DNA of 64,000 bases from Paracoccaceae bacterium. Its GTDB lineage: Bacteria > Pseudomonadota > Alphaproteobacteria > Rhodobacterales > Rhodobacteraceae. The notes under the pieces are model-generated. The model had not been told where the DNA came from. It saw only the letters and a program-made list of their open reading frames with translations, and did no database searches. Each line of letters opens with the position of its first letter. Within the stretch, counting starts at the first letter, position 1. Where the stretch lies: positions 1-64,000 of the forward strand of contig CACDPP010000007.1 of assembly GCA_902554705.1 (NCBI GenBank), in the 5' to 3' direction. The position numbers were made by a program, and so were the translations under genes. Below, one piece after another: positions 1 to 64,000 of this stretch.

Positions 1-2
1 AA

Positions 3-713
3 AAAATAGAAATATTAGAAGGGTGGAAGAAATCAGATGGTTCGATAGTGTACGGGCTAAAAATCTCGCTTAACGAAGGTTGGAAAACATATTGGCATAC
101 CCCAGGACCGATGGGTTTAAAACCTCAGTTTGATTTTGAAGGTTCGTTAAATATAGGTAGCCTGAATGTTCTCTGGCCAAGCCCAAAAGTCTTTGGTTCG
201 TCTGGCTTTGAAAGCATAGGGTACGAAAATGAAGTTATCCTCCCAATACAAATGCTGGCAAAAGTAGATTCTGATCCTGTAAATTTAAAAATTAAAGGAA
301 GTATTGGCATTTGCTATGATAAATGTGTCCCAATTGAGTTTGAAACCCAATCTGGATTAAAAGCCGTATCTAAAGATATAAATACTGATTTATTAGCAGC
401 ATTAGCTAATTTACCGGTGTCGCCTTCTGATCTCGGTAAAAGCAACGCACGTTGTAGTATAACTTTTGGTCCAACCGGTTTTAAAATAGAGGCAGACATA
501 CCCTACCTAGAAAAAACAGGCTCTTACGTATTTTTTTCAATAAAGGGTTACCGTGACGCTCTTAGCATCGAACAACCCAAGCAGTTTAAACCAGGAAAAA
601 TTATCTCTGCTAGTGGCGATTGGTATGATAAACCAAGTGTAAAAATAAGCGGTGATTTAATTACAATAACTCAACTCGATGCGGGTCAGGTTATCGAGCA
701 GGAAGGGTGTTAA
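3..713 (+). CDS. DsbD N-terminal-domain protein, partial at the window edge
   Basis: The frame is open from the first bases and ends at TAA 711-713, so the start and signal peptide lie outside the window; about 236 residues are visible. The early motif GWKTYWHTPG followed by a WPxPxxF stretch, and a later C-x3-C pair (GICYDKCVP), match the periplasmic alpha domain of DsbD-type thiol:disulfide interchange proteins. No membrane segments or thioredoxin domain follow, so this is the stand-alone domain form common in Rhodobacterales rather than full DsbD. The likely role is periplasmic thiol redox transfer or cytochrome c / outer-membrane protein maturation; the partner is unknown. It converges on the RND pump gene and their stops overlap by a few bases. 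Family is fairly sure, function is inference. Confidence 0.75.
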   Translation, partial: KIEILEGWKKSDGSIVYGLKISLNEGWKTYWHTPGPMGLKPQFDFEGSLNIGSLNVLWPSPKVFGSSGFESIGYENEVILPIQMLAKVDSDPVNLKIKGSIGICYDKCVPIEFETQSGLKAVSKDINTDLLAALANLPVSPSDLGKSNARCSITFGPTGFKIEADIPYLEKTGSYVFFSIKGYRDALSIEQPKQFKPGKIISASGDWYDKPSVKISGDLITITQLDAGQVIEQEGC

Positions 714-3700
714 ACCTGCAGCAAATTTCTAGACCTCCAAAACATGAAGTATCCTATCAAAGCAAAAATAAATATTAGTAAAAACGAGCCAGTTACAAAT
801 AAAGCAAGTGCGGATAGCATGTTTTCTGGAAGGGCTTGGATGAAATTTAATTCGCTAAGTAGTGGGGCTAGAGATCCCGAAACAAGCATGAACCCTAAGG
901 TTAATCCACCCCATAATATAATGGCTAAAGTTAAGCTCACAAATAAACGCTGAATGAATTTATTTTGCGATCGCAGAGCAAATAAATAAGCTTTCCTAAA
1001 TCTCTTTATATCTTCTTGCATCGCGACTAGAGCGGGAATAACCAAAAGAACGATCAATAGTCCAAAGCCTAGGCCATACACTAAGGTGATAACTGTTGGT
1101 TTCAAAAATTGGGCTTGAGTTGAGCGCTCGTATAAAAGTGGTGCGAGGCCTAAAACAGTTGTAAATGTCGTTAGTAAAACAGGTCTTAAACGATCAACGG
1201 AACCATCAATGATTGATGGTATTATTCCTCTTTCTTTTGAGTATTCATCTATAGTGGAGATTAAAACTATAGAGTCATTAATTATGATCCCAGTCATTCC
1301 AATTAGTCCCACAATCGTGAACATAGACATAGGAACATCCCAAATGAAGTGTCCATAGATAGTACCTACAAGGCCAAACGGGATTATTGACATGATAACA
1401 AAAGGTCTTGTCCAACTAGCAAATATCCAAGTTAAAACAAGATAAATGCCTAGAAGTGTCAAAATCATTCCAACGCGTGCATCATTGAGAAAATCTTGTT
1501 CTTGCTCAGCTAATCCTGACATACGCCACTCAACTTGATTTACTGTAGCAATCTCCGGCAAAATTTCCTTTTTTAGAGCTTCAAAGACCTGTTCTGCATC
1601 TTCGGGGTTATCCTCCGAAACATCACCAGTTACAGATATAAGCCTAATGCCATTTTCCCGTCGCACGGTTGAGAAACCAACTTTTCGCTCAACGCTCACA
1701 ATATCAGCTAGCGGCACATAAATCCCACTATTTGCACGGAGTTGTGTTCTCTCCAGAAAGTCTGAGGTTAATTCACCTTCGGGCAATTCAACCCGAATAG
1801 TCGCACTGCGAGGCCCCAATGGGTATGAAGCCGCTTCTAAACCATTCAAGCGATTCCGCAAAACAACCCCTAGCCTATCGATAGTAAAGCCCAAAGCTTT
1901 ACCCTGAGGAGTTAGTTCTAAAATAATTTCCTCTTTATCATAAGCCAAATCATCCTCTAGTGCAGAAACAGCGGAAAAAGCTTCTAGTTCAGTTTTTAAA
2001 GCCTCTGCAGCATTTTTAAGGGTAACAGCATTAGCTCCATAAAATTGGATATCTAATGCATCACCGCCAGGCCCAGAACGCCACCCTCTAAATGATATTG
2101 CTTCAAGGAGGGGATGACGAACAATCTTATCCTGTAAATCCCCAACAAAAGAAAAACTAGAGTAAGATCGCAAATCTGCATCAATAAGTTCAATAGAAAT
2201 TCCACCTAATAGATCTTTAGATTTATTTTCTGTACCGGAAAGCCCGCGTCCCGAATTTCCACCTAATTCGGCCAAAACATACTTTGCTGGATTGCGTCCA
2301 TGTTCTTTTTCATACTCAGTTGCAAGTTCATCAACTGTAGTCTGTAATATTTTCATCATTGCGAGCGTGTCGGCACGTGTTGCTGAATTAACCATTGCAA
2401 AATTTCCAGTTACCGAAGACTGCTCAGGTGCATTAAAAAATCGCCATGTTACTGAACCATTAATAAATAAAACGATTTGCGATGCTAAAACAAGCAATGT
2501 ACCGGCTAAAACAACATATCGAGCACGGATAACAACCTTTATGAAAGGACGAAATATATTTTCTCTAAACCAAACAAAGCCTATGTTTACTACATGGCTT
2601 GGACGATCATACCATTTTATTTTTGAACTATTGTTAATAGAGTGAGCCATATGGTTTGGTAAAATTAGGAAACACTCAACCAAAGATGCCAAAAGAACTA
2701 CACTTACTGTGAACGGTATGTCAGCAATAAGATCCCCAAACCGGCCTCCTATTGCAACTAAGCCAAAGAATGCGATTACTGTTGTCATCGTCGCAGCTAA
2801 AACGGGCATAAACATTCTTTGGGCCGCCGTTTCAGCTGCCACAATAGGCGGTAGGCCAGACCTAGCGCGATAATCAGCATGTTCGCCTACCACAATAGCA
2901 TCATCAACGACTATGCCTAATGTTATTATAAGCGCAAAAAGAGAAATCATATTTATGGTGATACCTGCTGCATACATTAGAGCTATTGCTGTCAACATTG
3001 CAGTTGGAATACCCGCAGCCACCCAAAATGCTGTTCTGGTGTTGAGAAATAAAAACAACAGTGTAACAACAAGACCAAGTCCCACAAGTCCATTATCTAA
3101 AAGCATGTTAAGCCGGCTAGATATGGTCTCAGCGCGAGTGCGAATTAATTCTAATTTCGTACCTTCAGGCAATGTCGCTTCTAGTTCCCTAGCAATACTT
3201 TCAACTTTATGCTGAATATCAATCGCGTCACCTTGCTGATTACGATCAACTCTTATGCTAATAGCTGGATCAGTTCCAACAAAGTAAGTTCTTTCTCTAT
3301 CTATTCCATTTACATTTAATTCGGCGACATCAGAAATTGTAAGTTTTGATCCATCCGAGTTGGAGCGTAAAACAATGGACCCAATATCCTTAGCTAGTCG
3401 CTTCTCAACCCCAGTTCTAACCCGCGCGTTTGCGCCATCTACGTCCCCAGCAGGGTCTGCGCTTACCTCTTCAGAAATTGCCATGGCAATTTCGTGCATG
3501 GTTATATCATGCATGATTAGATTTGACGTAGGAACTTCGACAACAGTCTCAGGAGCAGCCAACCCTCTCATGGTGGTGCGTGTTACACCAGCAGTAAAAA
3601 GCCTCATGACAAATTCGTCAGCAAATAATCCCAACTGACCTACTGCCACTGGGCCAGAAATCACAACATCGGTTACGCGGTCGCTCCATCTACCTCTAAT

Positions 3701-4108
3701 GATCGTGGGATCTTCACTATCTTGTGGTAAGGAAGTAACGCTGTCCAAAGCTGTTTCCACATCCGCTTTCGCTCTCGCCATGTCCCAGTTAGGTTCAAAT
3801 TCAAGAGATATTCGTGCTCGACCTTCATTTGACGTACTATTCGCACCGCTGACCCCATCGACGCCAAGTAAAACTGGTTCCAAAACTCGGACAATAGCCG
3901 CATCAACGTCTTCTGCACCAGCACCTTGCCAGACAATACTTAAATTTATGTTATCAATTATTATATCAGGAAAAAATTGTGACCGCATTTTGGGCAAAGA
4001 TAAAAGCCCAGCAACTATCAAAATTACTAAAAGCAAATTAGCCATAGTTTTATGGCGCGTAAAATATGATAAAATCCCATTTGCGGTTTGAGGTGATAAT
4101 CGGGTCAA
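710..4108 (-). CDS. RND-family efflux transporter permease (AcrB/HAE1-like)
   Basis: This 1132-residue protein is the inner-membrane, proton-driven pump of a tripartite efflux system. It has the two-fold RND layout: a membrane helix near residues 22-40, a large periplasmic loop, then helices with the proton-relay motif GIVVDDAIVVGEH in the first half and GIIINDSIVLIS in the second. The two adjacent Asp residues of the relay are present. The C-terminus is longer than AcrB (about 1050 aa) and carries two more predicted hydrophobic segments. The start is TTG, placed right behind the adaptor stop and preceded by GGGGGATGA, so the two genes are co-translated. No outer-membrane TolC gene is in the window. 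Substrate cannot be told from sequence. Confidence 0.93.
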   Translation of the reverse strand: MTRLSPQTANGILSYFTRHKTMANLLLVILIVAGLLSLPKMRSQFFPDIIIDNINLSIVWQGAGAEDVDAAIVRVLEPVLLGVDGVSGANSTSNEGRARISLEFEPNWDMARAKADVETALDSVTSLPQDSEDPTIIRGRWSDRVTDVVISGPVAVGQLGLFADEFVMRLFTAGVTRTTMRGLAAPETVVEVPTSNLIMHDITMHEIAMAISEEVSADPAGDVDGANARVRTGVEKRLAKDIGSIVLRSNSDGSKLTISDVAELNVNGIDRERTYFVGTDPAISIRVDRNQQGDAIDIQHKVESIARELEATLPEGTKLELIRTRAETISSRLNMLLDNGLVGLGLVVTLLFLFLNTRTAFWVAAGIPTAMLTAIALMYAAGITINMISLFALIITLGIVVDDAIVVGEHADYRARSGLPPIVAAETAAQRMFMPVLAATMTTVIAFFGLVAIGGRFGDLIADIPFTVSVVLLASLVECFLILPNHMAHSINNSSKIKWYDRPSHVVNIGFVWFRENIFRPFIKVVIRARYVVLAGTLLVLASQIVLFINGSVTWRFFNAPEQSSVTGNFAMVNSATRADTLAMMKILQTTVDELATEYEKEHGRNPAKYVLAELGGNSGRGLSGTENKSKDLLGGISIELIDADLRSYSSFSFVGDLQDKIVRHPLLEAISFRGWRSGPGGDALDIQFYGANAVTLKNAAEALKTELEAFSAVSALEDDLAYDKEEIILELTPQGKALGFTIDRLGVVLRNRLNGLEAASYPLGPRSATIRVELPEGELTSDFLERTQLRANSGIYVPLADIVSVERKVGFSTVRRENGIRLISVTGDVSEDNPEDAEQVFEALKKEILPEIATVNQVEWRMSGLAEQEQDFLNDARVGMILTLLGIYLVLTWIFASWTRPFVIMSIIPFGLVGTIYGHFIWDVPMSMFTIVGLIGMTGIIINDSIVLISTIDEYSKERGIIPSIIDGSVDRLRPVLLTTFTTVLGLAPLLYERSTQAQFLKPTVITLVYGLGFGLLIVLLVIPALVAMQEDIKRFRKAYLFALRSQNKFIQRLFVSLTLAIILWGGLTLGFMLVSGSLAPLLSELNFIQALPENMLSALALFVTGSFLLIFIFALIGYFMFWRSRNLLQV

Positions 4109-4112
4109 CTCA

Positions 4113-5573
4113 TCATCCCCCCATCCTGCTCTCGATACGACTTACCATTTCAGCGGGCACTTTTTCTTTTTTCAGTTTTCCGATAGTCCGCTCTTTAGCA
4201 GTTTTTGGTATCCATTTATTGCCTTCAATAAATTCAATTAACTTTTGTCGCCTTTCTTCAGTCAATTCTATCATTTCAGGAGCCTTTGGCGGTTTATCTG
4301 CTTCGCCCGATCTGACAGCTCTCACTTTTATACCTGCACCTAAAAGTGGGGATCTTTGAGCAACTACTTCTTTACCAGGTAAATCACGTGAACGAATTAT
4401 CACATTATCACCTTGACGGCGTAATAAAGAAACATCTACATTTTCAAGACGCTCCTCATCATTCAGTATTAGAACTTGATTATCTGCGTTAAGCGCCGAT
4501 GCAGGTAAGTTTATGGCAAATCGCAACTCAGGTTCGTCCACCTTTACGACCACGTAGTCGCCTGGTTTAAATCCAATGGCTTTATCTAACTTAGCATAAA
4601 GTAGTCTTCCCGTTTGTCCTTCAGCTACTGAACCACTGTCTCTTTCTAATATCGCATTTGTGGTTATTTCGGATCCCATGAAGTTTAGGGATACAGAGGC
4701 AGGTGCATTAATAATCTGGCCGTTTTCGTTTAAAAGTCTGCTATATTGCGCAGTTGAAACTCGGAAAGCGACTTCCAGTGAATTAGGATCTATTAAACGC
4801 CCAATGCGTTCATTCGCAGTTACAATGCCACCTTCAACCAAGGTTATATTACTTAAAACACCATCAAACTTGGAAAAAAGTTTTGTGTCCTCTAAGCGGC
4901 GAGATGCATCATCTAATGCAAGCTGACTTCTTATTAATCGTGTCCCTGCACTAGCTCCTCGACCTTTAGCCTGATCAACGGCACTTCGCCTGTTCAAAAC
5001 AGATTGCTCTGCTGCAGACAATGCAAGCTCAGCAGCTTCAACAGCAGCCTTGGTGCCCACGCCTCTAACCTGTAGGTCTCGTTGACGAGATAACGCAGTT
5101 TCTCTAAGCGCAGACTGTCTAAGAGCAGCCTCAAGTTCGTCTTTGCTTAGCAAAAGGGCTCTCTCAGCGTCTTCCACTTCAGCTTTCGCGTCCATGATAT
5201 CTGCCTTTGCTTTTAGATAGAACGATTGGGCATCAGCATCGTCGATTTCAACTAGTTTTTCACCAGACTTTACTTGCCCACCATCCACAAAATTGTCTGA
5301 TAGTCCTGTTACCTGACCGCCTAATGCAAGCCTTAAATCTAGCGTTCGGCGACTTTTAATCTCCCCAAACGCCTCAAGTTGAGGAGTTATTGCTTTAGGC
5401 TCTGCAGTTACAACATTTACAGCAAAAGTACGCTCTCGTGGTTGCGGAACCCTTGCCTCTTGAGCGAACCTTTCACTTAAGGCATCCTTAATTAAATAAC
5501 CTGCATAGGATAAGATGCCCAGAGAGAGGGTTAATAGTGTTAAACCGATCAAAGCCTGACGAAAAAAACGCAT
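4113..5573 (-). CDS. Efflux RND periplasmic adaptor (HlyD/MFP family)
   Basis: This membrane-fusion protein links the RND pump to an outer-membrane channel. About 486 residues: an N-terminal hydrophobic anchor (about residues 6-25), a lipoyl-like half near 70-100, a long alpha-helical hairpin rich in Ala, Glu and Lys (about 110-220), a second lipoyl half, and a beta-barrel domain. A charged C-terminal extension of about 60 residues (ending EEIKxRMGG-like) is beyond the usual family end. The ATG at 5573 is preferred; an in-frame TTG at 5588 with AGAAGA upstream is possible. It lies one base-step upstream of the pump gene, so they form an operon. A 21-bp palindrome lies just upstream. Confidence 0.9.
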   Translation of the reverse strand: MRFFRQALIGLTLLTLSLGILSYAGYLIKDALSERFAQEARVPQPRERTFAVNVVTAEPKAITPQLEAFGEIKSRRTLDLRLALGGQVTGLSDNFVDGGQVKSGEKLVEIDDADAQSFYLKAKADIMDAKAEVEDAERALLLSKDELEAALRQSALRETALSRQRDLQVRGVGTKAAVEAAELALSAAEQSVLNRRSAVDQAKGRGASAGTRLIRSQLALDDASRRLEDTKLFSKFDGVLSNITLVEGGIVTANERIGRLIDPNSLEVAFRVSTAQYSRLLNENGQIINAPASVSLNFMGSEITTNAILERDSGSVAEGQTGRLLYAKLDKAIGFKPGDYVVVKVDEPELRFAINLPASALNADNQVLILNDEERLENVDVSLLRRQGDNVIIRSRDLPGKEVVAQRSPLLGAGIKVRAVRSGEADKPPKAPEMIELTEERRQKLIEFIEGNKWIPKTAKERTIGKLKKEKVPAEMVSRIESRMGG

Positions 5574-5614
5574 AATGCCAACTTTCAATTTTTTCTTCTA
5601 TAGAGAGGTTTTAG

Positions 5615-5635
5615 TGGGAATACTAGAAATTCCCA
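5615..5635. promoter_or_regulatory. 21-bp palindrome upstream of the efflux operon
   Basis: TGGGAAT (5615-5621) and ATTCCCA (5629-5635) form a perfect 7-bp inverted repeat with a 7-base spacer. It lies between the moaB stop and the adaptor start, about 42 bp from the latter. The size and spacing fit a dimeric repressor operator of the TetR type. No T-run follows on the minus strand, so it is a poor intrinsic terminator. No regulator gene is adjacent. Function is inferred only. Confidence 0.4.
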
Positions 5636-5657
5636 GTCAACAATAAAATTTCTTCCA

Positions 5658-6197
5658 CTACTTCCTTTGTAAATGTTCATCTAATCTTGGCATTATTTCT
5701 ACAAAATTACATGGCTGGTGTCTGAAATCTAATTGCTTTACCAAAATTTCATCCCACGCATCCTTACAAGCGCCAGGACTACCAGGCAGAGCAAATAGAT
5801 ACGTTCCACCAGCAACGCCAGCAGTGCTGCGCGATTGAATAGCAGAGGTTCCAATTTTTTTCATACTAACGATTGAAAAAACTATGCTAAATGCATCAAT
5901 TTCTTTTTCATAAACATCACGATGGGCTTCTACCGTTACATCTCGCCCCGTAAGACCAGTTCCACCAGTTGATATAATAACATCGACAGTTTCACTTTTA
6001 ACCCAATTTTCAAGCTGCGATCTAATCTCCTGTCTGTCATCCCTAATTAGTTTTCGGCTAACGACTTTATGTCCTGAGATTTCTATTCTTTCAGCAAGAA
6101 CAGAACCACTTTTGTCGTCTTTCAAAGAGCGAGTGTCCGACACCGTCAATAATGCAATCCTTACAGGTATAAAACTTTTTCTTTGATCAATACTCAC
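5658..6197 (-). CDS. moaB: Molybdenum cofactor biosynthesis protein B
   Basis: A 179-residue MoaB/MogA-family protein that binds molybdopterin for adenylylation during molybdenum cofactor synthesis in the cytoplasm. The molybdopterin-binding signature STGGTGLTGRDVT sits near residue 80, followed by the SRSTAGVAGGTYLFALPGSPGA segment typical of MoaB. Length is normal for the family. Its start overlaps the end of the uracil-DNA glycosylase gene by 4 bp, so the two are translationally coupled. No other molybdenum cofactor gene is in the window. Whether it acts as MoaB or MogA cannot be decided here. Confidence 0.92.
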   Translation of the reverse strand: MSIDQRKSFIPVRIALLTVSDTRSLKDDKSGSVLAERIEISGHKVVSRKLIRDDRQEIRSQLENWVKSETVDVIISTGGTGLTGRDVTVEAHRDVYEKEIDAFSIVFSIVSMKKIGTSAIQSRSTAGVAGGTYLFALPGSPGACKDAWDEILVKQLDFRHQPCNFVEIMPRLDEHLQRK

Positions 6198-6988
6198 GCC
6201 ATGCCCTCTAGCTTACTCTTAATTTTTAACAAATCAGACCAAGCGTCTTTTTTTGCTAAATTATTTCTTAATAAATATGCTGGATGACACATGGGCATCA
6301 ATGGGATTTCATCAAAATCGAACCAATTTCCTCTCAATTTTGTTATACCAGTTTGACCGATTAGAGCTCTGCAACTGATATTGCCCAAAGCCACAATAAT
6401 TTTTGGTTCAATCAGTGAAATATGTCTTTTCAAAAACGGCAGCATCATTTCTATTTCGTCTGTATTTGGGTCACGATTGTGCGGTGGCCTCCAAGGGATC
6501 ACATTACAAATATAAGCCGTATTCATTAGGTTGTCATTTAGCTGGTCTTTGTTTCTTGTTAGGCCAATTGGTTTTAGCATTTTGTCTAAAAGTCGACCAG
6601 CGCGACCGACAAACGGCGCGCCCTGAATATCTTCCTCTCGTCCAGGCGCCTCACCAATAATCATCACTTCCGCATCCGGATCACCGGATGAAAAAACTAA
6701 GTTTCTAGATCCTTTTTTTAAATCACAAAACTGATAGTTTTCTAATGAAGCTTTTAATTGATCTAAAGTTTTGCTCTGCTCTGCTCGACTTTCGGCCTCA
6801 GTAATTGCAGTGCTTATGTTTTGCATTTTTTGTTGTGTAGAAATTGGAGTTTCTATTTTGACGTCATCTGGTTGAGACTGGTCAGAAAATCTATTCAAAG
6901 GAATATTTCCAACGTTTTCATCTACCCCTAGTTCTAGCTGCCACTTCAACAACTCCAAAGCGTCTATCATGTCATTCTTCGAATCCAT
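6194..6988 (-). CDS. Uracil-DNA glycosylase (family 4-like)
   Basis: This 264-residue enzyme is predicted to remove uracil from DNA in base-excision repair. The core runs from about residue 90 to the end: an active-site motif GEAPGREEDIQGAPFVGRAG, then ICNVIPWRPPHNRDP, and a C-terminal MPMCHPAYLLRN motif that carries the conserved His-Pro. The N-terminal 85 residues are low in conservation, as in many alphaproteobacterial members. A Cys precedes the core (QFCDLKKG), but the usual paired N-terminal Cys of iron-sulfur family-4 enzymes is not seen, so a complete 4Fe-4S cluster is doubtful. It is coupled to moaB and divergent from pyrB. Confidence 0.85.
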   Translation of the reverse strand: MDSKNDMIDALELLKWQLELGVDENVGNIPLNRFSDQSQPDDVKIETPISTQQKMQNISTAITEAESRAEQSKTLDQLKASLENYQFCDLKKGSRNLVFSSGDPDAEVMIIGEAPGREEDIQGAPFVGRAGRLLDKMLKPIGLTRNKDQLNDNLMNTAYICNVIPWRPPHNRDPNTDEIEMMLPFLKRHISLIEPKIIVALGNISCRALIGQTGITKLRGNWFDFDEIPLMPMCHPAYLLRNNLAKKDAWSDLLKIKSKLEGMA

Positions 6989-7108
6989 AATTCAAAGGTA
7001 ATAAATCTTTCGAAAAAGTAAAACTGCATCCAACTAACAAATCACAATAAGCTCTTGTTTGTGTTTTAAGGTATGATTATGAACTTATGTAATCACAGAG
7101 AGTTCCAA

Positions 7109-8050
7109 ATGGGTTTTAAGGATAAACATTTGCTAGGGATAGAACCCATGCGCCCTGAAGCAATATTAGAAATTTTAGATCTTGCCGAAAATTACGTACA
7201 ATTAAATCGATCGCAGGACAAAAGAGCCGAGGCTCTGACAGGGCTAACCCAAATCAACATGTTTTTCGAAAACTCGACACGAACCCAAGCAAGTTTTGAG
7301 TTGGCAGGGAAAAGGTTGGGAGCTAACGTTATGAACTTATCTATGGAAGCAAGTTCTCTTAAGAAAGGTGAAACGCTTATTGATACAGCACTCACTTTAA
7401 ACGCTATGAAACCCAACCTTTTAATAGTCAGGCATCCTCAATCTGGTGCAGTGGATCTACTTGCACAAAAGGTTAACTGCTCTGTCTTAAACGCTGGAGA
7501 TGGCCGGCATGAGCATCCTACACAAGCGCTTCTGGATGCTTTAACAATCCGTCGCGCTAAAGGAAGATTGCATAGATTAAGCATAGCGATTTGCGGAGAT
7601 ATTGCTCATTCAAGAGTTGCTCGCTCTAACATTATTCTTCTTGGAAAAATGGAAAACCGGGTAAGATTAATAGGACCATCTACACTAATGCCGTCTGAAA
7701 TTGATGAATTGGGAGTCGAAGTATTCCAAGACATGCGCACAGGTTTAAAAGATGCGGATGTAGTAATGATGCTAAGATTGCAAAAAGAGCGAATGGACGG
7801 AGGCTTTGTACCATCTGAAAGAGAGTATTATTACCGCTACGGGCTCAATAAAGAGAAACTGTCCCATGCAAAAGTGGACGCAATTGTTATGCATCCAGGT
7901 CCTATGAACAGAGGCGTTGAGATTGATGGCGAGTTGGCAGATGATATTAATAGATCAGTTATCCAAGAACAGGTCGAAATGGGTGTCGCAATAAGAATGG
8001 CGGCAATGCATCTTTTGGCGAGGAATGATAAATCAGGCAAGCATGGCTAA
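7109..8050 (+). CDS. pyrB: Aspartate carbamoyltransferase catalytic subunit
   Basis: It condenses carbamoyl phosphate with aspartate, the committed step of pyrimidine synthesis. 313 residues from the ATG at 7109, which has AGAGAG upstream and matches the family N-terminus; an upstream in-frame ATG at 7073 would add 12 unlikely residues. The carbamoyl-phosphate motif [12 protein letters not shown] is near residue 50, HPTQALLD near 135 and the HPGPMNRG segment near 265. It is followed 4 bp later by the pyrC-like gene, giving the pyrB-pyrC-plsY operon. No regulatory chain gene (pyrI) is present, which fits a class A type assembly with the pyrC-like partner. Confidence 0.97.
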
Positions 8051-8054
8051 TTGA

Positions 8055-9311
8055 ATGAAAACACTTCTAACCAATGCAAAAGTAATTGATCCTGTGAATG
8101 AAACCATTTCGGATGGTGAAGTCATGTTTGAAGACGGTATAATTATCCCCAGAGAAACAGCAGATGAAACTTTTGACTGTCAGGGACAATATATTAGCCC
8201 GGGATTAATAGACCTTGGCGTAAAGGTTGGCGAGCCTGGAGAACGACATAAAGAAAGCTATAAGTCAGCAGGAGCAGCCGCTGCTGCTGGTGGTATAACA
8301 ACCATAATTACTCGGCCAGACACAAATCCAGCGATCGATACACCAGAAGTTTTGGAATTTATACGCAGAAGAGCCCAGGAGGTGTGCCCCGTAAACGTAT
8401 TGCATATGGTGGCTTTAACAAAAGAACGCGCAGGGCGTGAAATGACGGAGATCGGTTTTCTGAAAGATGCTGGAGCCGTGGCATTTACAGATTTTACTAA
8501 TGTAGTTAAAAATTCGAAAATTCTATTGAGGGCATTAAGCTATGCTAAATCGTTGGATGCCCTTGTAATTGGGCACCCGCAAGATCCCGACCTTTCAGAG
8601 GATACTTCGGCAACATCAGGAAAGTTTGCTTCGTTGCGAGGGCTACCAAGCGTGCCGCCACTTGCAGAACGAATGGCTCTAGATAGGGATATGGCTCTGG
8701 TGGAATTGACTGGCGTGCAATATCATTTCGATCAGATAACTACTGCCCGTTCAATTCCAGCGCTAGAAAGGGCAAAAAAAAATGGGCACAAAATCACAGC
8801 CGGAACATCAATACACCACCTTACTCTCAACCAGTTCGACATTTCAGATTATAGAAGCTTTTTTAAACTAAATCCGCCATTGAGATCGGAAAATGACCGA
8901 CTGGCTATTATTGATGCCGTGAATTCTGGAGTAATAGACGTAATATCATCCTTCCACACTCCTCAGGACGAAGAAAGTAAACGTCTACCTTTTGAAACAG
9001 CTGCAGCTGGCGCAGTCGGACTTGAAACACTCCTACCAGCAAGCCTCCAACTTTTTCATAATCAATCAGTAAGTTTAGAAAAACTCATAAAGACCATGAC
9101 ATTAAACCCAGCACTATTGCTGGGCTTACCAAGTGGAAGAATTACCCCAGGCGCTCCAGCTGACTTAATTATTTTTGATGCCGACATTCCTTTCATTTTG
9201 GATAGGGAAACTTTAAAGTCGAAATCAAAGAATACACCATTCGATGGTCATAAACTACAAGGAAAAGTAAGACGTACAATCGTTGCAGGGAAAACTATTT
9301 TTGAATGTTAG
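8055..9311 (+). CDS. pyrC: Dihydroorotase-like protein lacking the metal ligands (PyrC')
   Basis: 418 residues with the amidohydrolase fold of class I dihydroorotases. The overall match is strong: SPGLID, EPGERHKES, AAAAGGITTIITRPDT, IHHLTLN and TPQDEESK. However the metal-binding His-x-His after the first strand is replaced by G55-V-K57 (IDLGVKV), and the catalytic Asp of the usual DHAPH motif is replaced (SSFHTPQ). By established knowledge of Pseudomonas, such PyrC' proteins are inactive and hold PyrB in a dodecamer. The position directly behind pyrB supports the same structural role here. The active dihydroorotase would then be encoded elsewhere. Name is secure by homology; activity is doubtful. 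Confidence 0.9.
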   Translation: MKTLLTNAKVIDPVNETISDGEVMFEDGIIIPRETADETFDCQGQYISPGLIDLGVKVGEPGERHKESYKSAGAAAAAGGITTIITRPDTNPAIDTPEVLEFIRRRAQEVCPVNVLHMVALTKERAGREMTEIGFLKDAGAVAFTDFTNVVKNSKILLRALSYAKSLDALVIGHPQDPDLSEDTSATSGKFASLRGLPSVPPLAERMALDRDMALVELTGVQYHFDQITTARSIPALERAKKNGHKITAGTSIHHLTLNQFDISDYRSFFKLNPPLRSENDRLAIIDAVNSGVIDVISSFHTPQDEESKRLPFETAAAGAVGLETLLPASLQLFHNQSVSLEKLIKTMTLNPALLLGLPSGRITPGAPADLIIFDADIPFILDRETLKSKSKNTPFDGHKLQGKVRRTIVAGKTIFEC

Positions 9312-9925
9312 AATTGCTACCCGAATTTACTAGTCAACCAGAGGTCTTACTTGCAGCTTGTGTATTTGGATACTTAGCTGGATCAATCCCTTTTGGAATT
9401 ATTATCTCAAAGGTTCTCGGGCTTGGAGATTTGCGGAAAGTAGGATCCGGAAACATAGGAGCCACCAATGTTTTGCGTACTGGAAATAAACTAGCAGCAT
9501 TTTTAACCCTTCTTTTCGATTTTTCGAAAGGTATTTGTGCAGTTCTTATAGTCAGACAGTATTTTGGTGAAGATGCAGTTCAAGTTTCAGCTTTTAGCGC
9601 TCTAGTTGGTCATTGCCTCCCAATATGGCTGAGATTTAGAGGCGGCAAAGGTGTGGCCACATTTCTTGGTGTTACGATTGCTTTATTTTTTATTCTTGGA
9701 ATTATCTGCTGTTTTGTTTGGTTATTTGTTGCTGTCGTAAGAAAAATGTCTTCGCTTGCATCTTTAACCAGTTCCTTAAGCGCTCCAATTGCAGCTATAT
9801 TTCTCAACCAGCCAAATACTATTATTTTACTAGTTCTCCTGGTGGGTATAATATTTTTTCGTCATAAGCAAAACATCGATCGAATTATTAAAGGAGTTGA
9901 ACCAAGAATTGGAAAGACCGAGTAA
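9305..9925 (+). CDS. plsY: Acyl-phosphate glycerol-3-phosphate acyltransferase
   Basis: This inner-membrane enzyme makes lysophosphatidic acid from acyl-phosphate and glycerol-3-phosphate, the first step of phospholipid synthesis. 206 residues with about five hydrophobic segments. The three family motifs are visible: AGSIPFGxI near 25, GSGNIGATNVLRTG near 45-60 and RGGKGVATFLG near 115. The start overlaps the end of pyrC by 7 bp, so it is coupled to the pyrimidine operon. It converges on the hydrolase gene with a one-base gap. Confidence 0.96.
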   Translation: MLELLPEFTSQPEVLLAACVFGYLAGSIPFGIIISKVLGLGDLRKVGSGNIGATNVLRTGNKLAAFLTLLFDFSKGICAVLIVRQYFGEDAVQVSAFSALVGHCLPIWLRFRGGKGVATFLGVTIALFFILGIICCFVWLFVAVVRKMSSLASLTSSLSAPIAAIFLNQPNTIILLVLLVGIIFFRHKQNIDRIIKGVEPRIGKTE

Positions 9926-9926
9926 G

Positions 9927-10730
9927 CTAATGTTCAATTGTTTTATTAATAATCTGCGCACAAATTTTAGGATGCGTGATAGGCAGCATATGCCCAGCGT
10001 TTTGAATACATTTAAGTTCTGTATTAGGTATTCTAGCTGATAAGGCTTTGCCGATGTAGGGCATTATAAAATGAGACTTATCACCATAAATTATCGACGA
10101 TTTACCAGTTAGTGAGGAGAAAGCATGCTCTTTAAGCATGCCATGTGGGTCGCTATAAATAGCTTTAGAAATTTCAAAAGTTAACGGAATTCTTTGAGCA
10201 AATTGTCTTTTTTTAATTTCACTTAGCAAATTCCAATCTTCATTGTTGCCCCATAGCTTTAGAAATAATTCTGCAGCTAACTGCCAATTTTTATCTTCAC
10301 CCGCAGTAAAGTAATCAGCATGATCCAGCATAAATCGTGCTTCTAACTCACCGTAATCGGAAAATGCTGCTGCAAAAAATACTGGCTCAATAAGTGAAAT
10401 GGATTTAACAAAATCGGGAAACCGTTGCGCCACACGCAAAGCAACCGTTGCTCCAAAGGAGTGTCCCACAAGATGTATCGGCTTATTTATAAAAGTTGAG
10501 CTTATATCAAGACAACGGTCTTGATAATCAGATGTATAGTTCCAATCTTGGCTCATACCATGTCCTGGCAAATCGAATGCAGTCATAGAAAGTCTATCTT
10601 TAAACTCATCTGCCAAAGGTAACCAAGCTCTGCTATTAGCTAAAGAACAGTGCAAGAATAAAGCTTGATCATCTCCTTTACCTAAATTCAAAGAATTTAT
10701 TTTAAATCCTGCGCGTCTTTCTATGGGCAT
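9927..10730 (-). CDS. Alpha/beta-fold hydrolase
   Basis: A 267-residue cytoplasmic hydrolase of the alpha/beta fold. The nucleophile elbow is GHSFGATVAL near residue 90, an oxyanion-type HCSLANSRAW lies near 25, and a late GHMLPITHP gives the catalytic His near 250. No signal peptide is seen. It is transcribed alone and converges on plsY. The natural substrate is unknown; proteins of this type include esterases and lipases. Confidence 0.85.
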   Translation of the reverse strand: MPIERRAGFKINSLNLGKGDDQALFLHCSLANSRAWLPLADEFKDRLSMTAFDLPGHGMSQDWNYTSDYQDRCLDISSTFINKPIHLVGHSFGATVALRVAQRFPDFVKSISLIEPVFFAAAFSDYGELEARFMLDHADYFTAGEDKNWQLAAELFLKLWGNNEDWNLLSEIKKRQFAQRIPLTFEISKAIYSDPHGMLKEHAFSSLTGKSSIIYGDKSHFIMPYIGKALSARIPNTELKCIQNAGHMLPITHPKICAQIINKTIEH

Positions 10731-10940
10731 TTTGAATCCATTGCTGATACGGAAAACTAATTCTCTGATTTTAAAGTTGGATAGAAAATCTCTATCATAA
10801 AAGTCACAAAATAAATAAAAGTAATTATTTTACCTTTCAATTAATTCAAATTATTAAACTGTATCTTTGCCTAATGGCGACACCATGTTATCCGGAGTCA
10901 TCAAAATGATTCTTTTAACTCAAGCGAGGATTTCTTATAG

Positions 10941-11963
10941 ATGCCCGCCTTAAATGAACCGAAGTTAATATCTGGAAACGCAAACAAAAATTTAGCAAAA
11001 GCGATTACACGGCGCATGACTGTCCATCGGGGGCTTAATGTCGATTTAGTTGATGCTCGAATTGAAAGATTTAATGACCAGGAGATTTTTATAGAAGTTT
11101 ACGAAAATGTTCGTGGTGAGGACATGTTTATAATTCAGTCGACATCCAATCCCGCCAACGATAATCTTATGGAACTTCTCATTATGGCCGATGCTTTGCG
11201 TCGCTCATCGGCAAGCCGTATAACAGCCGTTATCCCTTACTTTGGCTATGCCAGGCAAGATCGTCGAACAAAGGCTAGAACCCCGATAAGCGCTAAACTT
11301 GTGGCTAATTTGTTAGTAGAAGCAGGGGTGGAAAGAGTTCTGACACTCGATCTTCATGCTACGCAAATACAAGGTTTTTTTGATATACCTGTCGACAATT
11401 TATATGCAGCACCGGTTTTCGCTCTGGATATTATTCACCAGTTTTCTGATAGACTTAACGATGTAATGGTTGTTTCGCCTGATGTTGGGGGAGTTGCTCG
11501 TGCAAGAGAATTAGCCAAGCGGATAAATGCCCCACTATCAATTGTTGATAAGCGAAGAGAAAGAGCTGGAGAAGTGGCCGAAATGACAATCATTGGTGAT
11601 GTCAAAGGCAAAAAATGTATTATTGTCGACGATATTTGCGATACGGCCGGCACACTTTGTAAAGCAGCCGAAGTGCTTATTGAGAATGGTGCAGCCGAAG
11701 TTCATTCTTACATCACCCATGGAGTACTATCTGGACCAGCTGTTGAACGAATTAGCAAGTCTGTGATGAAATCCTTAGTTATAACAGACTCAATTCAAGC
11801 CACAGATCCTATAGCAAAAGCTGCAAATATTAGAATAGTTCCAACAGCTCCAATATTTGCCCAAGCTATACTCAATATTTGGAATGGGACCTCTGTTTCA
11901 TCACTATTCGAAACTGAAACCTTGGAACCAATTTATGATGGTCAATTGCAGAGATTATTATAA
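10941..11963 (+). CDS. prs: Ribose-phosphate pyrophosphokinase
   Basis: It makes PRPP from ribose 5-phosphate and ATP for nucleotide, histidine and tryptophan synthesis. 340 residues, slightly longer than the 315-residue enteric enzyme, as usual in Rhodobacterales. The flexible-loop motif [17 protein letters not shown] is near residue 105 and the PRPP-binding loop [12 protein letters not shown] near 228. ATG start with GAGG about 11 bp upstream. It stands alone; the 210-bp upstream gap is AT-rich and shows no confident promoter match. The gene is cytosolic and essential in most bacteria. Confidence 0.97.
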
Positions 11964-11984
11964 CGAATTGTTATATTGAAAATA

Positions 11985-12122
11985 TTAGTCACTTAGATCT
12001 GAAATTTTTCGCTCTAAGCGAGCTATCCTCCTTTTCATAATATCATAATAATAGGCAGTTGTGAGCGCAAAAAGCAGCCAAATCCAGAACGGTGTAGAAA
12101 CCGAAAAACTTAATATTTCCAT
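11985..12122 (-). CDS. Small single-pass membrane protein behind amtB (45 aa)
   Basis: A 45-residue open frame starts at ATG 12122 with the strong purine site GGGGGATTAAAAAA just upstream and ends at TAA 11985-11987. The N-terminal 25 residues are hydrophobic and aromatic (PFWIWLLFALTTAYYY), giving one membrane helix. The tail is charged and helical (MKRRIARLERKISDLSD). It follows glnK and amtB on the same strand, separated by a hairpin. I do not recognise the family. The layout suggests a small modulator or anchor linked to ammonium uptake, but this is inference. The frame could be a chance one, though the ribosome site and clean topology argue against that. Confidence 0.55.
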   Translation of the reverse strand: MEILSFSVSTPFWIWLLFALTTAYYYDIMKRRIARLERKISDLSD

Positions 12123-12149
12123 TTTTTTAATCCCCCGTAAAATTCATAT

Positions 12150-12176
12150 GCAGAGGCCTTTTATTAAGGCCTCTGC
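12150..12176 (-). terminator. Perfect hairpin between amtB and the 45-aa gene
   Basis: GCAGAGGCCTT (12150-12160) and AAGGCCTCTGC (12166-12176) form a perfect 11-bp stem with a 5-base loop. It starts about 27 bp after the amtB stop. On the minus strand no clean U-run follows, so it may stop transcription partly, or stabilise the upstream mRNA, rather than act as a full terminator. Confidence 0.65.
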
Positions 12177-12202
12177 TATTCATATTCGACAACCTGTGAA
12201 TT

Positions 12203-13538
12203 TTATCCCTTATAAAACTCAGGATACGCTTCCATCCCAAGCTCAGACACATCCAATCCAGAGATTTCTTCTTCTTCACCCACACGGATACCCATCGCAG
12301 ATTTTAGTATAGTCCACGTGATGCCTGCAGTGACACAAACAAACACACCTACAATAACTATTGATATAAATTGTGTTACATATGATGCATCAGAATTAGT
12401 TGCGGGCACAACCATTGTTCCCCAAATTCCTGCAAATAGGTGAACTGGAATCGCACCCACCACGTCATCAATTTTAAACTTGTCTAACATAGGAACAGTA
12501 AAGACTACTATCAACCCACCAACAGCACCAATCAAAGTTGCCGCTCCCAAAGTAGGTGTTAAAGGCTCCGCTGTTATTGACACCAATCCAGCCAATGCAC
12601 CGTTTAATATCATTGTTAAGTCAGGTTTTTTGTAGAGAAACTGGGTTAGTAACAAGGCAGCTATAGCGCCACCGGCAGCTGCAGCATTGGTATTGGAAAA
12701 TATCCTTGAAATATCAGCTACGTCGCCAACTGAACCCATTGCTAATTGAGAACCCCCGTTGAACCCAAACCAACCCATCCAAAGAATAAAAGTCCCTAGT
12801 GTTGCCAATGCTAAATTCGATCCAGGGATTGGGACAACTTTACCGTCCTTAGCATACTTTCCAATACGAGGACCAAGTATTATTGCCCCCATCAAAGCGG
12901 CCCATCCACCGACGGAATGTACAACCGTTGAACCTGCAAAGTCGAGGAAGCCCATGCCATCTAAAAATCCTCCGCCCCATTTCCAGCTGGCCTGAATAGG
13001 GTAGATTAAAGCTGTAAGAATGATTGTGAAGATTAAAAAGGGCCAAAGCTTAATTCTCTCCGCTAAAGCTCCAGACACTATCGACGCCGTAGCAGCACAA
13101 AACATGAGTTGAAAAAAGAAATCAGAACCTGTTGACGCATAACCATAATCATCTGCGCCATCCGCAGTTACTCCAACGGCTTCTAAAACGGCAACACCCC
13201 ATATACCCGATATTACGCCATCATACATCCAATCACCGAGAGGATACATCAAGTTGTAGCCAATCAAGTAGTAAAACACTGCAGCTAAGGAAAATAGACC
13301 CATATTCTTGGTCAGCTGCATTGTGACATTCTTTGAGCGAACTAAACCAGCTTCTAGCATAGAAAAGCCAGCTGCCATCCAAAAAACAAGAAACCCACCC
13401 ACTAAAAACAGCAAACTATTTAAAATGAATACTGAATCTGTTGGAACTAATGCTGGCGCGTCTTGTGCAATTGATTGCGATGCAACCGTAGCAATTAGAG
13501 CGCTTACGCCAAATATTTTAAAAAATGATTTTTTTCAT
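12203..13538 (-). CDS. amtB: Ammonium transporter, signal peptide shifted out of frame
   Basis: This inner-membrane channel imports ammonium/ammonia. The uninterrupted frame begins at 13414 (TTG) and gives 403 residues with the SMLEAGLVRSKN signature and both pore His (STVVHSVGGW and GAIPVHLFAG). That frame lacks a proper start. The ATG at 13538 has AGAGG upstream, but seven A bases (13529-13535 on the plus strand as T) put it out of frame. With six, a typical signal peptide (MKKSFFKIFG then ...SIAQDAPAL) joins the frame and gives 444 residues. It lies 16 bp behind glnK, as in the usual nitrogen operon. Identity is sure; the indel is either an assembly error or a real mutation. Confidence 0.93.
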
Positions 13539-13554
13539 CGAAGACTTACCTCTT

Positions 13555-13893
13555 TTATACTGCGTCAGCGCCGGTCTCACCGGTACGCACGCGAATGGTT
13601 TGTTGGACATCAAGGACAAATATTTTTCCATCACCGATCTTTCCGGTGTGCGCAGATAATTTTATCGTCTCGACGACTTGATCCGTCATCGATTGTTCAA
13701 CAACAATTTCTAGTTTAATTTTTGGAACAAAATTAACGGCGTATTCAGCGCCTCGATAGATTTCAGTATGACCCGACTGAGAACCAAAGCCTTTGATTTC
13801 AGTAACCATCATACCTTTAACACCCAAACCTGTTAACGCCTCTCGAACGTCTTCCAGCTTGAATGGCTTGATAGTAGCTATGATTAAATTCAT
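13555..13893 (-). CDS. glnK: Nitrogen regulatory P-II protein
   Basis: A 112-residue P-II trimer subunit that senses 2-oxoglutarate, ATP/ADP and glutamine and plugs AmtB when nitrogen is ample. The T-loop Tyr (residue 51, in GAEYAVNF) is present for uridylylation. The C-terminal signature GKIGDGKIFV is near residue 85. The start at ATG 13893 matches the family (MNLIIATIKPF) with AAAGG upstream; a longer in-frame extension to 14004 is not family-like. glnK versus glnB is decided by its place before amtB. A palindrome resembling an NtrC site lies about 105 bp upstream. Confidence 0.95.
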   Translation of the reverse strand: MNLIIATIKPFKLEDVREALTGLGVKGMMVTEIKGFGSQSGHTEIYRGAEYAVNFVPKIKLEIVVEQSMTDQVVETIKLSAHTGKIGDGKIFVLDVQQTIRVRTGETGADAV

Positions 13894-13997
13894 TTGTTTT
13901 GCCTTTCGCAAGTTCGCTAATGCCATATGAAGAAAATTCATTTCTCCGCAAATGCGAAGATTCTGAAATAAAAAAAATCCAATAAATTGACTGTTTG

Positions 13998-14014
13998 TGC
14001 GCATTTTTTGCGCA
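13998..14014. promoter_or_regulatory. NtrC-like binding site upstream of glnK-amtB
   Basis: TGCGCATTTTTTGCGCA is a 17-bp near-perfect palindrome made of two TGCGCA boxes. It fits the TGC-N11-GCA outline of NtrC operators. It lies about 105 bp upstream of the glnK start, in the gap shared with the divergent penicillin-binding-protein gene. No correctly spaced sigma-54 element is seen nearby; in Rhodobacter, NtrC is known to act with sigma-70. Role is inferred. Confidence 0.55.
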
Positions 14015-14121
14015 TTTATTTAATTTTGATTAAAATTTAATCTATTACTCAATTGAAAAAGGTTCTGTTTTCACTCAACACATGAACAAAATGACTATAG
14101 AAAGGAGGAAAAGAGCGTAAA

Positions 14122-16263
14122 ATGGCAGGCATCAAGAAAAAAAATAGGTATCGCAATTCTTTGATTGCCGAGAACCGTTTTAAAAAAGAACCCATAAAGT
14201 TATCGCAGAAAAAAAATATAAAGAAAAAAAAATCAAACCGCTCCGTAAGTTTAATTCCAAGCTTTTTAATTCGGCTTCTGCGAAAAATCAGCTTCTTCAT
14301 TTTAAAAGTAATGTGGGGGATTTTTTGGCGGACCAGCTTGATAGTAATCCTAGGTATGTCGATAGCGGTAAGCTATTATTACATAGGCCTAAAAGAATTT
14401 GACAGTCTTTTGGACGAACGCTCTCGTGGATCTGTGACACTTGAAAATAATACGGGAGATTTTTTTGCCTGGAGAGGTGATAATTTTTCTGAAAACCTTA
14501 CCGCAAATAATATCTCACCACATTTAAAAAATGCAGTACTAGCGACCGAAGACAGAAGATTTTACGCACACTTCGGTATAAGTCCCAGGGGTATAGCAAG
14601 CGCAGTATACATAAACTTAAAAGAAGGACGCGGCCCGCTGTCCGGTCATGGCGGGTCAACGATAACCCAGCAAACTGCAAAATTAGTCTGCCTAGGCAAT
14701 ACGTTCAGACAATCTGAATGGAAAAGCGAACAAGCCTTTGAAGCCAGCTGCCGAAAATCAACTGTTTGGAGAAAACTCAAAGAAGCTTTTTATGCTCTTT
14801 CATTAGAATTCAAATTTTCAAAAGATGAAATTCTTACAATTTATATCAACCGTGTATTTTTGGGCGCTGGAGCACGCGGTTTTGAAGCCGCTGCTCAAAG
14901 ATATTTCGCAAAATCCGCCAAGGAAGTAAACCCATCAGAATCTGCAATGTTGGCTGGCTTATTAAAAGCACCCACGCGTTACGCCCCGACTAATAATTTA
15001 AAACGAGCCCAAGAAAGGGCTAACTTAATAATAGGCTTGATGGAAAGCCAGAAGTTTTTGAGCACAAGCGAAGCAAAATTTGCTCGGAAACATCCTGCGG
15101 TTTTGTCAAAAATTGCTCAATCAAGGACCGGTGGGTATTTTGCTGATTGGGTGATGGCTAGCCTACCCAAATATCTCACATATGAAACAACAGAAGATGT
15201 AATAATTACAACTACCTTTGACCCAATTATACAAAATGCTGCTGAGAAGGCTGTTAGAAGTGTCTTTACAAATCAAGTTAACAAGCACTCTAAAGCACAA
15301 GCTGCTGTAATTATCATGTCTCCAAATGGTGCTGTAAGGGCAATGGTTGGCGGTAGAGAAGAAAGTGGAACCGGTCTATTTAATCGAGCAACGCAGGCAT
15401 TAAGGCAGACTGGATCTTCTTTCAAACCAATTGTTTATGCTGCCGCTTTAGAAATGGGCTATTCTCCAAATGATCTTGTCAATGACGAACAAATGACAAT
15501 TAATTTGCAAGGGTCAAATTCTTGGACACCGAAAAATTATTCAAAAGCTTTTAGCGGAGAAGTTACATTAACCAAGGCATTTTCCGAGTCGCTGAACATT
15601 CCAGCAGTAAAAATTTCCGAAGCTGTTGGACGAACAAGTGTTTCAGAACTAGGAAAAAAGTTTGGATTACATTCGGATCCAACTAATGGACCAGCAATTG
15701 CACTTGGCACTTCTGAGGCCACTCTTCTAAATTTAGTTGGAGCGTACGCAACTATTTTAAATCACGGTACTAGGGTCGAACCATTCGGTTGGGAAAAGTT
15801 ACAACTAAAAAAGAATAAAAATGAGATCCTTATGGCTAAATCAGAAAGGCCCAATATGAGAGTAGTCAACCCAGAAACCGCTCAGGATTTAATTTTTATG
15901 ATGTCAGAAGTGACAAAAAATGGAACGGGGAAAAGAGCTAAATTTCCTGATTGGGAAATAGCTGGAAAAACTGGCACATCACAATCTGCACGTGATGCCT
16001 GGTTTATAGGATTCTCAAAGTATTATGTTGCAGGTGTCTGGATAGGCTATGATGATAACACACCACTTCAAGGAGTTACCGGAGGAGGATTACCCGCTGA
16101 TATTTGGCGCACTATTATGGAGGAAATTCACTCAGACCTAACACCAACACCACTCCTGTCAAATAAGCAAAATTGGAATTCAGGTAAAAATATAAGCAAC
16201 GTGGTAGGTGAGCCTTCTTCGTTAACAACAATACTTGGAAAATTTTTTAATAAACTTTTTTGA
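14122..16263 (+). CDS. Bifunctional penicillin-binding protein (PBP1A type)
   Basis: A class A penicillin-binding protein that polymerises and cross-links peptidoglycan. 713 residues: a very basic cytoplasmic N-terminus (about 1-60, Lys-rich), one membrane anchor (about 61-88), a GT51 glycosyltransferase domain with the catalytic Glu in ATEDRRFYAH (E143) and GGSTITQQ, and a transpeptidase domain with S432-S-F-K435, S490-L-N492 and K616-T-G. It is shorter than E. coli PBP1A and lacks a C-terminal extension. Start ATG with AAAGGAGG 13 bases upstream. It is divergent from glnK and converges on mlaC. An A9 run in its N-terminus stays in frame. Confidence 0.93.
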   Translation: MAGIKKKNRYRNSLIAENRFKKEPIKLSQKKNIKKKKSNRSVSLIPSFLIRLLRKISFFILKVMWGIFWRTSLIVILGMSIAVSYYYIGLKEFDSLLDERSRGSVTLENNTGDFFAWRGDNFSENLTANNISPHLKNAVLATEDRRFYAHFGISPRGIASAVYINLKEGRGPLSGHGGSTITQQTAKLVCLGNTFRQSEWKSEQAFEASCRKSTVWRKLKEAFYALSLEFKFSKDEILTIYINRVFLGAGARGFEAAAQRYFAKSAKEVNPSESAMLAGLLKAPTRYAPTNNLKRAQERANLIIGLMESQKFLSTSEAKFARKHPAVLSKIAQSRTGGYFADWVMASLPKYLTYETTEDVIITTTFDPIIQNAAEKAVRSVFTNQVNKHSKAQAAVIIMSPNGAVRAMVGGREESGTGLFNRATQALRQTGSSFKPIVYAAALEMGYSPNDLVNDEQMTINLQGSNSWTPKNYSKAFSGEVTLTKAFSESLNIPAVKISEAVGRTSVSELGKKFGLHSDPTNGPAIALGTSEATLLNLVGAYATILNHGTRVEPFGWEKLQLKKNKNEILMAKSERPNMRVVNPETAQDLIFMMSEVTKNGTGKRAKFPDWEIAGKTGTSQSARDAWFIGFSKYYVAGVWIGYDDNTPLQGVTGGGLPADIWRTIMEEIHSDLTPTPLLSNKQNWNSGKNISNVVGEPSSLTTILGKFFNKLF

Positions 16264-16269
16264 ACCGAA

Positions 16270-16875
16270 TTAAATCGAATTTTGCAAATCTTCCATTACC
16301 TTCTCTATATTACCGCGGCGTTTATCCAACATAGCACCTATTTCGGTTCTTTCAGATAAAAGCATATTTATTCCTTCGATAAACATATTGAAGAAAAGCA
16401 ATCGGCCAGATCTATTTGACACCAGAAATGAGACAGTAAACGGCTCCCATCCCTTAAGGTGCGCCAAAGTTTCCACTTCAAAAAAACTTTTGACCGGACG
16501 TGATTTTTGAACCACGATTTTGCCACCTATAAACTCTCGAAACCGCCGACCATATTTATGCGAAACATAAACAGAATAAACCTTTGTGAACCTTTGCATT
16601 TGGGATTTTGAAAGAGCCCTCGCATCATTTCCCAAAGCATATCTAGCAATTGTTGGCACATCTGCATACGATTTAAAAATTTTTTCGAATTGCCTCACCA
16701 TTACTGATTCTGAACTACCAGAAGAGATGACCGCATTAATATCAGCAACCAAATTTGTAACCAAAACTTCTGCATCTTTTGCGTCCGCGGCCCATCCAAA
16801 AGTGGCTGTCCCCACAGTTGCTGATATAGTTGTTGAAAACAAAAACCGACGCCTGTCAATCATGTTATTAATCAT
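16270..16875 (-). CDS. mlaC: Phospholipid-binding protein MlaC
   Basis: Periplasmic shuttle of the Mla system, carrying phospholipids between the outer-membrane MlaA complex and the inner-membrane MlaFEDB transporter. About 201 residues. The N-terminus has a Tat-like DRRRFLF motif followed by a short hydrophobic stretch and AxA-type cleavage site near 30. The ALSKSQMQRFTKVYSVYVSHKYG segment and the following beta-rich part match MlaC/Ttg2D. Three ATG codons (16887, 16875, 16863) are possible starts; the last gives the most typical signal peptide. It overlaps or abuts mlaA, so the two are coupled. mlaFED genes are not in the window. Confidence 0.88.
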   Translation of the reverse strand: MINNMIDRRRFLFSTTISATVGTATFGWAADAKDAEVLVTNLVADINAVISSGSSESVMVRQFEKIFKSYADVPTIARYALGNDARALSKSQMQRFTKVYSVYVSHKYGRRFREFIGGKIVVQKSRPVKSFFEVETLAHLKGWEPFTVSFLVSNRSGRLLFFNMFIEGINMLLSERTEIGAMLDKRRGNIEKVMEDLQNSI

Positions 16876-17605
16876 CCATCTCGTCATAGGGATCTGTGTA
16901 AACTTCAGAAATTTCTGGGTTCAGCCGAAAACGGCGCCCTTGAAGATAGGCTAGTTTCGTCTGAGAATAACTATCCGCACTGTCGTAGAGAACGCTGTCG
17001 ATTGTTGCCCCTAAAGCAGCTCTATTTCCTAAAACATTGCCAACATTAGCAGTTGTCCTAAAGCGAGACTGCCAAGGGTTGAGGACAAAGCCCACCGGGT
17101 CCAATACCAAATCAGCCACTTTCCCCAAAGCATCCCTTTCTGTTGAAGGGCCTAGAAAAATTATTTCAACGTAATCACCTTCGGAAACTCCCCACCTGTG
17201 CAAAGTTTCACCAAAATCTGTCCCTCGAGCACTTATTCCAAATTTTTCAGATGGGTCGAATACCCCGGCAATTCCTATTGTAGAGTTAATTAAAAATTGG
17301 CCAGTAGTTTTACTTACATTGCCAATATCACCCTGAAGCGTGTAATTTACTAAATCCTTTGGCAGTCCCCAATTTTCAGAAAAGTTTGAGATGGCATTCC
17401 TAGGCTTTTCACCAAAAACTTTTGAGTAGACCTTAGAAGATGGCCTCAAAACTTTTTTATCAATGGTTTTATTAATCTCATGACTTTTTCGGTTAACATT
17501 CTCATAAGGATCATCGTAATTACCTAATTTGAAACTTGGAGAACAGGCAGACAAGAAAAATAATGGTACAACAAAAAAGAGTATTGGTTTGTACAAAAGT
17601 TTCAT
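16868..17605 (-). CDS. mlaA: Outer-membrane lipid-asymmetry lipoprotein MlaA (VacJ)
   Basis: An outer-membrane lipoprotein that extracts misplaced phospholipids from the outer leaflet and hands them to MlaC. 245 residues: a lipoprotein signal with lipobox LSAC (Cys21), then the family core with DPYENVNRKSHEINKTID, NFSENWGLPKDLVNYTLQGD, FLINSTIGIAGVFDP and GxTLHRWGVSEGDYVEI. Length is normal. It is first in the mlaA-mlaC pair, with the downstream gene overlapping its stop. The 167-bp upstream gap is shared with the divergent RidA-like gene and is very AT-rich. Confidence 0.94.
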   Translation of the reverse strand: MKLLYKPILFFVVPLFFLSACSPSFKLGNYDDPYENVNRKSHEINKTIDKKVLRPSSKVYSKVFGEKPRNAISNFSENWGLPKDLVNYTLQGDIGNVSKTTGQFLINSTIGIAGVFDPSEKFGISARGTDFGETLHRWGVSEGDYVEIIFLGPSTERDALGKVADLVLDPVGFVLNPWQSRFRTTANVGNVLGNRAALGATIDSVLYDSADSYSQTKLAYLQGRRFRLNPEISEVYTDPYDEMDD

Positions 17606-17784
17606 AATTGAACATATACATCCAAAAATATGATAGTCTAGATCTTAGAATAAAATTTGGTTTTGGAATTTAGATTTTTCATAGCCAGAAAAAAGCTCTA
17701 TTAAAAATTTAAAAAAAATTATTTTCTGCTATTGTCTAAATTATTATAAATGAAAATCTTTCAAACTGAAGAATGGGATCTAAC

Positions 17785-18249
17785 ATGACGGGAATTTATG
17801 AAAAAAAACTAGCTGAAGAAGGCATCACATTACCAGATGCTCCTGCTCCTGCAGCCAATTACGTTCCCTATGTTCTAGTCGGAAACGTGCTCTATGTTTC
17901 CGGTCAAATCTCACAAAATGCGAGTGGGCTGATCTTGGGAAAATTAGGCGAAAGCATGACAATAGATCAAGGCGCGGAGGCAGCAAAGTTCTGCGCTATA
18001 AATCTCTTGGCTCAGGTTAAATCAGCCTGTGCGGGAGATCTAGATAAGTTGGTGCGTGTTATAAAGCTTACTGGTTTTGTGAATTCTATGCCTGACTTTA
18101 CCCACCAGCCCCAAGTCATCAATGGAGCCTCAGATCTTATGGGAAATGTACTTGGTGAAGCAGGAAAGCATGCTCGAGTTGCAGTGTCTACCAATTCATT
18201 ACCTCTTGGTGTTGCTGTCGAGATAGACGGTATCTTCCAAATAGCCTAA
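17785..18249 (+). CDS. RidA-family protein
   Basis: A 154-residue member of the RidA/YjgF/UK114 family, whose best-known members hydrolyse reactive enamine/imine intermediates from PLP enzymes. The long subfamily form is seen here: VPYVLVGNVLYVSGQIS near residue 30, LDKLVRVIKLTGFVNSMPDF near 90, and GKHARVAVSTNSLPLGVAVEIDG at the end, with the Arg of the active site region. The ATG at 17785 has GGGA upstream and is preferred over the ATG at 17773. It is transcribed alone. Exact substrate is unknown and not every subgroup has deaminase activity. Confidence 0.9.
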   Translation: MTGIYEKKLAEEGITLPDAPAPAANYVPYVLVGNVLYVSGQISQNASGLILGKLGESMTIDQGAEAAKFCAINLLAQVKSACAGDLDKLVRVIKLTGFVNSMPDFTHQPQVINGASDLMGNVLGEAGKHARVAVSTNSLPLGVAVEIDGIFQIA

Positions 18250-18281
18250 CAGCCTTACTAAATTAAAAGCTATTAATCTGG

Positions 18282-18311
18282 ACGTAGGTTTTGACACCTC
18301 AAAACCTACGT
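18282..18311. terminator. Perfect 13-bp inverted repeat after the RidA gene
   Basis: ACGTAGGTTTTGA (18282-18294) and TCAAAACCTACGT (18299-18311) form a perfect 13-bp stem with a 4-base loop, 33 bp after the RidA-like stop. The 3' side has no T-run, so it is an atypical terminator; an mRNA-stabilising hairpin or protein-binding palindrome is also possible. Confidence 0.5.
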
Positions 18312-18411
18312 AGAGTAGGAACACGTTAGATAAAAAAATTGAAAGTTCCCCTAGCAAGATTAATTCATTTTCAAGGTGTTCGAATGAGAATTCGTAATTA
18401 GTTACAGGCAT

Positions 18412-19599
18412 ATGTCGGATAATTCTATCAGCATAAAAGTTGTAAACTCTATTTCCGAATTAAATCGGAAAGAATGGGATAGATGTGCTGCATCTCATTC
18501 AACTGACGGTTTTGTTAAAATTGAAGATCCATTCACAAGCTATGATTTTTTGAATGCACTAGAAAAAAGTAGATCCGTTGGAGAAAATACCGGCTGGTTG
18601 CCATATCATTTAGCGGCAATATCAGAAAATAAATTAGTTGGAGCCGTTCCTCTATATTTGAAATCTAATTCACAGGGCGAATATATTTTTGATCATAATT
18701 GGGCGCACGCTTTCGAACGTGCTGGCGGTCGCTACTATCCAAAGCTTCAAATTTCAATACCATTCACACCAGTCACAGGACGCAGGATCCTAGTATCAGA
18801 AAATGCTCCTAATCATACTGCTACTTTATTGCTTAAGAGTGCTATTGAACTGTGTAAGCAAAATAAATTATCCAGTCTTCATGCAACCTTTTGTAGTAAG
18901 CAAGAATTTGAACTGGGGCAGCAACTTGGAATGCTTGGTCGGGTTTCACAACAATTCCATTGGCTAAACGACGGATACAGTGATTTTAATGACTTTTTAA
19001 ATGCATTATCTTCCCGGAAAAGAAAAAATATCAATAAAGAACGAGCAAAAGCAAACGATTTTGGTGGTCAAATCGAAATCTTAACTGGAAAAGAAATCAA
19101 AAAAGATCATTGGAATTACTTTTGGGAGTTTTATCAAGACACAGGAAATAAAAAATGGGGAACACCATATTTAACGAGACAATTTTTTGATCAAATTCAT
19201 GAAACTATGCGTTCAAAAATACTTCTGATATTGGCAAGAAAAGAAGGTAAATATATCGCCGGTGCTTTAAATTTCATTGGTTCGGATACTCTTTTTGGGC
19301 GATACTGGGGTTGTATCGAAGATTATCCTTTTCTGCATTTCGAGATTTGTTATTACAGAGCCATTGAATTTGCCATAGCTAACGGTCTAAATAAAGTTGA
19401 GGCTGGTGCTCAAGGAGAGCATAAGATAGCCCGGGGTTATGTTCCAACAGAAACATTTTCTTTACACTGGATAGGTGAAGAAAGTTTTAGCAGAGCTGTT
19501 GAAGAGTACTTATTTTCAGAGAAAAACGCTGTGAAACAAGATATCAAAATATTATCTCAATTTACACCATTTAAAAAAGGAGAAAATAAAAATGATTGA
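18412..19599 (+). CDS. GNAT/FemAB-like protein (DUF482)
   Basis: 395 residues of the DUF482 family, which has a double GNAT-like fold related to FemAB peptidyl transferases. Visible marks are the YDFLNALE segment near 40, the FxHNWAHAFERAGGRYYPKLQISIPFTPVTG region near 95-125, LSSRKRKNINKERAKA near 200 and the C-terminal GAQGEHKIARGY motif near 340. No signal peptide or membrane helix is seen. The family has been suggested to act on peptidoglycan-like or amino-acyl substrates, but no function is firm. It overlaps the pterin dehydratase gene by 8 bp, so they are one transcript. Confidence 0.85.
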   Translation: MSDNSISIKVVNSISELNRKEWDRCAASHSTDGFVKIEDPFTSYDFLNALEKSRSVGENTGWLPYHLAAISENKLVGAVPLYLKSNSQGEYIFDHNWAHAFERAGGRYYPKLQISIPFTPVTGRRILVSENAPNHTATLLLKSAIELCKQNKLSSLHATFCSKQEFELGQQLGMLGRVSQQFHWLNDGYSDFNDFLNALSSRKRKNINKERAKANDFGGQIEILTGKEIKKDHWNYFWEFYQDTGNKKWGTPYLTRQFFDQIHETMRSKILLILARKEGKYIAGALNFIGSDTLFGRYWGCIEDYPFLHFEICYYRAIEFAIANGLNKVEAGAQGEHKIARGYVPTETFSLHWIGEESFSRAVEEYLFSEKNAVKQDIKILSQFTPFKKGENKND

Positions 19600-19864
19600 A
19601 GATTTAGAAAATCTCACGAAAAACGGATGGGAAAAAAGCGCTGATGGAGTTGCAATTAAAAAAACGTTTATTTTTTCCAACTTCATTGAGGCACTAGGTT
19701 GGATGGTGAAAACTGGGGTTTGGGCTGAAAAACTTAACCATCATCCTGAGTGGAGTAATGTTTACAAAACTGTAAATGTTTTATTAACCACCCACGACAA
19801 AGGATCCATAACGATTTTGGATGTTAAATTAGCTCAGGAAATGGATAAGCTCTACGAGTCTTGA
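19592..19864 (+). CDS. phhB: 4a-hydroxytetrahydrobiopterin dehydratase (PCD/DCoH)
   Basis: A 90-residue pterin carbinolamine dehydratase, which recycles the pterin cofactor of aromatic amino-acid hydroxylases. The family motif is clear: FSNFIEALGWMVKTGVWAEKLNHHPEWSNVYKTV with the His-His-Pro active-site group, and a TTHDKGSITxLD end. Length is normal. GGAG precedes the ATG. No phenylalanine hydroxylase gene is in the window, so its partner is unknown; many marine bacteria keep this gene without one. It converges on the peroxiredoxin gene with a 13-bp overlap. Confidence 0.93.
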   Translation: MIEDLENLTKNGWEKSADGVAIKKTFIFSNFIEALGWMVKTGVWAEKLNHHPEWSNVYKTVNVLLTTHDKGSITILDVKLAQEMDKLYES

Positions 19865-20349
19865 AGATTTAACAATACAGCTTCAGCGCTCGACCCAGTC
19901 ACAACACCAGAGGCGTCATCCAGATAAGCGTAAACAATTTTTTGATTTTCTACAATAAAAGCACAACGTTTTGACCTGTTGAAAAAACCAATTGGAGGAA
20001 CAGTAAATTCTGTCCCAATTGACTTGGTGAAAGCACTAGCAGGATCAGCTAACATTTTTATACCTGCATCATTGGCTCCAGTAGTCTCTCCCCATTTTGA
20101 CATTACGAAAGGATCATTTACCGAGATGCAAATTATCTCATCCACCCCTTCACTTTTGATAAGCGAGCTTTTTTCTATAAAACCGGGAAGGTGCTTGCTA
20201 CTACAGGTATTTGTAAAGGCTCCAGGTAGAGCAAAAATTACAACTTTTTTTTCTTTTAATAGGTCGATAAGTTCTATGTGTGAAACTCCGTCAGATCCAA
20301 AGAAGGAAAGAGTTGCATTAGGTATCTTTTGCCCAACTGAGATTTTCAT
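19852..20349 (-). CDS. Peroxiredoxin (Prx5 type)
   Basis: A 165-residue thiol peroxidase of the Prx5 group that reduces hydrogen peroxide and organic peroxides, usually with glutathione/glutaredoxin or thioredoxin. The active-site motif PGAFTNTCSSKHLPGF near residue 40 holds the peroxidatic Cys. The later segments FVMSKWGE and GxxMLADPASAFTKSIG match the family. A Cys in the SKRCAFIVEN segment could be a resolving residue but this is not certain. Cytoplasmic; transcribed alone. Confidence 0.95.
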   Translation of the reverse strand: MKISVGQKIPNATLSFFGSDGVSHIELIDLLKEKKVVIFALPGAFTNTCSSKHLPGFIEKSSLIKSEGVDEIICISVNDPFVMSKWGETTGANDAGIKMLADPASAFTKSIGTEFTVPPIGFFNRSKRCAFIVENQKIVYAYLDDASGVVTGSSAEAVLLNLQDS

Positions 20350-20435
20350 GTAAAGCCTTTAAGAAGTTGTTATTTTTATCAAAACTACATATAGAATAAA
20401 ATATAAAATTGGCTACTGAAAAATATGAGAGCTAC

Positions 20436-21644
20436 ATGGCAACTACCATTGTTATAGGTGCTGGTCAGGCCGGTGCAGAAGTAGTCTCTAAGTTGAGAGA
20501 CGAAGGTCATGAAGATCGCGTTGTATTGATCGGACAGGAAGATTATCTACCTTATCAGAGGCCACCTCTTTCAAAAAAATATATGGCAGGAGAAATGACT
20601 TTAGAGAGGTTATTTCTTCGGCCTAAAGAGTTTTATCAAGACAAAAGTATTGAACTTCACATTGGAAAATCGGCCCTTAAAATAGATCCAAACCAACAAA
20701 GAGTAGAATTTAGCGATGGTAGTCTAAAATATGATCACTTGGTACTTGCTACTGGCTCTAAGCCTCGCGAGTTACCCCCTTATATTGGTCGCAAAATTAA
20801 AAATCTATTTACTATGCGAGATTTAAATGACGCGAATTCAATCGAAGCATTTATGAAAAGTGGAATGCGCTTATTGATTGTAGGAGGTGGTTATATTGGG
20901 TTGGAGGCGGCAGCAACTGCACGAAAATTTGGAGTTGATGTTACATTAGTTGAAATTGAAGAACGTATTTTAAAACGTGTTGCGGCCAAAGAAACGTCAG
21001 ATTACATACGCTCACTACATATTTCAAATGGAGTTAAGATAAAAGAAGCTATTGGTTTAGATAAATTAGAAATAGTTGGTGAAAAAGTTCTGAGCGCCTC
21101 ATTAACAGATGGTTCAGATGTAAATGTTGATTTTGTGATTGTTGGAATAGGTATTACTCCAAACACCGAGTTGGCCAAAGGTGCAAATTTAAAAATCAAT
21201 AACGGCATACTTATTAATGATAAGTGTCAAACTTCAGTTTCGAATATATACGCTGCCGGCGATTGTACTTCTTTTGAGTACAAAAATATTTTGGTAAGGC
21301 TGGAAAGCGTTGGAAATGCTATAGATCAGGCAACAGTGGTAGCGCAAAACATTATGAAAAAAAATATAAATTATATTCCCAAACCTTGGTTTTGGTCTGA
21401 CCAATACGATTTAAAATTGCAAATCGCAGGCTTAAACACTGGGTACGACGATGTTATTGTTAGAAAAGGCGAAAGCAAACAAGTATCTCATTGGTATTAT
21501 TCGGGCCAGAGTTTGCTGGCCGTAGATGCGCTTAATGATCCGCGTTGCTATATGATTGGCAAACGTTTAATCGAAGCCAATAAATCACCGTCAAAAAGTC
21601 AATTAAAAGATGCAGATTTCAATTTAAAAGTTTTATTAAAATAG
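20436..21644 (+). CDS. FAD-dependent ferredoxin-reductase-like protein
   Basis: 402 residues of the pyridine-nucleotide-disulfide oxidoreductase superfamily, closest to rubredoxin/rhodocoxin-type ferredoxin reductases that feed electrons from NADH to ferredoxins of monooxygenases. The FAD motif VIGAGQAGAEV is at the N-terminus, YQRPPLSKKYMAGE near 40, the NAD motif IVGGGYIGLEAA near 150, the second FAD motif AAGDC near 275, and a C-terminal reductase domain with a WxWSDQYDLKLQ segment. The ATG at 20436 is preferred to a TTG 27 bp earlier. Its stop overlaps the rsmD GTG start. No ferredoxin or P450 gene is near, so the partner is unknown. Confidence 0.9.
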   Translation: MATTIVIGAGQAGAEVVSKLRDEGHEDRVVLIGQEDYLPYQRPPLSKKYMAGEMTLERLFLRPKEFYQDKSIELHIGKSALKIDPNQQRVEFSDGSLKYDHLVLATGSKPRELPPYIGRKIKNLFTMRDLNDANSIEAFMKSGMRLLIVGGGYIGLEAAATARKFGVDVTLVEIEERILKRVAAKETSDYIRSLHISNGVKIKEAIGLDKLEIVGEKVLSASLTDGSDVNVDFVIVGIGITPNTELAKGANLKINNGILINDKCQTSVSNIYAAGDCTSFEYKNILVRLESVGNAIDQATVVAQNIMKKNINYIPKPWFWSDQYDLKLQIAGLNTGYDDVIVRKGESKQVSHWYYSGQSLLAVDALNDPRCYMIGKRLIEANKSPSKSQLKDADFNLKVLLK

Positions 21645-22213
21645 TGCGTATTATCGGCGGTATTAATAAAGGAAGGAATTTAGTTGGTCTTGGGAAAGGG
21701 GACCTCTCAGCACACTTGAGACCAACAAGTGACCGTGTCAGAGAGTCCATCTTTAATCTCATAATTGGTGGAAGATTTGGTAATAAATTAGAAAATTGCT
21801 ACACACTAGATCTTTTTGCTGGGACAGGAGCTTTGGGTCTAGAAGCTCTATCGCGTGGCGCAAAATCAGTTGTATTTATTGATAACGGACAGCATGCCAT
21901 ACAACTTTTAAGAAAAAATATCTCTATTTGTGAAGTGGAAAATAAAGCTAAGGTGATTAGAGCAGACGCTACAAAAAAGCTCCCAGCATTATGTAAAGAT
22001 ATTTTTGATTTAGTCTTTATTGATCCTCCTTATGGAAAGGGCTTAGGACAGCAAGCTCTAAAAATCCTTGAAAAATGCGAGCTTCTAAATAAGGAAACTT
22101 TAATTATTTTGGAAGAGGGCCAGCAAATAAACGCTATCAAAAGTTTTTCGATCCATGATTGTCGTAGATATGGGGGTAGCTATGCCCATTTTTTAACTCC
22201 AAACATGTTATAA
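21644..22213 (+). CDS. rsmD: 16S rRNA (guanine(966)-N2)-methyltransferase
   Basis: It methylates G966 of 16S rRNA using S-adenosylmethionine. 189 residues: N-terminal MRIIGG and LRPTSDRVRESIFN, SAM motif DLFAGTGALGLEALSRGA near 53-70, and catalytic DPPY (FIDPPYGKGL) near 126. The start is GTG, overlapping the TAG of the preceding gene (TAGTG), so it is translationally coupled. It converges on map with an 8-bp gap. Confidence 0.96.
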   Translation: MRIIGGINKGRNLVGLGKGDLSAHLRPTSDRVRESIFNLIIGGRFGNKLENCYTLDLFAGTGALGLEALSRGAKSVVFIDNGQHAIQLLRKNISICEVENKAKVIRADATKKLPALCKDIFDLVFIDPPYGKGLGQQALKILEKCELLNKETLIILEEGQQINAIKSFSIHDCRRYGGSYAHFLTPNML

Positions 22214-22221
22214 ACATTTAA

Positions 22222-23031
22222 TTAATAGGTTGGGTGAAACGTATTTTGAGGTGAAAGAGTAAAAATTTCGCACCCTCCACTAGTCACCCCGACAGAATGT
22301 TCGAATTGAGCTGACCATTCTTTATCTTTAGTAACAGCGGTCCAACCATCATCGAGAGTTTTTGTTCCAGGTTTTCCTAAATTGACCATTGGCTCAATTG
22401 TAAAAAACATACCCTCTTCCAATCGAGTTCCTATGCCTGGCCTACCATAGTGTAATACATTTGGTGGAGCGTGAAAAACTCGACCTAAGCCATGTCCACA
22501 AAAATCTCTCACAACAGACATCTGGTTTTTTTCTACAAATTTCTGAATTGCATGACCTATGTCTCCAAAAGTAGAACCTGGCTTAACAGCTTCTATACCC
22601 TTGAATAACGCATCATGTGTAACTTGTATTAAACGCTCGGCTTTTCGACTTAATTTACCAGCCACAAACATTCGAGAAGTGTCCCCATACCAGCCTTCGT
22701 AAATAACAGTGACGTCTATGTTTAGAATATCGCCATCTTTCAATTTTTTATCAGAAGGAATCCCATGGCAAACTACATGATTAATGCTGATGCAACTCGC
22801 ATGTTCATAGCCCTTATATCCTATGGTTGCAGACTTAGCACCAAGCTGATTGACTTTATCCTCAATAATTTTATCAATTTCAGCGGTGGATTGGCCGGGA
22901 TAAACAAATTCACCAATTTCATCTAAAATTTGTGCTGCAAGCCTTCCAGCCTTATGCATTCCTAAAAAATCATTTTTTGAATACAGGTCAATCCCGTCCT
23001 TTGTAAGACCTACACCATTAATTTTTTTCAC
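22222..23031 (-). CDS. map: Methionine aminopeptidase, type I
   Basis: It removes the N-terminal methionine from new proteins. 269 residues; metal ligands appear in the expected segments: INHVVCHGIP, DILNIDVTVIYEGWYGDTSRMF, FCGHGLGRVFHAPP, FTIEPMVN and QFEHSVGV. Start is GTG at 23031 with AAAGGAAA upstream. It is followed upstream by sfsA on the same strand with a 41-bp gap, so the two are probably one transcript. Type I because no insertion is seen. Confidence 0.97.
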   Translation of the reverse strand: MKKINGVGLTKDGIDLYSKNDFLGMHKAGRLAAQILDEIGEFVYPGQSTAEIDKIIEDKVNQLGAKSATIGYKGYEHASCISINHVVCHGIPSDKKLKDGDILNIDVTVIYEGWYGDTSRMFVAGKLSRKAERLIQVTHDALFKGIEAVKPGSTFGDIGHAIQKFVEKNQMSVVRDFCGHGLGRVFHAPPNVLHYGRPGIGTRLEEGMFFTIEPMVNLGKPGTKTLDDGWTAVTKDKEWSAQFEHSVGVTSGGCEIFTLSPQNTFHPTY

Positions 23032-23072
23032 TTTGAGTTTCCTTTAAAAGATACTTAAGAACTAGGTTAAAA

Positions 23073-23768
23073 TCAAATTTCGACCACAATAGGTTTTCCT
23101 AATCTCACTCCAAATCTTGTTACCTGCGTATCGTAGCAAATCAACTGAACGCCAGATTTCAAGGCCACCTTAATATTTTCATTATATATACTATCTAAAT
23201 CAGCAGCAATACGTACACAATTAACATCGTTTCGCATACATAAAAATAAAAGAACCGCTTTATATCCAGATGTCACCATTTTTGAGAGATCCTCTAAATG
23301 TTTACTCCCTCTTTTTGTTATTGAGTCCGGAAATTCAGCTAAGCCTTTTTCTCTCATCAAAGTTACACTTTTTATCTCCAAATAAGTCTGTTGGCTTGGT
23401 GACGTTAATAGAAAGTCTATTCTGCTATTATCACTATATTTTACTTCTGGTTTAAAGCACTGATAGCTTAGCTCAGGAATTTCTTTTTTTTCTAATGCTT
23501 CTTTGATCACGATATTGGCAATGCTAGTATCGATGCAGATCATTTGATTTTTATATTCAACCAAACGCCAACCATATTTTAATTTTTTTTTTGGATCGTT
23601 ATTTGGCTCCAGCCAAACTGTAGTGCCTACTGTTGCTAAACCCATCATCGAACCAGGATTGGGACAGTGAGCAATTACCTCTGTTCCATCCTCCAAAATA
23701 ATATCAGCCAAAAACCTTTTGTAGCGTTTGAGTAATTTACCTTTGATGAGATTAGTTTTAAATTGCAT
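23073..23768 (-). CDS. sfsA: DNA/RNA nuclease SfsA (sugar fermentation stimulation protein)
   Basis: 231 residues of the SfsA family, named for a maltose-metabolism effect in E. coli and carrying a PD-(D/E)xK-like nuclease core. The N-terminal LLKRYKRFLADIIL motif, AHCPNPGSMMGL near 40, RIDFLLTSP near 110, YLEIKSVTL near 125 and FPDSITKRGSKHL near 145 are present; the last three give the nuclease-like Asp/Glu/Lys. The ATG at 23768 matches the family start; the longer frame to 23789 is unlikely. It is divergent from the cinA-like gene by 44 bp. The cell role is not settled in the family. Confidence 0.95.
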   Translation of the reverse strand: MQFKTNLIKGKLLKRYKRFLADIILEDGTEVIAHCPNPGSMMGLATVGTTVWLEPNNDPKKKLKYGWRLVEYKNQMICIDTSIANIVIKEALEKKEIPELSYQCFKPEVKYSDNSRIDFLLTSPSQQTYLEIKSVTLMREKGLAEFPDSITKRGSKHLEDLSKMVTSGYKAVLLFLCMRNDVNCVRIAADLDSIYNENIKVALKSGVQLICYDTQVTRFGVRLGKPIVVEI

Positions 23769-23812
23769 ACCGAAGATATATGTTTCCAAGGATGGAATGT
23801 TAAGGATAAATC

Positions 23813-24529
23813 ATGGAACAACCAACAGCCTCTATGCTCGCAATTGGCGATGAGCTTCTTTCTGGAAGAACTCAGGACGCAAACATGCATCATTTAGCAA
23901 ATAAATTGACTGAAATAGGAATAAACTTATCCGAGGCACGATTTATAAGGGATGATGCTGCGGTCATTGTGTCCAATGTCGTCGAATTGAGCACAAAATT
24001 TGATTATTTATTTACGTCTGGTGGAATAGGACCAACTCATGATGACATTACAACAGATTGTGTTGCAGAAGCTTTTGGAAGACAAGTCTCCGTTCGATCT
24101 GACGCTTTCAAAATCTTAAAAAAATATTATGATGGAAAAGGAATAGAATTAAATGAAGCAAGACTTCGAATGGCTAGAATTCCAGAAAAAGCAGACTTGA
24201 TTGAAAATCTAATTTCTGGAGCTCCTGGTTACATAGTCGAAAACGTATATGTAATGGCAGGTGTCCCAAAAATTTTTCAATCCATGCTACAAAAAGTTTT
24301 ACCAAGTCTAAAAAAAGGAACCCCTACATTATCACTCTCAATTAAACTATATAAAGGTGAAGGCGATATAGCTTTGGAACTGGAACAAATAGTAAAAGCA
24401 TTCAGTAAGTTAGATTTTGGATCATACCCTTTTGATGAAAACGGGATCCATGGCACAAATATAGTTATCAGAGGAAAAGATAAAAAACTGATGATAAAGG
24501 CAGAAGAAAAAGTCCGCACTATCGCATGA
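23813..24529 (+). CDS. CinA-like molybdopterin-binding domain protein
   Basis: 238 residues of the MoaB/Mog-like domain found at the N-terminus of CinA. The start SMLAIGDELLSGRTQDAN and the FTSGGIGPTHDDITTD signature near 75 are clear, and NEARLRMARIPE follows. The C-terminal nicotinamide-nucleotide amidohydrolase domain of full CinA is absent, which is usual for the short form in this lineage. Some relatives act as ADP-ribose or FAD pyrophosphatases; the role here is unproven. AAGGAT lies before the ATG. The following GNAT gene overlaps it by 4 bp (ATGA), so the two are coupled. Confidence 0.9.
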   Translation: MEQPTASMLAIGDELLSGRTQDANMHHLANKLTEIGINLSEARFIRDDAAVIVSNVVELSTKFDYLFTSGGIGPTHDDITTDCVAEAFGRQVSVRSDAFKILKKYYDGKGIELNEARLRMARIPEKADLIENLISGAPGYIVENVYVMAGVPKIFQSMLQKVLPSLKKGTPTLSLSIKLYKGEGDIALELEQIVKAFSKLDFGSYPFDENGIHGTNIVIRGKDKKLMIKAEEKVRTIA

Positions 24530-25254
24530 AATTTAAAACTAACCAAAGCGAATTTTTGAAATTTCTTGAGGATACTTGGCCACCTGAACAGGTTATTCAC
24601 TTTGACGATTGGACAATACGTATCAGTAATGGAGCCGGAAAGCGTGCATCAGCAATTAGTTTAGAGGGAACTTGGGAAGAAACTTCTTTCAGAAAATTAA
24701 AAGACCTTTTAAGAAAATTAGGTAAATCTGAAATCTTTATGATTTACCAGTCAGATAGTTTATTTGAAAAAGAGTTGAATAAGCTGAATTATCAAGTTTT
24801 TGATAAAAGTTATATTTTTGAAATTCCTGTAACTGAGCTAATAAAAAGTAAGCCACCGCCAATCAGTATGTTTTCGATTTGGCCCCCGCTACATATCCAA
24901 AAAGAGCTCTGGAACTCTAACGGTATTGGCTTGCAAAGACAGTCTGTAATGAATAGAGCAAGTCAAATTAAAACAAGTATCCTAGGACGTTGGAGTGACA
25001 ATCCAGTCGCATCAGCATTTATAGCAAAGAGTGGAAATGTGGCATTTCTCCACGCACTTGTCGTTGATCAAAACTTTAGACGCCAGGGCGTGGCTCGGGC
25101 ATTAATGCAGTACGCTGGACAGTGGGCAGAAAAACATAATTGTGCAAAATTAATGGTAGTCACAACAGAAGCAAATGCTGCTGCTACTAGTCTTTACACT
25201 TCACTTGAGTTCCAACTTGTGAATAAATATCACTATCGTATTCCAGAGGCCTAA
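24526..25254 (+). CDS. GNAT-family N-acetyltransferase
   Basis: 242 residues. The C-terminal half carries the acetyl-CoA-binding GNAT motif (LHALVVDQNFRRQGVARALM, near 177-196) and the closing ANAAATSLYTSLEF. The first 130 residues are a less conserved N-terminal half with a partial second GNAT-like fold. It shares an ATGA overlap with the cinA-like gene and is 2 bp from the next gene, so it sits in a short operon. Substrate is unknown. Confidence 0.86.
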   Translation: MKFKTNQSEFLKFLEDTWPPEQVIHFDDWTIRISNGAGKRASAISLEGTWEETSFRKLKDLLRKLGKSEIFMIYQSDSLFEKELNKLNYQVFDKSYIFEIPVTELIKSKPPPISMFSIWPPLHIQKELWNSNGIGLQRQSVMNRASQIKTSILGRWSDNPVASAFIAKSGNVAFLHALVVDQNFRRQGVARALMQYAGQWAEKHNCAKLMVVTTEANAAATSLYTSLEFQLVNKYHYRIPEA

Positions 25255-25256
25255 AT

Positions 25257-25829
25257 ATGAAAGCAAAAGATCTTACAACATCGTTAAATTTGCCACCGGT
25301 CGATCCTCTTCCAGAAGGGATTCAAAAATATTTTAGTGCATGCCAAGATAAGCTTGGTCTTGTTCCAAACGTTTTGAAAGCTCATTCGTTTAATATCGAT
25401 AAATTAAATGCCTTCACTGGCTTATATAATGAATTAATGTTGGCAAACAGTAATTTATCAAAATTAGAAAGAGAAATGATAGCCGTCGTTGTCTCCTCAA
25501 TCAACCGATGTTTTTATTGTCTAACAGCTCATGGCGCCGCCGTAAGAGAGTTGTCTGGTGATCCAATACTTGGTGAAAAGCTAGTAATGAATTTTAGAAC
25601 TGCACATTTAGATTCTCGTTGCAGAGCCATGCTAGAGTTTGCTGAAAAAGTCACAATTGAAAGCCATAAGATTGATGAAACTGACCGCCAAGATTTACGA
25701 GATGTAGGTTTTAACGATGCTGATATTTGGGACATAACCAATATTATTGCTTTCTTTAATATGAGCAACCGCGTAGCAAGCGCCCTGAATATGAAACCAA
25801 ACGATGATTACCACTCAAAAGATCGTTAA
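25257..25829 (+). CDS. Peroxidase-related AhpD-like protein (carboxymuconolactone decarboxylase family)
   Basis: 190 residues of the alkylhydroperoxidase-like fold. The redox Cys pair C-x2-C is in NRCFYCLTAHGAAVREL near residue 85, in the form typical of the uncharacterised peroxidase-related enzymes. LGLVPNVLKAHSFN near 35 matches the same group. It likely reduces peroxides with a thiol partner, which is not in the window. It overlaps the start of the OmpA-family gene by 26 bp and follows the GNAT gene by 2 bp. Confidence 0.9.
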   Translation: MKAKDLTTSLNLPPVDPLPEGIQKYFSACQDKLGLVPNVLKAHSFNIDKLNAFTGLYNELMLANSNLSKLEREMIAVVVSSINRCFYCLTAHGAAVRELSGDPILGEKLVMNFRTAHLDSRCRAMLEFAEKVTIESHKIDETDRQDLRDVGFNDADIWDITNIIAFFNMSNRVASALNMKPNDDYHSKDR

Positions 25830-26721
25830 ATTATTCTTTAATACATTGGCTAGTTTAGTGTGTTTGATGAGCACTTATGTCTTCGCCCTTGAATTGCCTT
25901 CTTCGGCTAGATTAGTTCTATCTGATACAACTGGCGTTAAAAATATTTCTGTAGAAATTTCTGCTTGGGATAGAGAGAAAGGCATTTCTAGGCTCGATGT
26001 TAGGGGTAGAACCACAACCAAAGTTTTTCAAATCGATGGAACGTCATTAACATTAGATCAAATGTTACAACCGATAATTACACACTTAAATGATAAGCAA
26101 TTTAGCATTGAACTTTATTGTAAAACTAACGTGTGTGGTGGATTCAATTTTCGTAAAAAACTTACTATTTCCAACCCACCCTATATGCTTGTTAACGTTG
26201 CAAATTATTCAGTAGTCACAGCTGTAAAAAATCGCTCTGCTATTTCTTTAGTTGCAAGTAAACTTGGAAACACAATTTATTTACAAATTCTATCGATTGG
26301 AACGACGATTAATGATTTTATTTTGCAAGACCAAGAACCCTTGAAAGATAACTATAGCTCTAAATTAAAGGAAGACGGCGCCATTGTGCTGGATGATTTA
26401 ATTTATCGAAGTGGATCTTCTGATTTGGGCCCAGGCCCTTTTGAGAGCTTATCAGCTTTGGCAAATTTCTTAAAAGTGACGCCTGGTTCTTCAATTATAT
26501 TAGTTGGGCACAGCGACGCTATTGGAGAATTAAGAAAAAATATAGAACTATCTAGAAACCGTGCACAAGCAGTAGTAGATAGATTAATCAAAGACTATGG
26601 TATTGGCCAAAGTAGAATATCAGCTCAGGGAATTGGCTTTCTTTCGCCGAAAACTAACAACTCAACAGAAAAATCTAGGAAGAAAAACAGGCGTGTCGAA
26701 GCAATTTTAATAATGCCGTAA
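25804..26721 (+). CDS. OmpA-family envelope protein
   Basis: 305 residues with an N-terminal signal peptide ending near SxVFA (about residue 25) and a C-terminal OmpA-like peptidoglycan-binding domain (about 200-305). The domain shows LVGHSDAIGELRKNIELSRNRAQAVVDRL and the end RISAQGIGFLSPKTNN...KNRRVEAIL. The middle 170 residues are not recognised and show no beta-barrel repeat I can support. It likely anchors to the cell wall from the periplasm or outer membrane. The start overlaps the AhpD-like gene by 26 bp. Confidence 0.88.
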   Translation: MITTQKIVKLFFNTLASLVCLMSTYVFALELPSSARLVLSDTTGVKNISVEISAWDREKGISRLDVRGRTTTKVFQIDGTSLTLDQMLQPIITHLNDKQFSIELYCKTNVCGGFNFRKKLTISNPPYMLVNVANYSVVTAVKNRSAISLVASKLGNTIYLQILSIGTTINDFILQDQEPLKDNYSSKLKEDGAIVLDDLIYRSGSSDLGPGPFESLSALANFLKVTPGSSIILVGHSDAIGELRKNIELSRNRAQAVVDRLIKDYGIGQSRISAQGIGFLSPKTNNSTEKSRKKNRRVEAILIMP

Positions 26722-26748
26722 GCAACTTATGATTTTTTAAAAATTTGA

Positions 26749-28806
<2,058 letters not shown>

Positions 28807-28894
28807 TTAACGTCTGCCTACTTCAGACTCTAAAAAAGTTTCAAATAGAACGCAGCGTAATAGGAGCTATAAATTATAAACAAAAAAAAGAATA

Positions 28895-29560
28895 TTAAAA
28901 TATCAAAGGCCGTTTTTTCGGTCTTGGAATAGGATCTACGCGATCGGAAAAGTTTGCCTTGTCCAAGGGCAGATTTTCAGGAACTGTGAAAGAAGGTCGT
29001 TTTTTCGGTCTCAAAACAGGATCTACGCTTTCGTAAATGTTCACCTTTACCGAAGACGAACTTTTCGGAACTTTAACAGATAGCAAAATAGAGTTTAGGT
29101 AAGCTTTTGCTCTAAAACTAGGGAAATTTCTGCCTTTTGGAATATAATAATTTGCCATAAAAATATAGTTTTCTTTAACTTTTAGAATACGCAGAGACTT
29201 TTCATCAACCATTGGATTTAAGTCACCATATTTTTGAAAACTAGCGAATGAATTATTAAATTCGTCTTCTGAAAATAAACCTGCATTCTGAGTTTGGCCC
29301 AAATTCAAATAAGTTAATGTTACTAGTGATTTATTATTGGTATGGGGATTACAATTCGAAAAGAATACAGTACCGTATCCCTCCCTTTCTGACTTTAATT
29401 GTTTTATTTGGCAAAGACCCGGGGGAACATTTCCAGATATTCCAGACTTAAACTTAAATTCCGAAATTGAAACAATATTCTGAGATCGACCTTGAAAGCC
29501 AAAATCACTAGCACAACCAGATATAAAAATTAAAAGTGTGATAAGTAAAAATCGGTTCAT
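28895..29560 (-). CDS. Putative lipoprotein with a duplicated RPKKRP tail
   Basis: 221 residues with a lipoprotein signal and lipobox ISGC (Cys16). The body is not recognised. The C-terminus carries two near-copies of a basic Pro-rich motif, VDPVLRPKKRPSF and VDPIPRPKKRPLIF, about 35 residues apart. Such tails might bind peptidoglycan, lipid or another envelope protein, but this is a guess. It follows the CPBP-protease gene on the same strand by 30 bp, so the two may be co-transcribed. The reading frame is clean and long, so the gene is likely real. Confidence 0.75.
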   Translation of the reverse strand: MNRFLLITLLIFISGCASDFGFQGRSQNIVSISEFKFKSGISGNVPPGLCQIKQLKSEREGYGTVFFSNCNPHTNNKSLVTLTYLNLGQTQNAGLFSEDEFNNSFASFQKYGDLNPMVDEKSLRILKVKENYIFMANYYIPKGRNFPSFRAKAYLNSILLSVKVPKSSSSVKVNIYESVDPVLRPKKRPSFTVPENLPLDKANFSDRVDPIPRPKKRPLIF

Positions 29561-29590
29561 TAAAATTAAGTCACAACCTTTTTGAATTCA

Positions 29591-30502
29591 TTACTTTGTT
29601 TCTTTAACCCCAAATGTTGGTAAAAAACTACCAAAATAAATGAGCGCCCAAAGAGAATAAATTAAGATAATAAAAATCGTAGAGACAATCAAAGCTACGC
29701 CCATAGCTTCAGATTGTGGATCTAGATACGTTAACCATAATGCCATCCCATCTAGATTTCCATGGATACCAAAGAAAACCAGAGAAACTGTATTTCCACC
29801 CCAATGGAGGCCAAATGCTAAAGCTATATTTCCTGTATGGAGCGTGACAAGACACAGTAGGCAACCTACTACAAAAGTATTAAAACAATAATACCATGCG
29901 TTAGCCCCGTATGACTGAGAATCAAAGTGTAACAGACCGAAAATAAGAGAGGGGCAAATAACGGCATATAAATAGCTAGCATTTTTTGACCAAATTATTT
30001 GCAGCAAATAGCCTCTAAAAACCAGCTCTTCAGCAGCTGATTGAATAAAAATAAACAATATTACCGGCAGAAGCCATTTAATCCAATCAGATAAAAACAA
30101 AGCTTTATTTGGTTCATAGTAAATATATTTGCTTACTGCTGGTATAAATTGGAGTATAGTTTCAATACCGATACCCAAAAACAACATTGCAAGAAAACCT
30201 TTTAACAGAAGTTGTGAATCTAATTTACTGGAAGAGCCTAAAAGCACTTTCATTGGAACATGGTGAATGAACTTCATAGCTATCCAAACACCAATCCAAA
30301 TGGGTACAAAAGTAAGCAGCACAAAAAGCAGATTTAAAGGAGTTCTGCCTAAGCCGCTAGAGAAGGAGCAGATAATTGTGCTTGAACAAACCAGACCGAT
30401 TGCAAATGAGCCAAGAATATAAAAAACAGAAATTATGAAAAAACCTAACGCAATTTTCCTTGTTTGAATTTCTTGCCCAGCTTGCAAAAATGTGCTTCTC
30501 AT
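29591..30502 (-). CDS. CPBP-family intramembrane glutamic endopeptidase
   Basis: 303 residues with about eight hydrophobic segments. The CPBP (CAAX/Abi) motifs are visible: EExxxR in AAEELVFRGYLL near 165, FGLLHF near 195 and a late AFGLHWGGN motif near 235. These proteins cleave or process substrates inside the inner membrane. Substrate is unknown. It stands upstream of the lipoprotein gene and is divergent from accD. Confidence 0.9.
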   Translation of the reverse strand: MRSTFLQAGQEIQTRKIALGFFIISVFYILGSFAIGLVCSSTIICSFSSGLGRTPLNLLFVLLTFVPIWIGVWIAMKFIHHVPMKVLLGSSSKLDSQLLLKGFLAMLFLGIGIETILQFIPAVSKYIYYEPNKALFLSDWIKWLLPVILFIFIQSAAEELVFRGYLLQIIWSKNASYLYAVICPSLIFGLLHFDSQSYGANAWYYCFNTFVVGCLLCLVTLHTGNIALAFGLHWGGNTVSLVFFGIHGNLDGMALWLTYLDPQSEAMGVALIVSTIFIILIYSLWALIYFGSFLPTFGVKETK

Positions 30503-30682
30503 TTTAACTTCATTCCGTGGGATTAGGCTTTAATGCACTTAAATACCTTGTTCCGACTAAGTCTACACAAATCTGACTAATTTTTTATGAATTTGTCATT
30601 GTAAGCGACAGGACGGTAATTGCATTTTTAAAGCAATCTGCTTAAGAGTATAAGTCGTAAAGTTCTATTGCATGGAAAAATA

Positions 30683-31576
30683 ATGAACTGGATTAGTAAT
30701 TACGTTCGCCCAAGAATAAATTCTATTTTTTCAAGGCGAGAAACCCCAGATAATCTATGGTCCAAATGCAACTCGTGTGGCAGCATGCTTTTTCACCGTG
30801 AGCTGAGCGAAAATCTCAATGTTTGCACAGAGTGCGGACATCACATGCCCATTACACCTAGAGATAGATTTGGTAATTTATTTGATGGGGGGATTTTTGT
30901 AGAAATAAAGGTTCCCAAACCAATTGTTGACCCACTGCAATTTAAGGATCAAAAAAAATATCCTGACCGTATGAAATCTGCTCAAAAAACGACAGGTGAG
31001 ACAGAGGCTATGTTGATTGCAGAAGGTGAAATGGGTCGAACTCCAGTTGTAATAGCGGCTCAAGATTTTTCTTTCATGGGCGGTTCAATGGGTATGTATG
31101 TTGGCAACGCCATCGTCAAAGCTGCCGAACGTGCTGTTGAACTGAAACGCCCGTTGATTTTATTTTCAGCAGCTGGTGGCGCACGAATGCAAGAAGGCAT
31201 TTTAAGTTTAATGCAAATGCCCAGAACAACTGTGGCAATACAAATGTTAAAAGAAGCAAAACTACCCTATATCGTAGTTTTAACTCATCCAACTACAGGA
31301 GGAGTTACCGCATCTTATGCTATGCTTGGCGATATTCATATTGCAGAGCCAAACGCATTAATTTGCTTTGCTGGTCCTAGAGTAATCGAGCAAACTATCC
31401 GAGAAAAACTACCCGAAGGATTTCAACGAGCCGAGTACCTTTTAGACCACGGTATGTTAGACCGCGTGACTTCTAGATTAGAAATGCGCGACGAACTAAT
31501 TACAGTTATTCGCATACTCACTAATAACTCTCCACAAATAAAAGGTGATTTACCTTCACCGGCGCAAGAAACTTAA
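30683..31576 (+). CDS. accD: Acetyl-CoA carboxylase carboxyltransferase subunit beta
   Basis: Transfers the carboxyl group from carboxybiotin to acetyl-CoA to make malonyl-CoA for fatty-acid synthesis. 297 residues: an N-terminal zinc ribbon with two C-x2-C pairs (CNSCG and CTECG), then the carboxyltransferase core with [37 protein letters not shown] and [11 protein letters not shown]. The ATG at 30683 has GGA nearby and matches the family. It is followed 13 bp later by folC, a common pairing. Confidence 0.97.
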
Positions 31577-31589
31577 AAGCGTCTAAAAG

Positions 31590-32864
31590 ATGAGAAATTT
31601 GGGTTCTGATTTTATTTTAAATCGTATGATGGCGTTGCATCCAAAAGTTATCGATTTAACTCTAGATCGTGTATGGTCTCTTTTGGATTCTTTGGGAAAT
31701 CCTCAAAATAATCTTCCCAAAGTTATTCATATTGCCGGAACAAATGGAAAAGGCAGTACACTATCAATGCTAAGGGCGGGACTTAATGAAATTGGTCTAA
31801 AAACCCACGCATATACTTCACCTCATTTGGTTCGTTTCCACGAACGTATTCAACTAAACAATAATTTTATAGATGAAAACGACTTAACTGATATTTTAGA
31901 TGAGTGTTACTCAGCAAATAAAAATCGACCTATAACGTATTTTGAAATCACTACTTGTGCTGCAATTTTGGCGATGTCGCGCAAACATGCTGACTATGTT
32001 TTACTGGAAGTAGGGTTAGGAGGCAGATTAGATGCTACAAATGTTATATCACGTCCTGCTCTGACTATTATTACGCCAGTCTCAGTCGACCATGAACAAT
32101 TCCTAGGAAACACTACAAAACAAATAGCCGGTGAGAAAGCTGGTATAATAAAACCTTTTTGCCCAGTTGTTATTGGAAAACAAAATAAAGACGCACTTGA
32201 GGTAATAACTGGGAAAGCATTAGAGCAAAAAGCCCCAATCTTAGCTGAGGGACGGCAATGGCACATCAAGGAAATGGCGAATAGTATTTTATATCAGGAT
32301 CAAAATACAATGATGGATCTTCCTAAACCAAATCTTCTAGGAGCACACCAAATTCAGAATGCAGGTATAGCTATAGCAGCGCTAGCCCAGTTGGTAGAAA
32401 AAAAAGAAGCCTTTTATGGAGCAGTCTCCAAAGCGAAATGGCCAGCGCGTATGCAAAAACTGAATACTGGGCCAATACTTAATGCTCTTGGTCATTCAGA
32501 TGTTTGGCTAGATGGTGGGCATAATCCTGCTGCTGGGAAAGCGCTAGCCAGTTACTTATCTACTCAAGACAAAAAACCAACCGTTTTAATTTGTGGCATG
32601 CTGAAAACAAAAGATGTTGCGGGATACCTTTCTCCTTTCTCAAATTTAGTTGAATTCCTAGCGGCGGTTAGTATTCCGAATGAGCAAAATACGCTACCTG
32701 CTGACGAAACAGCCAAACATGCGAATGAACTGGGTATAAACTCCAAAAGCTTTAGATCAATCTCTGAGGGAATTCATTACGTGGCTAATCAATTTCCGAA
32801 TTGTCAGGTATTAATCTGTGGATCACTCTATTTAGCTGGGCACATACTCAGCGAAAACAATTAA
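31590..32864 (+). CDS. folC: Folylpolyglutamate synthase / dihydrofolate synthase
   Basis: Adds glutamate to dihydropteroate and folates. 424 residues of the Mur-ligase fold: ATP loop IHIAGTNGKGSTLSMLRAG near 47, the YTSPHLVRFHERI motif near 78, EVGLGGRLDATN near 150 and DHEQFLGNTTKQIAGEKAGI near 175. The C-terminal domain has DGGHNPAA near 310. It lies 13 bp behind accD and is closed by a hairpin terminator. Confidence 0.96.
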   Translation: MRNLGSDFILNRMMALHPKVIDLTLDRVWSLLDSLGNPQNNLPKVIHIAGTNGKGSTLSMLRAGLNEIGLKTHAYTSPHLVRFHERIQLNNNFIDENDLTDILDECYSANKNRPITYFEITTCAAILAMSRKHADYVLLEVGLGGRLDATNVISRPALTIITPVSVDHEQFLGNTTKQIAGEKAGIIKPFCPVVIGKQNKDALEVITGKALEQKAPILAEGRQWHIKEMANSILYQDQNTMMDLPKPNLLGAHQIQNAGIAIAALAQLVEKKEAFYGAVSKAKWPARMQKLNTGPILNALGHSDVWLDGGHNPAAGKALASYLSTQDKKPTVLICGMLKTKDVAGYLSPFSNLVEFLAAVSIPNEQNTLPADETAKHANELGINSKSFRSISEGIHYVANQFPNCQVLICGSLYLAGHILSENN

Positions 32865-32991
32865 TTTTGAAAAAAATCTTAAAAAACGAATCACTTATGT
32901 TGACTGATTCGAATCAATTTGTCATTAATACATCAACGCTGCATTAAACCTTAAGAATTATAACTTGGGATAACGCGGTTTTGTACAGGCA

Positions 32992-33018
32992 AAGGCTCAG
33001 TCTTTTAGACTGAGCCTT
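32992..33018. terminator. Intrinsic terminator shared by folC and zapE
   Basis: AAGGCTCAGTC (32992-33002) and GACTGAGCCTT (33008-33018) make a perfect 11-bp stem with a 5-base loop. The plus-strand side is followed by ATTCTTT. It sits 128 bp after folC and 6 bp beyond the zapE stop, so it can serve both convergent genes. Confidence 0.8.
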
Positions 33019-33023
33019 ATTCT

Positions 33024-34097
33024 TTAATTAGAAAGAGTAAGGCCTTTTCCCCAACTTTCAGACTGCATTTCATTAAGTCGACTTACTGTACGCTCAAACT
33101 CAAAAACACCCTCACCATCCAAATACAAATGCTCTGGTTGAGAAGCAGCAGAGCATATGAATACAATACCAGCCTCATAAACAGTATCAATTAAGGTGGT
33201 AAAACGTTTAGCCTCATTAAAATTGGACCGTCCCAATTGAGGAATATTTTCAACGATTAGAACTCTCACGTTGTCAACTATTGCTAAGAAATCTGCTGGA
33301 CCTCGATTTTCTGCACAAAGCTCGAGGAAAGTGAATTTGGCAACACCATTGGAATAAGAAGGAAATTTGATTTCTCTTTTATTTACCGTGAGATGAAAAT
33401 CTTGACTTTCATTGCCCGATAAATCTATCCAAAGTTTATCTAAGTTATTTCTAGAATCTATATCTAATGGACTAAAATAAACAGGGGCTCCACGGAGTTT
33501 ATTTTTTCTATAATCAATTTCAGTTGCTAAATTTAGAATATTTAACTGGTTTTCAATTAGATCTATAAATGGAAGAAATAATTGCCGATTTAGGCCATCC
33601 TTATATAGGTCCGAAGGTATTCTGTTTGAAGTCGTTACGATCTTTACTCCCCCATCTAAAAGCAGAGTAAATAATCTTCCAACGATCATGGCATCGGTAA
33701 TATCTTTTATCTGCATTTCATCCAAAGCTAAAACTTTGAAATTTTTGATTACTTTGTTTGCAACTACAGCCAATGGATCATTTTTTCCTAAACCACGAGC
33801 TTTATGCAAAGATTTATGAATTTCTTGCATAAACGCATGAAAGTGCACTCGGCGATTAGAGACCAAAAGATTTTTTACAAATAAGTCCATAAGCATGGAC
33901 TTCCCACATCCTACGCCACCCCAAATATATACTCCTTTCAAGTTCTCAGTCTTTTTAAAGAAAAGCGATTTAGCGTTGCTTCTTGAAACCGCGTGGTGAA
34001 CTTTTTCAAGTTCTTTCAATATTACTCTTTGCCCTCGATCATCCTGAAGAGATCCCTCAAAAATCATTTTATCGTATAAATCAGTAAGGTTTTTCAT
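33024..34097 (-). CDS. zapE: Cell division protein ZapE (AFG1-family ATPase)
   Basis: 357 residues of the AFG1/LACE1 ATPase family; in E. coli ZapE acts at the division ring under stress, while mitochondrial relatives assist protein turnover. The Walker A loop GGVGCGKS is at 60-67 and the Walker B motif VLALDEMQIKDITDAMIVGRLF near 125. TSNRIPSDLYKDGLNR near 160 and the late FICSAASQPEHLY are family marks. Length is normal. It converges on folC, sharing a hairpin terminator, and follows the broken hydrolase gene. Confidence 0.93.
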   Translation of the reverse strand: MKNLTDLYDKMIFEGSLQDDRGQRVILKELEKVHHAVSRSNAKSLFFKKTENLKGVYIWGGVGCGKSMLMDLFVKNLLVSNRRVHFHAFMQEIHKSLHKARGLGKNDPLAVVANKVIKNFKVLALDEMQIKDITDAMIVGRLFTLLLDGGVKIVTTSNRIPSDLYKDGLNRQLFLPFIDLIENQLNILNLATEIDYRKNKLRGAPVYFSPLDIDSRNNLDKLWIDLSGNESQDFHLTVNKREIKFPSYSNGVAKFTFLELCAENRGPADFLAIVDNVRVLIVENIPQLGRSNFNEAKRFTTLIDTVYEAGIVFICSAASQPEHLYLDGEGVFEFERTVSRLNEMQSESWGKGLTLSN

Positions 34098-34132
34098 TTT
34101 TCCATTTTTGGCTTGAAAACTTGTATTGAATT

Positions 34133-35045
34133 TTAACTGCTTAAATTTGTAGCATCTATGATTTCTCGCGCGTGCGTAAAAAGAAGCGAGTGAGAACCAT
34201 TCTTGATAACAATGTTATTAATTCTAGAATTCCAACTAGAAAGAATCTCTTTACTAGAAACTGGAATTACTCTGTCACAATCTCCCCATACTGCTAGGAT
34301 TTCAAAATTGGCGTCTCGCAAAGCTTGATGATCCTCATAATTATCTTTTGACAGAATGCCTTTTATACTTGCCAAAACCGACGGCAAAAATCCTTTGTAA
34401 AGCAATTCATTTAACTGCCGCTCAACAACGTTGGGAACAGAACTTTTTATTTCTTTATCTTTTTTCGTTGAGAGAGCGTGTTGAAACCCAAAAAATATTG
34501 AGAATAGCGCCCACCCAAATAATGGGATTTTTGCGACTTTAGCGGAAAAACCGAGATTATGTCCCATCCCCGCAGATGCTATTAAAATGAGTTTACTCAA
34601 CCTGTCTGGATTATGTGCAGCATAGGCAGCTGCGATTGCCCCCCCCCATAGAATAACCGATTAATTCAAACTTTTGCCTCTTTATTTCAAGTTTATTTAA
34701 AAGTTCATCTAACTGATTAATAAAAAATGCTTTATCTTGTTTTGCTATAGGACGATCAGAATATCCCCTCCCATAATGGTCATAAACTAAAACACGCTTT
34801 CCTATATCGGCATAATGACTTGCCAAACCTTCAAATACAAAACTGGGCGTAGTTAATCCATGTATGCAGACTACAAGGTCGCCCTTTTCTGCTCCCAACC
34901 AACGGTAATGAACTACGCCCCTAGACAGGGTCACAAAATTACCAGGTGCATTAGTTCTTTCCTTCTCTCCCAGTTTTTTCTTTGTAGCTTCTTTCAATAT
35001 GGGTAATACAAAAAAAGCTGAAAAAAGTAGTAGAGCTATAATCAA
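34133..35045 (-). pseudogene. Alpha/beta hydrolase broken by a G9 frameshift
   Basis: Two open frames, 34611-35045 and 34133-34600, are parts of one hydrolase. The first gives a membrane-anchor-like N-terminus, VVCIHGLTTPSFVFEG and the nucleophile elbow GYSMGG, then leaves frame. The second gives the cap and the late WGDCDRVIPVS and NGSHSLLFTH segments. The junction lies at a run of nine G (plus strand C, near 34639-34647). With eight G the frame reads GYSMGGAIAAAYAAHNPDRL and the whole is 303 residues. The start is TTG, coupled to the upstream gene's stop. It is either a sequencing error or a real mutation or phase switch. Confidence 0.8.
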
Positions 35046-35983
35046 TTATTTTCCAACCATGTCTTAAGAATAAAGTGAGCTGTCATCAAGTCTAGATGAG
35101 CACCTCCCCCATTTTTAAAAAGTGTAATCTCATCATCTGAAGAACGGGTAAATGCCTCGATATCATAAAAGTCCGATATCACCGCTTCACGTTTAATTGC
35201 TGAAGAGGCTATTGGTATTTTTAACTCACCTATATGATCAATAGTGGTTTCAAAACTATCGACATATATCGTTGATCTTTTAAGAGTGGTGTCATCTGCC
35301 TCACGCATATCGGAACGGTAAGCTCCAATTAAATCGACATGCTGTCCAGGCTTCAACCATTTTCCATTTATCAAGGGCTCACTTGACATTGTTGCCGCTG
35401 AAATAATGTCTGCGTCTGAAATCGCCTTTTCTAAGTCATTTACAGCCACTGTATCTGGGAAATTGGCCGCAAATTTTTCCGCACGCTCCGAGGTCCTATT
35501 CCAAACAGAAAAATGAGCATCTGGGAAAAAATCCCCATAGGCTTGCCGAAGGCTATAAGCAACAGTTCCAGCCCCCAAAATCAAAATATTTCGACTGTTG
35601 GGTCGGGCTAGTAATTTTGCGGCAAGAATACTATCACCAGCTGTCTTCCATTTTGTAACCAAATGAAAATCGATAACAGCGCTTAATTGACCAGTTTGAT
35701 CATCGAATAAATTTACGGCACCGTTTATTGCTGGTTTTTTAAAATTTTTATTTCCAGGAAATATTGTTGCGCATTTTATGGCAATTCCCATACCATCAAT
35801 CCATGCTGATCTTGAGAGCAACGTATCGTCCCTCCGGTATAAAAATGTATCAGATATTTCTGCCCTGTTTAGCTTATGCCCTGACTGGAAAGCTTCGCTT
35901 AAACCTTTCCAACTCAGAATAGGATCACAATCCTGATAAGAGATCATATGCACTTTGGTATCTCCATTTTGCAATATTGACAT
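35042..35983 (-). CDS. Ornithine cyclodeaminase / mu-crystallin family protein
   Basis: 313 residues. The N-terminal half carries DTLLSRSAWIDGMGIAIKCATIFPGN, and the NAD(P)-binding Rossmann motif ILILGAGTVAYSLRQAYG is near 135. VNDLEKAISDADIISAATMSSEPLI and GQHVDLIGAYRSDMREAD follow. The family includes ornithine cyclodeaminase, alanine dehydrogenase and ketimine reductases, so the substrate is uncertain. The ATG at 35983 is kept; one at 35947 is possible. It overlaps the hydrolase start by 4 bp. Confidence 0.9.
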   Translation of the reverse strand: MSILQNGDTKVHMISYQDCDPILSWKGLSEAFQSGHKLNRAEISDTFLYRRDDTLLSRSAWIDGMGIAIKCATIFPGNKNFKKPAINGAVNLFDDQTGQLSAVIDFHLVTKWKTAGDSILAAKLLARPNSRNILILGAGTVAYSLRQAYGDFFPDAHFSVWNRTSERAEKFAANFPDTVAVNDLEKAISDADIISAATMSSEPLINGKWLKPGQHVDLIGAYRSDMREADDTTLKRSTIYVDSFETTIDHIGELKIPIASSAIKREAVISDFYDIEAFTRSSDDEITLFKNGGGAHLDLMTAHFILKTWLENN

Positions 35984-36081
35984 TCACAATCTATAAAAAA
36001 AATTTTTATTTTCATATGCTTAAAATACTAATTTCTCAGCAAAATAATTCAGGGTCGGACTTAAAAGAAGGTATAAAAAGT

Positions 36082-36543
36082 CTAAGTTTGCCTAACTTTT
36101 TGGTTATTAATTCGAATTATTTTTTCGAGACTATCTAAAAAGTGAATTTTGTCTTGTTTTGAAAAGGTTTTACCAGAACCTTGATAAAACGGGTTTGCAG
36201 CTCGTAAATCTGAGCTAAAATCCCTTAAAGATAACGAATTTCCTATATTTGCTTGGTTTAATTCCTCACCATTTGGTTTCAAAACCAGCATCCCCTTTTT
36301 GATACAATTATCTGCCAAAATTATGTCAGCCGTAATAACCAAGTCGTTTATATGACCGTTATCAACTATCCATTTATCGGCAGCATCTGCCTCAGCAGAA
36401 ACAAATATATTTTGAATAAACGGATGCAAGATGGGACGTAAACCACCATTTGAAACAAATAAAACGTCTATTTTATTTCTAGTAGCAACTCGCTCAATTT
36501 CTTTTTTTACTGGACACGCATCAGCATCAACATAAATTTTCAT
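36082..36543 (-). CDS. YaiI/YqxD-family protein (DUF188)
   Basis: 153 residues of the UPF0178/DUF188 family, related to PIN-like nucleases. The N-terminal YVDADACPVKKEIERVA and the middle SAEADAADKWIVDNGHINDLVITADIILAD segments match; the acidic residues are those of the likely metal site. Length is normal. Biological function is not established in the family. It stands alone between the cyclodeaminase-like gene and fghA. Confidence 0.93.
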   Translation of the reverse strand: MKIYVDADACPVKKEIERVATRNKIDVLFVSNGGLRPILHPFIQNIFVSAEADAADKWIVDNGHINDLVITADIILADNCIKKGMLVLKPNGEELNQANIGNSLSLRDFSSDLRAANPFYQGSGKTFSKQDKIHFLDSLEKIIRINNQKVRQT

Positions 36544-36601
36544 AGTTAAACTTTAAACAAATGATGTTTTTGAGATTTGATGCTGAAACCCAATATTTTT
36601 C

Positions 36602-37435
36602 CTATTCATTATTTAATAAATCTGCATGGAACGCTAGGTGATCATCAATGAATGTAGAGACAAAAAAATAACTGTGATCATAACCAGATTGTATCCTGAA
36701 TTCGCCGGACTGGCGCCGCTCTGTCATGGCATTAGCTAATGTTTCTGGTCTAAGCAAATCTATAAATTGATCCTTGCTACCTACATCGATTAGTACTTTT
36801 CCGTCAAAACCTTCATTTAACATCAAAATACTTGAGTCATGCTTTATCCAACTTTGCTCGTCATTACCAAGATAAGCGGCGAGTTGCTTTCTTCCCCAAT
36901 CAGCCCCTGTCGGATTACAAATAGGCGCTAAAGCAGAAATTGATTTAAATCGACCTGGCATTCCCATGCCAATTGTTAACGCACCATGCCCGCCCATAGA
37001 GTGTCCCATGATGGACTGGCGTGCCATATCAACATTAAAATTTTCATTTATAAGGTCTGTTAAATCAAGGGTGATATAATCCCACATTTGAAAATTATTA
37101 ACCCAGGGCTGTTTTGTGGCATTTAAATAAAATCCCGCACCCTGTCCAAGGTCGTAGTCATCATCATCAGGCACATTACTACCTCTAGGTGATGTGTCAG
37201 GGAAAACTATTGCCACGCCAAACTCTTCCGCAGCTGCTTGAGCGCCAGCCTTTGTCATAGCATTTTCATGCGTGCAAGTTAAACCAGACAAATACCAAAC
37301 TAACGGAACGGGCTCGCTCGTTGCAATTGAAGGCATGAATATTCCAAAAGTCATATCGCAATTACAAGCTTCTGACCAATGATGGTATACGCCCTGCATT
37401 CCTTCAAAGCATTTGTTTTCTGACTGTGTTTTCAT
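36602..37435 (-). CDS. fghA: S-formylglutathione hydrolase
   Basis: Hydrolyses S-formylglutathione to glutathione and formate, the second step of formaldehyde detoxification. 277 residues: oxyanion-type WYLSGLTCTHENAM near 47, catalytic Ser in GHSMGGHGALT near 145, Asp and His in the later VGSKDQFI and SGYDHSYFF segments. It lies near frmA, split only by an AEC permease gene on the same strand, and its start is 19 bp downstream of that gene. Confidence 0.96.
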   Translation of the reverse strand: MKTQSENKCFEGMQGVYHHWSEACNCDMTFGIFMPSIATSEPVPLVWYLSGLTCTHENAMTKAGAQAAAEEFGVAIVFPDTSPRGSNVPDDDDYDLGQGAGFYLNATKQPWVNNFQMWDYITLDLTDLINENFNVDMARQSIMGHSMGGHGALTIGMGMPGRFKSISALAPICNPTGADWGRKQLAAYLGNDEQSWIKHDSSILMLNEGFDGKVLIDVGSKDQFIDLLRPETLANAMTERRQSGEFRIQSGYDHSYFFVSTFIDDHLAFHADLLNNE

Positions 37436-37454
37436 AAGATGTCCTTAAAAAGGG

Positions 37455-38387
37455 TCAATTGAGATTGGTAACCCACGCTATAGTAAAAGAAACGGTAAAT
37501 ATAGAAAGTACTGTAGATAAAAAAATTGCTGCAGATGCACGTTTAGGGGCAACATTATAGTGCTGGGCAACCATAAAAATATTTCCTGCTACCGGAAGTG
37601 ACGCAGCAGCAATCATTACAGTTGCAGCATACAGTTCAACTTCAAAAATATAAAATACTGCTATACAAACTGCAAAAGGATGTAGCACCAGCTTGCAAAA
37701 GCTTAGCCATGCGGCAACCTCAAACCTTTCGGTAGATTCTTGTGCCAGAGAAGCACCAATTGCAAATAAGGCGCCAGGTGTGGCGGCAGACCCTAACATT
37801 ACTATAAAATCATTAATGGGCCCTGGAATTGACCACCCACTTGCAGACCATAGCAAACCGCAGATTATCGAAACAATCATTGGATTTTTCATTAGTCCAA
37901 GTAGTACGCGATAAAAAAGAAAAATATCTAATTTTTTGTCTTTGCTAGCTACAATTATGAGAACAATTAATGATCCAAAAACAATTAAATCAATAGCTAA
38001 TATAATCATTATAAAACCCACAGATTTAGGGCCCATCAAAATAGCTAACATAGGTATTCCCAAAAAACCTACATTGCCAATAACAGAACACTGAGCCTCA
38101 ACCGCAGCCTCCGAAGGAACCTTTTTTCTGAAAATAGCAACAGCTGTTGCTAAAAAATAAATTATCAGTGACGCAGATAGATAAGCATATATAAATTCAG
38201 GATCATAAAGCTCACTCAATGATAAATCCGATGAAAACCGAAAAAGCATTGCCGAAAGAGCAAAATAGAAAACAAACTTTGTCAAATATGCGGTAGCTTC
38301 GGCTGAAAAAAAACGAGTTATAGCCGCCGAATACCCTAAACCAATAAGAGCAAAGAACGGAATTGTCTTATAAAATATTTCAATCAT
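37455..38387 (-). CDS. AEC-family permease
   Basis: 310 residues with about ten hydrophobic segments, matching the auxin efflux carrier (AEC) family, a group of secondary transporters for dicarboxylates and other small acids. The half-repeat topology and the GNVGFLGIPML motif near 105 are visible. It stands between frmA and fghA on the same strand. The neighbours suggest export or uptake of a C1-pathway-linked acid, but this is only by position. Confidence 0.87.
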   Translation of the reverse strand: MIEIFYKTIPFFALIGLGYSAAITRFFSAEATAYLTKFVFYFALSAMLFRFSSDLSLSELYDPEFIYAYLSASLIIYFLATAVAIFRKKVPSEAAVEAQCSVIGNVGFLGIPMLAILMGPKSVGFIMIILAIDLIVFGSLIVLIIVASKDKKLDIFLFYRVLLGLMKNPMIVSIICGLLWSASGWSIPGPINDFIVMLGSAATPGALFAIGASLAQESTERFEVAAWLSFCKLVLHPFAVCIAVFYIFEVELYAATVMIAAASLPVAGNIFMVAQHYNVAPKRASAAIFLSTVLSIFTVSFTIAWVTNLN

Positions 38388-38436
38388 TTAACTGTGTTTT
38401 TAAACCAGGCAAGGTATTTGAATGAAGAGAGTTTTA

Positions 38437-39549
38437 TTAAAATACCACTACACTTCTTATGCTTTTACCTTCATGCATTAAGTCAAAACCCTTATTAATA
38501 TCGTCCAAAGAAAAGCTATGCGTGATCATAGGGTCGATTTGAATTTTTCCTTCCATGTACCAATCGACTATTTTTGGAACATCCGTCCGACCGCGTGCAC
38601 CCCCAAAAGCTGTACCTTTCCAAACGCGACCTGTAACCAACTGAAAAGGTCTAGTTGAAATTTCTGCACCAGCGGGAGCAACCCCAATTATTATACTTTC
38701 TCCCCAGCCTTTATGAGCACTCTCAAGGGCAGTTCTCATCACATTTACATTACCTGTAGCATCAAAAGTATAATCTGCACCCCCATTTGTTACGTTGACT
38801 AAGTGCGCGACCAAATCATCATTCACATCTGAAGGATTAACAAAGTCTGTCATACCAAATTTTTCAGCCATGGACTGCTTACCAGGATTTAAATCTACAC
38901 CAACTATTTGGTCTGCTCCTGCAAGCTTTAAACCTTGAATTACATTTAATCCAATTCCTCCAAGGCCAAAAACTATGGCACGGCTTCCAATTTCAACTTT
39001 CGCAGTATTCATAACTGCACCAAGTCCCGTAGTCACGCCACAACCAATGTAGCAAACCTTTTCAAAAGGAGCATCGGGATTGATTTTTGCTAATGCTATC
39101 TCTGGGAGAACGGTGTAATTTGAAAAGGTTGAACACCCCATGTAGTGCAAAATAGGAGTTCCATCGAGCATGCTAAATCGACTGGTTCCGTCCGGCATTA
39201 ATCCTTGGCCTTGTGTCTCGCGTATCGCCTGACAAAGATTTGTTTTGGGATTTAGGCAATATTCACACTGTCTACACTCGGGAGTGTAAAGAGGTATTAC
39301 ATGGTCACCAACTTTCAAATCTTTAACGCCAGACCCTATTTCAACTACAACTCCTGCTCCTTCGTGACCAAGTATTGCCGGAAATAATCCTTCTGGATCA
39401 GCACCTGAAAGAGTAAACTCATCAGTATGACAAATCCCAGTAGCTTTGATTTCTATTAAAACTTCGCCTTCTTTAGGTCCTTCTAGATTAACCTCCATAA
39501 CCTCAAGAGGTTTCCCTGCTTCTAAAGCAATAGCTGCCCTTGTTTTCAT
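38437..39549 (-). CDS. frmA: S-(hydroxymethyl)glutathione dehydrogenase (class III alcohol dehydrogenase)
   Basis: Oxidises S-hydroxymethylglutathione with NAD to S-formylglutathione, the first step of formaldehyde detoxification. 370 residues: catalytic zinc site [20 protein letters not shown] near 66, structural zinc [15 protein letters not shown] near 95-108, and the NAD loop [14 protein letters not shown] near 195. [25 protein letters not shown] is also family-typical. The ATG at 39549 is preferred; a 4-residue longer frame is unlikely. Upstream on the same strand is a c-type cytochrome gene. Confidence 0.97.
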
Positions 39550-39651
39550 TGGTACCCCCATTAATACACTATTAACTACAACATGAACGGTTGCCTTTAA
39601 CTTGCCAAGAAAAATTTTTTACCGGTAGGAAATAAGTAAATACAAAAACTA

Positions 39652-40083
39652 TTAATTCATTCTATATTTTTGATGACAGGAACCACATGCAGCACCAACA
39701 TTTCCGAGTGAGCCCCTCAAATCTATTAATGTTGAGGTATCAACTCCCTCCAGAACAAACTCCAAGTCCTCAGATTTACTTACAAAATCATCCCAGTTTT
39801 CCCAAATCGCAGGTAAAGCCTCAGAGTTTATTGGTAAATCATCATCCTCAAAAATAGTGGGTGTAGAAGCGGCAAGTTTCAATAGATTTAGACGTGCAGA
39901 TTCAGCCAGACTTTCGTCAAACTCAATTTTTTCTCGTGACATCCGAGCAAGAACTGAAAATTCCAATCTAATATTTTGCATTAATTTAGAGCGCTCAACA
40001 TACCCACTATCTGCCGCAAACAAAATCGAGCTAATAAACATAAAAAATACGCTCATTAGTAGGTAAATAATACCCTTTAACAT
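39652..40083 (-). CDS. Cytochrome c' / c556-like heme protein
   Basis: 143 residues with a signal peptide (hydrophobic segment, cleavage near FAAD) and a helical body. The single heme motif CGSCHQKYR is at the extreme C-terminus, as in cytochrome c' and c556. GGAG six bases upstream supports the ATG at 40083. In Rhodobacter sphaeroides a c-type cytochrome gene lies beside the glutathione-dependent formaldehyde dehydrogenase gene; the same order here suggests a link, although the cytochrome type may differ. Periplasmic. Confidence 0.88.
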   Translation of the reverse strand: MLKGIIYLLMSVFFMFISSILFAADSGYVERSKLMQNIRLEFSVLARMSREKIEFDESLAESARLNLLKLAASTPTIFEDDDLPINSEALPAIWENWDDFVSKSEDLEFVLEGVDTSTLIDLRGSLGNVGAACGSCHQKYRMN

Positions 40084-40176
40084 TACATTCTCCATTACTT
40101 ATTTTTAACAAGTTAGTTTTATCTCTAGGTAAGAACAGAAAATTTTAATTGCTTATTAGGGTTAAATTCAATTAAA

Positions 40177-40191
40177 GAACAAATAGTGAAC
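40177..40191. promoter_or_regulatory. LexA (SOS) box upstream of imuB
   Basis: GAACAAATAGTGAAC fits the alphaproteobacterial LexA operator GAAC-N7-GAAC (GTTC-N7-GTTC on the other strand). It ends 19 bp before the imuB start codon, where a repressor would block transcription. It supports DNA-damage control of imuB. Confidence 0.75.
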
Positions 40192-40210
40192 AAAAAATTA
40201 AAGTTTCAAA

Positions 40211-41857
40211 ATGCCTGGTCGTCGAATTATTGCAATCTGGTTTCCATACATGGGAACTGAACGTATTTTGCGCAAAACTCAACACAGCCTAGGGAAACCA
40301 GTTGTTGTTGTAGCCAAAAAATCTCAAAGTGAAATTATCTCCTCTATCTCTGCTGTTGCTCAATATAAAGGCCTTTTTGTTGGGCAATCTTTACGTGACG
40401 CTAGTGCTATTTGCCCACATTTATTCGTACAAACTCAAAATTCGTATGCAGAAACTCAATTCCTGAAAGGTATTTGCCGATGGTCGAGCAAGTTTAGCCC
40501 ATGGGTAGCACCAGAAGGAAATACCGGATTAATCATGGATATAACCGGATGTTCACATTTGTTTGGTGGTGAAGATAAAATGATAAACCATATTTTGCTC
40601 GCATATGATGAACTTGGTTTGACGACTAAAATAGGATGTGCAGATACAGTAGGAGCAGCATGGGCATTATCTCGATATTCTGAAAAAACATTACAAAACT
40701 ATCGAGATGGTAATGCTATTGAGCAAGAAGCGCGAGCAACACGTTCTCGCTCTGCAAAGCGATCTTTTAAAGACATACCAAATAATTTAAAAATTACAAA
40801 AAGTAGTAATTATTTTATTGCACCGCCTGGTAAAATACGACAGTCAATCTCTAATTTTCCAGTTGCATCTCTTAGACTAGAAATTAAAACTCAGAATACG
40901 TTGGCTCAACTGGGACTCCGCCAAATTGGAGATATTATAAACCAGCCAAGGGCAAGCCTTAATCGCAGATTTGGCCTTAGTTTGCTAAAAAGAGTAGACC
41001 AAGCACTGGGCAACCTCCCAGAACCTATTTCGCCATTACAGCCAGAGCTAAATTTTGGTGTAAGAATTAGTTTTCCTGATCCAATTGGACTAAAGTCTGA
41101 CATTATAGCTGGTATTGATCGTATATTAGATCGTCTTTGTTCTAATTTAAAAAAGAAAAATCTAGGCGCACAGAAAGTTCTATTACAAGCTTTCCGAACG
41201 GATAATACAATAGGAAGTATTGCAGTGGGATTAGCCCAACCCTCTAATTCTTTTAAGCACATTCGTGATCTAATGATAATTAAACTTGACGATCTGAATG
41301 TTCAATTTGGAATTGACATTTTACGATTAGAAGCCACCAAGACTGAAGTACTCACTAAATATAAGCATATTGGACATGTTTTAGTGGGTGAGCGCAATGC
41401 ATCACGCACTGAAAAAAATATAAATCCAGAAAACTTAATCTCCAAGTTGGGTGTTAGAATTGGATTAGAAAATATTATTAGATTACACCCAGCAAAAAGT
41501 AATATACCCGAAAAAACTTATACTATGTTGTCAGCAGCATGGTCAGAAAAAGCACAAGAGTGGCCTAAACCAAAATCTTGTCGACCGATCCAATTATGGA
41601 ATCCGGAAATTATCAATGCGCCAGACAAACCAAACCCTTTATCAGAGTTCAAATGGCGCGGAAAAATATGGCATATTACTGAAAGCTACGGACCAGAACG
41701 AATTTCGCCTGAATGGTGGTTAGATGAACCAAAATGGCGCAGTGGCGTGCGCGATTACTGGTTTGTTCAGTGTGATACAGGTGATCGATTATGGATTTAC
41801 TACGCACATGGTGGGTTAATGTCATCTGGCTGGTTTTGCCAAGGTAAGTTTGCATAA
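40211..41857 (+). CDS. imuB: Y-family DNA polymerase-like protein ImuB
   Basis: 548 residues matching ImuB, the non-catalytic Y-family protein that bridges DnaE2 and the beta clamp in SOS mutagenesis. The palm start IIAIWFPYMGTERIL lacks the acidic residue of active Y polymerases, as in other ImuB. GLIMDITGCSHLFGG near 108, GxADTVGAAWALSRY near 145, and the C-terminal PERISPEWWLDE and VRDYWFVQ segments are family-typical. The usual partners imuA (upstream) and dnaE2 (downstream) are absent from its flanks. A LexA box precedes it. Length is normal and complete. Confidence 0.93.
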   Translation: MPGRRIIAIWFPYMGTERILRKTQHSLGKPVVVVAKKSQSEIISSISAVAQYKGLFVGQSLRDASAICPHLFVQTQNSYAETQFLKGICRWSSKFSPWVAPEGNTGLIMDITGCSHLFGGEDKMINHILLAYDELGLTTKIGCADTVGAAWALSRYSEKTLQNYRDGNAIEQEARATRSRSAKRSFKDIPNNLKITKSSNYFIAPPGKIRQSISNFPVASLRLEIKTQNTLAQLGLRQIGDIINQPRASLNRRFGLSLLKRVDQALGNLPEPISPLQPELNFGVRISFPDPIGLKSDIIAGIDRILDRLCSNLKKKNLGAQKVLLQAFRTDNTIGSIAVGLAQPSNSFKHIRDLMIIKLDDLNVQFGIDILRLEATKTEVLTKYKHIGHVLVGERNASRTEKNINPENLISKLGVRIGLENIIRLHPAKSNIPEKTYTMLSAAWSEKAQEWPKPKSCRPIQLWNPEIINAPDKPNPLSEFKWRGKIWHITESYGPERISPEWWLDEPKWRSGVRDYWFVQCDTGDRLWIYYAHGGLMSSGWFCQGKFA

Positions 41858-41924
41858 CCCATTCAAAGAATTAATTGGCACTTCTACAAGATTCTGCGGC
41901 TTAATTTATAGGGTAAGTCACATT

Positions 41925-42107
41925 TTAGCCATTAGGCGTGGGCTCTGGCAAAACATCCAAATTTTCTGGAATTTTAAGTCCGCTAGAGGGAATAACAACT
42001 ATTTCCTCTCCCACATCTATATCATAAAGGTCAACCACTTCGCTATTATCCGAACTACATCCCAAACAAAAAAACAAAAAGATAAATAGATAAATATATG
42101 AACGCAT
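41925..42107 (-). CDS. Truncated DUF3035 (BamF-like) lipoprotein
   Basis: A 60-residue open frame with a lipoprotein signal (lipobox CLGC, Cys17) and a short mature part ending LPEPTPNG. The pattern (acidic stretch, then VVxxxxLxxPxxxxLPxPTP) and its place next to lspA match the N-terminus of DUF3035 proteins, annotated as BamF of the outer-membrane assembly complex in alphaproteobacteria. Family members are usually well over 100 residues, so this copy is short. After the TAA the same frame resumes with an Asn-x-Thr-x-Pro pattern for a few codons, then stops again. It is a probable nonsense- or decay-truncated gene; a short functional form is not excluded. Confidence 0.55.
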   Translation of the reverse strand: MRSYIYLFIFLFFCLGCSSDNSEVVDLYDIDVGEEIVVIPSSGLKIPENLDVLPEPTPNG

Positions 42108-42166
42108 AACCTGTTAAAACCTCCTTAAATTTACATAAAAGAAAATCACTATTTAGCAAAATTATT

Positions 42167-42637
42167 TTAACTTTTTTTATTTTCCGGGGCAAAGGCCAAG
42201 CCAACCGCTCCAATAAAAATGAACACATCAGCGAAGTTAAATACAAACGGATTATAAATTCCACAGCAAGACATATTCAAAAAGTCTGCAACTGCTCCAT
42301 CGTAAATAATTCGATCAAAAGCATTAGCTAGCGCGCCGCCACACAACAGAGCTCCAAAACTAACTTGCAAGTTGCTGACTTTTGTTCGGTAAATCCATAA
42401 CAAAATTAATCCACTAATAATAATTGACAGAGCTATTAGGAAATAAGATTTTAGCTCACTTTGCTGCCCAAAAAGACCAAAATTAACACCATAATTCCAA
42501 CCCATTCGAAAATTTAAAAAAGGAGGAAGCACATCGATTGAGTTTAAAGAAATCAAATTCAACCAAAAAACAACAAACCATTTAGAGACCTGGTCAAAGC
42601 AAAAAGAAGCAATTAATATCAAATAGAATTTTGTCAT
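42167..42637 (-). CDS. lspA: Lipoprotein signal peptidase
   Basis: The inner-membrane aspartyl protease that cuts prolipoproteins after lipid attachment. 156 residues with four membrane helices. Motifs: FDQVSKW near 15, the catalytic Asp in NAFDRIIYDGAVADF near 113 and FNFADVFIFIGAV near 135. It lies 2 bp after purH on the same strand. It would process the several lipoproteins in this window (mlaA, the DUF3035 protein, the 28.9 kb lipoprotein). Confidence 0.95.
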   Translation of the reverse strand: MTKFYLILIASFCFDQVSKWFVVFWLNLISLNSIDVLPPFLNFRMGWNYGVNFGLFGQQSELKSYFLIALSIIISGLILLWIYRTKVSNLQVSFGALLCGGALANAFDRIIYDGAVADFLNMSCCGIYNPFVFNFADVFIFIGAVGLAFAPENKKS

Positions 42638-42638
42638 C

Positions 42639-44228
42639 TCAGTGCCTAAAGTGTCTTATACCTGTAAAAGCCATAGTTAAATTAGCATCATCTGCAGATT
42701 TAATCACCTCATCATCACGCATAGAACCACCTGGCTGAATGACCGCAGTAGCTCCTGCTTCGGCGGCGATCATAAGCCCGTCTGAAAATGGAAAGAAGGC
42801 ATCTGAAGCAACAGCGGAACCCTTAGTTAATGGAAATTCAAGAGCCAGGTTTTCAGCCATATCAATGGACTTTTGCGCTGCTATTCGGCAGCTATCTACT
42901 CGACTCATTTGCCCAGCACCAATACCAACAGTCGCGCAATGTTTAGCATAGACAATCGCATTAGATTTTACATGCTTTGCAACTTTCCAAGCAAAGAACA
43001 TATCCTCTAATTCAATATCAGAAGGCTTTCTTTTGGTCACTATATTGAGACTGTTTTCAAGTATTACTTCATCATCTGTGTCTTGCACTAAAAACCCACC
43101 TGAAACTTGACGAATACTTCTGCCGCCATTGCTTTGGCTTTTTAACCCACCAGTCGTCAAAAGCCGCAGATTTTTCTTTTTTGCAAATACTTTTAAGGCT
43201 TCAGCTGTAGCATCAGGTGCGATGACAACCTCAGTAAAAATCCCACAAATCTCTTCTGCAGTTGGCTCATCCAAAGTTTTATTTAGAGCAACTATTCCTC
43301 CAAACGCACTCGTTTGATCACAATTGAAGGCAGATTTATACGCTTCTCTCAGATTTGGCCCGGTTGCAACTCCACAAGGATTGGCGTGTTTAATTATAGC
43401 ACAAGTTGGCTGTAAAGATGGATCAAATTCACAAACTAATTCAAATGCTGCGTCTGTATCGTTAATATTATTGTAAGATAACTCTTTACCTTGGTGCTGA
43501 ATAGCTGAAGCTACACCAAAACCACTGCTATTATCTTTATAAAATGCGGCTCTTTGATGAGGGTTTTCACCATATCGCAAACTTTGTACTAATGAGCCAA
43601 CTTCAATTATTTTCTTAGGATGCTCATCTTTTTCTTGCTCACTCATCCATGAAGAAATCGATGCATCGTACCCTGCAGTATGTGAATAGGCTCGATAGGC
43701 CATTTTTTTTCTAAAATTTAGGCTCGTATGCCCTTTATTTTTTTCAAATTCATCCAAAAAAATTCCATAATCTGAGTTGTCCGTTATCACTGTTACGGAC
43801 TGATGATTTTTTGCTGCTGCGCGGATCATCGCTGGACCACCAATATCAATATTTTCAATACATGTTGCATAATCAGCTCCACGAGCCACAGTATTTTCAA
43901 AGGGATACAAATTAACAACCAATAAATCTATTTCACTTATCCCATGTTGTTTCATTGCTGAGAGGTGGTCTTTTTCATTTCGCAAGGCAAGAAGACCGCC
44001 ATGTACTCTTGGATGTAACGTCTTTAATCGGCCATTCATCATTTCTGGAAACTCTGTCAATTCTGAAACATCTTTAACAGGTATATTGGAAGCTCTTAAT
44101 GCCTCAGCACTACCTCCAGTTGATATGATTTCAATCCCATGCTGAAATAAAGCATTCGCAAGTTTAGTGATATCAGTTTTGTCAGATACCGAAATTAAAG
44201 CACGTTTAATTGGATAAAGATCACTCAT
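42639..44228 (-). CDS. purH: Bifunctional AICAR transformylase / IMP cyclohydrolase
   Basis: Carries out the last two steps of IMP synthesis. 529 residues: an N-terminal IMP cyclohydrolase domain ([44 protein letters not shown]) and a C-terminal AICAR transformylase domain ([14 protein letters not shown] near 218, [23 protein letters not shown] and the end TGIRHFRH). The start is ATG at 44228; a TTG one codon earlier is unlikely. It heads a cluster with lspA and lies 35 bp downstream of the heparinase-like gene. Confidence 0.97.
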
Positions 44229-44263
44229 CAACTTTCCTGTTTGTAAATTAATTTAACTCAATT

Positions 44264-45964
44264 TTAAAATAGATCACCAACTGAAAGATCCTTATCGAGA
44301 GCTCTAACCAGAGACCATTTAATTCTTGTTCCATATTCCAATAGATCCGCAGATAAAATCAACTTTTTGGACTCTATCGGTTTGAACAAACCATTCTCAA
44401 AAAAAATAGTGGGTTCCAACTGTAAATGTAAATCCAAACCATAACTGAAAATCCATACCTCACCGTTTTTCAGAGCCAAACTTGTAAGATTATTTTCTTC
44501 TTCCAAACGCAATCTGACGTCTGGATGCAAATGAAATGCTGCTTTTACTGACACCGGGTCACTGTTATTCTTTTTTGAAATCTTATCAAACTGCCTTTTG
44601 TGAGAGTCCTCGATTGCTATCATTAAGTCTTCTCCCTCCAAGGACTGGCCATCTTGAGAAAGCTTTAATTTTCTAACATGAGTGAGCCCATGACTTTTGA
44701 CGTAGCCATCATGTGCGCCCTCAAAAACGCCTATGCCTTCGTCATTTGAAATCTCTTTTAATACGTTGCGAGGTCCATTAATAATTACCTTTTTTGGCGT
44801 TTGAAACCAACCTTCTATATCGCGAAATTCACTACTATTTCGGTTGTCTATATAAACTGCACAATGAGAATTCGTCTGGCGACCATCAGAACTCAAATCT
44901 GAACCAAAAAGATAACCAGGGCCACAACTCGTAAAAATTCTCCTTTGGCCTGAAACCATCTCGAAAGCTAACGTAGATGCATCAGCCTTCACAGCCTTCT
45001 TACCCATGGGAGGTGGTGCAGCATCAATAATTACGGTGGTTCGAGAATTTGATAACTTTGAGAAACCAACACTTGTTTCATGTAAGGCAACCTCTCGACT
45101 TTCAGCATTACGTAGCGCCTGATCCAATTGGCCATCCACATCGCCACAACTACCGTGAAATCTCGGTAAACCTGCATCAGAATGCCTTAGATTACGAAGA
45201 ACCGGTGCTAGTTTTTCAATTGTCTCTAAATGGGTAACAGAAGGATTCCAGTTTGAATCCTTAAGAGCAAGTTTAGCCCATATTAAAATTGTGAATATGT
45301 TCAAAATCTCTTGGGAATTTCGCGAAAAGACAATTTCCTCACTATTCATTAGATAGTGGCATTCCTCAGCAAGAGCTACAGTAGCCGGCTCTATAAATTT
45401 CTCCATATTCTTTAAGTAGCATCCTGCGTATATCAACCCTAGTAGAGCCTCAAATCTAGGTAATCCTTCCGATGTTTTCATCGCTCGTTTCGATAAAAAT
45501 TTGGCTTGTTTCGCCAGTAAGAGATTAAATTTTTTCAGTTTTGTTTCGGAATATCCTTGGGTAAGAAACAGATAATGATGCGCCCAACGAACTAAACGCC
45601 TTCCTGTTAATTCTGGTGTCCAACAAGGACCAAAACCTGAACTATACTTGTTCATCCAGGAATTTAACCAGTTTTGCGCAAACCGCCGGGCCTCTACGCT
45701 ACCGAGGGAGGCCAAGTCATCCACCCAATCAAAACCATGTAGTTTATTGTGAAAATCTTTTTCGTTCGTTTTATAATTCCAGACCTCATCAGTTTGCTGA
45801 ATAACTTGGCCCGCCAAATTAATTTTTCCCTCTACCATCTGGCGGCCGGCAGTTATTTTACCAATTGAGCGAGGCTCGGTTTCAAGAATAAATTCTGTAG
45901 TAGATTTAGACCTACAAATCAGAAAAGCATAAAATTTATCTGTTAAAACTGTTACAAAACTCAA
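44264..45964 (-). CDS. Heparinase II/III-family protein
   Basis: 566 residues of the heparinase II/III family. The N-terminal alpha/alpha toroid region shows PRSIGKITAGRQM, LHGFDWVDDLASLG and the segment around SGFGPCWTPELTGRRLVRWAHHY. The C-terminal beta-sandwich (about 300-560) has the RFHGSCGDVDGQLDQAL and SHGLTHVRKLKLSQDG segments. No signal peptide is seen. In this lineage the gene lies next to purH. Substrate and even enzymatic activity are unknown; the family includes polysaccharide lyases. Confidence 0.9.
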   Translation of the reverse strand: MSFVTVLTDKFYAFLICRSKSTTEFILETEPRSIGKITAGRQMVEGKINLAGQVIQQTDEVWNYKTNEKDFHNKLHGFDWVDDLASLGSVEARRFAQNWLNSWMNKYSSGFGPCWTPELTGRRLVRWAHHYLFLTQGYSETKLKKFNLLLAKQAKFLSKRAMKTSEGLPRFEALLGLIYAGCYLKNMEKFIEPATVALAEECHYLMNSEEIVFSRNSQEILNIFTILIWAKLALKDSNWNPSVTHLETIEKLAPVLRNLRHSDAGLPRFHGSCGDVDGQLDQALRNAESREVALHETSVGFSKLSNSRTTVIIDAAPPPMGKKAVKADASTLAFEMVSGQRRIFTSCGPGYLFGSDLSSDGRQTNSHCAVYIDNRNSSEFRDIEGWFQTPKKVIINGPRNVLKEISNDEGIGVFEGAHDGYVKSHGLTHVRKLKLSQDGQSLEGEDLMIAIEDSHKRQFDKISKKNNSDPVSVKAAFHLHPDVRLRLEEENNLTSLALKNGEVWIFSYGLDLHLQLEPTIFFENGLFKPIESKKLILSADLLEYGTRIKWSLVRALDKDLSVGDLF

Positions 45965-46035
45965 AATTGGCTCATTTTCTAAAATAAATTATGTTAGTTC
46001 GTTCCAAATATTTACATTCGTAAATTTAACTTTCT

Positions 46036-47325
46036 TTAGGTTTTATTTGGTTTTTTTTGCAAATAACATATGTAAAAGCCATCCAAACCGTTCTTTTCAT
46101 TCGAGCTAGCCGGCGTGATCCTAATATCACCAGAGTCCAGAATCCAAGCCTCCGGAATGATTTTGTCTTTTTCGTTTGGCTTTTTTATTTCAAATTGGTG
46201 ATTACGATCTAGAAATTCCTCAATTTGACACTCACCCTCATCTGGCAGAAGAGAACATGTTACATATATAATGAGTCCATCGTCCTCTACAATTGAAGAA
46301 GCATGATCAAGTAACTTAGCTTGAATTTCAATTAACTCAGAAAAATCAGATCCATCTTTACAATAGACTAGGTCAGGATGCCGCCTAATTGTTCCAGTTG
46401 CACTGCAAGGAGCATCCAATAATACGATGTCGAATTTATCAATAATATTTAAAGCATCACCTTCTATTATATTCGCCTTGAGCCCGCACCTTTCTAAGTT
46501 CTCATTCAATAATTCTAATCGGCTCCCCGAAATATCCACCGCGGTAACATTCGCTCCACGAGAAGCGAGTTGAAGTGTCTTTGCACCAGGGGCAGCGCAT
46601 AAATCTAGTACTTTTTTACCATTTAAATTTTCCAATAGCCGAATTGGGATAGATGCTGCTATATCTTGAACCCACCAATCACCTTCCTTAAAACCGGGCA
46701 AAGCAGATATTTGTTTACGACTTTCCAAACGAATACTCTCGTTAAAGATAATTCTGCCATCCAGCTCTTTTGTCCAATCATGGATTTTAGATGGATCTTT
46801 TAAGGTAATATCTACAGGTGGTGTACAACTTTGTATTTTTTCTATTTCAATTACAGTCTTTTTTCCGTAGGCGCTGATTAGAGGTTCCCTTAACCACTTG
46901 GGCAACCTGGAAATACTTTCATCTTTATTCCATTCTTCAATTTCATAAGATGATAACTTTCGTAATACTGCATTAACCAAGCCTTTCATTGGCCGAGTTG
47001 TTTTGTTTAAAGCTGCATAATTTACCGCTTCGTTAACAATTGCATGGGATGCGCCGCCAGTAACCAGTTCTATCAATGCTAACCGCAGAATATTTTTAAC
47101 GTTTAATTTTGGGTCTTTTTTAAGGTATTTTTCCAAAAGTCTGTCACAGCGATCTAAGTTACGCAAAGTATCCATAACTAATCGTTGGACAAAAGCTTTT
47201 TCATTAGGTTTCAGGTTTTTAAGGACCCCAAGCGCTCTTAGTTCATGGAAGCTTTTTTTGCTTCCTAAAATCTCATTTAGAATATCTATCGCGACAAAAC
47301 GAGGTTTGCTCCTAGAGAAATTCAT
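46036..47325 (-). CDS. rsmB: 16S rRNA (cytosine(967)-C5)-methyltransferase
   Basis: Methylates C967 of 16S rRNA. 429 residues: an N-terminal NusB-like RNA-binding part (about 1-150), then a SAM-dependent domain with LDLCAAPGAKTLQLASRGANVTAVD near 240, the motif LDAPCSATGTIRRHPD near 305 and the TCSLLPDEGE motif near 360 (the two Cys of the m5C mechanism). Divergent from the DUF1674 gene by 66 bp. Confidence 0.95.
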   Translation of the reverse strand: MNFSRSKPRFVAIDILNEILGSKKSFHELRALGVLKNLKPNEKAFVQRLVMDTLRNLDRCDRLLEKYLKKDPKLNVKNILRLALIELVTGGASHAIVNEAVNYAALNKTTRPMKGLVNAVLRKLSSYEIEEWNKDESISRLPKWLREPLISAYGKKTVIEIEKIQSCTPPVDITLKDPSKIHDWTKELDGRIIFNESIRLESRKQISALPGFKEGDWWVQDIAASIPIRLLENLNGKKVLDLCAAPGAKTLQLASRGANVTAVDISGSRLELLNENLERCGLKANIIEGDALNIIDKFDIVLLDAPCSATGTIRRHPDLVYCKDGSDFSELIEIQAKLLDHASSIVEDDGLIIYVTCSLLPDEGECQIEEFLDRNHQFEIKKPNEKDKIIPEAWILDSGDIRITPASSNEKNGLDGFYICYLQKKPNKT

Positions 47326-47391
47326 GCGGAAACTTTCTTGAAAGAATTTTGAGCCCGCTATATCAGTCTATTATGACCAAGGAAAGTTTAT

Positions 47392-47568
47392 ATGACTGAA
47401 AGAGATAAGGAACTTCCCCCAGAAGCTTTAAGAGCATTGAAAGAGGCTGAGCAGCGGCGGTTAGAAAAAAAAGAAGTAAATTTTCCGAAAGAACTCGGAG
47501 GCCGCGAAGGTGTAGAACCTGTCAGATTTGGGGATTGGGAAAAGAAAGGTATCGCAATTGATTTTTAA
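47392..47568 (+). CDS. DUF1674 / SDHAF4-like small protein (58 aa)
   Basis: A 58-residue open frame with GGAAAG just upstream of its ATG. The C-terminal signature LGGREGVEPVRFGDWEKKG followed by IAIDF is the hallmark of DUF1674/SDHAF4. In yeast and animals SDHAF4 helps flavinylated SdhA join succinate dehydrogenase; a similar role is possible here. The N-terminal part is a charged helix (ALRALKEAEQRRLEKK). It sits between rsmB (divergent) and fmt (convergent), a typical place in Rhodobacterales. It is easy to miss because of its size. Confidence 0.9.
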   Translation: MTERDKELPPEALRALKEAEQRRLEKKEVNFPKELGGREGVEPVRFGDWEKKGIAIDF

Positions 47569-47608
47569 ATTCAGTCCAATTTACTGCCTTGCTGTAATCT
47601 GAAACCTC

Positions 47609-48478
47609 TTAAAAAACATCTGATTTTTGAGCAGACTTGCCCGGTCTTTGCGCTTCAGTTATCTCGACTGCTTTTTGACCGCAAGCAATTGAAAAACCAG
47701 TATCTAGAACCATTCCAGGCTCATTTTCTTCATCTATGACCTTGGAAGATAATAATTTGACCCGTTCTCCATTTATTTCGGTCCAAGCTCCTGGAAAGGG
47801 AGACAAAGCCCTGATTTTTCGATCAATAGTTTGCGCAGGCAGCGACCAGTCAATTTTGGCTTCAGACTTATGGACCTTACCCGCATATGTGATACCAACA
47901 GTGGACTGATTCTGAACTTTATAATCAGATAACTTATCCAGCACTTCGACGATAAGATTCGAACCTACTAAACTCAATCTTTCTGATAAAATTTTAGCGG
48001 TATCATCTTCTGTAATTTGAATTTTTCTAGAAGACAGAACTGGACCAGTATCCAGTCCCTCATCCATTTTCATGATGCAAATGCCGGTTTCATCATCTCC
48101 TTCCATAATTGCTCTTTGAATTGGTGCAGCGCCACGCCAACGTGGCAAAAGAGAAGCGTGGATATTTACACAACCGAGTTTTGGAGATGACAGAATTTGG
48201 TTGGGAAGTATTAGGCCGTAAGCAACGACAACGGCTATATCCGCCTTTAAATCCCTGAAGATATTTTGATCTTTTTCGGATTTGAAATTCCCGGGGGTAT
48301 GCACAGTTAGACCCAAATCAAGAGCTTCTTTATGTACTTCACTAAGGTTTAATTTTTTGCCGCGACCGGCGGGCCTGGGTGGTTGAGAATAAACCGCACA
48401 TATTTGATGTTTACTCTGATCCAGGGCCTTAAGAGCAGGAACAGAAAACTTTGGTGTTCCCATAAAAACCAACTTCAT
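47609..48478 (-). CDS. fmt: Methionyl-tRNA formyltransferase, C-terminus frameshifted
   Basis: Formylates initiator Met-tRNA. 289 residues as read: N-terminal MKLVFMGTPKFSVPALKAL, catalytic Asn-His region VNIHASLLPRWRGAAPIQRA near 105, IMKMDEGLDTGP, and a C-terminal domain. The usual family end LRGFxLxxG is missing. One extra T in the T6 run (plus strand A 47611-47616) would extend the frame to a stop at 47571 and add LRGFRLQQGSKLD, a family-like tail, giving about 302 residues. Its start overlaps the def-like gene by 4 bp. The protein is probably functional either way. Confidence 0.93.
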   Translation of the reverse strand: MKLVFMGTPKFSVPALKALDQSKHQICAVYSQPPRPAGRGKKLNLSEVHKEALDLGLTVHTPGNFKSEKDQNIFRDLKADIAVVVAYGLILPNQILSSPKLGCVNIHASLLPRWRGAAPIQRAIMEGDDETGICIMKMDEGLDTGPVLSSRKIQITEDDTAKILSERLSLVGSNLIVEVLDKLSDYKVQNQSTVGITYAGKVHKSEAKIDWSLPAQTIDRKIRALSPFPGAWTEINGERVKLLSSKVIDEENEPGMVLDTGFSIACGQKAVEITEAQRPGKSAQKSDVF

Positions 48479-48969
48479 TTTTTCTTTTTGACCTTTCTCA
48501 GCAAAATATCTCTTCTAACCTTGGATAAGTGGTCAAAAAACATTTTACCATTTAAATGATCAATTTGATGTTGAATAGATGCAGCCCAAAGCCCTGTAAA
48601 ATCCTTTCGATCTATAAAACCTTCCTTGTTTAAAAATCGAACAGTAACTTTTTTAGGTCTTTTAATTTTTGCTGATACACCGCTCAAATTTGGACTAGCC
48701 TCTTCTGTCTCACTATACTCCATAGATGATTGCAGGATCTCAGGATTAGCTAATTTAACCGGCTTATTCCTAGCTTCTGAAGCGTCAATTACCGCTAAAC
48801 GTAAGTTAACTCCAATTTGCGGAGCCGCTAGACCAATGCCAAGCATAGCATGCATTGTATCTATCATATCATCCCAAATCGAAATTATGTCTTCTGTAAT
48901 TTCTGCTATTTCATGAGCTCTTGAGCGAAGTCTTTTATCAGGCCATTTTAGAAAATTTTTGACCGCCAT
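48475..48969 (-). CDS. Degenerate peptide-deformylase-like protein
   Basis: 164 residues of the deformylase fold. The first motif GIGLAAPQIG (44-53) is kept. The second motif EGCLS is lost (EASPNLSG near 90), so the metal-binding Cys is absent. The third, HExxDH, reads HQIDH (134-138), so the catalytic Glu is Gln. The metal site is therefore incomplete and activity is unlikely. It lies between def and fmt, overlapping fmt by 4 bp and touching def (TAATG). A regulatory or structural role is possible, as a paralogue kept in place. Confidence 0.9.
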   Translation of the reverse strand: MAVKNFLKWPDKRLRSRAHEIAEITEDIISIWDDMIDTMHAMLGIGLAAPQIGVNLRLAVIDASEARNKPVKLANPEILQSSMEYSETEEASPNLSGVSAKIKRPKKVTVRFLNKEGFIDRKDFTGLWAASIQHQIDHLNGKMFFDHLSKVRRDILLRKVKKKK

Positions 48970-49502
48970 TATTCGTTACCACGCAATTTTTCGCGTTTAA
49001 ATTTTTGCATTTTACGCGTTATAAGTTGCCGCTTGATAGGTCCTAAATAGTCAATAAATAATTTGCCATTCAAATGATCAATCTCATGCTGGATACAGGT
49101 TGACTTAAGACCATCAAACTCTTCAGAATGTTGCTTACCATCTAAATCAACCCACTCAACCTGTACAAACTCTGGTCGAGTGACCTCTGCAAAATGATCA
49201 GGAATAGAAAGACACCCTTCTTCATACACACTTTTTTCTTCAGAAGAGGCTGTAATTATGGGGTTCACCATAATAATTGGATCCGGTTCTTCATCCTCTT
49301 TTTTGGCACAATCCATTACAATTAACCTTTCTAATACACCAATTTGAGGGGCAGCCAAGCCGATGCCTGGAGCATCATACATCGTCTCCATCATATCTTT
49401 TGCCAATTTAATTAAGGCTTCATTTATGCTCTCAACTTGCACAGATTTTTTTTTCAACCGTGCATCTGGGTGTAAAACAATAGTTCTAATCATAATATTC
49501 AT
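48969..49502 (-). CDS. def: Peptide deformylase
   Basis: Removes the formyl group from new proteins. 177 residues with all three motifs: GIGLAAPQIGV near 47, EEGCLSIP near 94-100 and QHEIDHLNG near 138-146. The ATG at 49502 and that at 49493 are both possible; the second gives a more typical N-terminus. It heads the def / def-like / fmt cluster on the minus strand. Confidence 0.96.
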   Translation of the reverse strand: MNIMIRTIVLHPDARLKKKSVQVESINEALIKLAKDMMETMYDAPGIGLAAPQIGVLERLIVMDCAKKEDEEPDPIIMVNPIITASSEEKSVYEEGCLSIPDHFAEVTRPEFVQVEWVDLDGKQHSEEFDGLKSTCIQHEIDHLNGKLFIDYLGPIKRQLITRKMQKFKREKLRGNE

Positions 49503-49598
49503 CTAGGATAATATAAGCCACAACGCAACGGCTCTGTGCAATTGTACAAAACAATGTTAATGACCAATTCTGATTGAGAGTATTTCAGGGCATATTTT

Positions 49599-50771
49599 AT
49601 GAATTTTGATGAAAAAATCGAGCGTCGTGGCACTCACTCTGACAAATGGGATATGATGGAAAGTAAGTACGGCGTATCAGCCAAAGATGGGATACCCATG
49701 TGGGTTGCTGACATGGATTTTCGACCACCTGAATGTGTTCAAAAAGCAGTTGAAAATTTATCTGGCCATGGAATTTATGGGTACTATGGCGATGACACTT
49801 CATACAGAGAGGCAATACAATGGTGGATGAAAAACCGCCATGGTTGGGAGTTGAATACTGAATGGATATTTAGCACGCACGGGCTAGTCAATGGGACCGC
49901 CGCCTGCATTGAAACATTCAGCGATCCAGGTGATCATATTGTTCTGTTTACACCAATCTACCACTCGTTTTTTAGGGTAATAAAAGCCGCTAATCGTGAA
50001 ATTTTAGAATGCCCTTTGGTAAATAATCAAGGAAGATATGAGTTTGATTTTGTTTCTTACGATAATTTGATGACGGGTAAGGAAAAAATTGTTATTTTAT
50101 GTTCACCTCATAATCCTGGGGGACGCGTATGGTCGATGGAAGAATTGAAACAGGTTGCAGATTTTGCAAAACGCCACAGTCTCGTTTTGATATCAGACGA
50201 AATACACCACGATATTGTCTACCCTGGGACCAGTCATATCCCAATGGCGACCATTGATGAAGATATTTATGACCGACTAATTATGATGACAGCAACGACA
50301 AAGACCTTCAACATTGCTGGAGCACATACTGGTAACGTGATTATACCAGACGAAAATTTAAGACAAAAGTTTACAATAAAAATGTCTGCTCTTGGCCTAA
50401 GTCCCAATAGCTTTGGGTTGTTTATGGCAAAAGCCGCTTATAGCCCGGAGGGCGCTGTTTGGGTTGATGAATTAATAAAATATTTAGATAGAAATCGACA
50501 AATATTTGATAGAGCAATATCAAAGATACCTGGGTTAGACACAATGAAATTGGAGGCAACTTATTTAGCTTGGGTCGATTTTTCAAGAACCGGTATGGAG
50601 CAAAAAGAGTTTGTCAATAGAGTACAAGACCAAGCAAAAATTGCTGCAAACTTAGGGCCCACATTTGGCAAAAATGGTCAAAATTTTCTTAGATTTAATT
50701 TCGCCACAACAACTGAAAATGTTAAAATTGCAGCAGAACGTTTAGGCAAAGCTTTTTCCGATCTACATTAG
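49599..50771 (+). CDS. PatB/MalY-type PLP-dependent C-S lyase
   Basis: 390 residues of class I/II aminotransferases in the MalY/PatB group, which cleave cystathionine or cysteine. The N-terminal RRGTHSDKWDMMESKYGVSAKDGIPMWVADMDF is diagnostic. CSPHNPGGRVW near 168 and ISDEIHHDIVYPG near 203 follow, and the PLP-binding Lys is in TATTKTFNIAGAHTG near 235. Cytoplasmic. It may act in methionine metabolism or sulfur release; annotations often call it cystathionine beta-lyase or aminotransferase. It ends against the next gene with a 9-bp overlap. Confidence 0.92.
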   Translation: MNFDEKIERRGTHSDKWDMMESKYGVSAKDGIPMWVADMDFRPPECVQKAVENLSGHGIYGYYGDDTSYREAIQWWMKNRHGWELNTEWIFSTHGLVNGTAACIETFSDPGDHIVLFTPIYHSFFRVIKAANREILECPLVNNQGRYEFDFVSYDNLMTGKEKIVILCSPHNPGGRVWSMEELKQVADFAKRHSLVLISDEIHHDIVYPGTSHIPMATIDEDIYDRLIMMTATTKTFNIAGAHTGNVIIPDENLRQKFTIKMSALGLSPNSFGLFMAKAAYSPEGAVWVDELIKYLDRNRQIFDRAISKIPGLDTMKLEATYLAWVDFSRTGMEQKEFVNRVQDQAKIAANLGPTFGKNGQNFLRFNFATTTENVKIAAERLGKAFSDLH

Positions 50772-51113
50772 GCGGGGTATCAAGGCTAAAACTTTATTTT
50801 CTTGATAAAAGTCCTTTGGAGCAGAAGTTTGCGTAGTAGTATTTCGCTTATAATCAAAATGAACAATCCCATTTTCTTCCTTTGAAGCAACAATTAAGCA
50901 CTGTTTTAAATGTTTATCTCTATCATATAAATCTACCAGTCCTCTGATCATCGGAGCCATTTCTGCTTCGACACAAAAACCACTTTTTGTAAGCCTTATT
51001 ATAGGGTAATGTTTTTTATTAAACTCAACGCGAAAACGATTTTTCTTCTTTAAATCAGTTTTTTGAGCAGCTTCTAATCCAGCAAGCACATCTTTTGATA
51101 AAAAAGTACTCAT
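50763..51113 (-). CDS. Conserved hypothetical protein (116 aa)
   Basis: 116 residues with no signal peptide, membrane helix or catalytic motif I can name. The segment FRVEFNKKHYPIIRLTKSGFCVEAEMAPMIRGLVDLYDRDKHLKQCLIVAS has the feel of a beta-rich domain (PilZ-like in outline, not supported by motif). It resembles Rhodobacterales hypothetical proteins found in this setting. Convergent with the PatB-type gene and divergent from the lytic transglycosylase. Function unknown. Confidence 0.75.
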   Translation of the reverse strand: MSTFLSKDVLAGLEAAQKTDLKKKNRFRVEFNKKHYPIIRLTKSGFCVEAEMAPMIRGLVDLYDRDKHLKQCLIVASKEENGIVHFDYKRNTTTQTSAPKDFYQENKVLALIPRLM

Positions 51114-51282
51114 GAAAATCCAAACTATTAATATCCTCAGTTGTTATGTATTTGACTTCTTGCAACTGTCAAACAATTTCTACTTTTTACAAAACAAGCC
51201 TTTTATAGTTCTAGTTAACTTGATCACTTTAAACTATGATCAAAAAATGGTTCAATTCCGGCTATTTAGAAGAGCGTTAGAA

Positions 51283-52455
51283 ATGCCATTTGTATTTAAA
51301 GTGACAGTCTTAATATTTGTTCTTAACACTGCGGCGTTAGGAAAATGTGGAGGTGAATTTAATCAGTTCCTCGAAGATATTAAAAAAGAGTCTCAAGAAC
51401 TTGGATATACAGAAAAAATTGTAGATGCATTTTTTGAAAACGTATCACTGAACTCTAAGGTATTGGACGCTGACCGAGCACAAGGTATTTTTCTAAGACC
51501 ATTTAACGAATTTGCTCCACGGTTAATAAATGAGTATCGAATGTACCATGGTAAAAAGAACTTAAAAAAATATTCTTCTACTTTCAACGAAATTGAAAAC
51601 ATTTTCGGCGTTTCTCGTGGTGTTCTAACCTCTTTTTGGGCCTTGGAAACTGATTTTGGAGCGGTTCAGGGTAACTTTAATACACTTGATGCGTTAGTAA
51701 CTCTGGCCTTTGATTGCAGAAGGCCACTTCTTTTTCGACCCCAAATTTTTGCAGCTTTAGAATTATTTAGTCGCAATGAATTCAATCCAGCTACCACTAA
51801 GGGTGCATGGGCAGGGGAAATTGGGATGGTTCAAATGTTACCAAAAGATATTTTAGAAAATGGGGTGGATGCTGACAGAGATGGAAAAATCAATCTTCAA
51901 AGCTCAACAAGTGATGCTCTGTTTAGTGCTGCCAAAATGCTCAAAAGTTTGGGTTGGAAATCAAATGAGCCTTGGTTGCAGGAGGTAATTTTAGCAAAAG
52001 AAATAGATTGGTTCGATACGGGTACCGATAAAATTAAAACTGTTAAAGAGTGGAAGAACCTAGGAATAACTGGCAAGTATACTGATCTGCCAGTTGGACC
52101 AGATAACGCCTCCTTAATTATACCGCAGGGCCGAAAGGGGCCAAAATTTCTAGCTTATTCAAACTTTCATGTGTTTTTCGAATGGAACAAAAGCTTCATT
52201 TACGTACTGACAGCTGCCCATTTTGCAAATCGACTTGAAGGTTCTCCAGCTTTCTCCCCAGGCAACCCGGATAAAGGTCTAAATAAGAACCAGATGAAGC
52301 TTTTACAAACAAAATTGAAGAATGTTGGGTATGAAGTTGGGCAAATTGATGGAATTCTTGGAGCAAAAACTAGAAGATCCATACAGGAGGTACAAAGGAC
52401 CCTAAAAAAGCCAGCCGATGCATGGCCAACCATCGAGTTACTGGAAATATTTTAG
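51283..52455 (+). CDS. Lytic murein transglycosylase (MltB-type) with peptidoglycan-binding domain
   Basis: 390 residues: a signal peptide at the N-terminus (MPFVFKVTVLIFVLNTAALG), an SLT-type domain with the catalytic Glu in FWALETDFGAVQGNF and GEIGMVQMLPKDILENGVD, and a C-terminal peptidoglycan-binding domain (about 330-390, VGYEVGQIDGILGAKTRRSIQEVQ). It cleaves glycan strands with 1,6-anhydro ends in the periplasm. The frame is open further up to 51112, but that start overlaps the divergent 116-aa gene; the ATG at 51283 gives a clean signal peptide. A start at 51247 is also possible. Confidence 0.9.
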   Translation: MPFVFKVTVLIFVLNTAALGKCGGEFNQFLEDIKKESQELGYTEKIVDAFFENVSLNSKVLDADRAQGIFLRPFNEFAPRLINEYRMYHGKKNLKKYSSTFNEIENIFGVSRGVLTSFWALETDFGAVQGNFNTLDALVTLAFDCRRPLLFRPQIFAALELFSRNEFNPATTKGAWAGEIGMVQMLPKDILENGVDADRDGKINLQSSTSDALFSAAKMLKSLGWKSNEPWLQEVILAKEIDWFDTGTDKIKTVKEWKNLGITGKYTDLPVGPDNASLIIPQGRKGPKFLAYSNFHVFFEWNKSFIYVLTAAHFANRLEGSPAFSPGNPDKGLNKNQMKLLQTKLKNVGYEVGQIDGILGAKTRRSIQEVQRTLKKPADAWPTIELLEIF

Positions 52456-52457
52456 AT

Positions 52458-55400
52458 CTAAGCAACTAACCTTTCAGCCTTCTTCAAATCGACTGAAACC
52501 AATTGACTCACACCCTGCTCCTGCATTGTTACGCCAAACAATCTATCCATTCTAGACATGGTTATTGCATGATGGGTTATTATCATAAACCGAGTTTCAG
52601 TTTGGCGACACATTTCATCAAGAAGTTCGCAAAATCGAGCCACATTTGCATCGTCTAGAGGAGCATCAACTTCATCTAGAACGCAGATCGGGGCCGGATT
52701 AGCCAAAAACACCGCAAAAATCAATGCTAACGCTGTTAGCGTTTGCTCTCCCCCAGAAAGTAACGACAAAGCTGCTAATTTCTTTCCAGGCGGCTGACAC
52801 ATAATTTCCAAACCAGCCTCGAGAGGATCATCACTTTCTACAAACTCTAAATTTGCCTCGCCGCCACCAAAAAGATGTTTAAAAAGCATAGAGAAATTCG
52901 AGTTTACTTGTTCAAAGGCAGTAAGAAGTCTTTCTCTACCTTCACTATTGAGGCTTGCTATACCTGTTCTAAGTGTCTTGATTGCTTGCTCTAAATCGGC
53001 TTTTTCCGCAAAAAGTTTTTCATGTTCTTCTTGCACTTCATTAGCATCTTCTTCCGCTCTAAGGTTTACAGAACCTAAAGCTTCTCTTTGCCGCTTTATC
53101 TGACCAACTTTTACCTCTAAGCTATCTGCATTCGGTAAATTTTCACCGTCAATTTCAAATTCCTCAAGCAAATTCTCGACTGATAATCCCAGAGCTTCCC
53201 TTATCCGATCTGCCGCTAACCGTAAATTTTGCCTAGCCGCTTCAGATTTTGCGTCACACCTTGCCCTATCTTCGCGAGCTTCTGAAGCTACTCTTTCTGC
53301 TTCACGCTCCTCATTCAAGACCTTATTTAATTCAGTCTCAGCAATCGATAGTGCGTCATCAGTCTCTGCTTTTTTCTTTCCAGTTTCCGAAATCGCAGAA
53401 ATTAGCTTTTTTCTGTTCTCTTCAATCTTTGACGGAGTTTTAGATGCCTCTTTTAATTCCCACTGTGAGCTATTCTTACGATCGATTAGCTCTGCCATTC
53501 TTTTTTCGGCTGTTTCAAGTCGATAAGACCAACCACTTATTTCCTTTTGCACCTCTTGAGCTCTCTTGAGTTGGATTTCTCCGTCTCGCCTGACCTCATC
53601 ATGGAGCGAACGTTTTGTCATCATCGTGACTCGAGCCGCCTCTACAGTCAGCTTAACATCCTCAACCTGCTTGCGCATTGCATCTAAATCATCAAGTTCA
53701 ACAATAGACTTTTTTGCCAATTCAACTTGCTTTTTAGATTGCTGCGCCTCTTCCTCAAAACGGCGCTTCGTTATTTGGTGGTTTTCTAGCTGGGCTTTTA
53801 TCAAACTTGCTTCAGATTCTACTTTATTTAACTTTTTAACCTTTTCATTTACGACCTGATCGGCATCTCGCCTGGCTTGCCTTGCAATTTTTTCCTGCTC
53901 CGTCAGTGCAGATAGTTCGCCAACTAATTCTTCATGTTTAGTGCGAGTGACTTCAATATTTTTTTGCAAAATATCTAGTTGAGCACCTAGGCTCTTCAAT
54001 GTATTGACCTGCTGTATTTGTAAAGTAGCTGCCGATGGCGTGTCCTTTGAACAAATTTTATATCCATCCCAACGCCATAGATCACCTTCTAAACTAACAA
54101 GACGCTGCCCTGGTTCCAAAAATTCATGCAAACTATCGCCTTGATCACGATCGACCAATCCAACATATCTAAGTCTTCTATTTAACACAGCAGGTATTTC
54201 AACCACGTCAGATAGAAATTTTACACCATTGGGCAATTCACTCTTAATGGAAGAGTATTCGCTCAACTGGACCCACCCCGTTTCATCTTTATTATGGGAT
54301 AAAGGTGCTCTTAAATCATCAGATAACGCAGCCCCAAAAGCCTTCTCAAAACCAGACTCAACTCGAACACCATCAATAATGTGCGACTTTTCGTCAGAAT
54401 TTTTGTCAATAAGTTTTTCTAAAGCCGCAAACTCAGCTCGGATAGCCTTAGCTTCTCCTTCTACCTCTGATCGTTCAAAATTTGCAGCCTCCTCCTTAAC
54501 TTGCAAATAAGAACGTCTTTCCTCTAAATCCAGCAGTTGCTCTTCGCATTTCTGTGCACTGGCTTTTGCACGTTTTTCCTCGGTTTTTACTTTTTCAACT
54601 AGTTTTTTTACTCTTTCCAGCTCAACTGATGACTCAGAAACTTTCACTTCCATATGAGCGGCTTCTTTGTTATTTTTGCTCAACGCATTTTCACTATCCG
54701 ACATGAACCTTGCTGATGACTGGTGACGTGCAGCCAACCGTGCCATATCTTCAGTTAATTCTGATAGATTTATTTCCCTATCTTTCAAAACAGCTGATGC
54801 CTCCTGAGCATCATGGGCAACTTTTTCAAGTTTTTCACTATGTGAGCTCAGTGCAACTTTTAACTTATCTTGTTCTTTTGATAAAACATCAATTGTCTCT
54901 CCAGCATCTTTATTCAGGCTGTTCTCACGATCAATATCTTGACCAAGTTGTTCTATACGAGAAGATAATGTTTCAATCCTTTCTTTTGCTTGACGGCCCT
55001 GCTCGTCTAAAGTTTCCTGCTCGACTACTAAACGCTGAAGCATTGCACCAATAATGGATGCTTCTTCTCGTAGTGGAGGTACATTTTCACTAGCAATTTC
55101 TCGAACTCGTCTTGCCTTGGCAACAATCGCTTCTGCTTCTGATGCAATCTTGGTTTTTTCAGTCAGTTTATTATCAGCATCAAAATTTGCAGCATCTGCA
55201 TCCTTCCACCGACGATACAATAGCATACCTTCTATTTCGCGCAATTGTTCACCAAGAACTCGGTATCTTGCCGCTTGTTTCGCTTGGCGAGCAAGCTGGC
55301 TTAACTGATTTGCTAATTGTTCCAAAACATCTTCAACACGTACTAAATTTGTTTCAGCAGCATTTAGTTTAAGTTCAGCTTCATGACGACGTTGATAAAG

Positions 55401-55916
55401 CCCTGATATACCGGCAGCTTCTTCTAGGACACGACGGCGGTTCGTTGGTTTGGCATTTATTAATTCTGCTATCTGCCCTTGCCTTACTAATGCTGGGGAA
55501 TGTGCTCCTGTTGAAGCGTCAGCAAACAGCATTTGCACATCGCGAGCCCTTACATCTTTACCGTTACTCTTATAGGCACTACCTGCCTCGCGGGTAATTC
55601 TTCGAACAATCTCTAAACTATCATCGTTATTGAAACTACTGGGTGCTGAATGTTCTGAGTTATCCAAATGTAGGGAAACCTCCGCAAAGTTCCGCGCGGG
55701 CCTTGTGGCTGCACCAGCAAAAATCACATCTTCCATACCGCCACCTCTCATGGCAGTTGGACGGTTTTCTCCCATCACCCATCTTAAAGCCTCTAATAGA
55801 TTAGATTTCCCACATCCGTTGGGGCCAACGACACCAGTCAAACCGTCTTTGATGACCAGCTCAGTAGGATCTACAAAACTTTTAAAGCCTGATAAACGTA
55901 GTTTGCTAAATTGCAA
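52458..55916 (-). CDS. smc: Chromosome segregation protein SMC
   Basis: 1152 residues of the SMC ATPase that condenses and organises the chromosome. Walker A GPNGCGKS is at 31-38; long coiled coils flank a hinge near the middle (about 500-620, DGVRVESGFEKAFGAAL); the signature LSGGEQTLTALALIFA and Walker B CVLDEVDAPLDDANVARF are near the end. Length is normal. The start is ATG. The partner ScpA/ScpB genes are not in the window. Confidence 0.97.
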   Translation of the reverse strand: MQFSKLRLSGFKSFVDPTELVIKDGLTGVVGPNGCGKSNLLEALRWVMGENRPTAMRGGGMEDVIFAGAATRPARNFAEVSLHLDNSEHSAPSSFNNDDSLEIVRRITREAGSAYKSNGKDVRARDVQMLFADASTGAHSPALVRQGQIAELINAKPTNRRRVLEEAAGISGLYQRRHEAELKLNAAETNLVRVEDVLEQLANQLSQLARQAKQAARYRVLGEQLREIEGMLLYRRWKDADAANFDADNKLTEKTKIASEAEAIVAKARRVREIASENVPPLREEASIIGAMLQRLVVEQETLDEQGRQAKERIETLSSRIEQLGQDIDRENSLNKDAGETIDVLSKEQDKLKVALSSHSEKLEKVAHDAQEASAVLKDREINLSELTEDMARLAARHQSSARFMSDSENALSKNNKEAAHMEVKVSESSVELERVKKLVEKVKTEEKRAKASAQKCEEQLLDLEERRSYLQVKEEAANFERSEVEGEAKAIRAEFAALEKLIDKNSDEKSHIIDGVRVESGFEKAFGAALSDDLRAPLSHNKDETGWVQLSEYSSIKSELPNGVKFLSDVVEIPAVLNRRLRYVGLVDRDQGDSLHEFLEPGQRLVSLEGDLWRWDGYKICSKDTPSAATLQIQQVNTLKSLGAQLDILQKNIEVTRTKHEELVGELSALTEQEKIARQARRDADQVVNEKVKKLNKVESEASLIKAQLENHQITKRRFEEEAQQSKKQVELAKKSIVELDDLDAMRKQVEDVKLTVEAARVTMMTKRSLHDEVRRDGEIQLKRAQEVQKEISGWSYRLETAEKRMAELIDRKNSSQWELKEASKTPSKIEENRKKLISAISETGKKKAETDDALSIAETELNKVLNEEREAERVASEAREDRARCDAKSEAARQNLRLAADRIREALGLSVENLLEEFEIDGENLPNADSLEVKVGQIKRQREALGSVNLRAEEDANEVQEEHEKLFAEKADLEQAIKTLRTGIASLNSEGRERLLTAFEQVNSNFSMLFKHLFGGGEANLEFVESDDPLEAGLEIMCQPPGKKLAALSLLSGGEQTLTALALIFAVFLANPAPICVLDEVDAPLDDANVARFCELLDEMCRQTETRFMIITHHAITMSRMDRLFGVTMQEQGVSQLVSVDLKKAERLVA

Positions 55917-56052
55917 TTCGAGCGATTCCTTAGTAAATTCCTGCTTAGTGTTAATTATTGCGACGAAATATAACTACCCCATATCGTATATCTTATATTA
56001 TTTTACACAATATGTTGCAATTACTTAAATTTGATAAACCAGAAAAAAATAA

Positions 56053-56508
56053 ATGACGATTTCAATAGAATACGCTTCTCCAAGACATCCCGATATAAAA
56101 AAACTCCTTCTATCTAGTCATCAACTAATGAAGGATCGTTATCCAGAAGAAACTAATTCTTATCTTTCAATTAGCGAATTATGTTCTTCAGAAATTCACT
56201 TTTTTGGAGCACGGAAAAATAAAAAATATTACGGCTGTGGCGCTCTAGACGTAAAACATGAATATGGAGAACTTAAATCGTTTTTTGTTGAGCCAAGCGT
56301 AAGAGGAAATGGGATAGCAAGCCTGATAATGCGAGAAATTTTGCTAACTACAAAAAAACTAAACTTAAGAATTCTTAAGCTTGAAACAGGCGTTGGTTTA
56401 GAAAGTGCTTTGAATTTATACAAACGTTTTGAATTTGAATACTGCGAACCATTTGGAAATTATGTTGAAAATGGATACTCTATTTTCATGAAAAAAGATT
56501 TATCATAA
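56053..56508 (+). CDS. GNAT-family N-acetyltransferase
   Basis: 151 residues, a single GNAT fold. The acetyl-CoA-binding stretch LKSFFVEPSVRGNGIASLIMREIL is near 75-97 and the closing LKLETGVGLESALNLYKRFEFEYC matches the family. It lies between smc and the GntR gene. Substrate unknown. Confidence 0.88.
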   Translation: MTISIEYASPRHPDIKKLLLSSHQLMKDRYPEETNSYLSISELCSSEIHFFGARKNKKYYGCGALDVKHEYGELKSFFVEPSVRGNGIASLIMREILLTTKKLNLRILKLETGVGLESALNLYKRFEFEYCEPFGNYVENGYSIFMKKDLS

Positions 56509-56538
56509 TATATCAAGGAAAGATTTATTGGACCTTTT

Positions 56539-57309
56539 ATGCCTTTTCAAAAGATAATCACAGAAAAACTGTCTTCTTCCGTAACACTCCAAATAGAGAA
56601 GTTGATATTACGAGGAATTCTTAGACCTGGGGATCGTCTTCCATCTGAGAGAGAATTGGCTGAGCGTTTTGGTGTGTCGAGGCCTAGTTTGAGAGAAGCT
56701 ATTGCAAATTTGGATAAAAAAGGATTACTTGTTTCAAAAGCAAACTCTGGAATATTTGTTGCTAATGTTCTTGGTAACGCTTTTTCACCTGCTTTGATTG
56801 AACTTTTCAGTTGTCATGAAGAATCGGTAGATGACTACATAACTTTTCGTAGGGATTTAGAAGGCCTCGCAGCAGAGCGAACAGCAAAATATGGTTCGAA
56901 TGCTGACCTACAAGTTATACAAGCAATTTTTGAGAAGATGGAAGCAGCTCATCAAAAACGAGATCCAACCGATGAAGCTAGATTGGATGCTGATTTTCAT
57001 TTATCCATAATAGAATCTAGTCATAATGTTATCATGCTACACATGATGCGATCGATGTATGAGTTGCTTCGGAATGGAGTATTTTATAACAGGCAGAAAA
57101 TGTTCCAACAGAGAACTACTCGCTTAGAGCTGCTGGCCCAGCATGAAGTGATTAACCGTGCAATCCAGAAACGTGACCCCGCAGCCGCAAGGCAAGCAGT
57201 TGAGGCACATTTGGATTATGTTGCTAAATCGCAAAAAAACCAGCGCAATTCAGATAAAAATGAGAAAATAGCAAAGCAACGCTTTGAACATGAAAAATTG
57301 CGGCGCTAA
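56539..57309 (+). CDS. FadR/GntR-family transcriptional regulator
   Basis: 256 residues: an N-terminal GntR winged helix (RPGDRLPSERELAERFGVSRPSLREAIANL, about 30-60) and a C-terminal FCD ligand domain (about 90-230) with DxDFHLSIIESSHN and HEVINRAIQKRDPAAARQAVEAHL. The Asp and His of the FCD metal site are present. It matches PdhR/LldR-type regulators. Target and ligand are not visible; no metabolic operon is beside it. Confidence 0.9.
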   Translation: MPFQKIITEKLSSSVTLQIEKLILRGILRPGDRLPSERELAERFGVSRPSLREAIANLDKKGLLVSKANSGIFVANVLGNAFSPALIELFSCHEESVDDYITFRRDLEGLAAERTAKYGSNADLQVIQAIFEKMEAAHQKRDPTDEARLDADFHLSIIESSHNVIMLHMMRSMYELLRNGVFYNRQKMFQQRTTRLELLAQHEVINRAIQKRDPAAARQAVEAHLDYVAKSQKNQRNSDKNEKIAKQRFEHEKLRR

Positions 57310-57358
57310 ATGAATAAATAAAACCTTTTAAATTTTCGAACTACAGATCAAAAAATTA

Positions 57359-58180
57359 TCAATTTATCTTGGTTAATAAATTAACTAAGCAACTTCTTTC
57401 ATTTTCGAGGTCATCGAGTACGTTAAAATGATGTTTTCCCCTAGCTATTAGTTTTGAGCAAGACCAAGCCTGACTTAGATAATTAGCTTGTGATAAAAAA
57501 GCAGGTCTCTCATTTTCTCCGACAAGTACTGTAAAAGGCACAGTCATTTTTATGTGAGTAACCGGGCTTTCTTTTTCAGCAGTATCATAATTCAAATTAA
57601 ACTTATTATTCATGCTTGTTTTTAAAAGAGGTCGCAAATCAGCAATTGGTGAGATTGCAACAACATGGTTTAACCTTTTTAATAAATCAGACCTTAATTT
57701 AGACCCGTTCCACTGCTCAGTTGAAACCATTCTCGAAACCAAATGCCCACCCGCAGAATGGCCAGTTAATGAAATCATTCCATCATAATTTTTCAAAACA
57801 TAGCATATCAAATCTTTTATTTGGCAGGTAATATCGGAAATTTTTACAGTCGGGCAAAGGTCATACGAGGGGATTATACATCTATAGCCATTAGCTAGAA
57901 CACCAGATGCAAAATGAGACCAATATGACTTATCAAAATCGATCCAATAGCCACCGTGAACAAATATGACCGTACCAAGAGGTTTAACGTTGGGTAGAAA
58001 AATATCAAATTTTTGTCGATTAGATACACCATATGCAATATCTATCTTCGCCGTTCCACTCTTAAGTTTTTTTGCTCGAAAGCGCTCCGCTTTTTTAATC
58101 CAATCCGCAACTATTTCTTCTGAATTGTCTATGAAGACTGCATTAGCATATGCTTCGTCATTTTCGTTTGTAACTGTCAT
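57359..58180 (-). CDS. Alpha/beta hydrolase (arylformamidase-like)
   Basis: 273 residues of the alpha/beta fold. The HGGYWxxxDK motif (FVHGGYWIDFDKSYWSHF near 72) and the nucleophile elbow TGHSAGGHLVSRM near 140 match KynB-type formamidase/esterase proteins. The late GxxHFxVLDDLE segment gives the catalytic His. The ATG at 58180 is preferred; the longer frame begins at a TTG. Kynurenine formamidase or carboxylesterase activity is possible, but not certain. Divergent from truB. Confidence 0.82.
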   Translation of the reverse strand: MTVTNENDEAYANAVFIDNSEEIVADWIKKAERFRAKKLKSGTAKIDIAYGVSNRQKFDIFLPNVKPLGTVIFVHGGYWIDFDKSYWSHFASGVLANGYRCIIPSYDLCPTVKISDITCQIKDLICYVLKNYDGMISLTGHSAGGHLVSRMVSTEQWNGSKLRSDLLKRLNHVVAISPIADLRPLLKTSMNNKFNLNYDTAEKESPVTHIKMTVPFTVLVGENERPAFLSQANYLSQAWSCSKLIARGKHHFNVLDDLENERSCLVNLLTKIN

Positions 58181-58260
58181 TTCAATAAACACCGGTATGG
58201 ACAAAATAAGGCAGAATTGATTTTGTCATGTCAAAGAAAAAATTAGGCACGTGAGCGCCC

Positions 58261-59172
58261 ATGGTTTCAAAACGTAAAGGCAATAATATAAACGGTTGGA
58301 TAATTATAGACAAACCTGCCGGCATCACATCTACTGGTGTGGTGAGTAAAATTAAGCGGGCTTTTAACGCAAAAAAAGTTGGACATGCCGGTACATTAGA
58401 TCCAGATGCAACGGGTGTTTTGCCAATCGCTTTGGGTGAAGCCACAAAAACTATTCCGTATATCATGGATGAAATAAAATCATATCATTTTTGCATAAAA
58501 TTAGGTGAGGCAACAGATACCGATGACGCTTCCGGCCAAATTATTAACATAAGCAGCAAGCGCCCGAGTGATAATAAGGTCTCTACGCTTTTACACAAAT
58601 ATACAGGCTTAATAGAACAAATACCACCTAACTATTCAGCAATCAAAGTTAATGGAGTTCGGGCCTATGATTTAGCCCGTTCAGGCACACAATTAAAATT
58701 AAAGTCTCGCTCCCTTTTTGTGAAAGAGCTTCAATTTTTAAAGCGAATTGATGATGATCATGTTTTACTTCAATTAACTTGTGGAAAAGGTGGATATGTG
58801 AGATCAATCGCTCGAGATCTTGGCAAAGACTTAAAATGTTTTGCACATGTAAAATGGCTTAGACGCATATGGGCAGGACCATTTGAAATAGAAAATTCCA
58901 TTACACTCAAAAAAATTGAAGATTTACAAAAATTATCTTCCTTGATGAAACTTTTACAACCCTTAGAAGTTGGTTTGCAAAACTTACCTTTTATAACATG
59001 TAGCAAGAATGACGTTGTTCATATAGCAAATGGAAGATCCATTACCGTAAGCGCAAAGAAGATTGAGGCAGACGAAAAATGCTGGATTGAATTTAATGGA
59101 AAAGCATTAGCTCTGGGAACTGTAAGAGACAGTCAATTTTATCCATCACGTGTGCTCAATATTGAAAATTAA
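58261..59172 (+). CDS. truB: tRNA pseudouridine(55) synthase
   Basis: Makes the pseudouridine 55 of the tRNA T loop. 303 residues: GWIIIDKPAGITST near 12, VGHAGTLDPDATGVLP near 40-55 with the catalytic Asp47, YxFxIKLGEATDTDDASG near 78, and KxxGGYVRSIARDLG-like motif (CGKGGYVRSIARDLGK) near 180. Followed 14 bp later by the DUF1643 gene and then rpsO and pnp, the common truB-rpsO-pnp order with one insertion. Confidence 0.97.
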   Translation: MVSKRKGNNINGWIIIDKPAGITSTGVVSKIKRAFNAKKVGHAGTLDPDATGVLPIALGEATKTIPYIMDEIKSYHFCIKLGEATDTDDASGQIINISSKRPSDNKVSTLLHKYTGLIEQIPPNYSAIKVNGVRAYDLARSGTQLKLKSRSLFVKELQFLKRIDDDHVLLQLTCGKGGYVRSIARDLGKDLKCFAHVKWLRRIWAGPFEIENSITLKKIEDLQKLSSLMKLLQPLEVGLQNLPFITCSKNDVVHIANGRSITVSAKKIEADEKCWIEFNGKALALGTVRDSQFYPSRVLNIEN

Positions 59173-59186
59173 ATTGTATTCAAATC

Positions 59187-59729
59187 ATGAAAAATTCAAA
59201 ATTAGTTACAAAATATTATAAAAATGAAGATACACATTCCAAAGCTGTCTATTCAAGTTGTGAAAAGTATAGATATAGTCTTACTCGCATTTGGAATGAG
59301 GAGGGGAAAAAATTACATTTCGTAATGCTTAATCCCTCCACGGCAACTGAAATTCAAAACGACCCAACAGTTGAACGCTGTGAGCGAAGAGCGCGCATTT
59401 TAAATTTTGGATCCTTCAGGGTAACCAATATCTTTGCATGGAGAGATACAGACCCAAAAAAAATGAAATGTGCGAAAGACCCTGTGGGCTTGCAGAATGA
59501 TCAGTCTATCCTTGATGGATGCCACTGGGCAGATTGCACTATTGCCGCGTGGGGCAACCATGGCTTACATTTGGACAGAGGCAAGTACGTAATAGAATTA
59601 ATGAAGAAATGTGGCAAACCCATTTTCCACTTGGGTATTTCTAAAGTTGCTCAACCCAAACACCCTCTTTATATCTCATATGATATTTCCCCGACAAAAT
59701 GGTTGGTAAACAATAATAATCTAACCTAA
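59187..59729 (+). CDS. DUF1643-family protein
   Basis: 180 residues. The core FVMLNPSTATEIQNDPTVERCERRARILNFGSFRVTNIFAWRDTDPK matches DUF1643, followed by the WGNHGLHLDRG segment. The family is widespread but of unknown function. It stands between truB and rpsO, where most genomes have no such gene, on the same strand and 14 bp from truB. Confidence 0.92.
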   Translation: MKNSKLVTKYYKNEDTHSKAVYSSCEKYRYSLTRIWNEEGKKLHFVMLNPSTATEIQNDPTVERCERRARILNFGSFRVTNIFAWRDTDPKKMKCAKDPVGLQNDQSILDGCHWADCTIAAWGNHGLHLDRGKYVIELMKKCGKPIFHLGISKVAQPKHPLYISYDISPTKWLVNNNNLT

Positions 59730-59819
59730 TTGATTATTTGGTTTTGGAAACAGACTGACAAAAACGAAATGTTTTTTTTATTTGCACTTTCCAATTAAAA
59801 AAAAATGAGATAAGCGCGT

Positions 59820-59898
59820 GGTCTCATTAATGCCTTAAGGAGCTTCGCTGGACGTCATCCCGGCCTAAGCTATTAAATTTGACCTAAAAGGAGAATAA
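59820..59898 (+). other. rpsO 5' leader
   Basis: This stretch upstream of rpsO is richer in G and C than its surroundings and holds short self-complementary parts (for example CCTTAAGG and CCGG). In other bacteria S15 controls its own mRNA through such a leader. No defined pseudoknot can be drawn with confidence. AAAGGAG at the end is the ribosome site. Confidence 0.35.
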
Positions 59899-59899
59899 G

Positions 59900-60169
59900 A
59901 TGTCGATAAGCGCTGAAGAAAAAGCCAAGGTCATAAGTGATTTTGCAACCAAAAAAGGCGATACAGGGTCACCTGAAGTCCAAATTGCAATTTTAACCTC
60001 AAGAATAAACACTTTGACGGAACATTTCAAAGAGCATCACAAAGATAACCATGGTCGCAGAGGCCTTTTAAAAATGGTGGCCCAAAGAAGAAAACTTCTA
60101 GACTATCTTAAAGGTAAGGAAGAGGCGCGTTATCAAACTGTGATTAAAAAACTCGGAATACGGCGGTAA
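59900..60169 (+). CDS. rpsO: 30S ribosomal protein S15
   Basis: 89 residues, the usual length, with the S15 motif [41 protein letters not shown]. It binds the central domain of 16S rRNA early in 30S assembly. Strong AAAGGAG site before the ATG. It is followed by pnp after a 206-bp structured gap, as in most bacteria. Confidence 0.98.
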
Positions 60170-60281
60170 AAATAAAAAATACTTTAATAAATTATTCGAT
60201 TTTTTTATTTGCAACCGCTGCATTTGAATAAAGCATTCCCTTTTCGATAAAACTAATATAATTGCCACTCATCTGAAATCT

Positions 60282-60359
60282 GGCGCCCAGACCCAGCGCC
60301 CGAAATATAAGATATAGGGTCAGAGGGAATCCGCCCTCTACGTCAAAGGCCTTTCGGCC
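60282..60359 (+). promoter_or_regulatory. Structured 5' leader of pnp
   Basis: Several stems occur in a row just before pnp: GGCGC with GCGCC (60282-60300), AGAGGG with CCCTCT (60322-60339) and GGCC with GGCC (60348-60359). In enteric bacteria the pnp leader is cut by RNase III and then controlled by PNPase itself. The same kind of control is likely here; the cleavage site cannot be fixed from sequence. Confidence 0.55.
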
Positions 60360-60375
60360 ATTTTAGGAAGTAAAG

Positions 60376-62523
60376 ATGTTTAAAGAATTTAAGAAAACTA
60401 TGAAATGGGGTGAAGAAACACTCACCCTCGAGACCGGAAAAGTAGCCCGCCAAGCGGACGGTACAGTGATTGCAACTTTGGGTGAAACTTCAGTAATGGC
60501 AAACGTGACTTTTGCCAAAGAAATGAAAGAAGGACAGGACTTCTTTCCACTAACAGTACATTATCAAGAAAAATATTATGCTGCAGGGAAGATACCCGGC
60601 GGATTTTTTAAGCGGGAGGCACGCCCCACTGAAAAAGAGACCCTTACTGCACGGTTAATCGATCGACCTATGCGTCCACTATTTGTAGATGGGTTCAAAC
60701 ATGAAGTACTGGTAATGTGTACCGTCTTATCTCATGATTTAGTGAACGACCCAGACATTGTAGCACTCATTGCAGCATCAGCTGCTTTGACTATCTCTGG
60801 AGTTCCATTTATGGGGCCAGTCGGAGCTGCAAGAGTGGGTTACGTCGACGGTGAGTATATTTTAAATCCTGAAGTTGAAGACATGGATCAACTTAGGACA
60901 AACCCAGAGCAACGACTAGATTTAGTCGTAGCTGGAACAAAAGACGCTGTTATGATGGTAGAGTCTGAGGCCTATGAGTTAACTGAAGATGAAATTTTGG
61001 GGGCTGTAAATTTTGCTCATGAGCAAATCCAGCCCGTTATAGACCTTATAATTGGGCTGGCTGAAGATGCAGCGAATGAACCTTTCGATTTCAAAGCTCC
61101 AGATTATTCGGATCTTTATTCTTCTATTAAAAAGGCAGGCGAGAAAAATATGCGAAAAGCCTTTGCTTTAAAGGATAAGCAAGAGAGAGTTTCGGCAGTT
61201 ACACAAGCCAGGGACGATATCAAAAACAGTCTCAGTGAGGAACAATTAGAAGATCCCAATTTAGGATCAGCGATGAAGAAGCTTGAAGCTTCAATTCTGC
61301 GGGGCGACGTTGTCAAAACTGGCAAACGCATTGATGGGAGGAAAACCACTGAAGTTCGAGATATCGTTTGTGAAACAGGTTTACTTCCAAGGACACATGG
61401 ATCTGCGCTTTTTACAAGAGGCGAAACCCAAGGGCTTGTAGTAACAACACTGGGTACAGGGGACGATGAACAAATAATTGATGCGTTACATGGTAATTCT
61501 CGTTCTAATTTTCTACTTCACTATAACTTCCCACCATATTCAGTGGGAGAAGTTGGCAGAGTAGGACCACCCGGCCGAAGAGAAGTAGGTCATGGAAAAT
61601 TAGCTTGGAGAGCTTTGCAAGCAGTTTTACCCCCTGCTACAGATTTTCCTTATACTATCCGCGTAGTATCTGAAATCACCGAGTCAAACGGGTCTTCGTC
61701 CATGGCGTCTGTCTGTGGAGGTTCTCTTTCAATGATGGATGCCGGTGTTCCACTCAAAGCCCCAGTCGCTGGCGTTGCGATGGGTTTGATTTTGGAGGAT
61801 GAGGGTTCATACGCAATTTTGACAGATATTCTAGGCGATGAAGATCACCTCGGCGATATGGATTTTAAAGTTGCTGGAACTGAAAATGGGATCACTTCTC
61901 TTCAAATGGATATCAAAGTTGCTGGAATTACTTCAGAAATTATGAGGAATGCTCTTGCCCAGGCTAAAGATGGCCGAATGCACATCCTCGGTGAGATGTC
62001 TAAGTCCATTTCTGAGGCTGGCTCTTTCTCAGTTCATGCTCCAAAAATTGAAACTATGCAAATTCCTACTGATAAAATCCGAGAGGTAATTGGATCGGGA
62101 GGAAAGGTAATTAGAGAAATAGTTGAAACATCTGGCGCTAAAGTCGATATAAATGACGATGGGCAAATCAAAATTGCTTCCAATGACGCAGACGCGATAA
62201 AGAGTGCATACGATATGATTCATTCCATTGTAGCTGAGCCAGAAGTAAACGAAATATATACTGGAAAAGTTGTTAAAGTTGTTGATTTTGGCGCCTTCGT
62301 CAATTTCTTTGGCAAAAGAGATGGCTTGGTGCATGTTAGCCAGATAGAAAATCGCCGCATAAATCACCCATCTGATGTACTGAAGGAAGGTCAGGAAGTT
62401 AAAGTAAAACTACTCGGCTTTGATGACCGGGGCAAAGTACGGTTGTCTATGAAAGTAGTAGACCAAGAGACTGGTGAAGAAATAAAAGAAGATAAAAAAG
62501 ATAAAAGTAGCGATAAAGATTAA
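60376..62523 (+). CDS. pnp: Polyribonucleotide nucleotidyltransferase
   Basis: PNPase, the phosphorolytic 3'-5' exoribonuclease of RNA decay and the degradosome. 715 residues: two RNase PH-like domains (about 10-145 and 315-545; [43 protein letters not shown]), a KH domain near 555-615 ([15 protein letters not shown]) and an S1 domain near 622-690 ([28 protein letters not shown]). The end is Lys/Asp-rich. AGGAAG precedes the ATG. A terminator closes it. Confidence 0.98.
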
Positions 62524-62542
62524 AATCCAAACTCATTAGTTC

Positions 62543-62574
62543 AAAAGCCCCAAAGCGAATGTCTTGGGGCTTTT
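62543..62574 (+). terminator. Intrinsic terminator of pnp
   Basis: AAAAGCCCCAA (62543-62553) pairs with TTGGGGCTTTT (62564-62574), an 11-bp stem ending in a T-run, about 20 bp after the pnp stop. A clear rho-independent terminator. Confidence 0.9.
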
Positions 62575-62611
62575 CTATGGATGCATATGTTTTTTAGATA
62601 ATAAATTCACT

Positions 62612-63583
62612 TTACAGTTTTGCTGATCTTGCTCGTAATTTTATCAAACTAAGTACTACATCTATAGTTGGAGTTGGTGTTTTTGTTATGCTACCTAATT
62701 CTTGAACTGAGGTTATAAGTGCATCTATTTCCATTGGACGACCTTTATCAAGATCTTGCAACATAGATGTTCTATGAGCGCCTACCGCAGCGCCTCCATC
62801 TATTCTTCTTTCAACATCGATAGGAAATTTGACACCAAGCTTTTCTGCTATTAATTGCGCTTCAACCATCATTTTTCTAGCCACATCCCTAGTGCCTATA
62901 TCTGTACATAAAACATCTAACGTTGCATGAGTTAGGGCAGAAATAGGGTTAAACGAAAGATTTCCCCACAATTTTACCCAGATTTCATCCCTTAATTTAG
63001 GGCGAACGGGTGCTTTAATACCTGCTGCGGTCAATGCTTTAGAGAGCTTTAAAGCTCGATCGGACTTTGAACCATCTGGCTCACCCAAAGAAAAACGATT
63101 TCCCTCTATATGCTTTATGACGCCAGGTTCTATCACTTCCGCTGCTGGATAAACAACACAGCCTAAAACTTTATCAGGACCAAAAGCTTCCCACTGAACA
63201 TTTCCTGGATCAACTGAATTTACTCTTGTACCTTCAAACTCGCCACCAACTTTATGAAAATACCACCAAGGAATGCCGTTCACACCAGACACTATAGTAG
63301 TTTTCTCATTTATCAGAGGTTCCATTTTGTTGACTATTAATGGTACCGAGTGTGCCTTTAATGTGATAATCACATAATCTTGAATTCCTAAATCCTCCGG
63401 ATTTTCAGAAGCCATGACTGGAACTGTAATGTCATTCTCTTCTTCGATCAGCCGCAGTCCATTTTTTTTCATTGCTTCTAAATGTGGCCCACGTGCAACC
63501 AAACTGACATCAGCGCCCACTTGTGCCAATTTAACGCCCATGTAGCCACCAATTGCACCCGCTCCAAAAATACAAATTTTCAT
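62612..63583 (-). CDS. 2-dehydropantoate 2-reductase-like protein
   Basis: 323 residues of the ApbA/PanE family, which reduces ketopantoate to pantoate with NADPH in the CoA pathway. The N-terminal nucleotide loop is FGAGAIGGYMGVKLAQ. LKAHSVP near 76 and the C-terminal LRDEIWVKLWGNLSFNPISALT near 198-220 with Lys and Asn of the active site are present, followed by KGRPMEID near 288. In this lineage several paralogues act on other 2-oxoacids, so panE itself is not assured. It is 9 bp from the acyl-CoA synthetase end on the same strand. Confidence 0.9.
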   Translation of the reverse strand: MKICIFGAGAIGGYMGVKLAQVGADVSLVARGPHLEAMKKNGLRLIEEENDITVPVMASENPEDLGIQDYVIITLKAHSVPLIVNKMEPLINEKTTIVSGVNGIPWWYFHKVGGEFEGTRVNSVDPGNVQWEAFGPDKVLGCVVYPAAEVIEPGVIKHIEGNRFSLGEPDGSKSDRALKLSKALTAAGIKAPVRPKLRDEIWVKLWGNLSFNPISALTHATLDVLCTDIGTRDVARKMMVEAQLIAEKLGVKFPIDVERRIDGGAAVGAHRTSMLQDLDKGRPMEIDALITSVQELGSITKTPTPTIDVVLSLIKLRARSAKL

Positions 63584-63592
63584 AATTTTTCC

Positions 63593-64000
63593 TTATAACA
63601 GGCCAAGCTTTTCAGCCATGCCAATCCTTTGCATTTTACCTGTGGCGCCTTTTGGGATTTCATCCAAAATTACAACATGACGTGGCACTTTGAAATCAGC
63701 CATCCTCTCCTTAGCAAAGCTTTTTATATCCTTATCATCACATTTACTGCCATTCGATAGAACAACAGCTGCAGCAACCTCTTCTCCAAGCTTGGGATGG
63801 GGTAACGCAAACGTAACAACTTGATTAATTTCAGGATGGCTCAATAAAATACTATCTACCTCTAATGGTGAAATTTTTTCTCCACCTCTGTTGATTATTT
63901 CCTTTAGTCGTCCAGTCAAATAAAGGAACCCATCTTCATCAAAAGCACCTTGGTCACCAGTACGAAACCAACGGTCTCCTTTAATTTCGAAAAAACTTTT
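63593..64000 (-). CDS. Acyl-CoA synthetase (AMP-binding), partial at the window edge
   Basis: The visible part is the C-terminal domain of an AMP-forming ligase; the start lies beyond the window. In frame from the right edge: [38 protein letters not shown], with the hinge Asp/Arg motif, and the end [22 protein letters not shown] with the catalytic Lys. It activates a carboxylic acid with ATP and joins it to CoA. Substrate cannot be told. The 9-bp gap to the ketopantoate-reductase-like gene suggests one transcript. Confidence 0.92.

Follow-up and report, generated by a model that had tools for sequence, protein, structure and literature searches.

Judged by its codon pattern, a short frame directly behind glnK-amtB in a Paracoccaceae bacterium is a genuine gene, i.e., a conserved coding frame under strong purifying selection. 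A close paralog borders the genes for photosynthesis; the two are here termed A and B. The gene and its link to the paralog rest on strong sequence evidence. From this we infer a shared target and a dual control: with a probability of roughly 40%, A and B are single-pass accessory peptides acting on one common membrane target, A under control of nitrogen, B under control of light and oxygen.

The window, i.e., the whole stretch of DNA analysed, comprises 64,000 nucleotides of contig CACDPP010000007.1. The genome from which it derives (1.85 Mb, 79 contigs) is 69% complete. The relevant features of the window are:

10941..11963, plus strand: prs, ribose-phosphate pyrophosphokinase gene; convergent with ORF A, 21 bases between the stops
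11985..12122, minus strand, stop codon included: ORF A, gene of a 45-aa predicted single-pass membrane protein; frame conserved in seven genomes, pN/pS 0.09
12132..12136, minus strand: GGGGG run 9 nt 5' of the ORF A ATG, probably its ribosome binding site; read directly
12150..12176, minus strand: perfect 11-bp hairpin between the amtB stop and ORF A; read directly, covarying
12203..13531, minus strand: amtB, ammonium transporter gene, in-frame part; PF00909, E 3.7e-98
13555..13893, minus strand: glnK, P-II regulator gene; P-II match, E 1.2e-27
13998..14014, no strand assigned: TGCGCA-AAAAA-TGCGCA, perfect palindrome of 17 bp ahead of glnK; candidate NtrC site

ORF A starts with ATG, has 45 codons and, according to the ORF list of the window, encodes MEILSFSVSTPFWIWLLFALTTAYYYDIMKRRIARLERKISDLSD. 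The original prediction had placed a 45-aa frame with a strong ribosome site behind glnK-amtB, and both are found there, the site being G-rich; the start of paralog B is likewise preceded by a GGGGG run. ORF A is most likely co-transcribed as the last gene of glnK-amtB-orfA. The palindrome ahead of glnK, possibly an NtrC-like site, is perfect, among the genomes read, in that of the window only; in the relatives read its left arm is kept and its right arm is weaker. At 13530-13540 (minus strand) amtB has no in-frame ATG: unlike in the relatives, the ATG expected as its start is not in frame with the remainder of the gene. The likely cause is an indel introduced by the assembly within a stretch of A.

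The coding test used the first 44 codons and, as a control, 300 shuffles of the alignment columns. For ORF A pN/pS is 0.090 (seven sequences, 21 pairs) against a shuffled mean of 0.733, none of the 300 shuffles being as low, and the variable columns are distributed over the three codon positions as 13/5/28. These values include the TTG start of copy A in genome G011, which was scored as a non-synonymous difference, and only the first 44 codons of copy A in G009, which is nine residues longer. The results for B are alike: pN/pS is 0.096 (six sequences, 15 pairs, the copies of G001 and G005 being nearly the same sequence), the shuffled mean 0.747, none of 300 shuffles is as low, and the variable columns divide 8/4/27. 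Relatives thus keep the frame downstream of amtB with the codon bias on which the original prediction had staked its case. A chance frame, or a by-product of a conserved RNA, might be suspected because the ORF is short and adjoins a conserved hairpin, yet the codon pattern, with its changes biased to third positions, and the preservation of the same protein at two separate loci rule this out for all practical purposes.

As predicted, the product is a small protein with a single helix. The best 19-residue Kyte-Doolittle mean, 1.65, is located at residues 3-21, and AlphaFold2 models one helix from residue 3 to 44 (mean pLDDT 82.2, pTM 0.42). By the positive-inside rule the basic side of a membrane protein faces inside; the basic tail therefore suggests that the C-terminus is inside. 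An alignment of 13 A and B sequences has 28 invariant columns out of 45, including all of 10-20 and 22-27, i.e., nearly the entire helix and the first residues of the tail. A and B show consistent differences at positions 31, 34, 40, and 41. In the tail, I33-L36-I40-L43 fit a short heptad-like pattern. Amphipathicity of the tail is modest. Its hydrophobic moment is moderately elevated; as high a value arises in 186 of 5000 shuffles of the window protein and in 363 of 5000 when a composite B peptide is shuffled.

Family searches returned no assignment. The best Pfam match of the window protein (E 0.11) is below the cut-off. NCBIfam gave no significant match (best 0.078, 3 of the 13 A/B members), PHROG no clear family (best 0.032, 4 of 13 members), and PADLOC matches for none of the 13. 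Six PDB chains appeared at E<=10, with 5-azacytidine-induced protein 2 as the best (0.057). The haem-exporter peptide CcmD is similar in size and also has one helix followed by a basic helical tail. It was rejected: PF04995 is absent among the Pfam matches of the window protein at E<=1, hhalign aligned 17 columns of the tail at a probability of 7.8% and a single-pair E of 0.0045, and the genus has its own CcmD elsewhere, above cut-off in 12 of 16 genomes. A phage or plasmid origin was discarded as well; 50 viral-contig stretches matched a pattern and none was confirmed, and no match was obtained on plasmids. Among the papers listed by literature searches none concerns the A/B protein; the passages of PMC11837527 deal with the ecology of MED-G52 and not with the ORF A gene.

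The distribution is narrow. A protein search of 61 genomes yielded some match at E<=10 in 16. Strong matches (E 5e-20 or better) were limited to eight genomes, all from the same genus and including that of the window; five of the eight contain two copies. Sixteen genomes of this genus were searched, and AmtB identity splits them. Subclade 1 has 90-100% identity (G000, G001, G002, G007, G009, and G011, the latter with a partial amtB at 96%), subclade 2 has 79-83% (G003, G006, G008, G010, G012, G013, and G014). Wherever the locus is assembled in subclade 1 (7 of 7), copy A directly follows amtB and is flanked by prs on the other side; the seven loci are those of the six genomes grouped by AmtB and that of G015, the contig of which keeps only the last part of amtB. 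In subclade 2 amtB and prs are present, ORF A occupies none of the seven gaps, and no strong match to A or B was detected anywhere in these seven genomes. Copy B is found at all six assembled crtC ends in subclade 1 (G001, G005, G007, G009, G011, and G015) and at none of five in subclade 2. Five genomes possess both A and B. G005 (58% complete) lacks both A and a match to amtB; its placement in subclade 1 relies on the B copy and a partial crtC (83%). G004 (73% complete) has neither A nor B and no matches to amtB or crtC, and it is uninformative for the counts. Its bchZ is 96% identical to that of G007, as close as in other subclade-1 genomes; this bchZ starts 4.8 kb from the contig end, a shorter distance than that separating bchZ from B in G007, so the contig says nothing about B. 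The genome of the window and G002, which has bchZ, lack a crtC match and hence are outside the B count.

The spacer between amtB and ORF A harbors the second element of the original prediction, a perfect 11-bp hairpin. It is present and covaries in relatives. Its sequence is GCAGAGGCCTT-AATAA-AAGGCCTCTGC (12176-12150, minus strand). The seven spacers (71-80 bases) were aligned with a 9-bp core helix. All 63 cells of this core are paired in the seven genomes, and 4 of the 9 pairs have changed on both sides; none of 500 shuffles attained as high a covariation score. In the number of additional pair types the alignment does not exceed the shuffles (323/500). A run of four to six T follows several bases past the hairpin in each of the seven spacers, longest in G007. 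Probably, the hairpin is a leaky terminator, an attenuator or a stabiliser of the mRNA 3'-end. In subclade 2 the gap between amtB and prs is about 100 bases long and contains a terminator-like hairpin (seven genomes), with a clear T-rich tail in most and a weak one in G008 and G003. Since a terminator-like hairpin occupies the same spot in the sister species, the predicted role of the hairpin in setting ORF A expression is plausible. Within one genus, then, the spacer behind amtB came to lead into an extra gene. An Rfam search of window positions 11000-14500 produced only an lncRNA match below the cut-off.

Paralog B is 77-82% identical to the window protein, and residues 10-20 are invariant. 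Gene B and crtC converge at the border of the photosynthesis gene cluster. From B onwards, the cluster of G007 reads crtC, crtD, a polyprenyl synthetase gene (crtE-like), an O-methyltransferase gene (crtF-like), bchC, bchX, bchY, and bchZ; the places of bchC and B were confirmed in loci L024 and L026. The crtC of G007 has no Pfam match at E<=0.001; it scores above the cut-off of NCBIfam NF045922 and shares 53% identity with annotated carotenoid 1,2-hydratases. The 3' side of crtC differs between the subclades, with B in one and two other frames in the other (L062-L065 vs. L066-L069 and L071). We take these two frames of subclade 2 to be tspO and crtB. No amtB is among the B neighbors read.

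These data bear on the assumption of the original prediction that the peptide is a partner of AmtB or GlnK specifically. In such a model it would bind the AmtB trimer or GlnK and thereby adjust the uptake of ammonium. The unfailing position directly behind amtB in subclade 1 speaks for it. However, the same helix recurs at the photosynthesis cluster away from amtB, and the sister subclade, despite an AmtB of 79-83% identity, has no such gene among its sequences. The existence of so close a paralog among photosynthesis genes weakens the assumption, and we consider it unlikely. Because its near-twin sits beside bacterial photosynthesis genes, the peptide probably has a broader role in the membrane and does not merely assist the ammonium channel. 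The GlnK-AmtB pair shares its gene neighborhood with ORF A; it differs in that the third small gene is missing in the sister subclade even though AmtB is close. In the GlnK-AmtB literature found, titles and abstracts contain no such third gene.

The region upstream of B contains promoter- and operator-like motifs. A TATAAT-like box is located shortly 5' of the ribosome site, clearest in four of the six genomes. Further upstream is TGACA-N8-TGACA in five and TGTCA-N8-TGACA in one. Put differently, TGT-N12-ACA is perfect in one of six B promoters, and five have TGA-N12-ACA, one base off the consensus. PMC4452267 gives TGT-N12-ACA as the PpsR site; of the two sites at the crtI promoter to which PpsR binds in Rubrivivax gelatinosus, one is TGa-N12-ACA. 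In the cluster stretches of G007, G001, and G015 (15-20 kb) the longer form TGWCA-N8-TGWCA exists only before B and before bchC, where it is tandem; 0.055 to 0.075 are expected per stretch, as estimated from mononucleotide shuffles only. Thus, the B promoter carries a putative PpsR-type operator. Like genes of the PpsR/CrtJ regulon, B has TGT/TGA-N12-ACA 5' of its promoter, as does bchC in the same cluster. Unlike them, the protein resembles no pigment enzyme, and the motif is absent from all seven spacers between amtB and the start of ORF A.

With this in mind, B could be the original copy and a photosystem peptide, i.e., a small helix of the reaction centre, of the light-harvesting complex or of the assembly of pigment enzymes, and A a copy which adds nitrogen control to the assembly of pigment membranes. 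The neighbors crtC, crtD, the crtE- and crtF-like genes and bchC, X, Y, and Z agree with such a role, as do the PpsR-type operator and a helix rich in aromatic residues. Yet the sister subclade keeps crtC, next to the tspO- and crtB-like frames, without B; B is therefore not a generally required part of the photosystem. Further, the best photosystem match among solved chains, the photosystem I 4.8K protein, has an E-value of 1.4, and the place of A is left unexplained. We regard a photosystem peptide as a doubtful explanation.

B has a candidate companion which is detailed here for locus L023:

L023 8424-8592, plus strand: candidate structured RNA upstream of B that has its own promoter-like boxes; same place in five other genomes

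The candidate is about 165 bases long, and in G007 its terminal hairpin ends approximately 126 bases before the start codon of B. A core of 79 bases is identical in all six genomes. In the predicted wider fold 2 of 85 pairs show a kept change on both sides; the stems display little covariation because the sequence hardly varies. TGT-N12-ACA at its promoter is conserved in six of six. This counts for little since 4.7 to 6.4 plain TGT-N12-ACA sites are expected per cluster stretch and 5 are seen. A DNA search of the 16 genomes of the genus gave strong matches in the six genomes with B only, and a covariance model (E<=0.1, stricter filters) recovered these six, with no match in the remaining 95 of the 101 genomes. 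No Rfam family passes; the best is frnS with 22.7 bits at a cut-off of 60. Among 295 genomes two matched at the DNA level, G007 and G276 (E 4e-4). The latter match lies in a short stretch between unrelated genes and was taken as chance.

Such an RNA evokes type I toxin-like peptides, checked by antisense or trans-acting RNA, which here would be the structured RNA at B or read-through from prs over A. Size, the single helix, two copies and a narrow distribution are in line with a toxin, as is the co-occurrence of the RNA candidate with B. Duplexes of the candidate with the mRNA start, however, were no better than shuffles, 34 of 200 being as good for B of G007 and 110 of 200 for the window's copy A. 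Strong ribosome sites, the place in an operon, a pN/pS of about 0.09 and retention in every assembled locus also contradict a toxin, which we deem very unlikely.

This leads back to accessory peptides with a common membrane target as the preferred reading. The ORF A product would be a 45-residue single-pass protein of the inner membrane with the N-terminus outside and the basic C-terminus inside, and the heptad-like tail would self-associate. Read-through past the hairpin would cause a share of amtB transcripts to make the peptide, too. By its helix the peptide would dock on a larger membrane protein, which need not be AmtB, and tune its stability or activity. A and B would bind the same partner and confer the same activity, so that two signals, nitrogen status via A and light/oxygen via B, would converge. 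The partner is most likely the same because nearly all helix residues are invariant between A and B, and divergence is greater in the tails. Common origin alone could account for the shared helix, though many silent changes separate the copies: 892 synonymous and 568 non-synonymous differences were summed over 42 A-B pairs.

Small single-pass peptides near transporters or oxidases include KdpF, AcrZ, MgtS, and CydX. Like A, they have about 30-50 residues and one helix, and their genes lie within or close to an operon for a larger membrane protein; their roles are accessory or regulatory, as proposed for A. The differences are that the window protein has no significant match to a Pfam model and the 13 A/B members none to an NCBIfam model, and that A and B exist as two paralogs in two unrelated settings. 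A and B thus represent a codon-supported small-protein gene family of marine photoheterotrophs which none of the libraries used covers. One helix at an ammonium-transport operon as well as at a photosynthesis cluster is a testable hint of a shared nitrogen/light target. A bolder, rather improbable version is that a two-copy microprotein family, in our searches confined to one lineage of marine photoheterotrophs, links a single membrane target to the supply of ammonium and to signals of light and oxygen. The nitrogen state would be reported by the amtB copy, and the cluster copy with its companion small RNA would report light and oxygen via PpsR. If true, this would be a new coupling of nitrogen to phototrophy through membrane peptides.

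Wider searches concur with the distribution in the genus. A profile search of 394 genomes of the family gave matches at E<=1 in 132, strong ones only in the genome of the window and in G007 of the same genus (E ~3e-32). The other 130 start at E 2.5e-3, are partial stretches among the matches listed, and are probably chance. A scan with two peptide patterns matched 40 stretches; 14 were confirmed, corresponding to 13 loci. The matching named records are mostly Rhodobacteraceae genomes, including the isolate MED-G52; the genus of the window is probably the one that bears this name. Contig CALIMD010000198.1 (L038), which was left out of the A/B counts, carries a copy of B; the adjacent crtC- and crtD-like frames closely resemble those of G007. 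Lastly, on the minus strand of L023 (7761-8200) frames of 75 aa and 67 aa are situated between an aminotransferase gene and B. The second is membrane-like and has no Pfam match at E<=0.001. Frames resembling this pair are present in the other subclade-1 loci listed.
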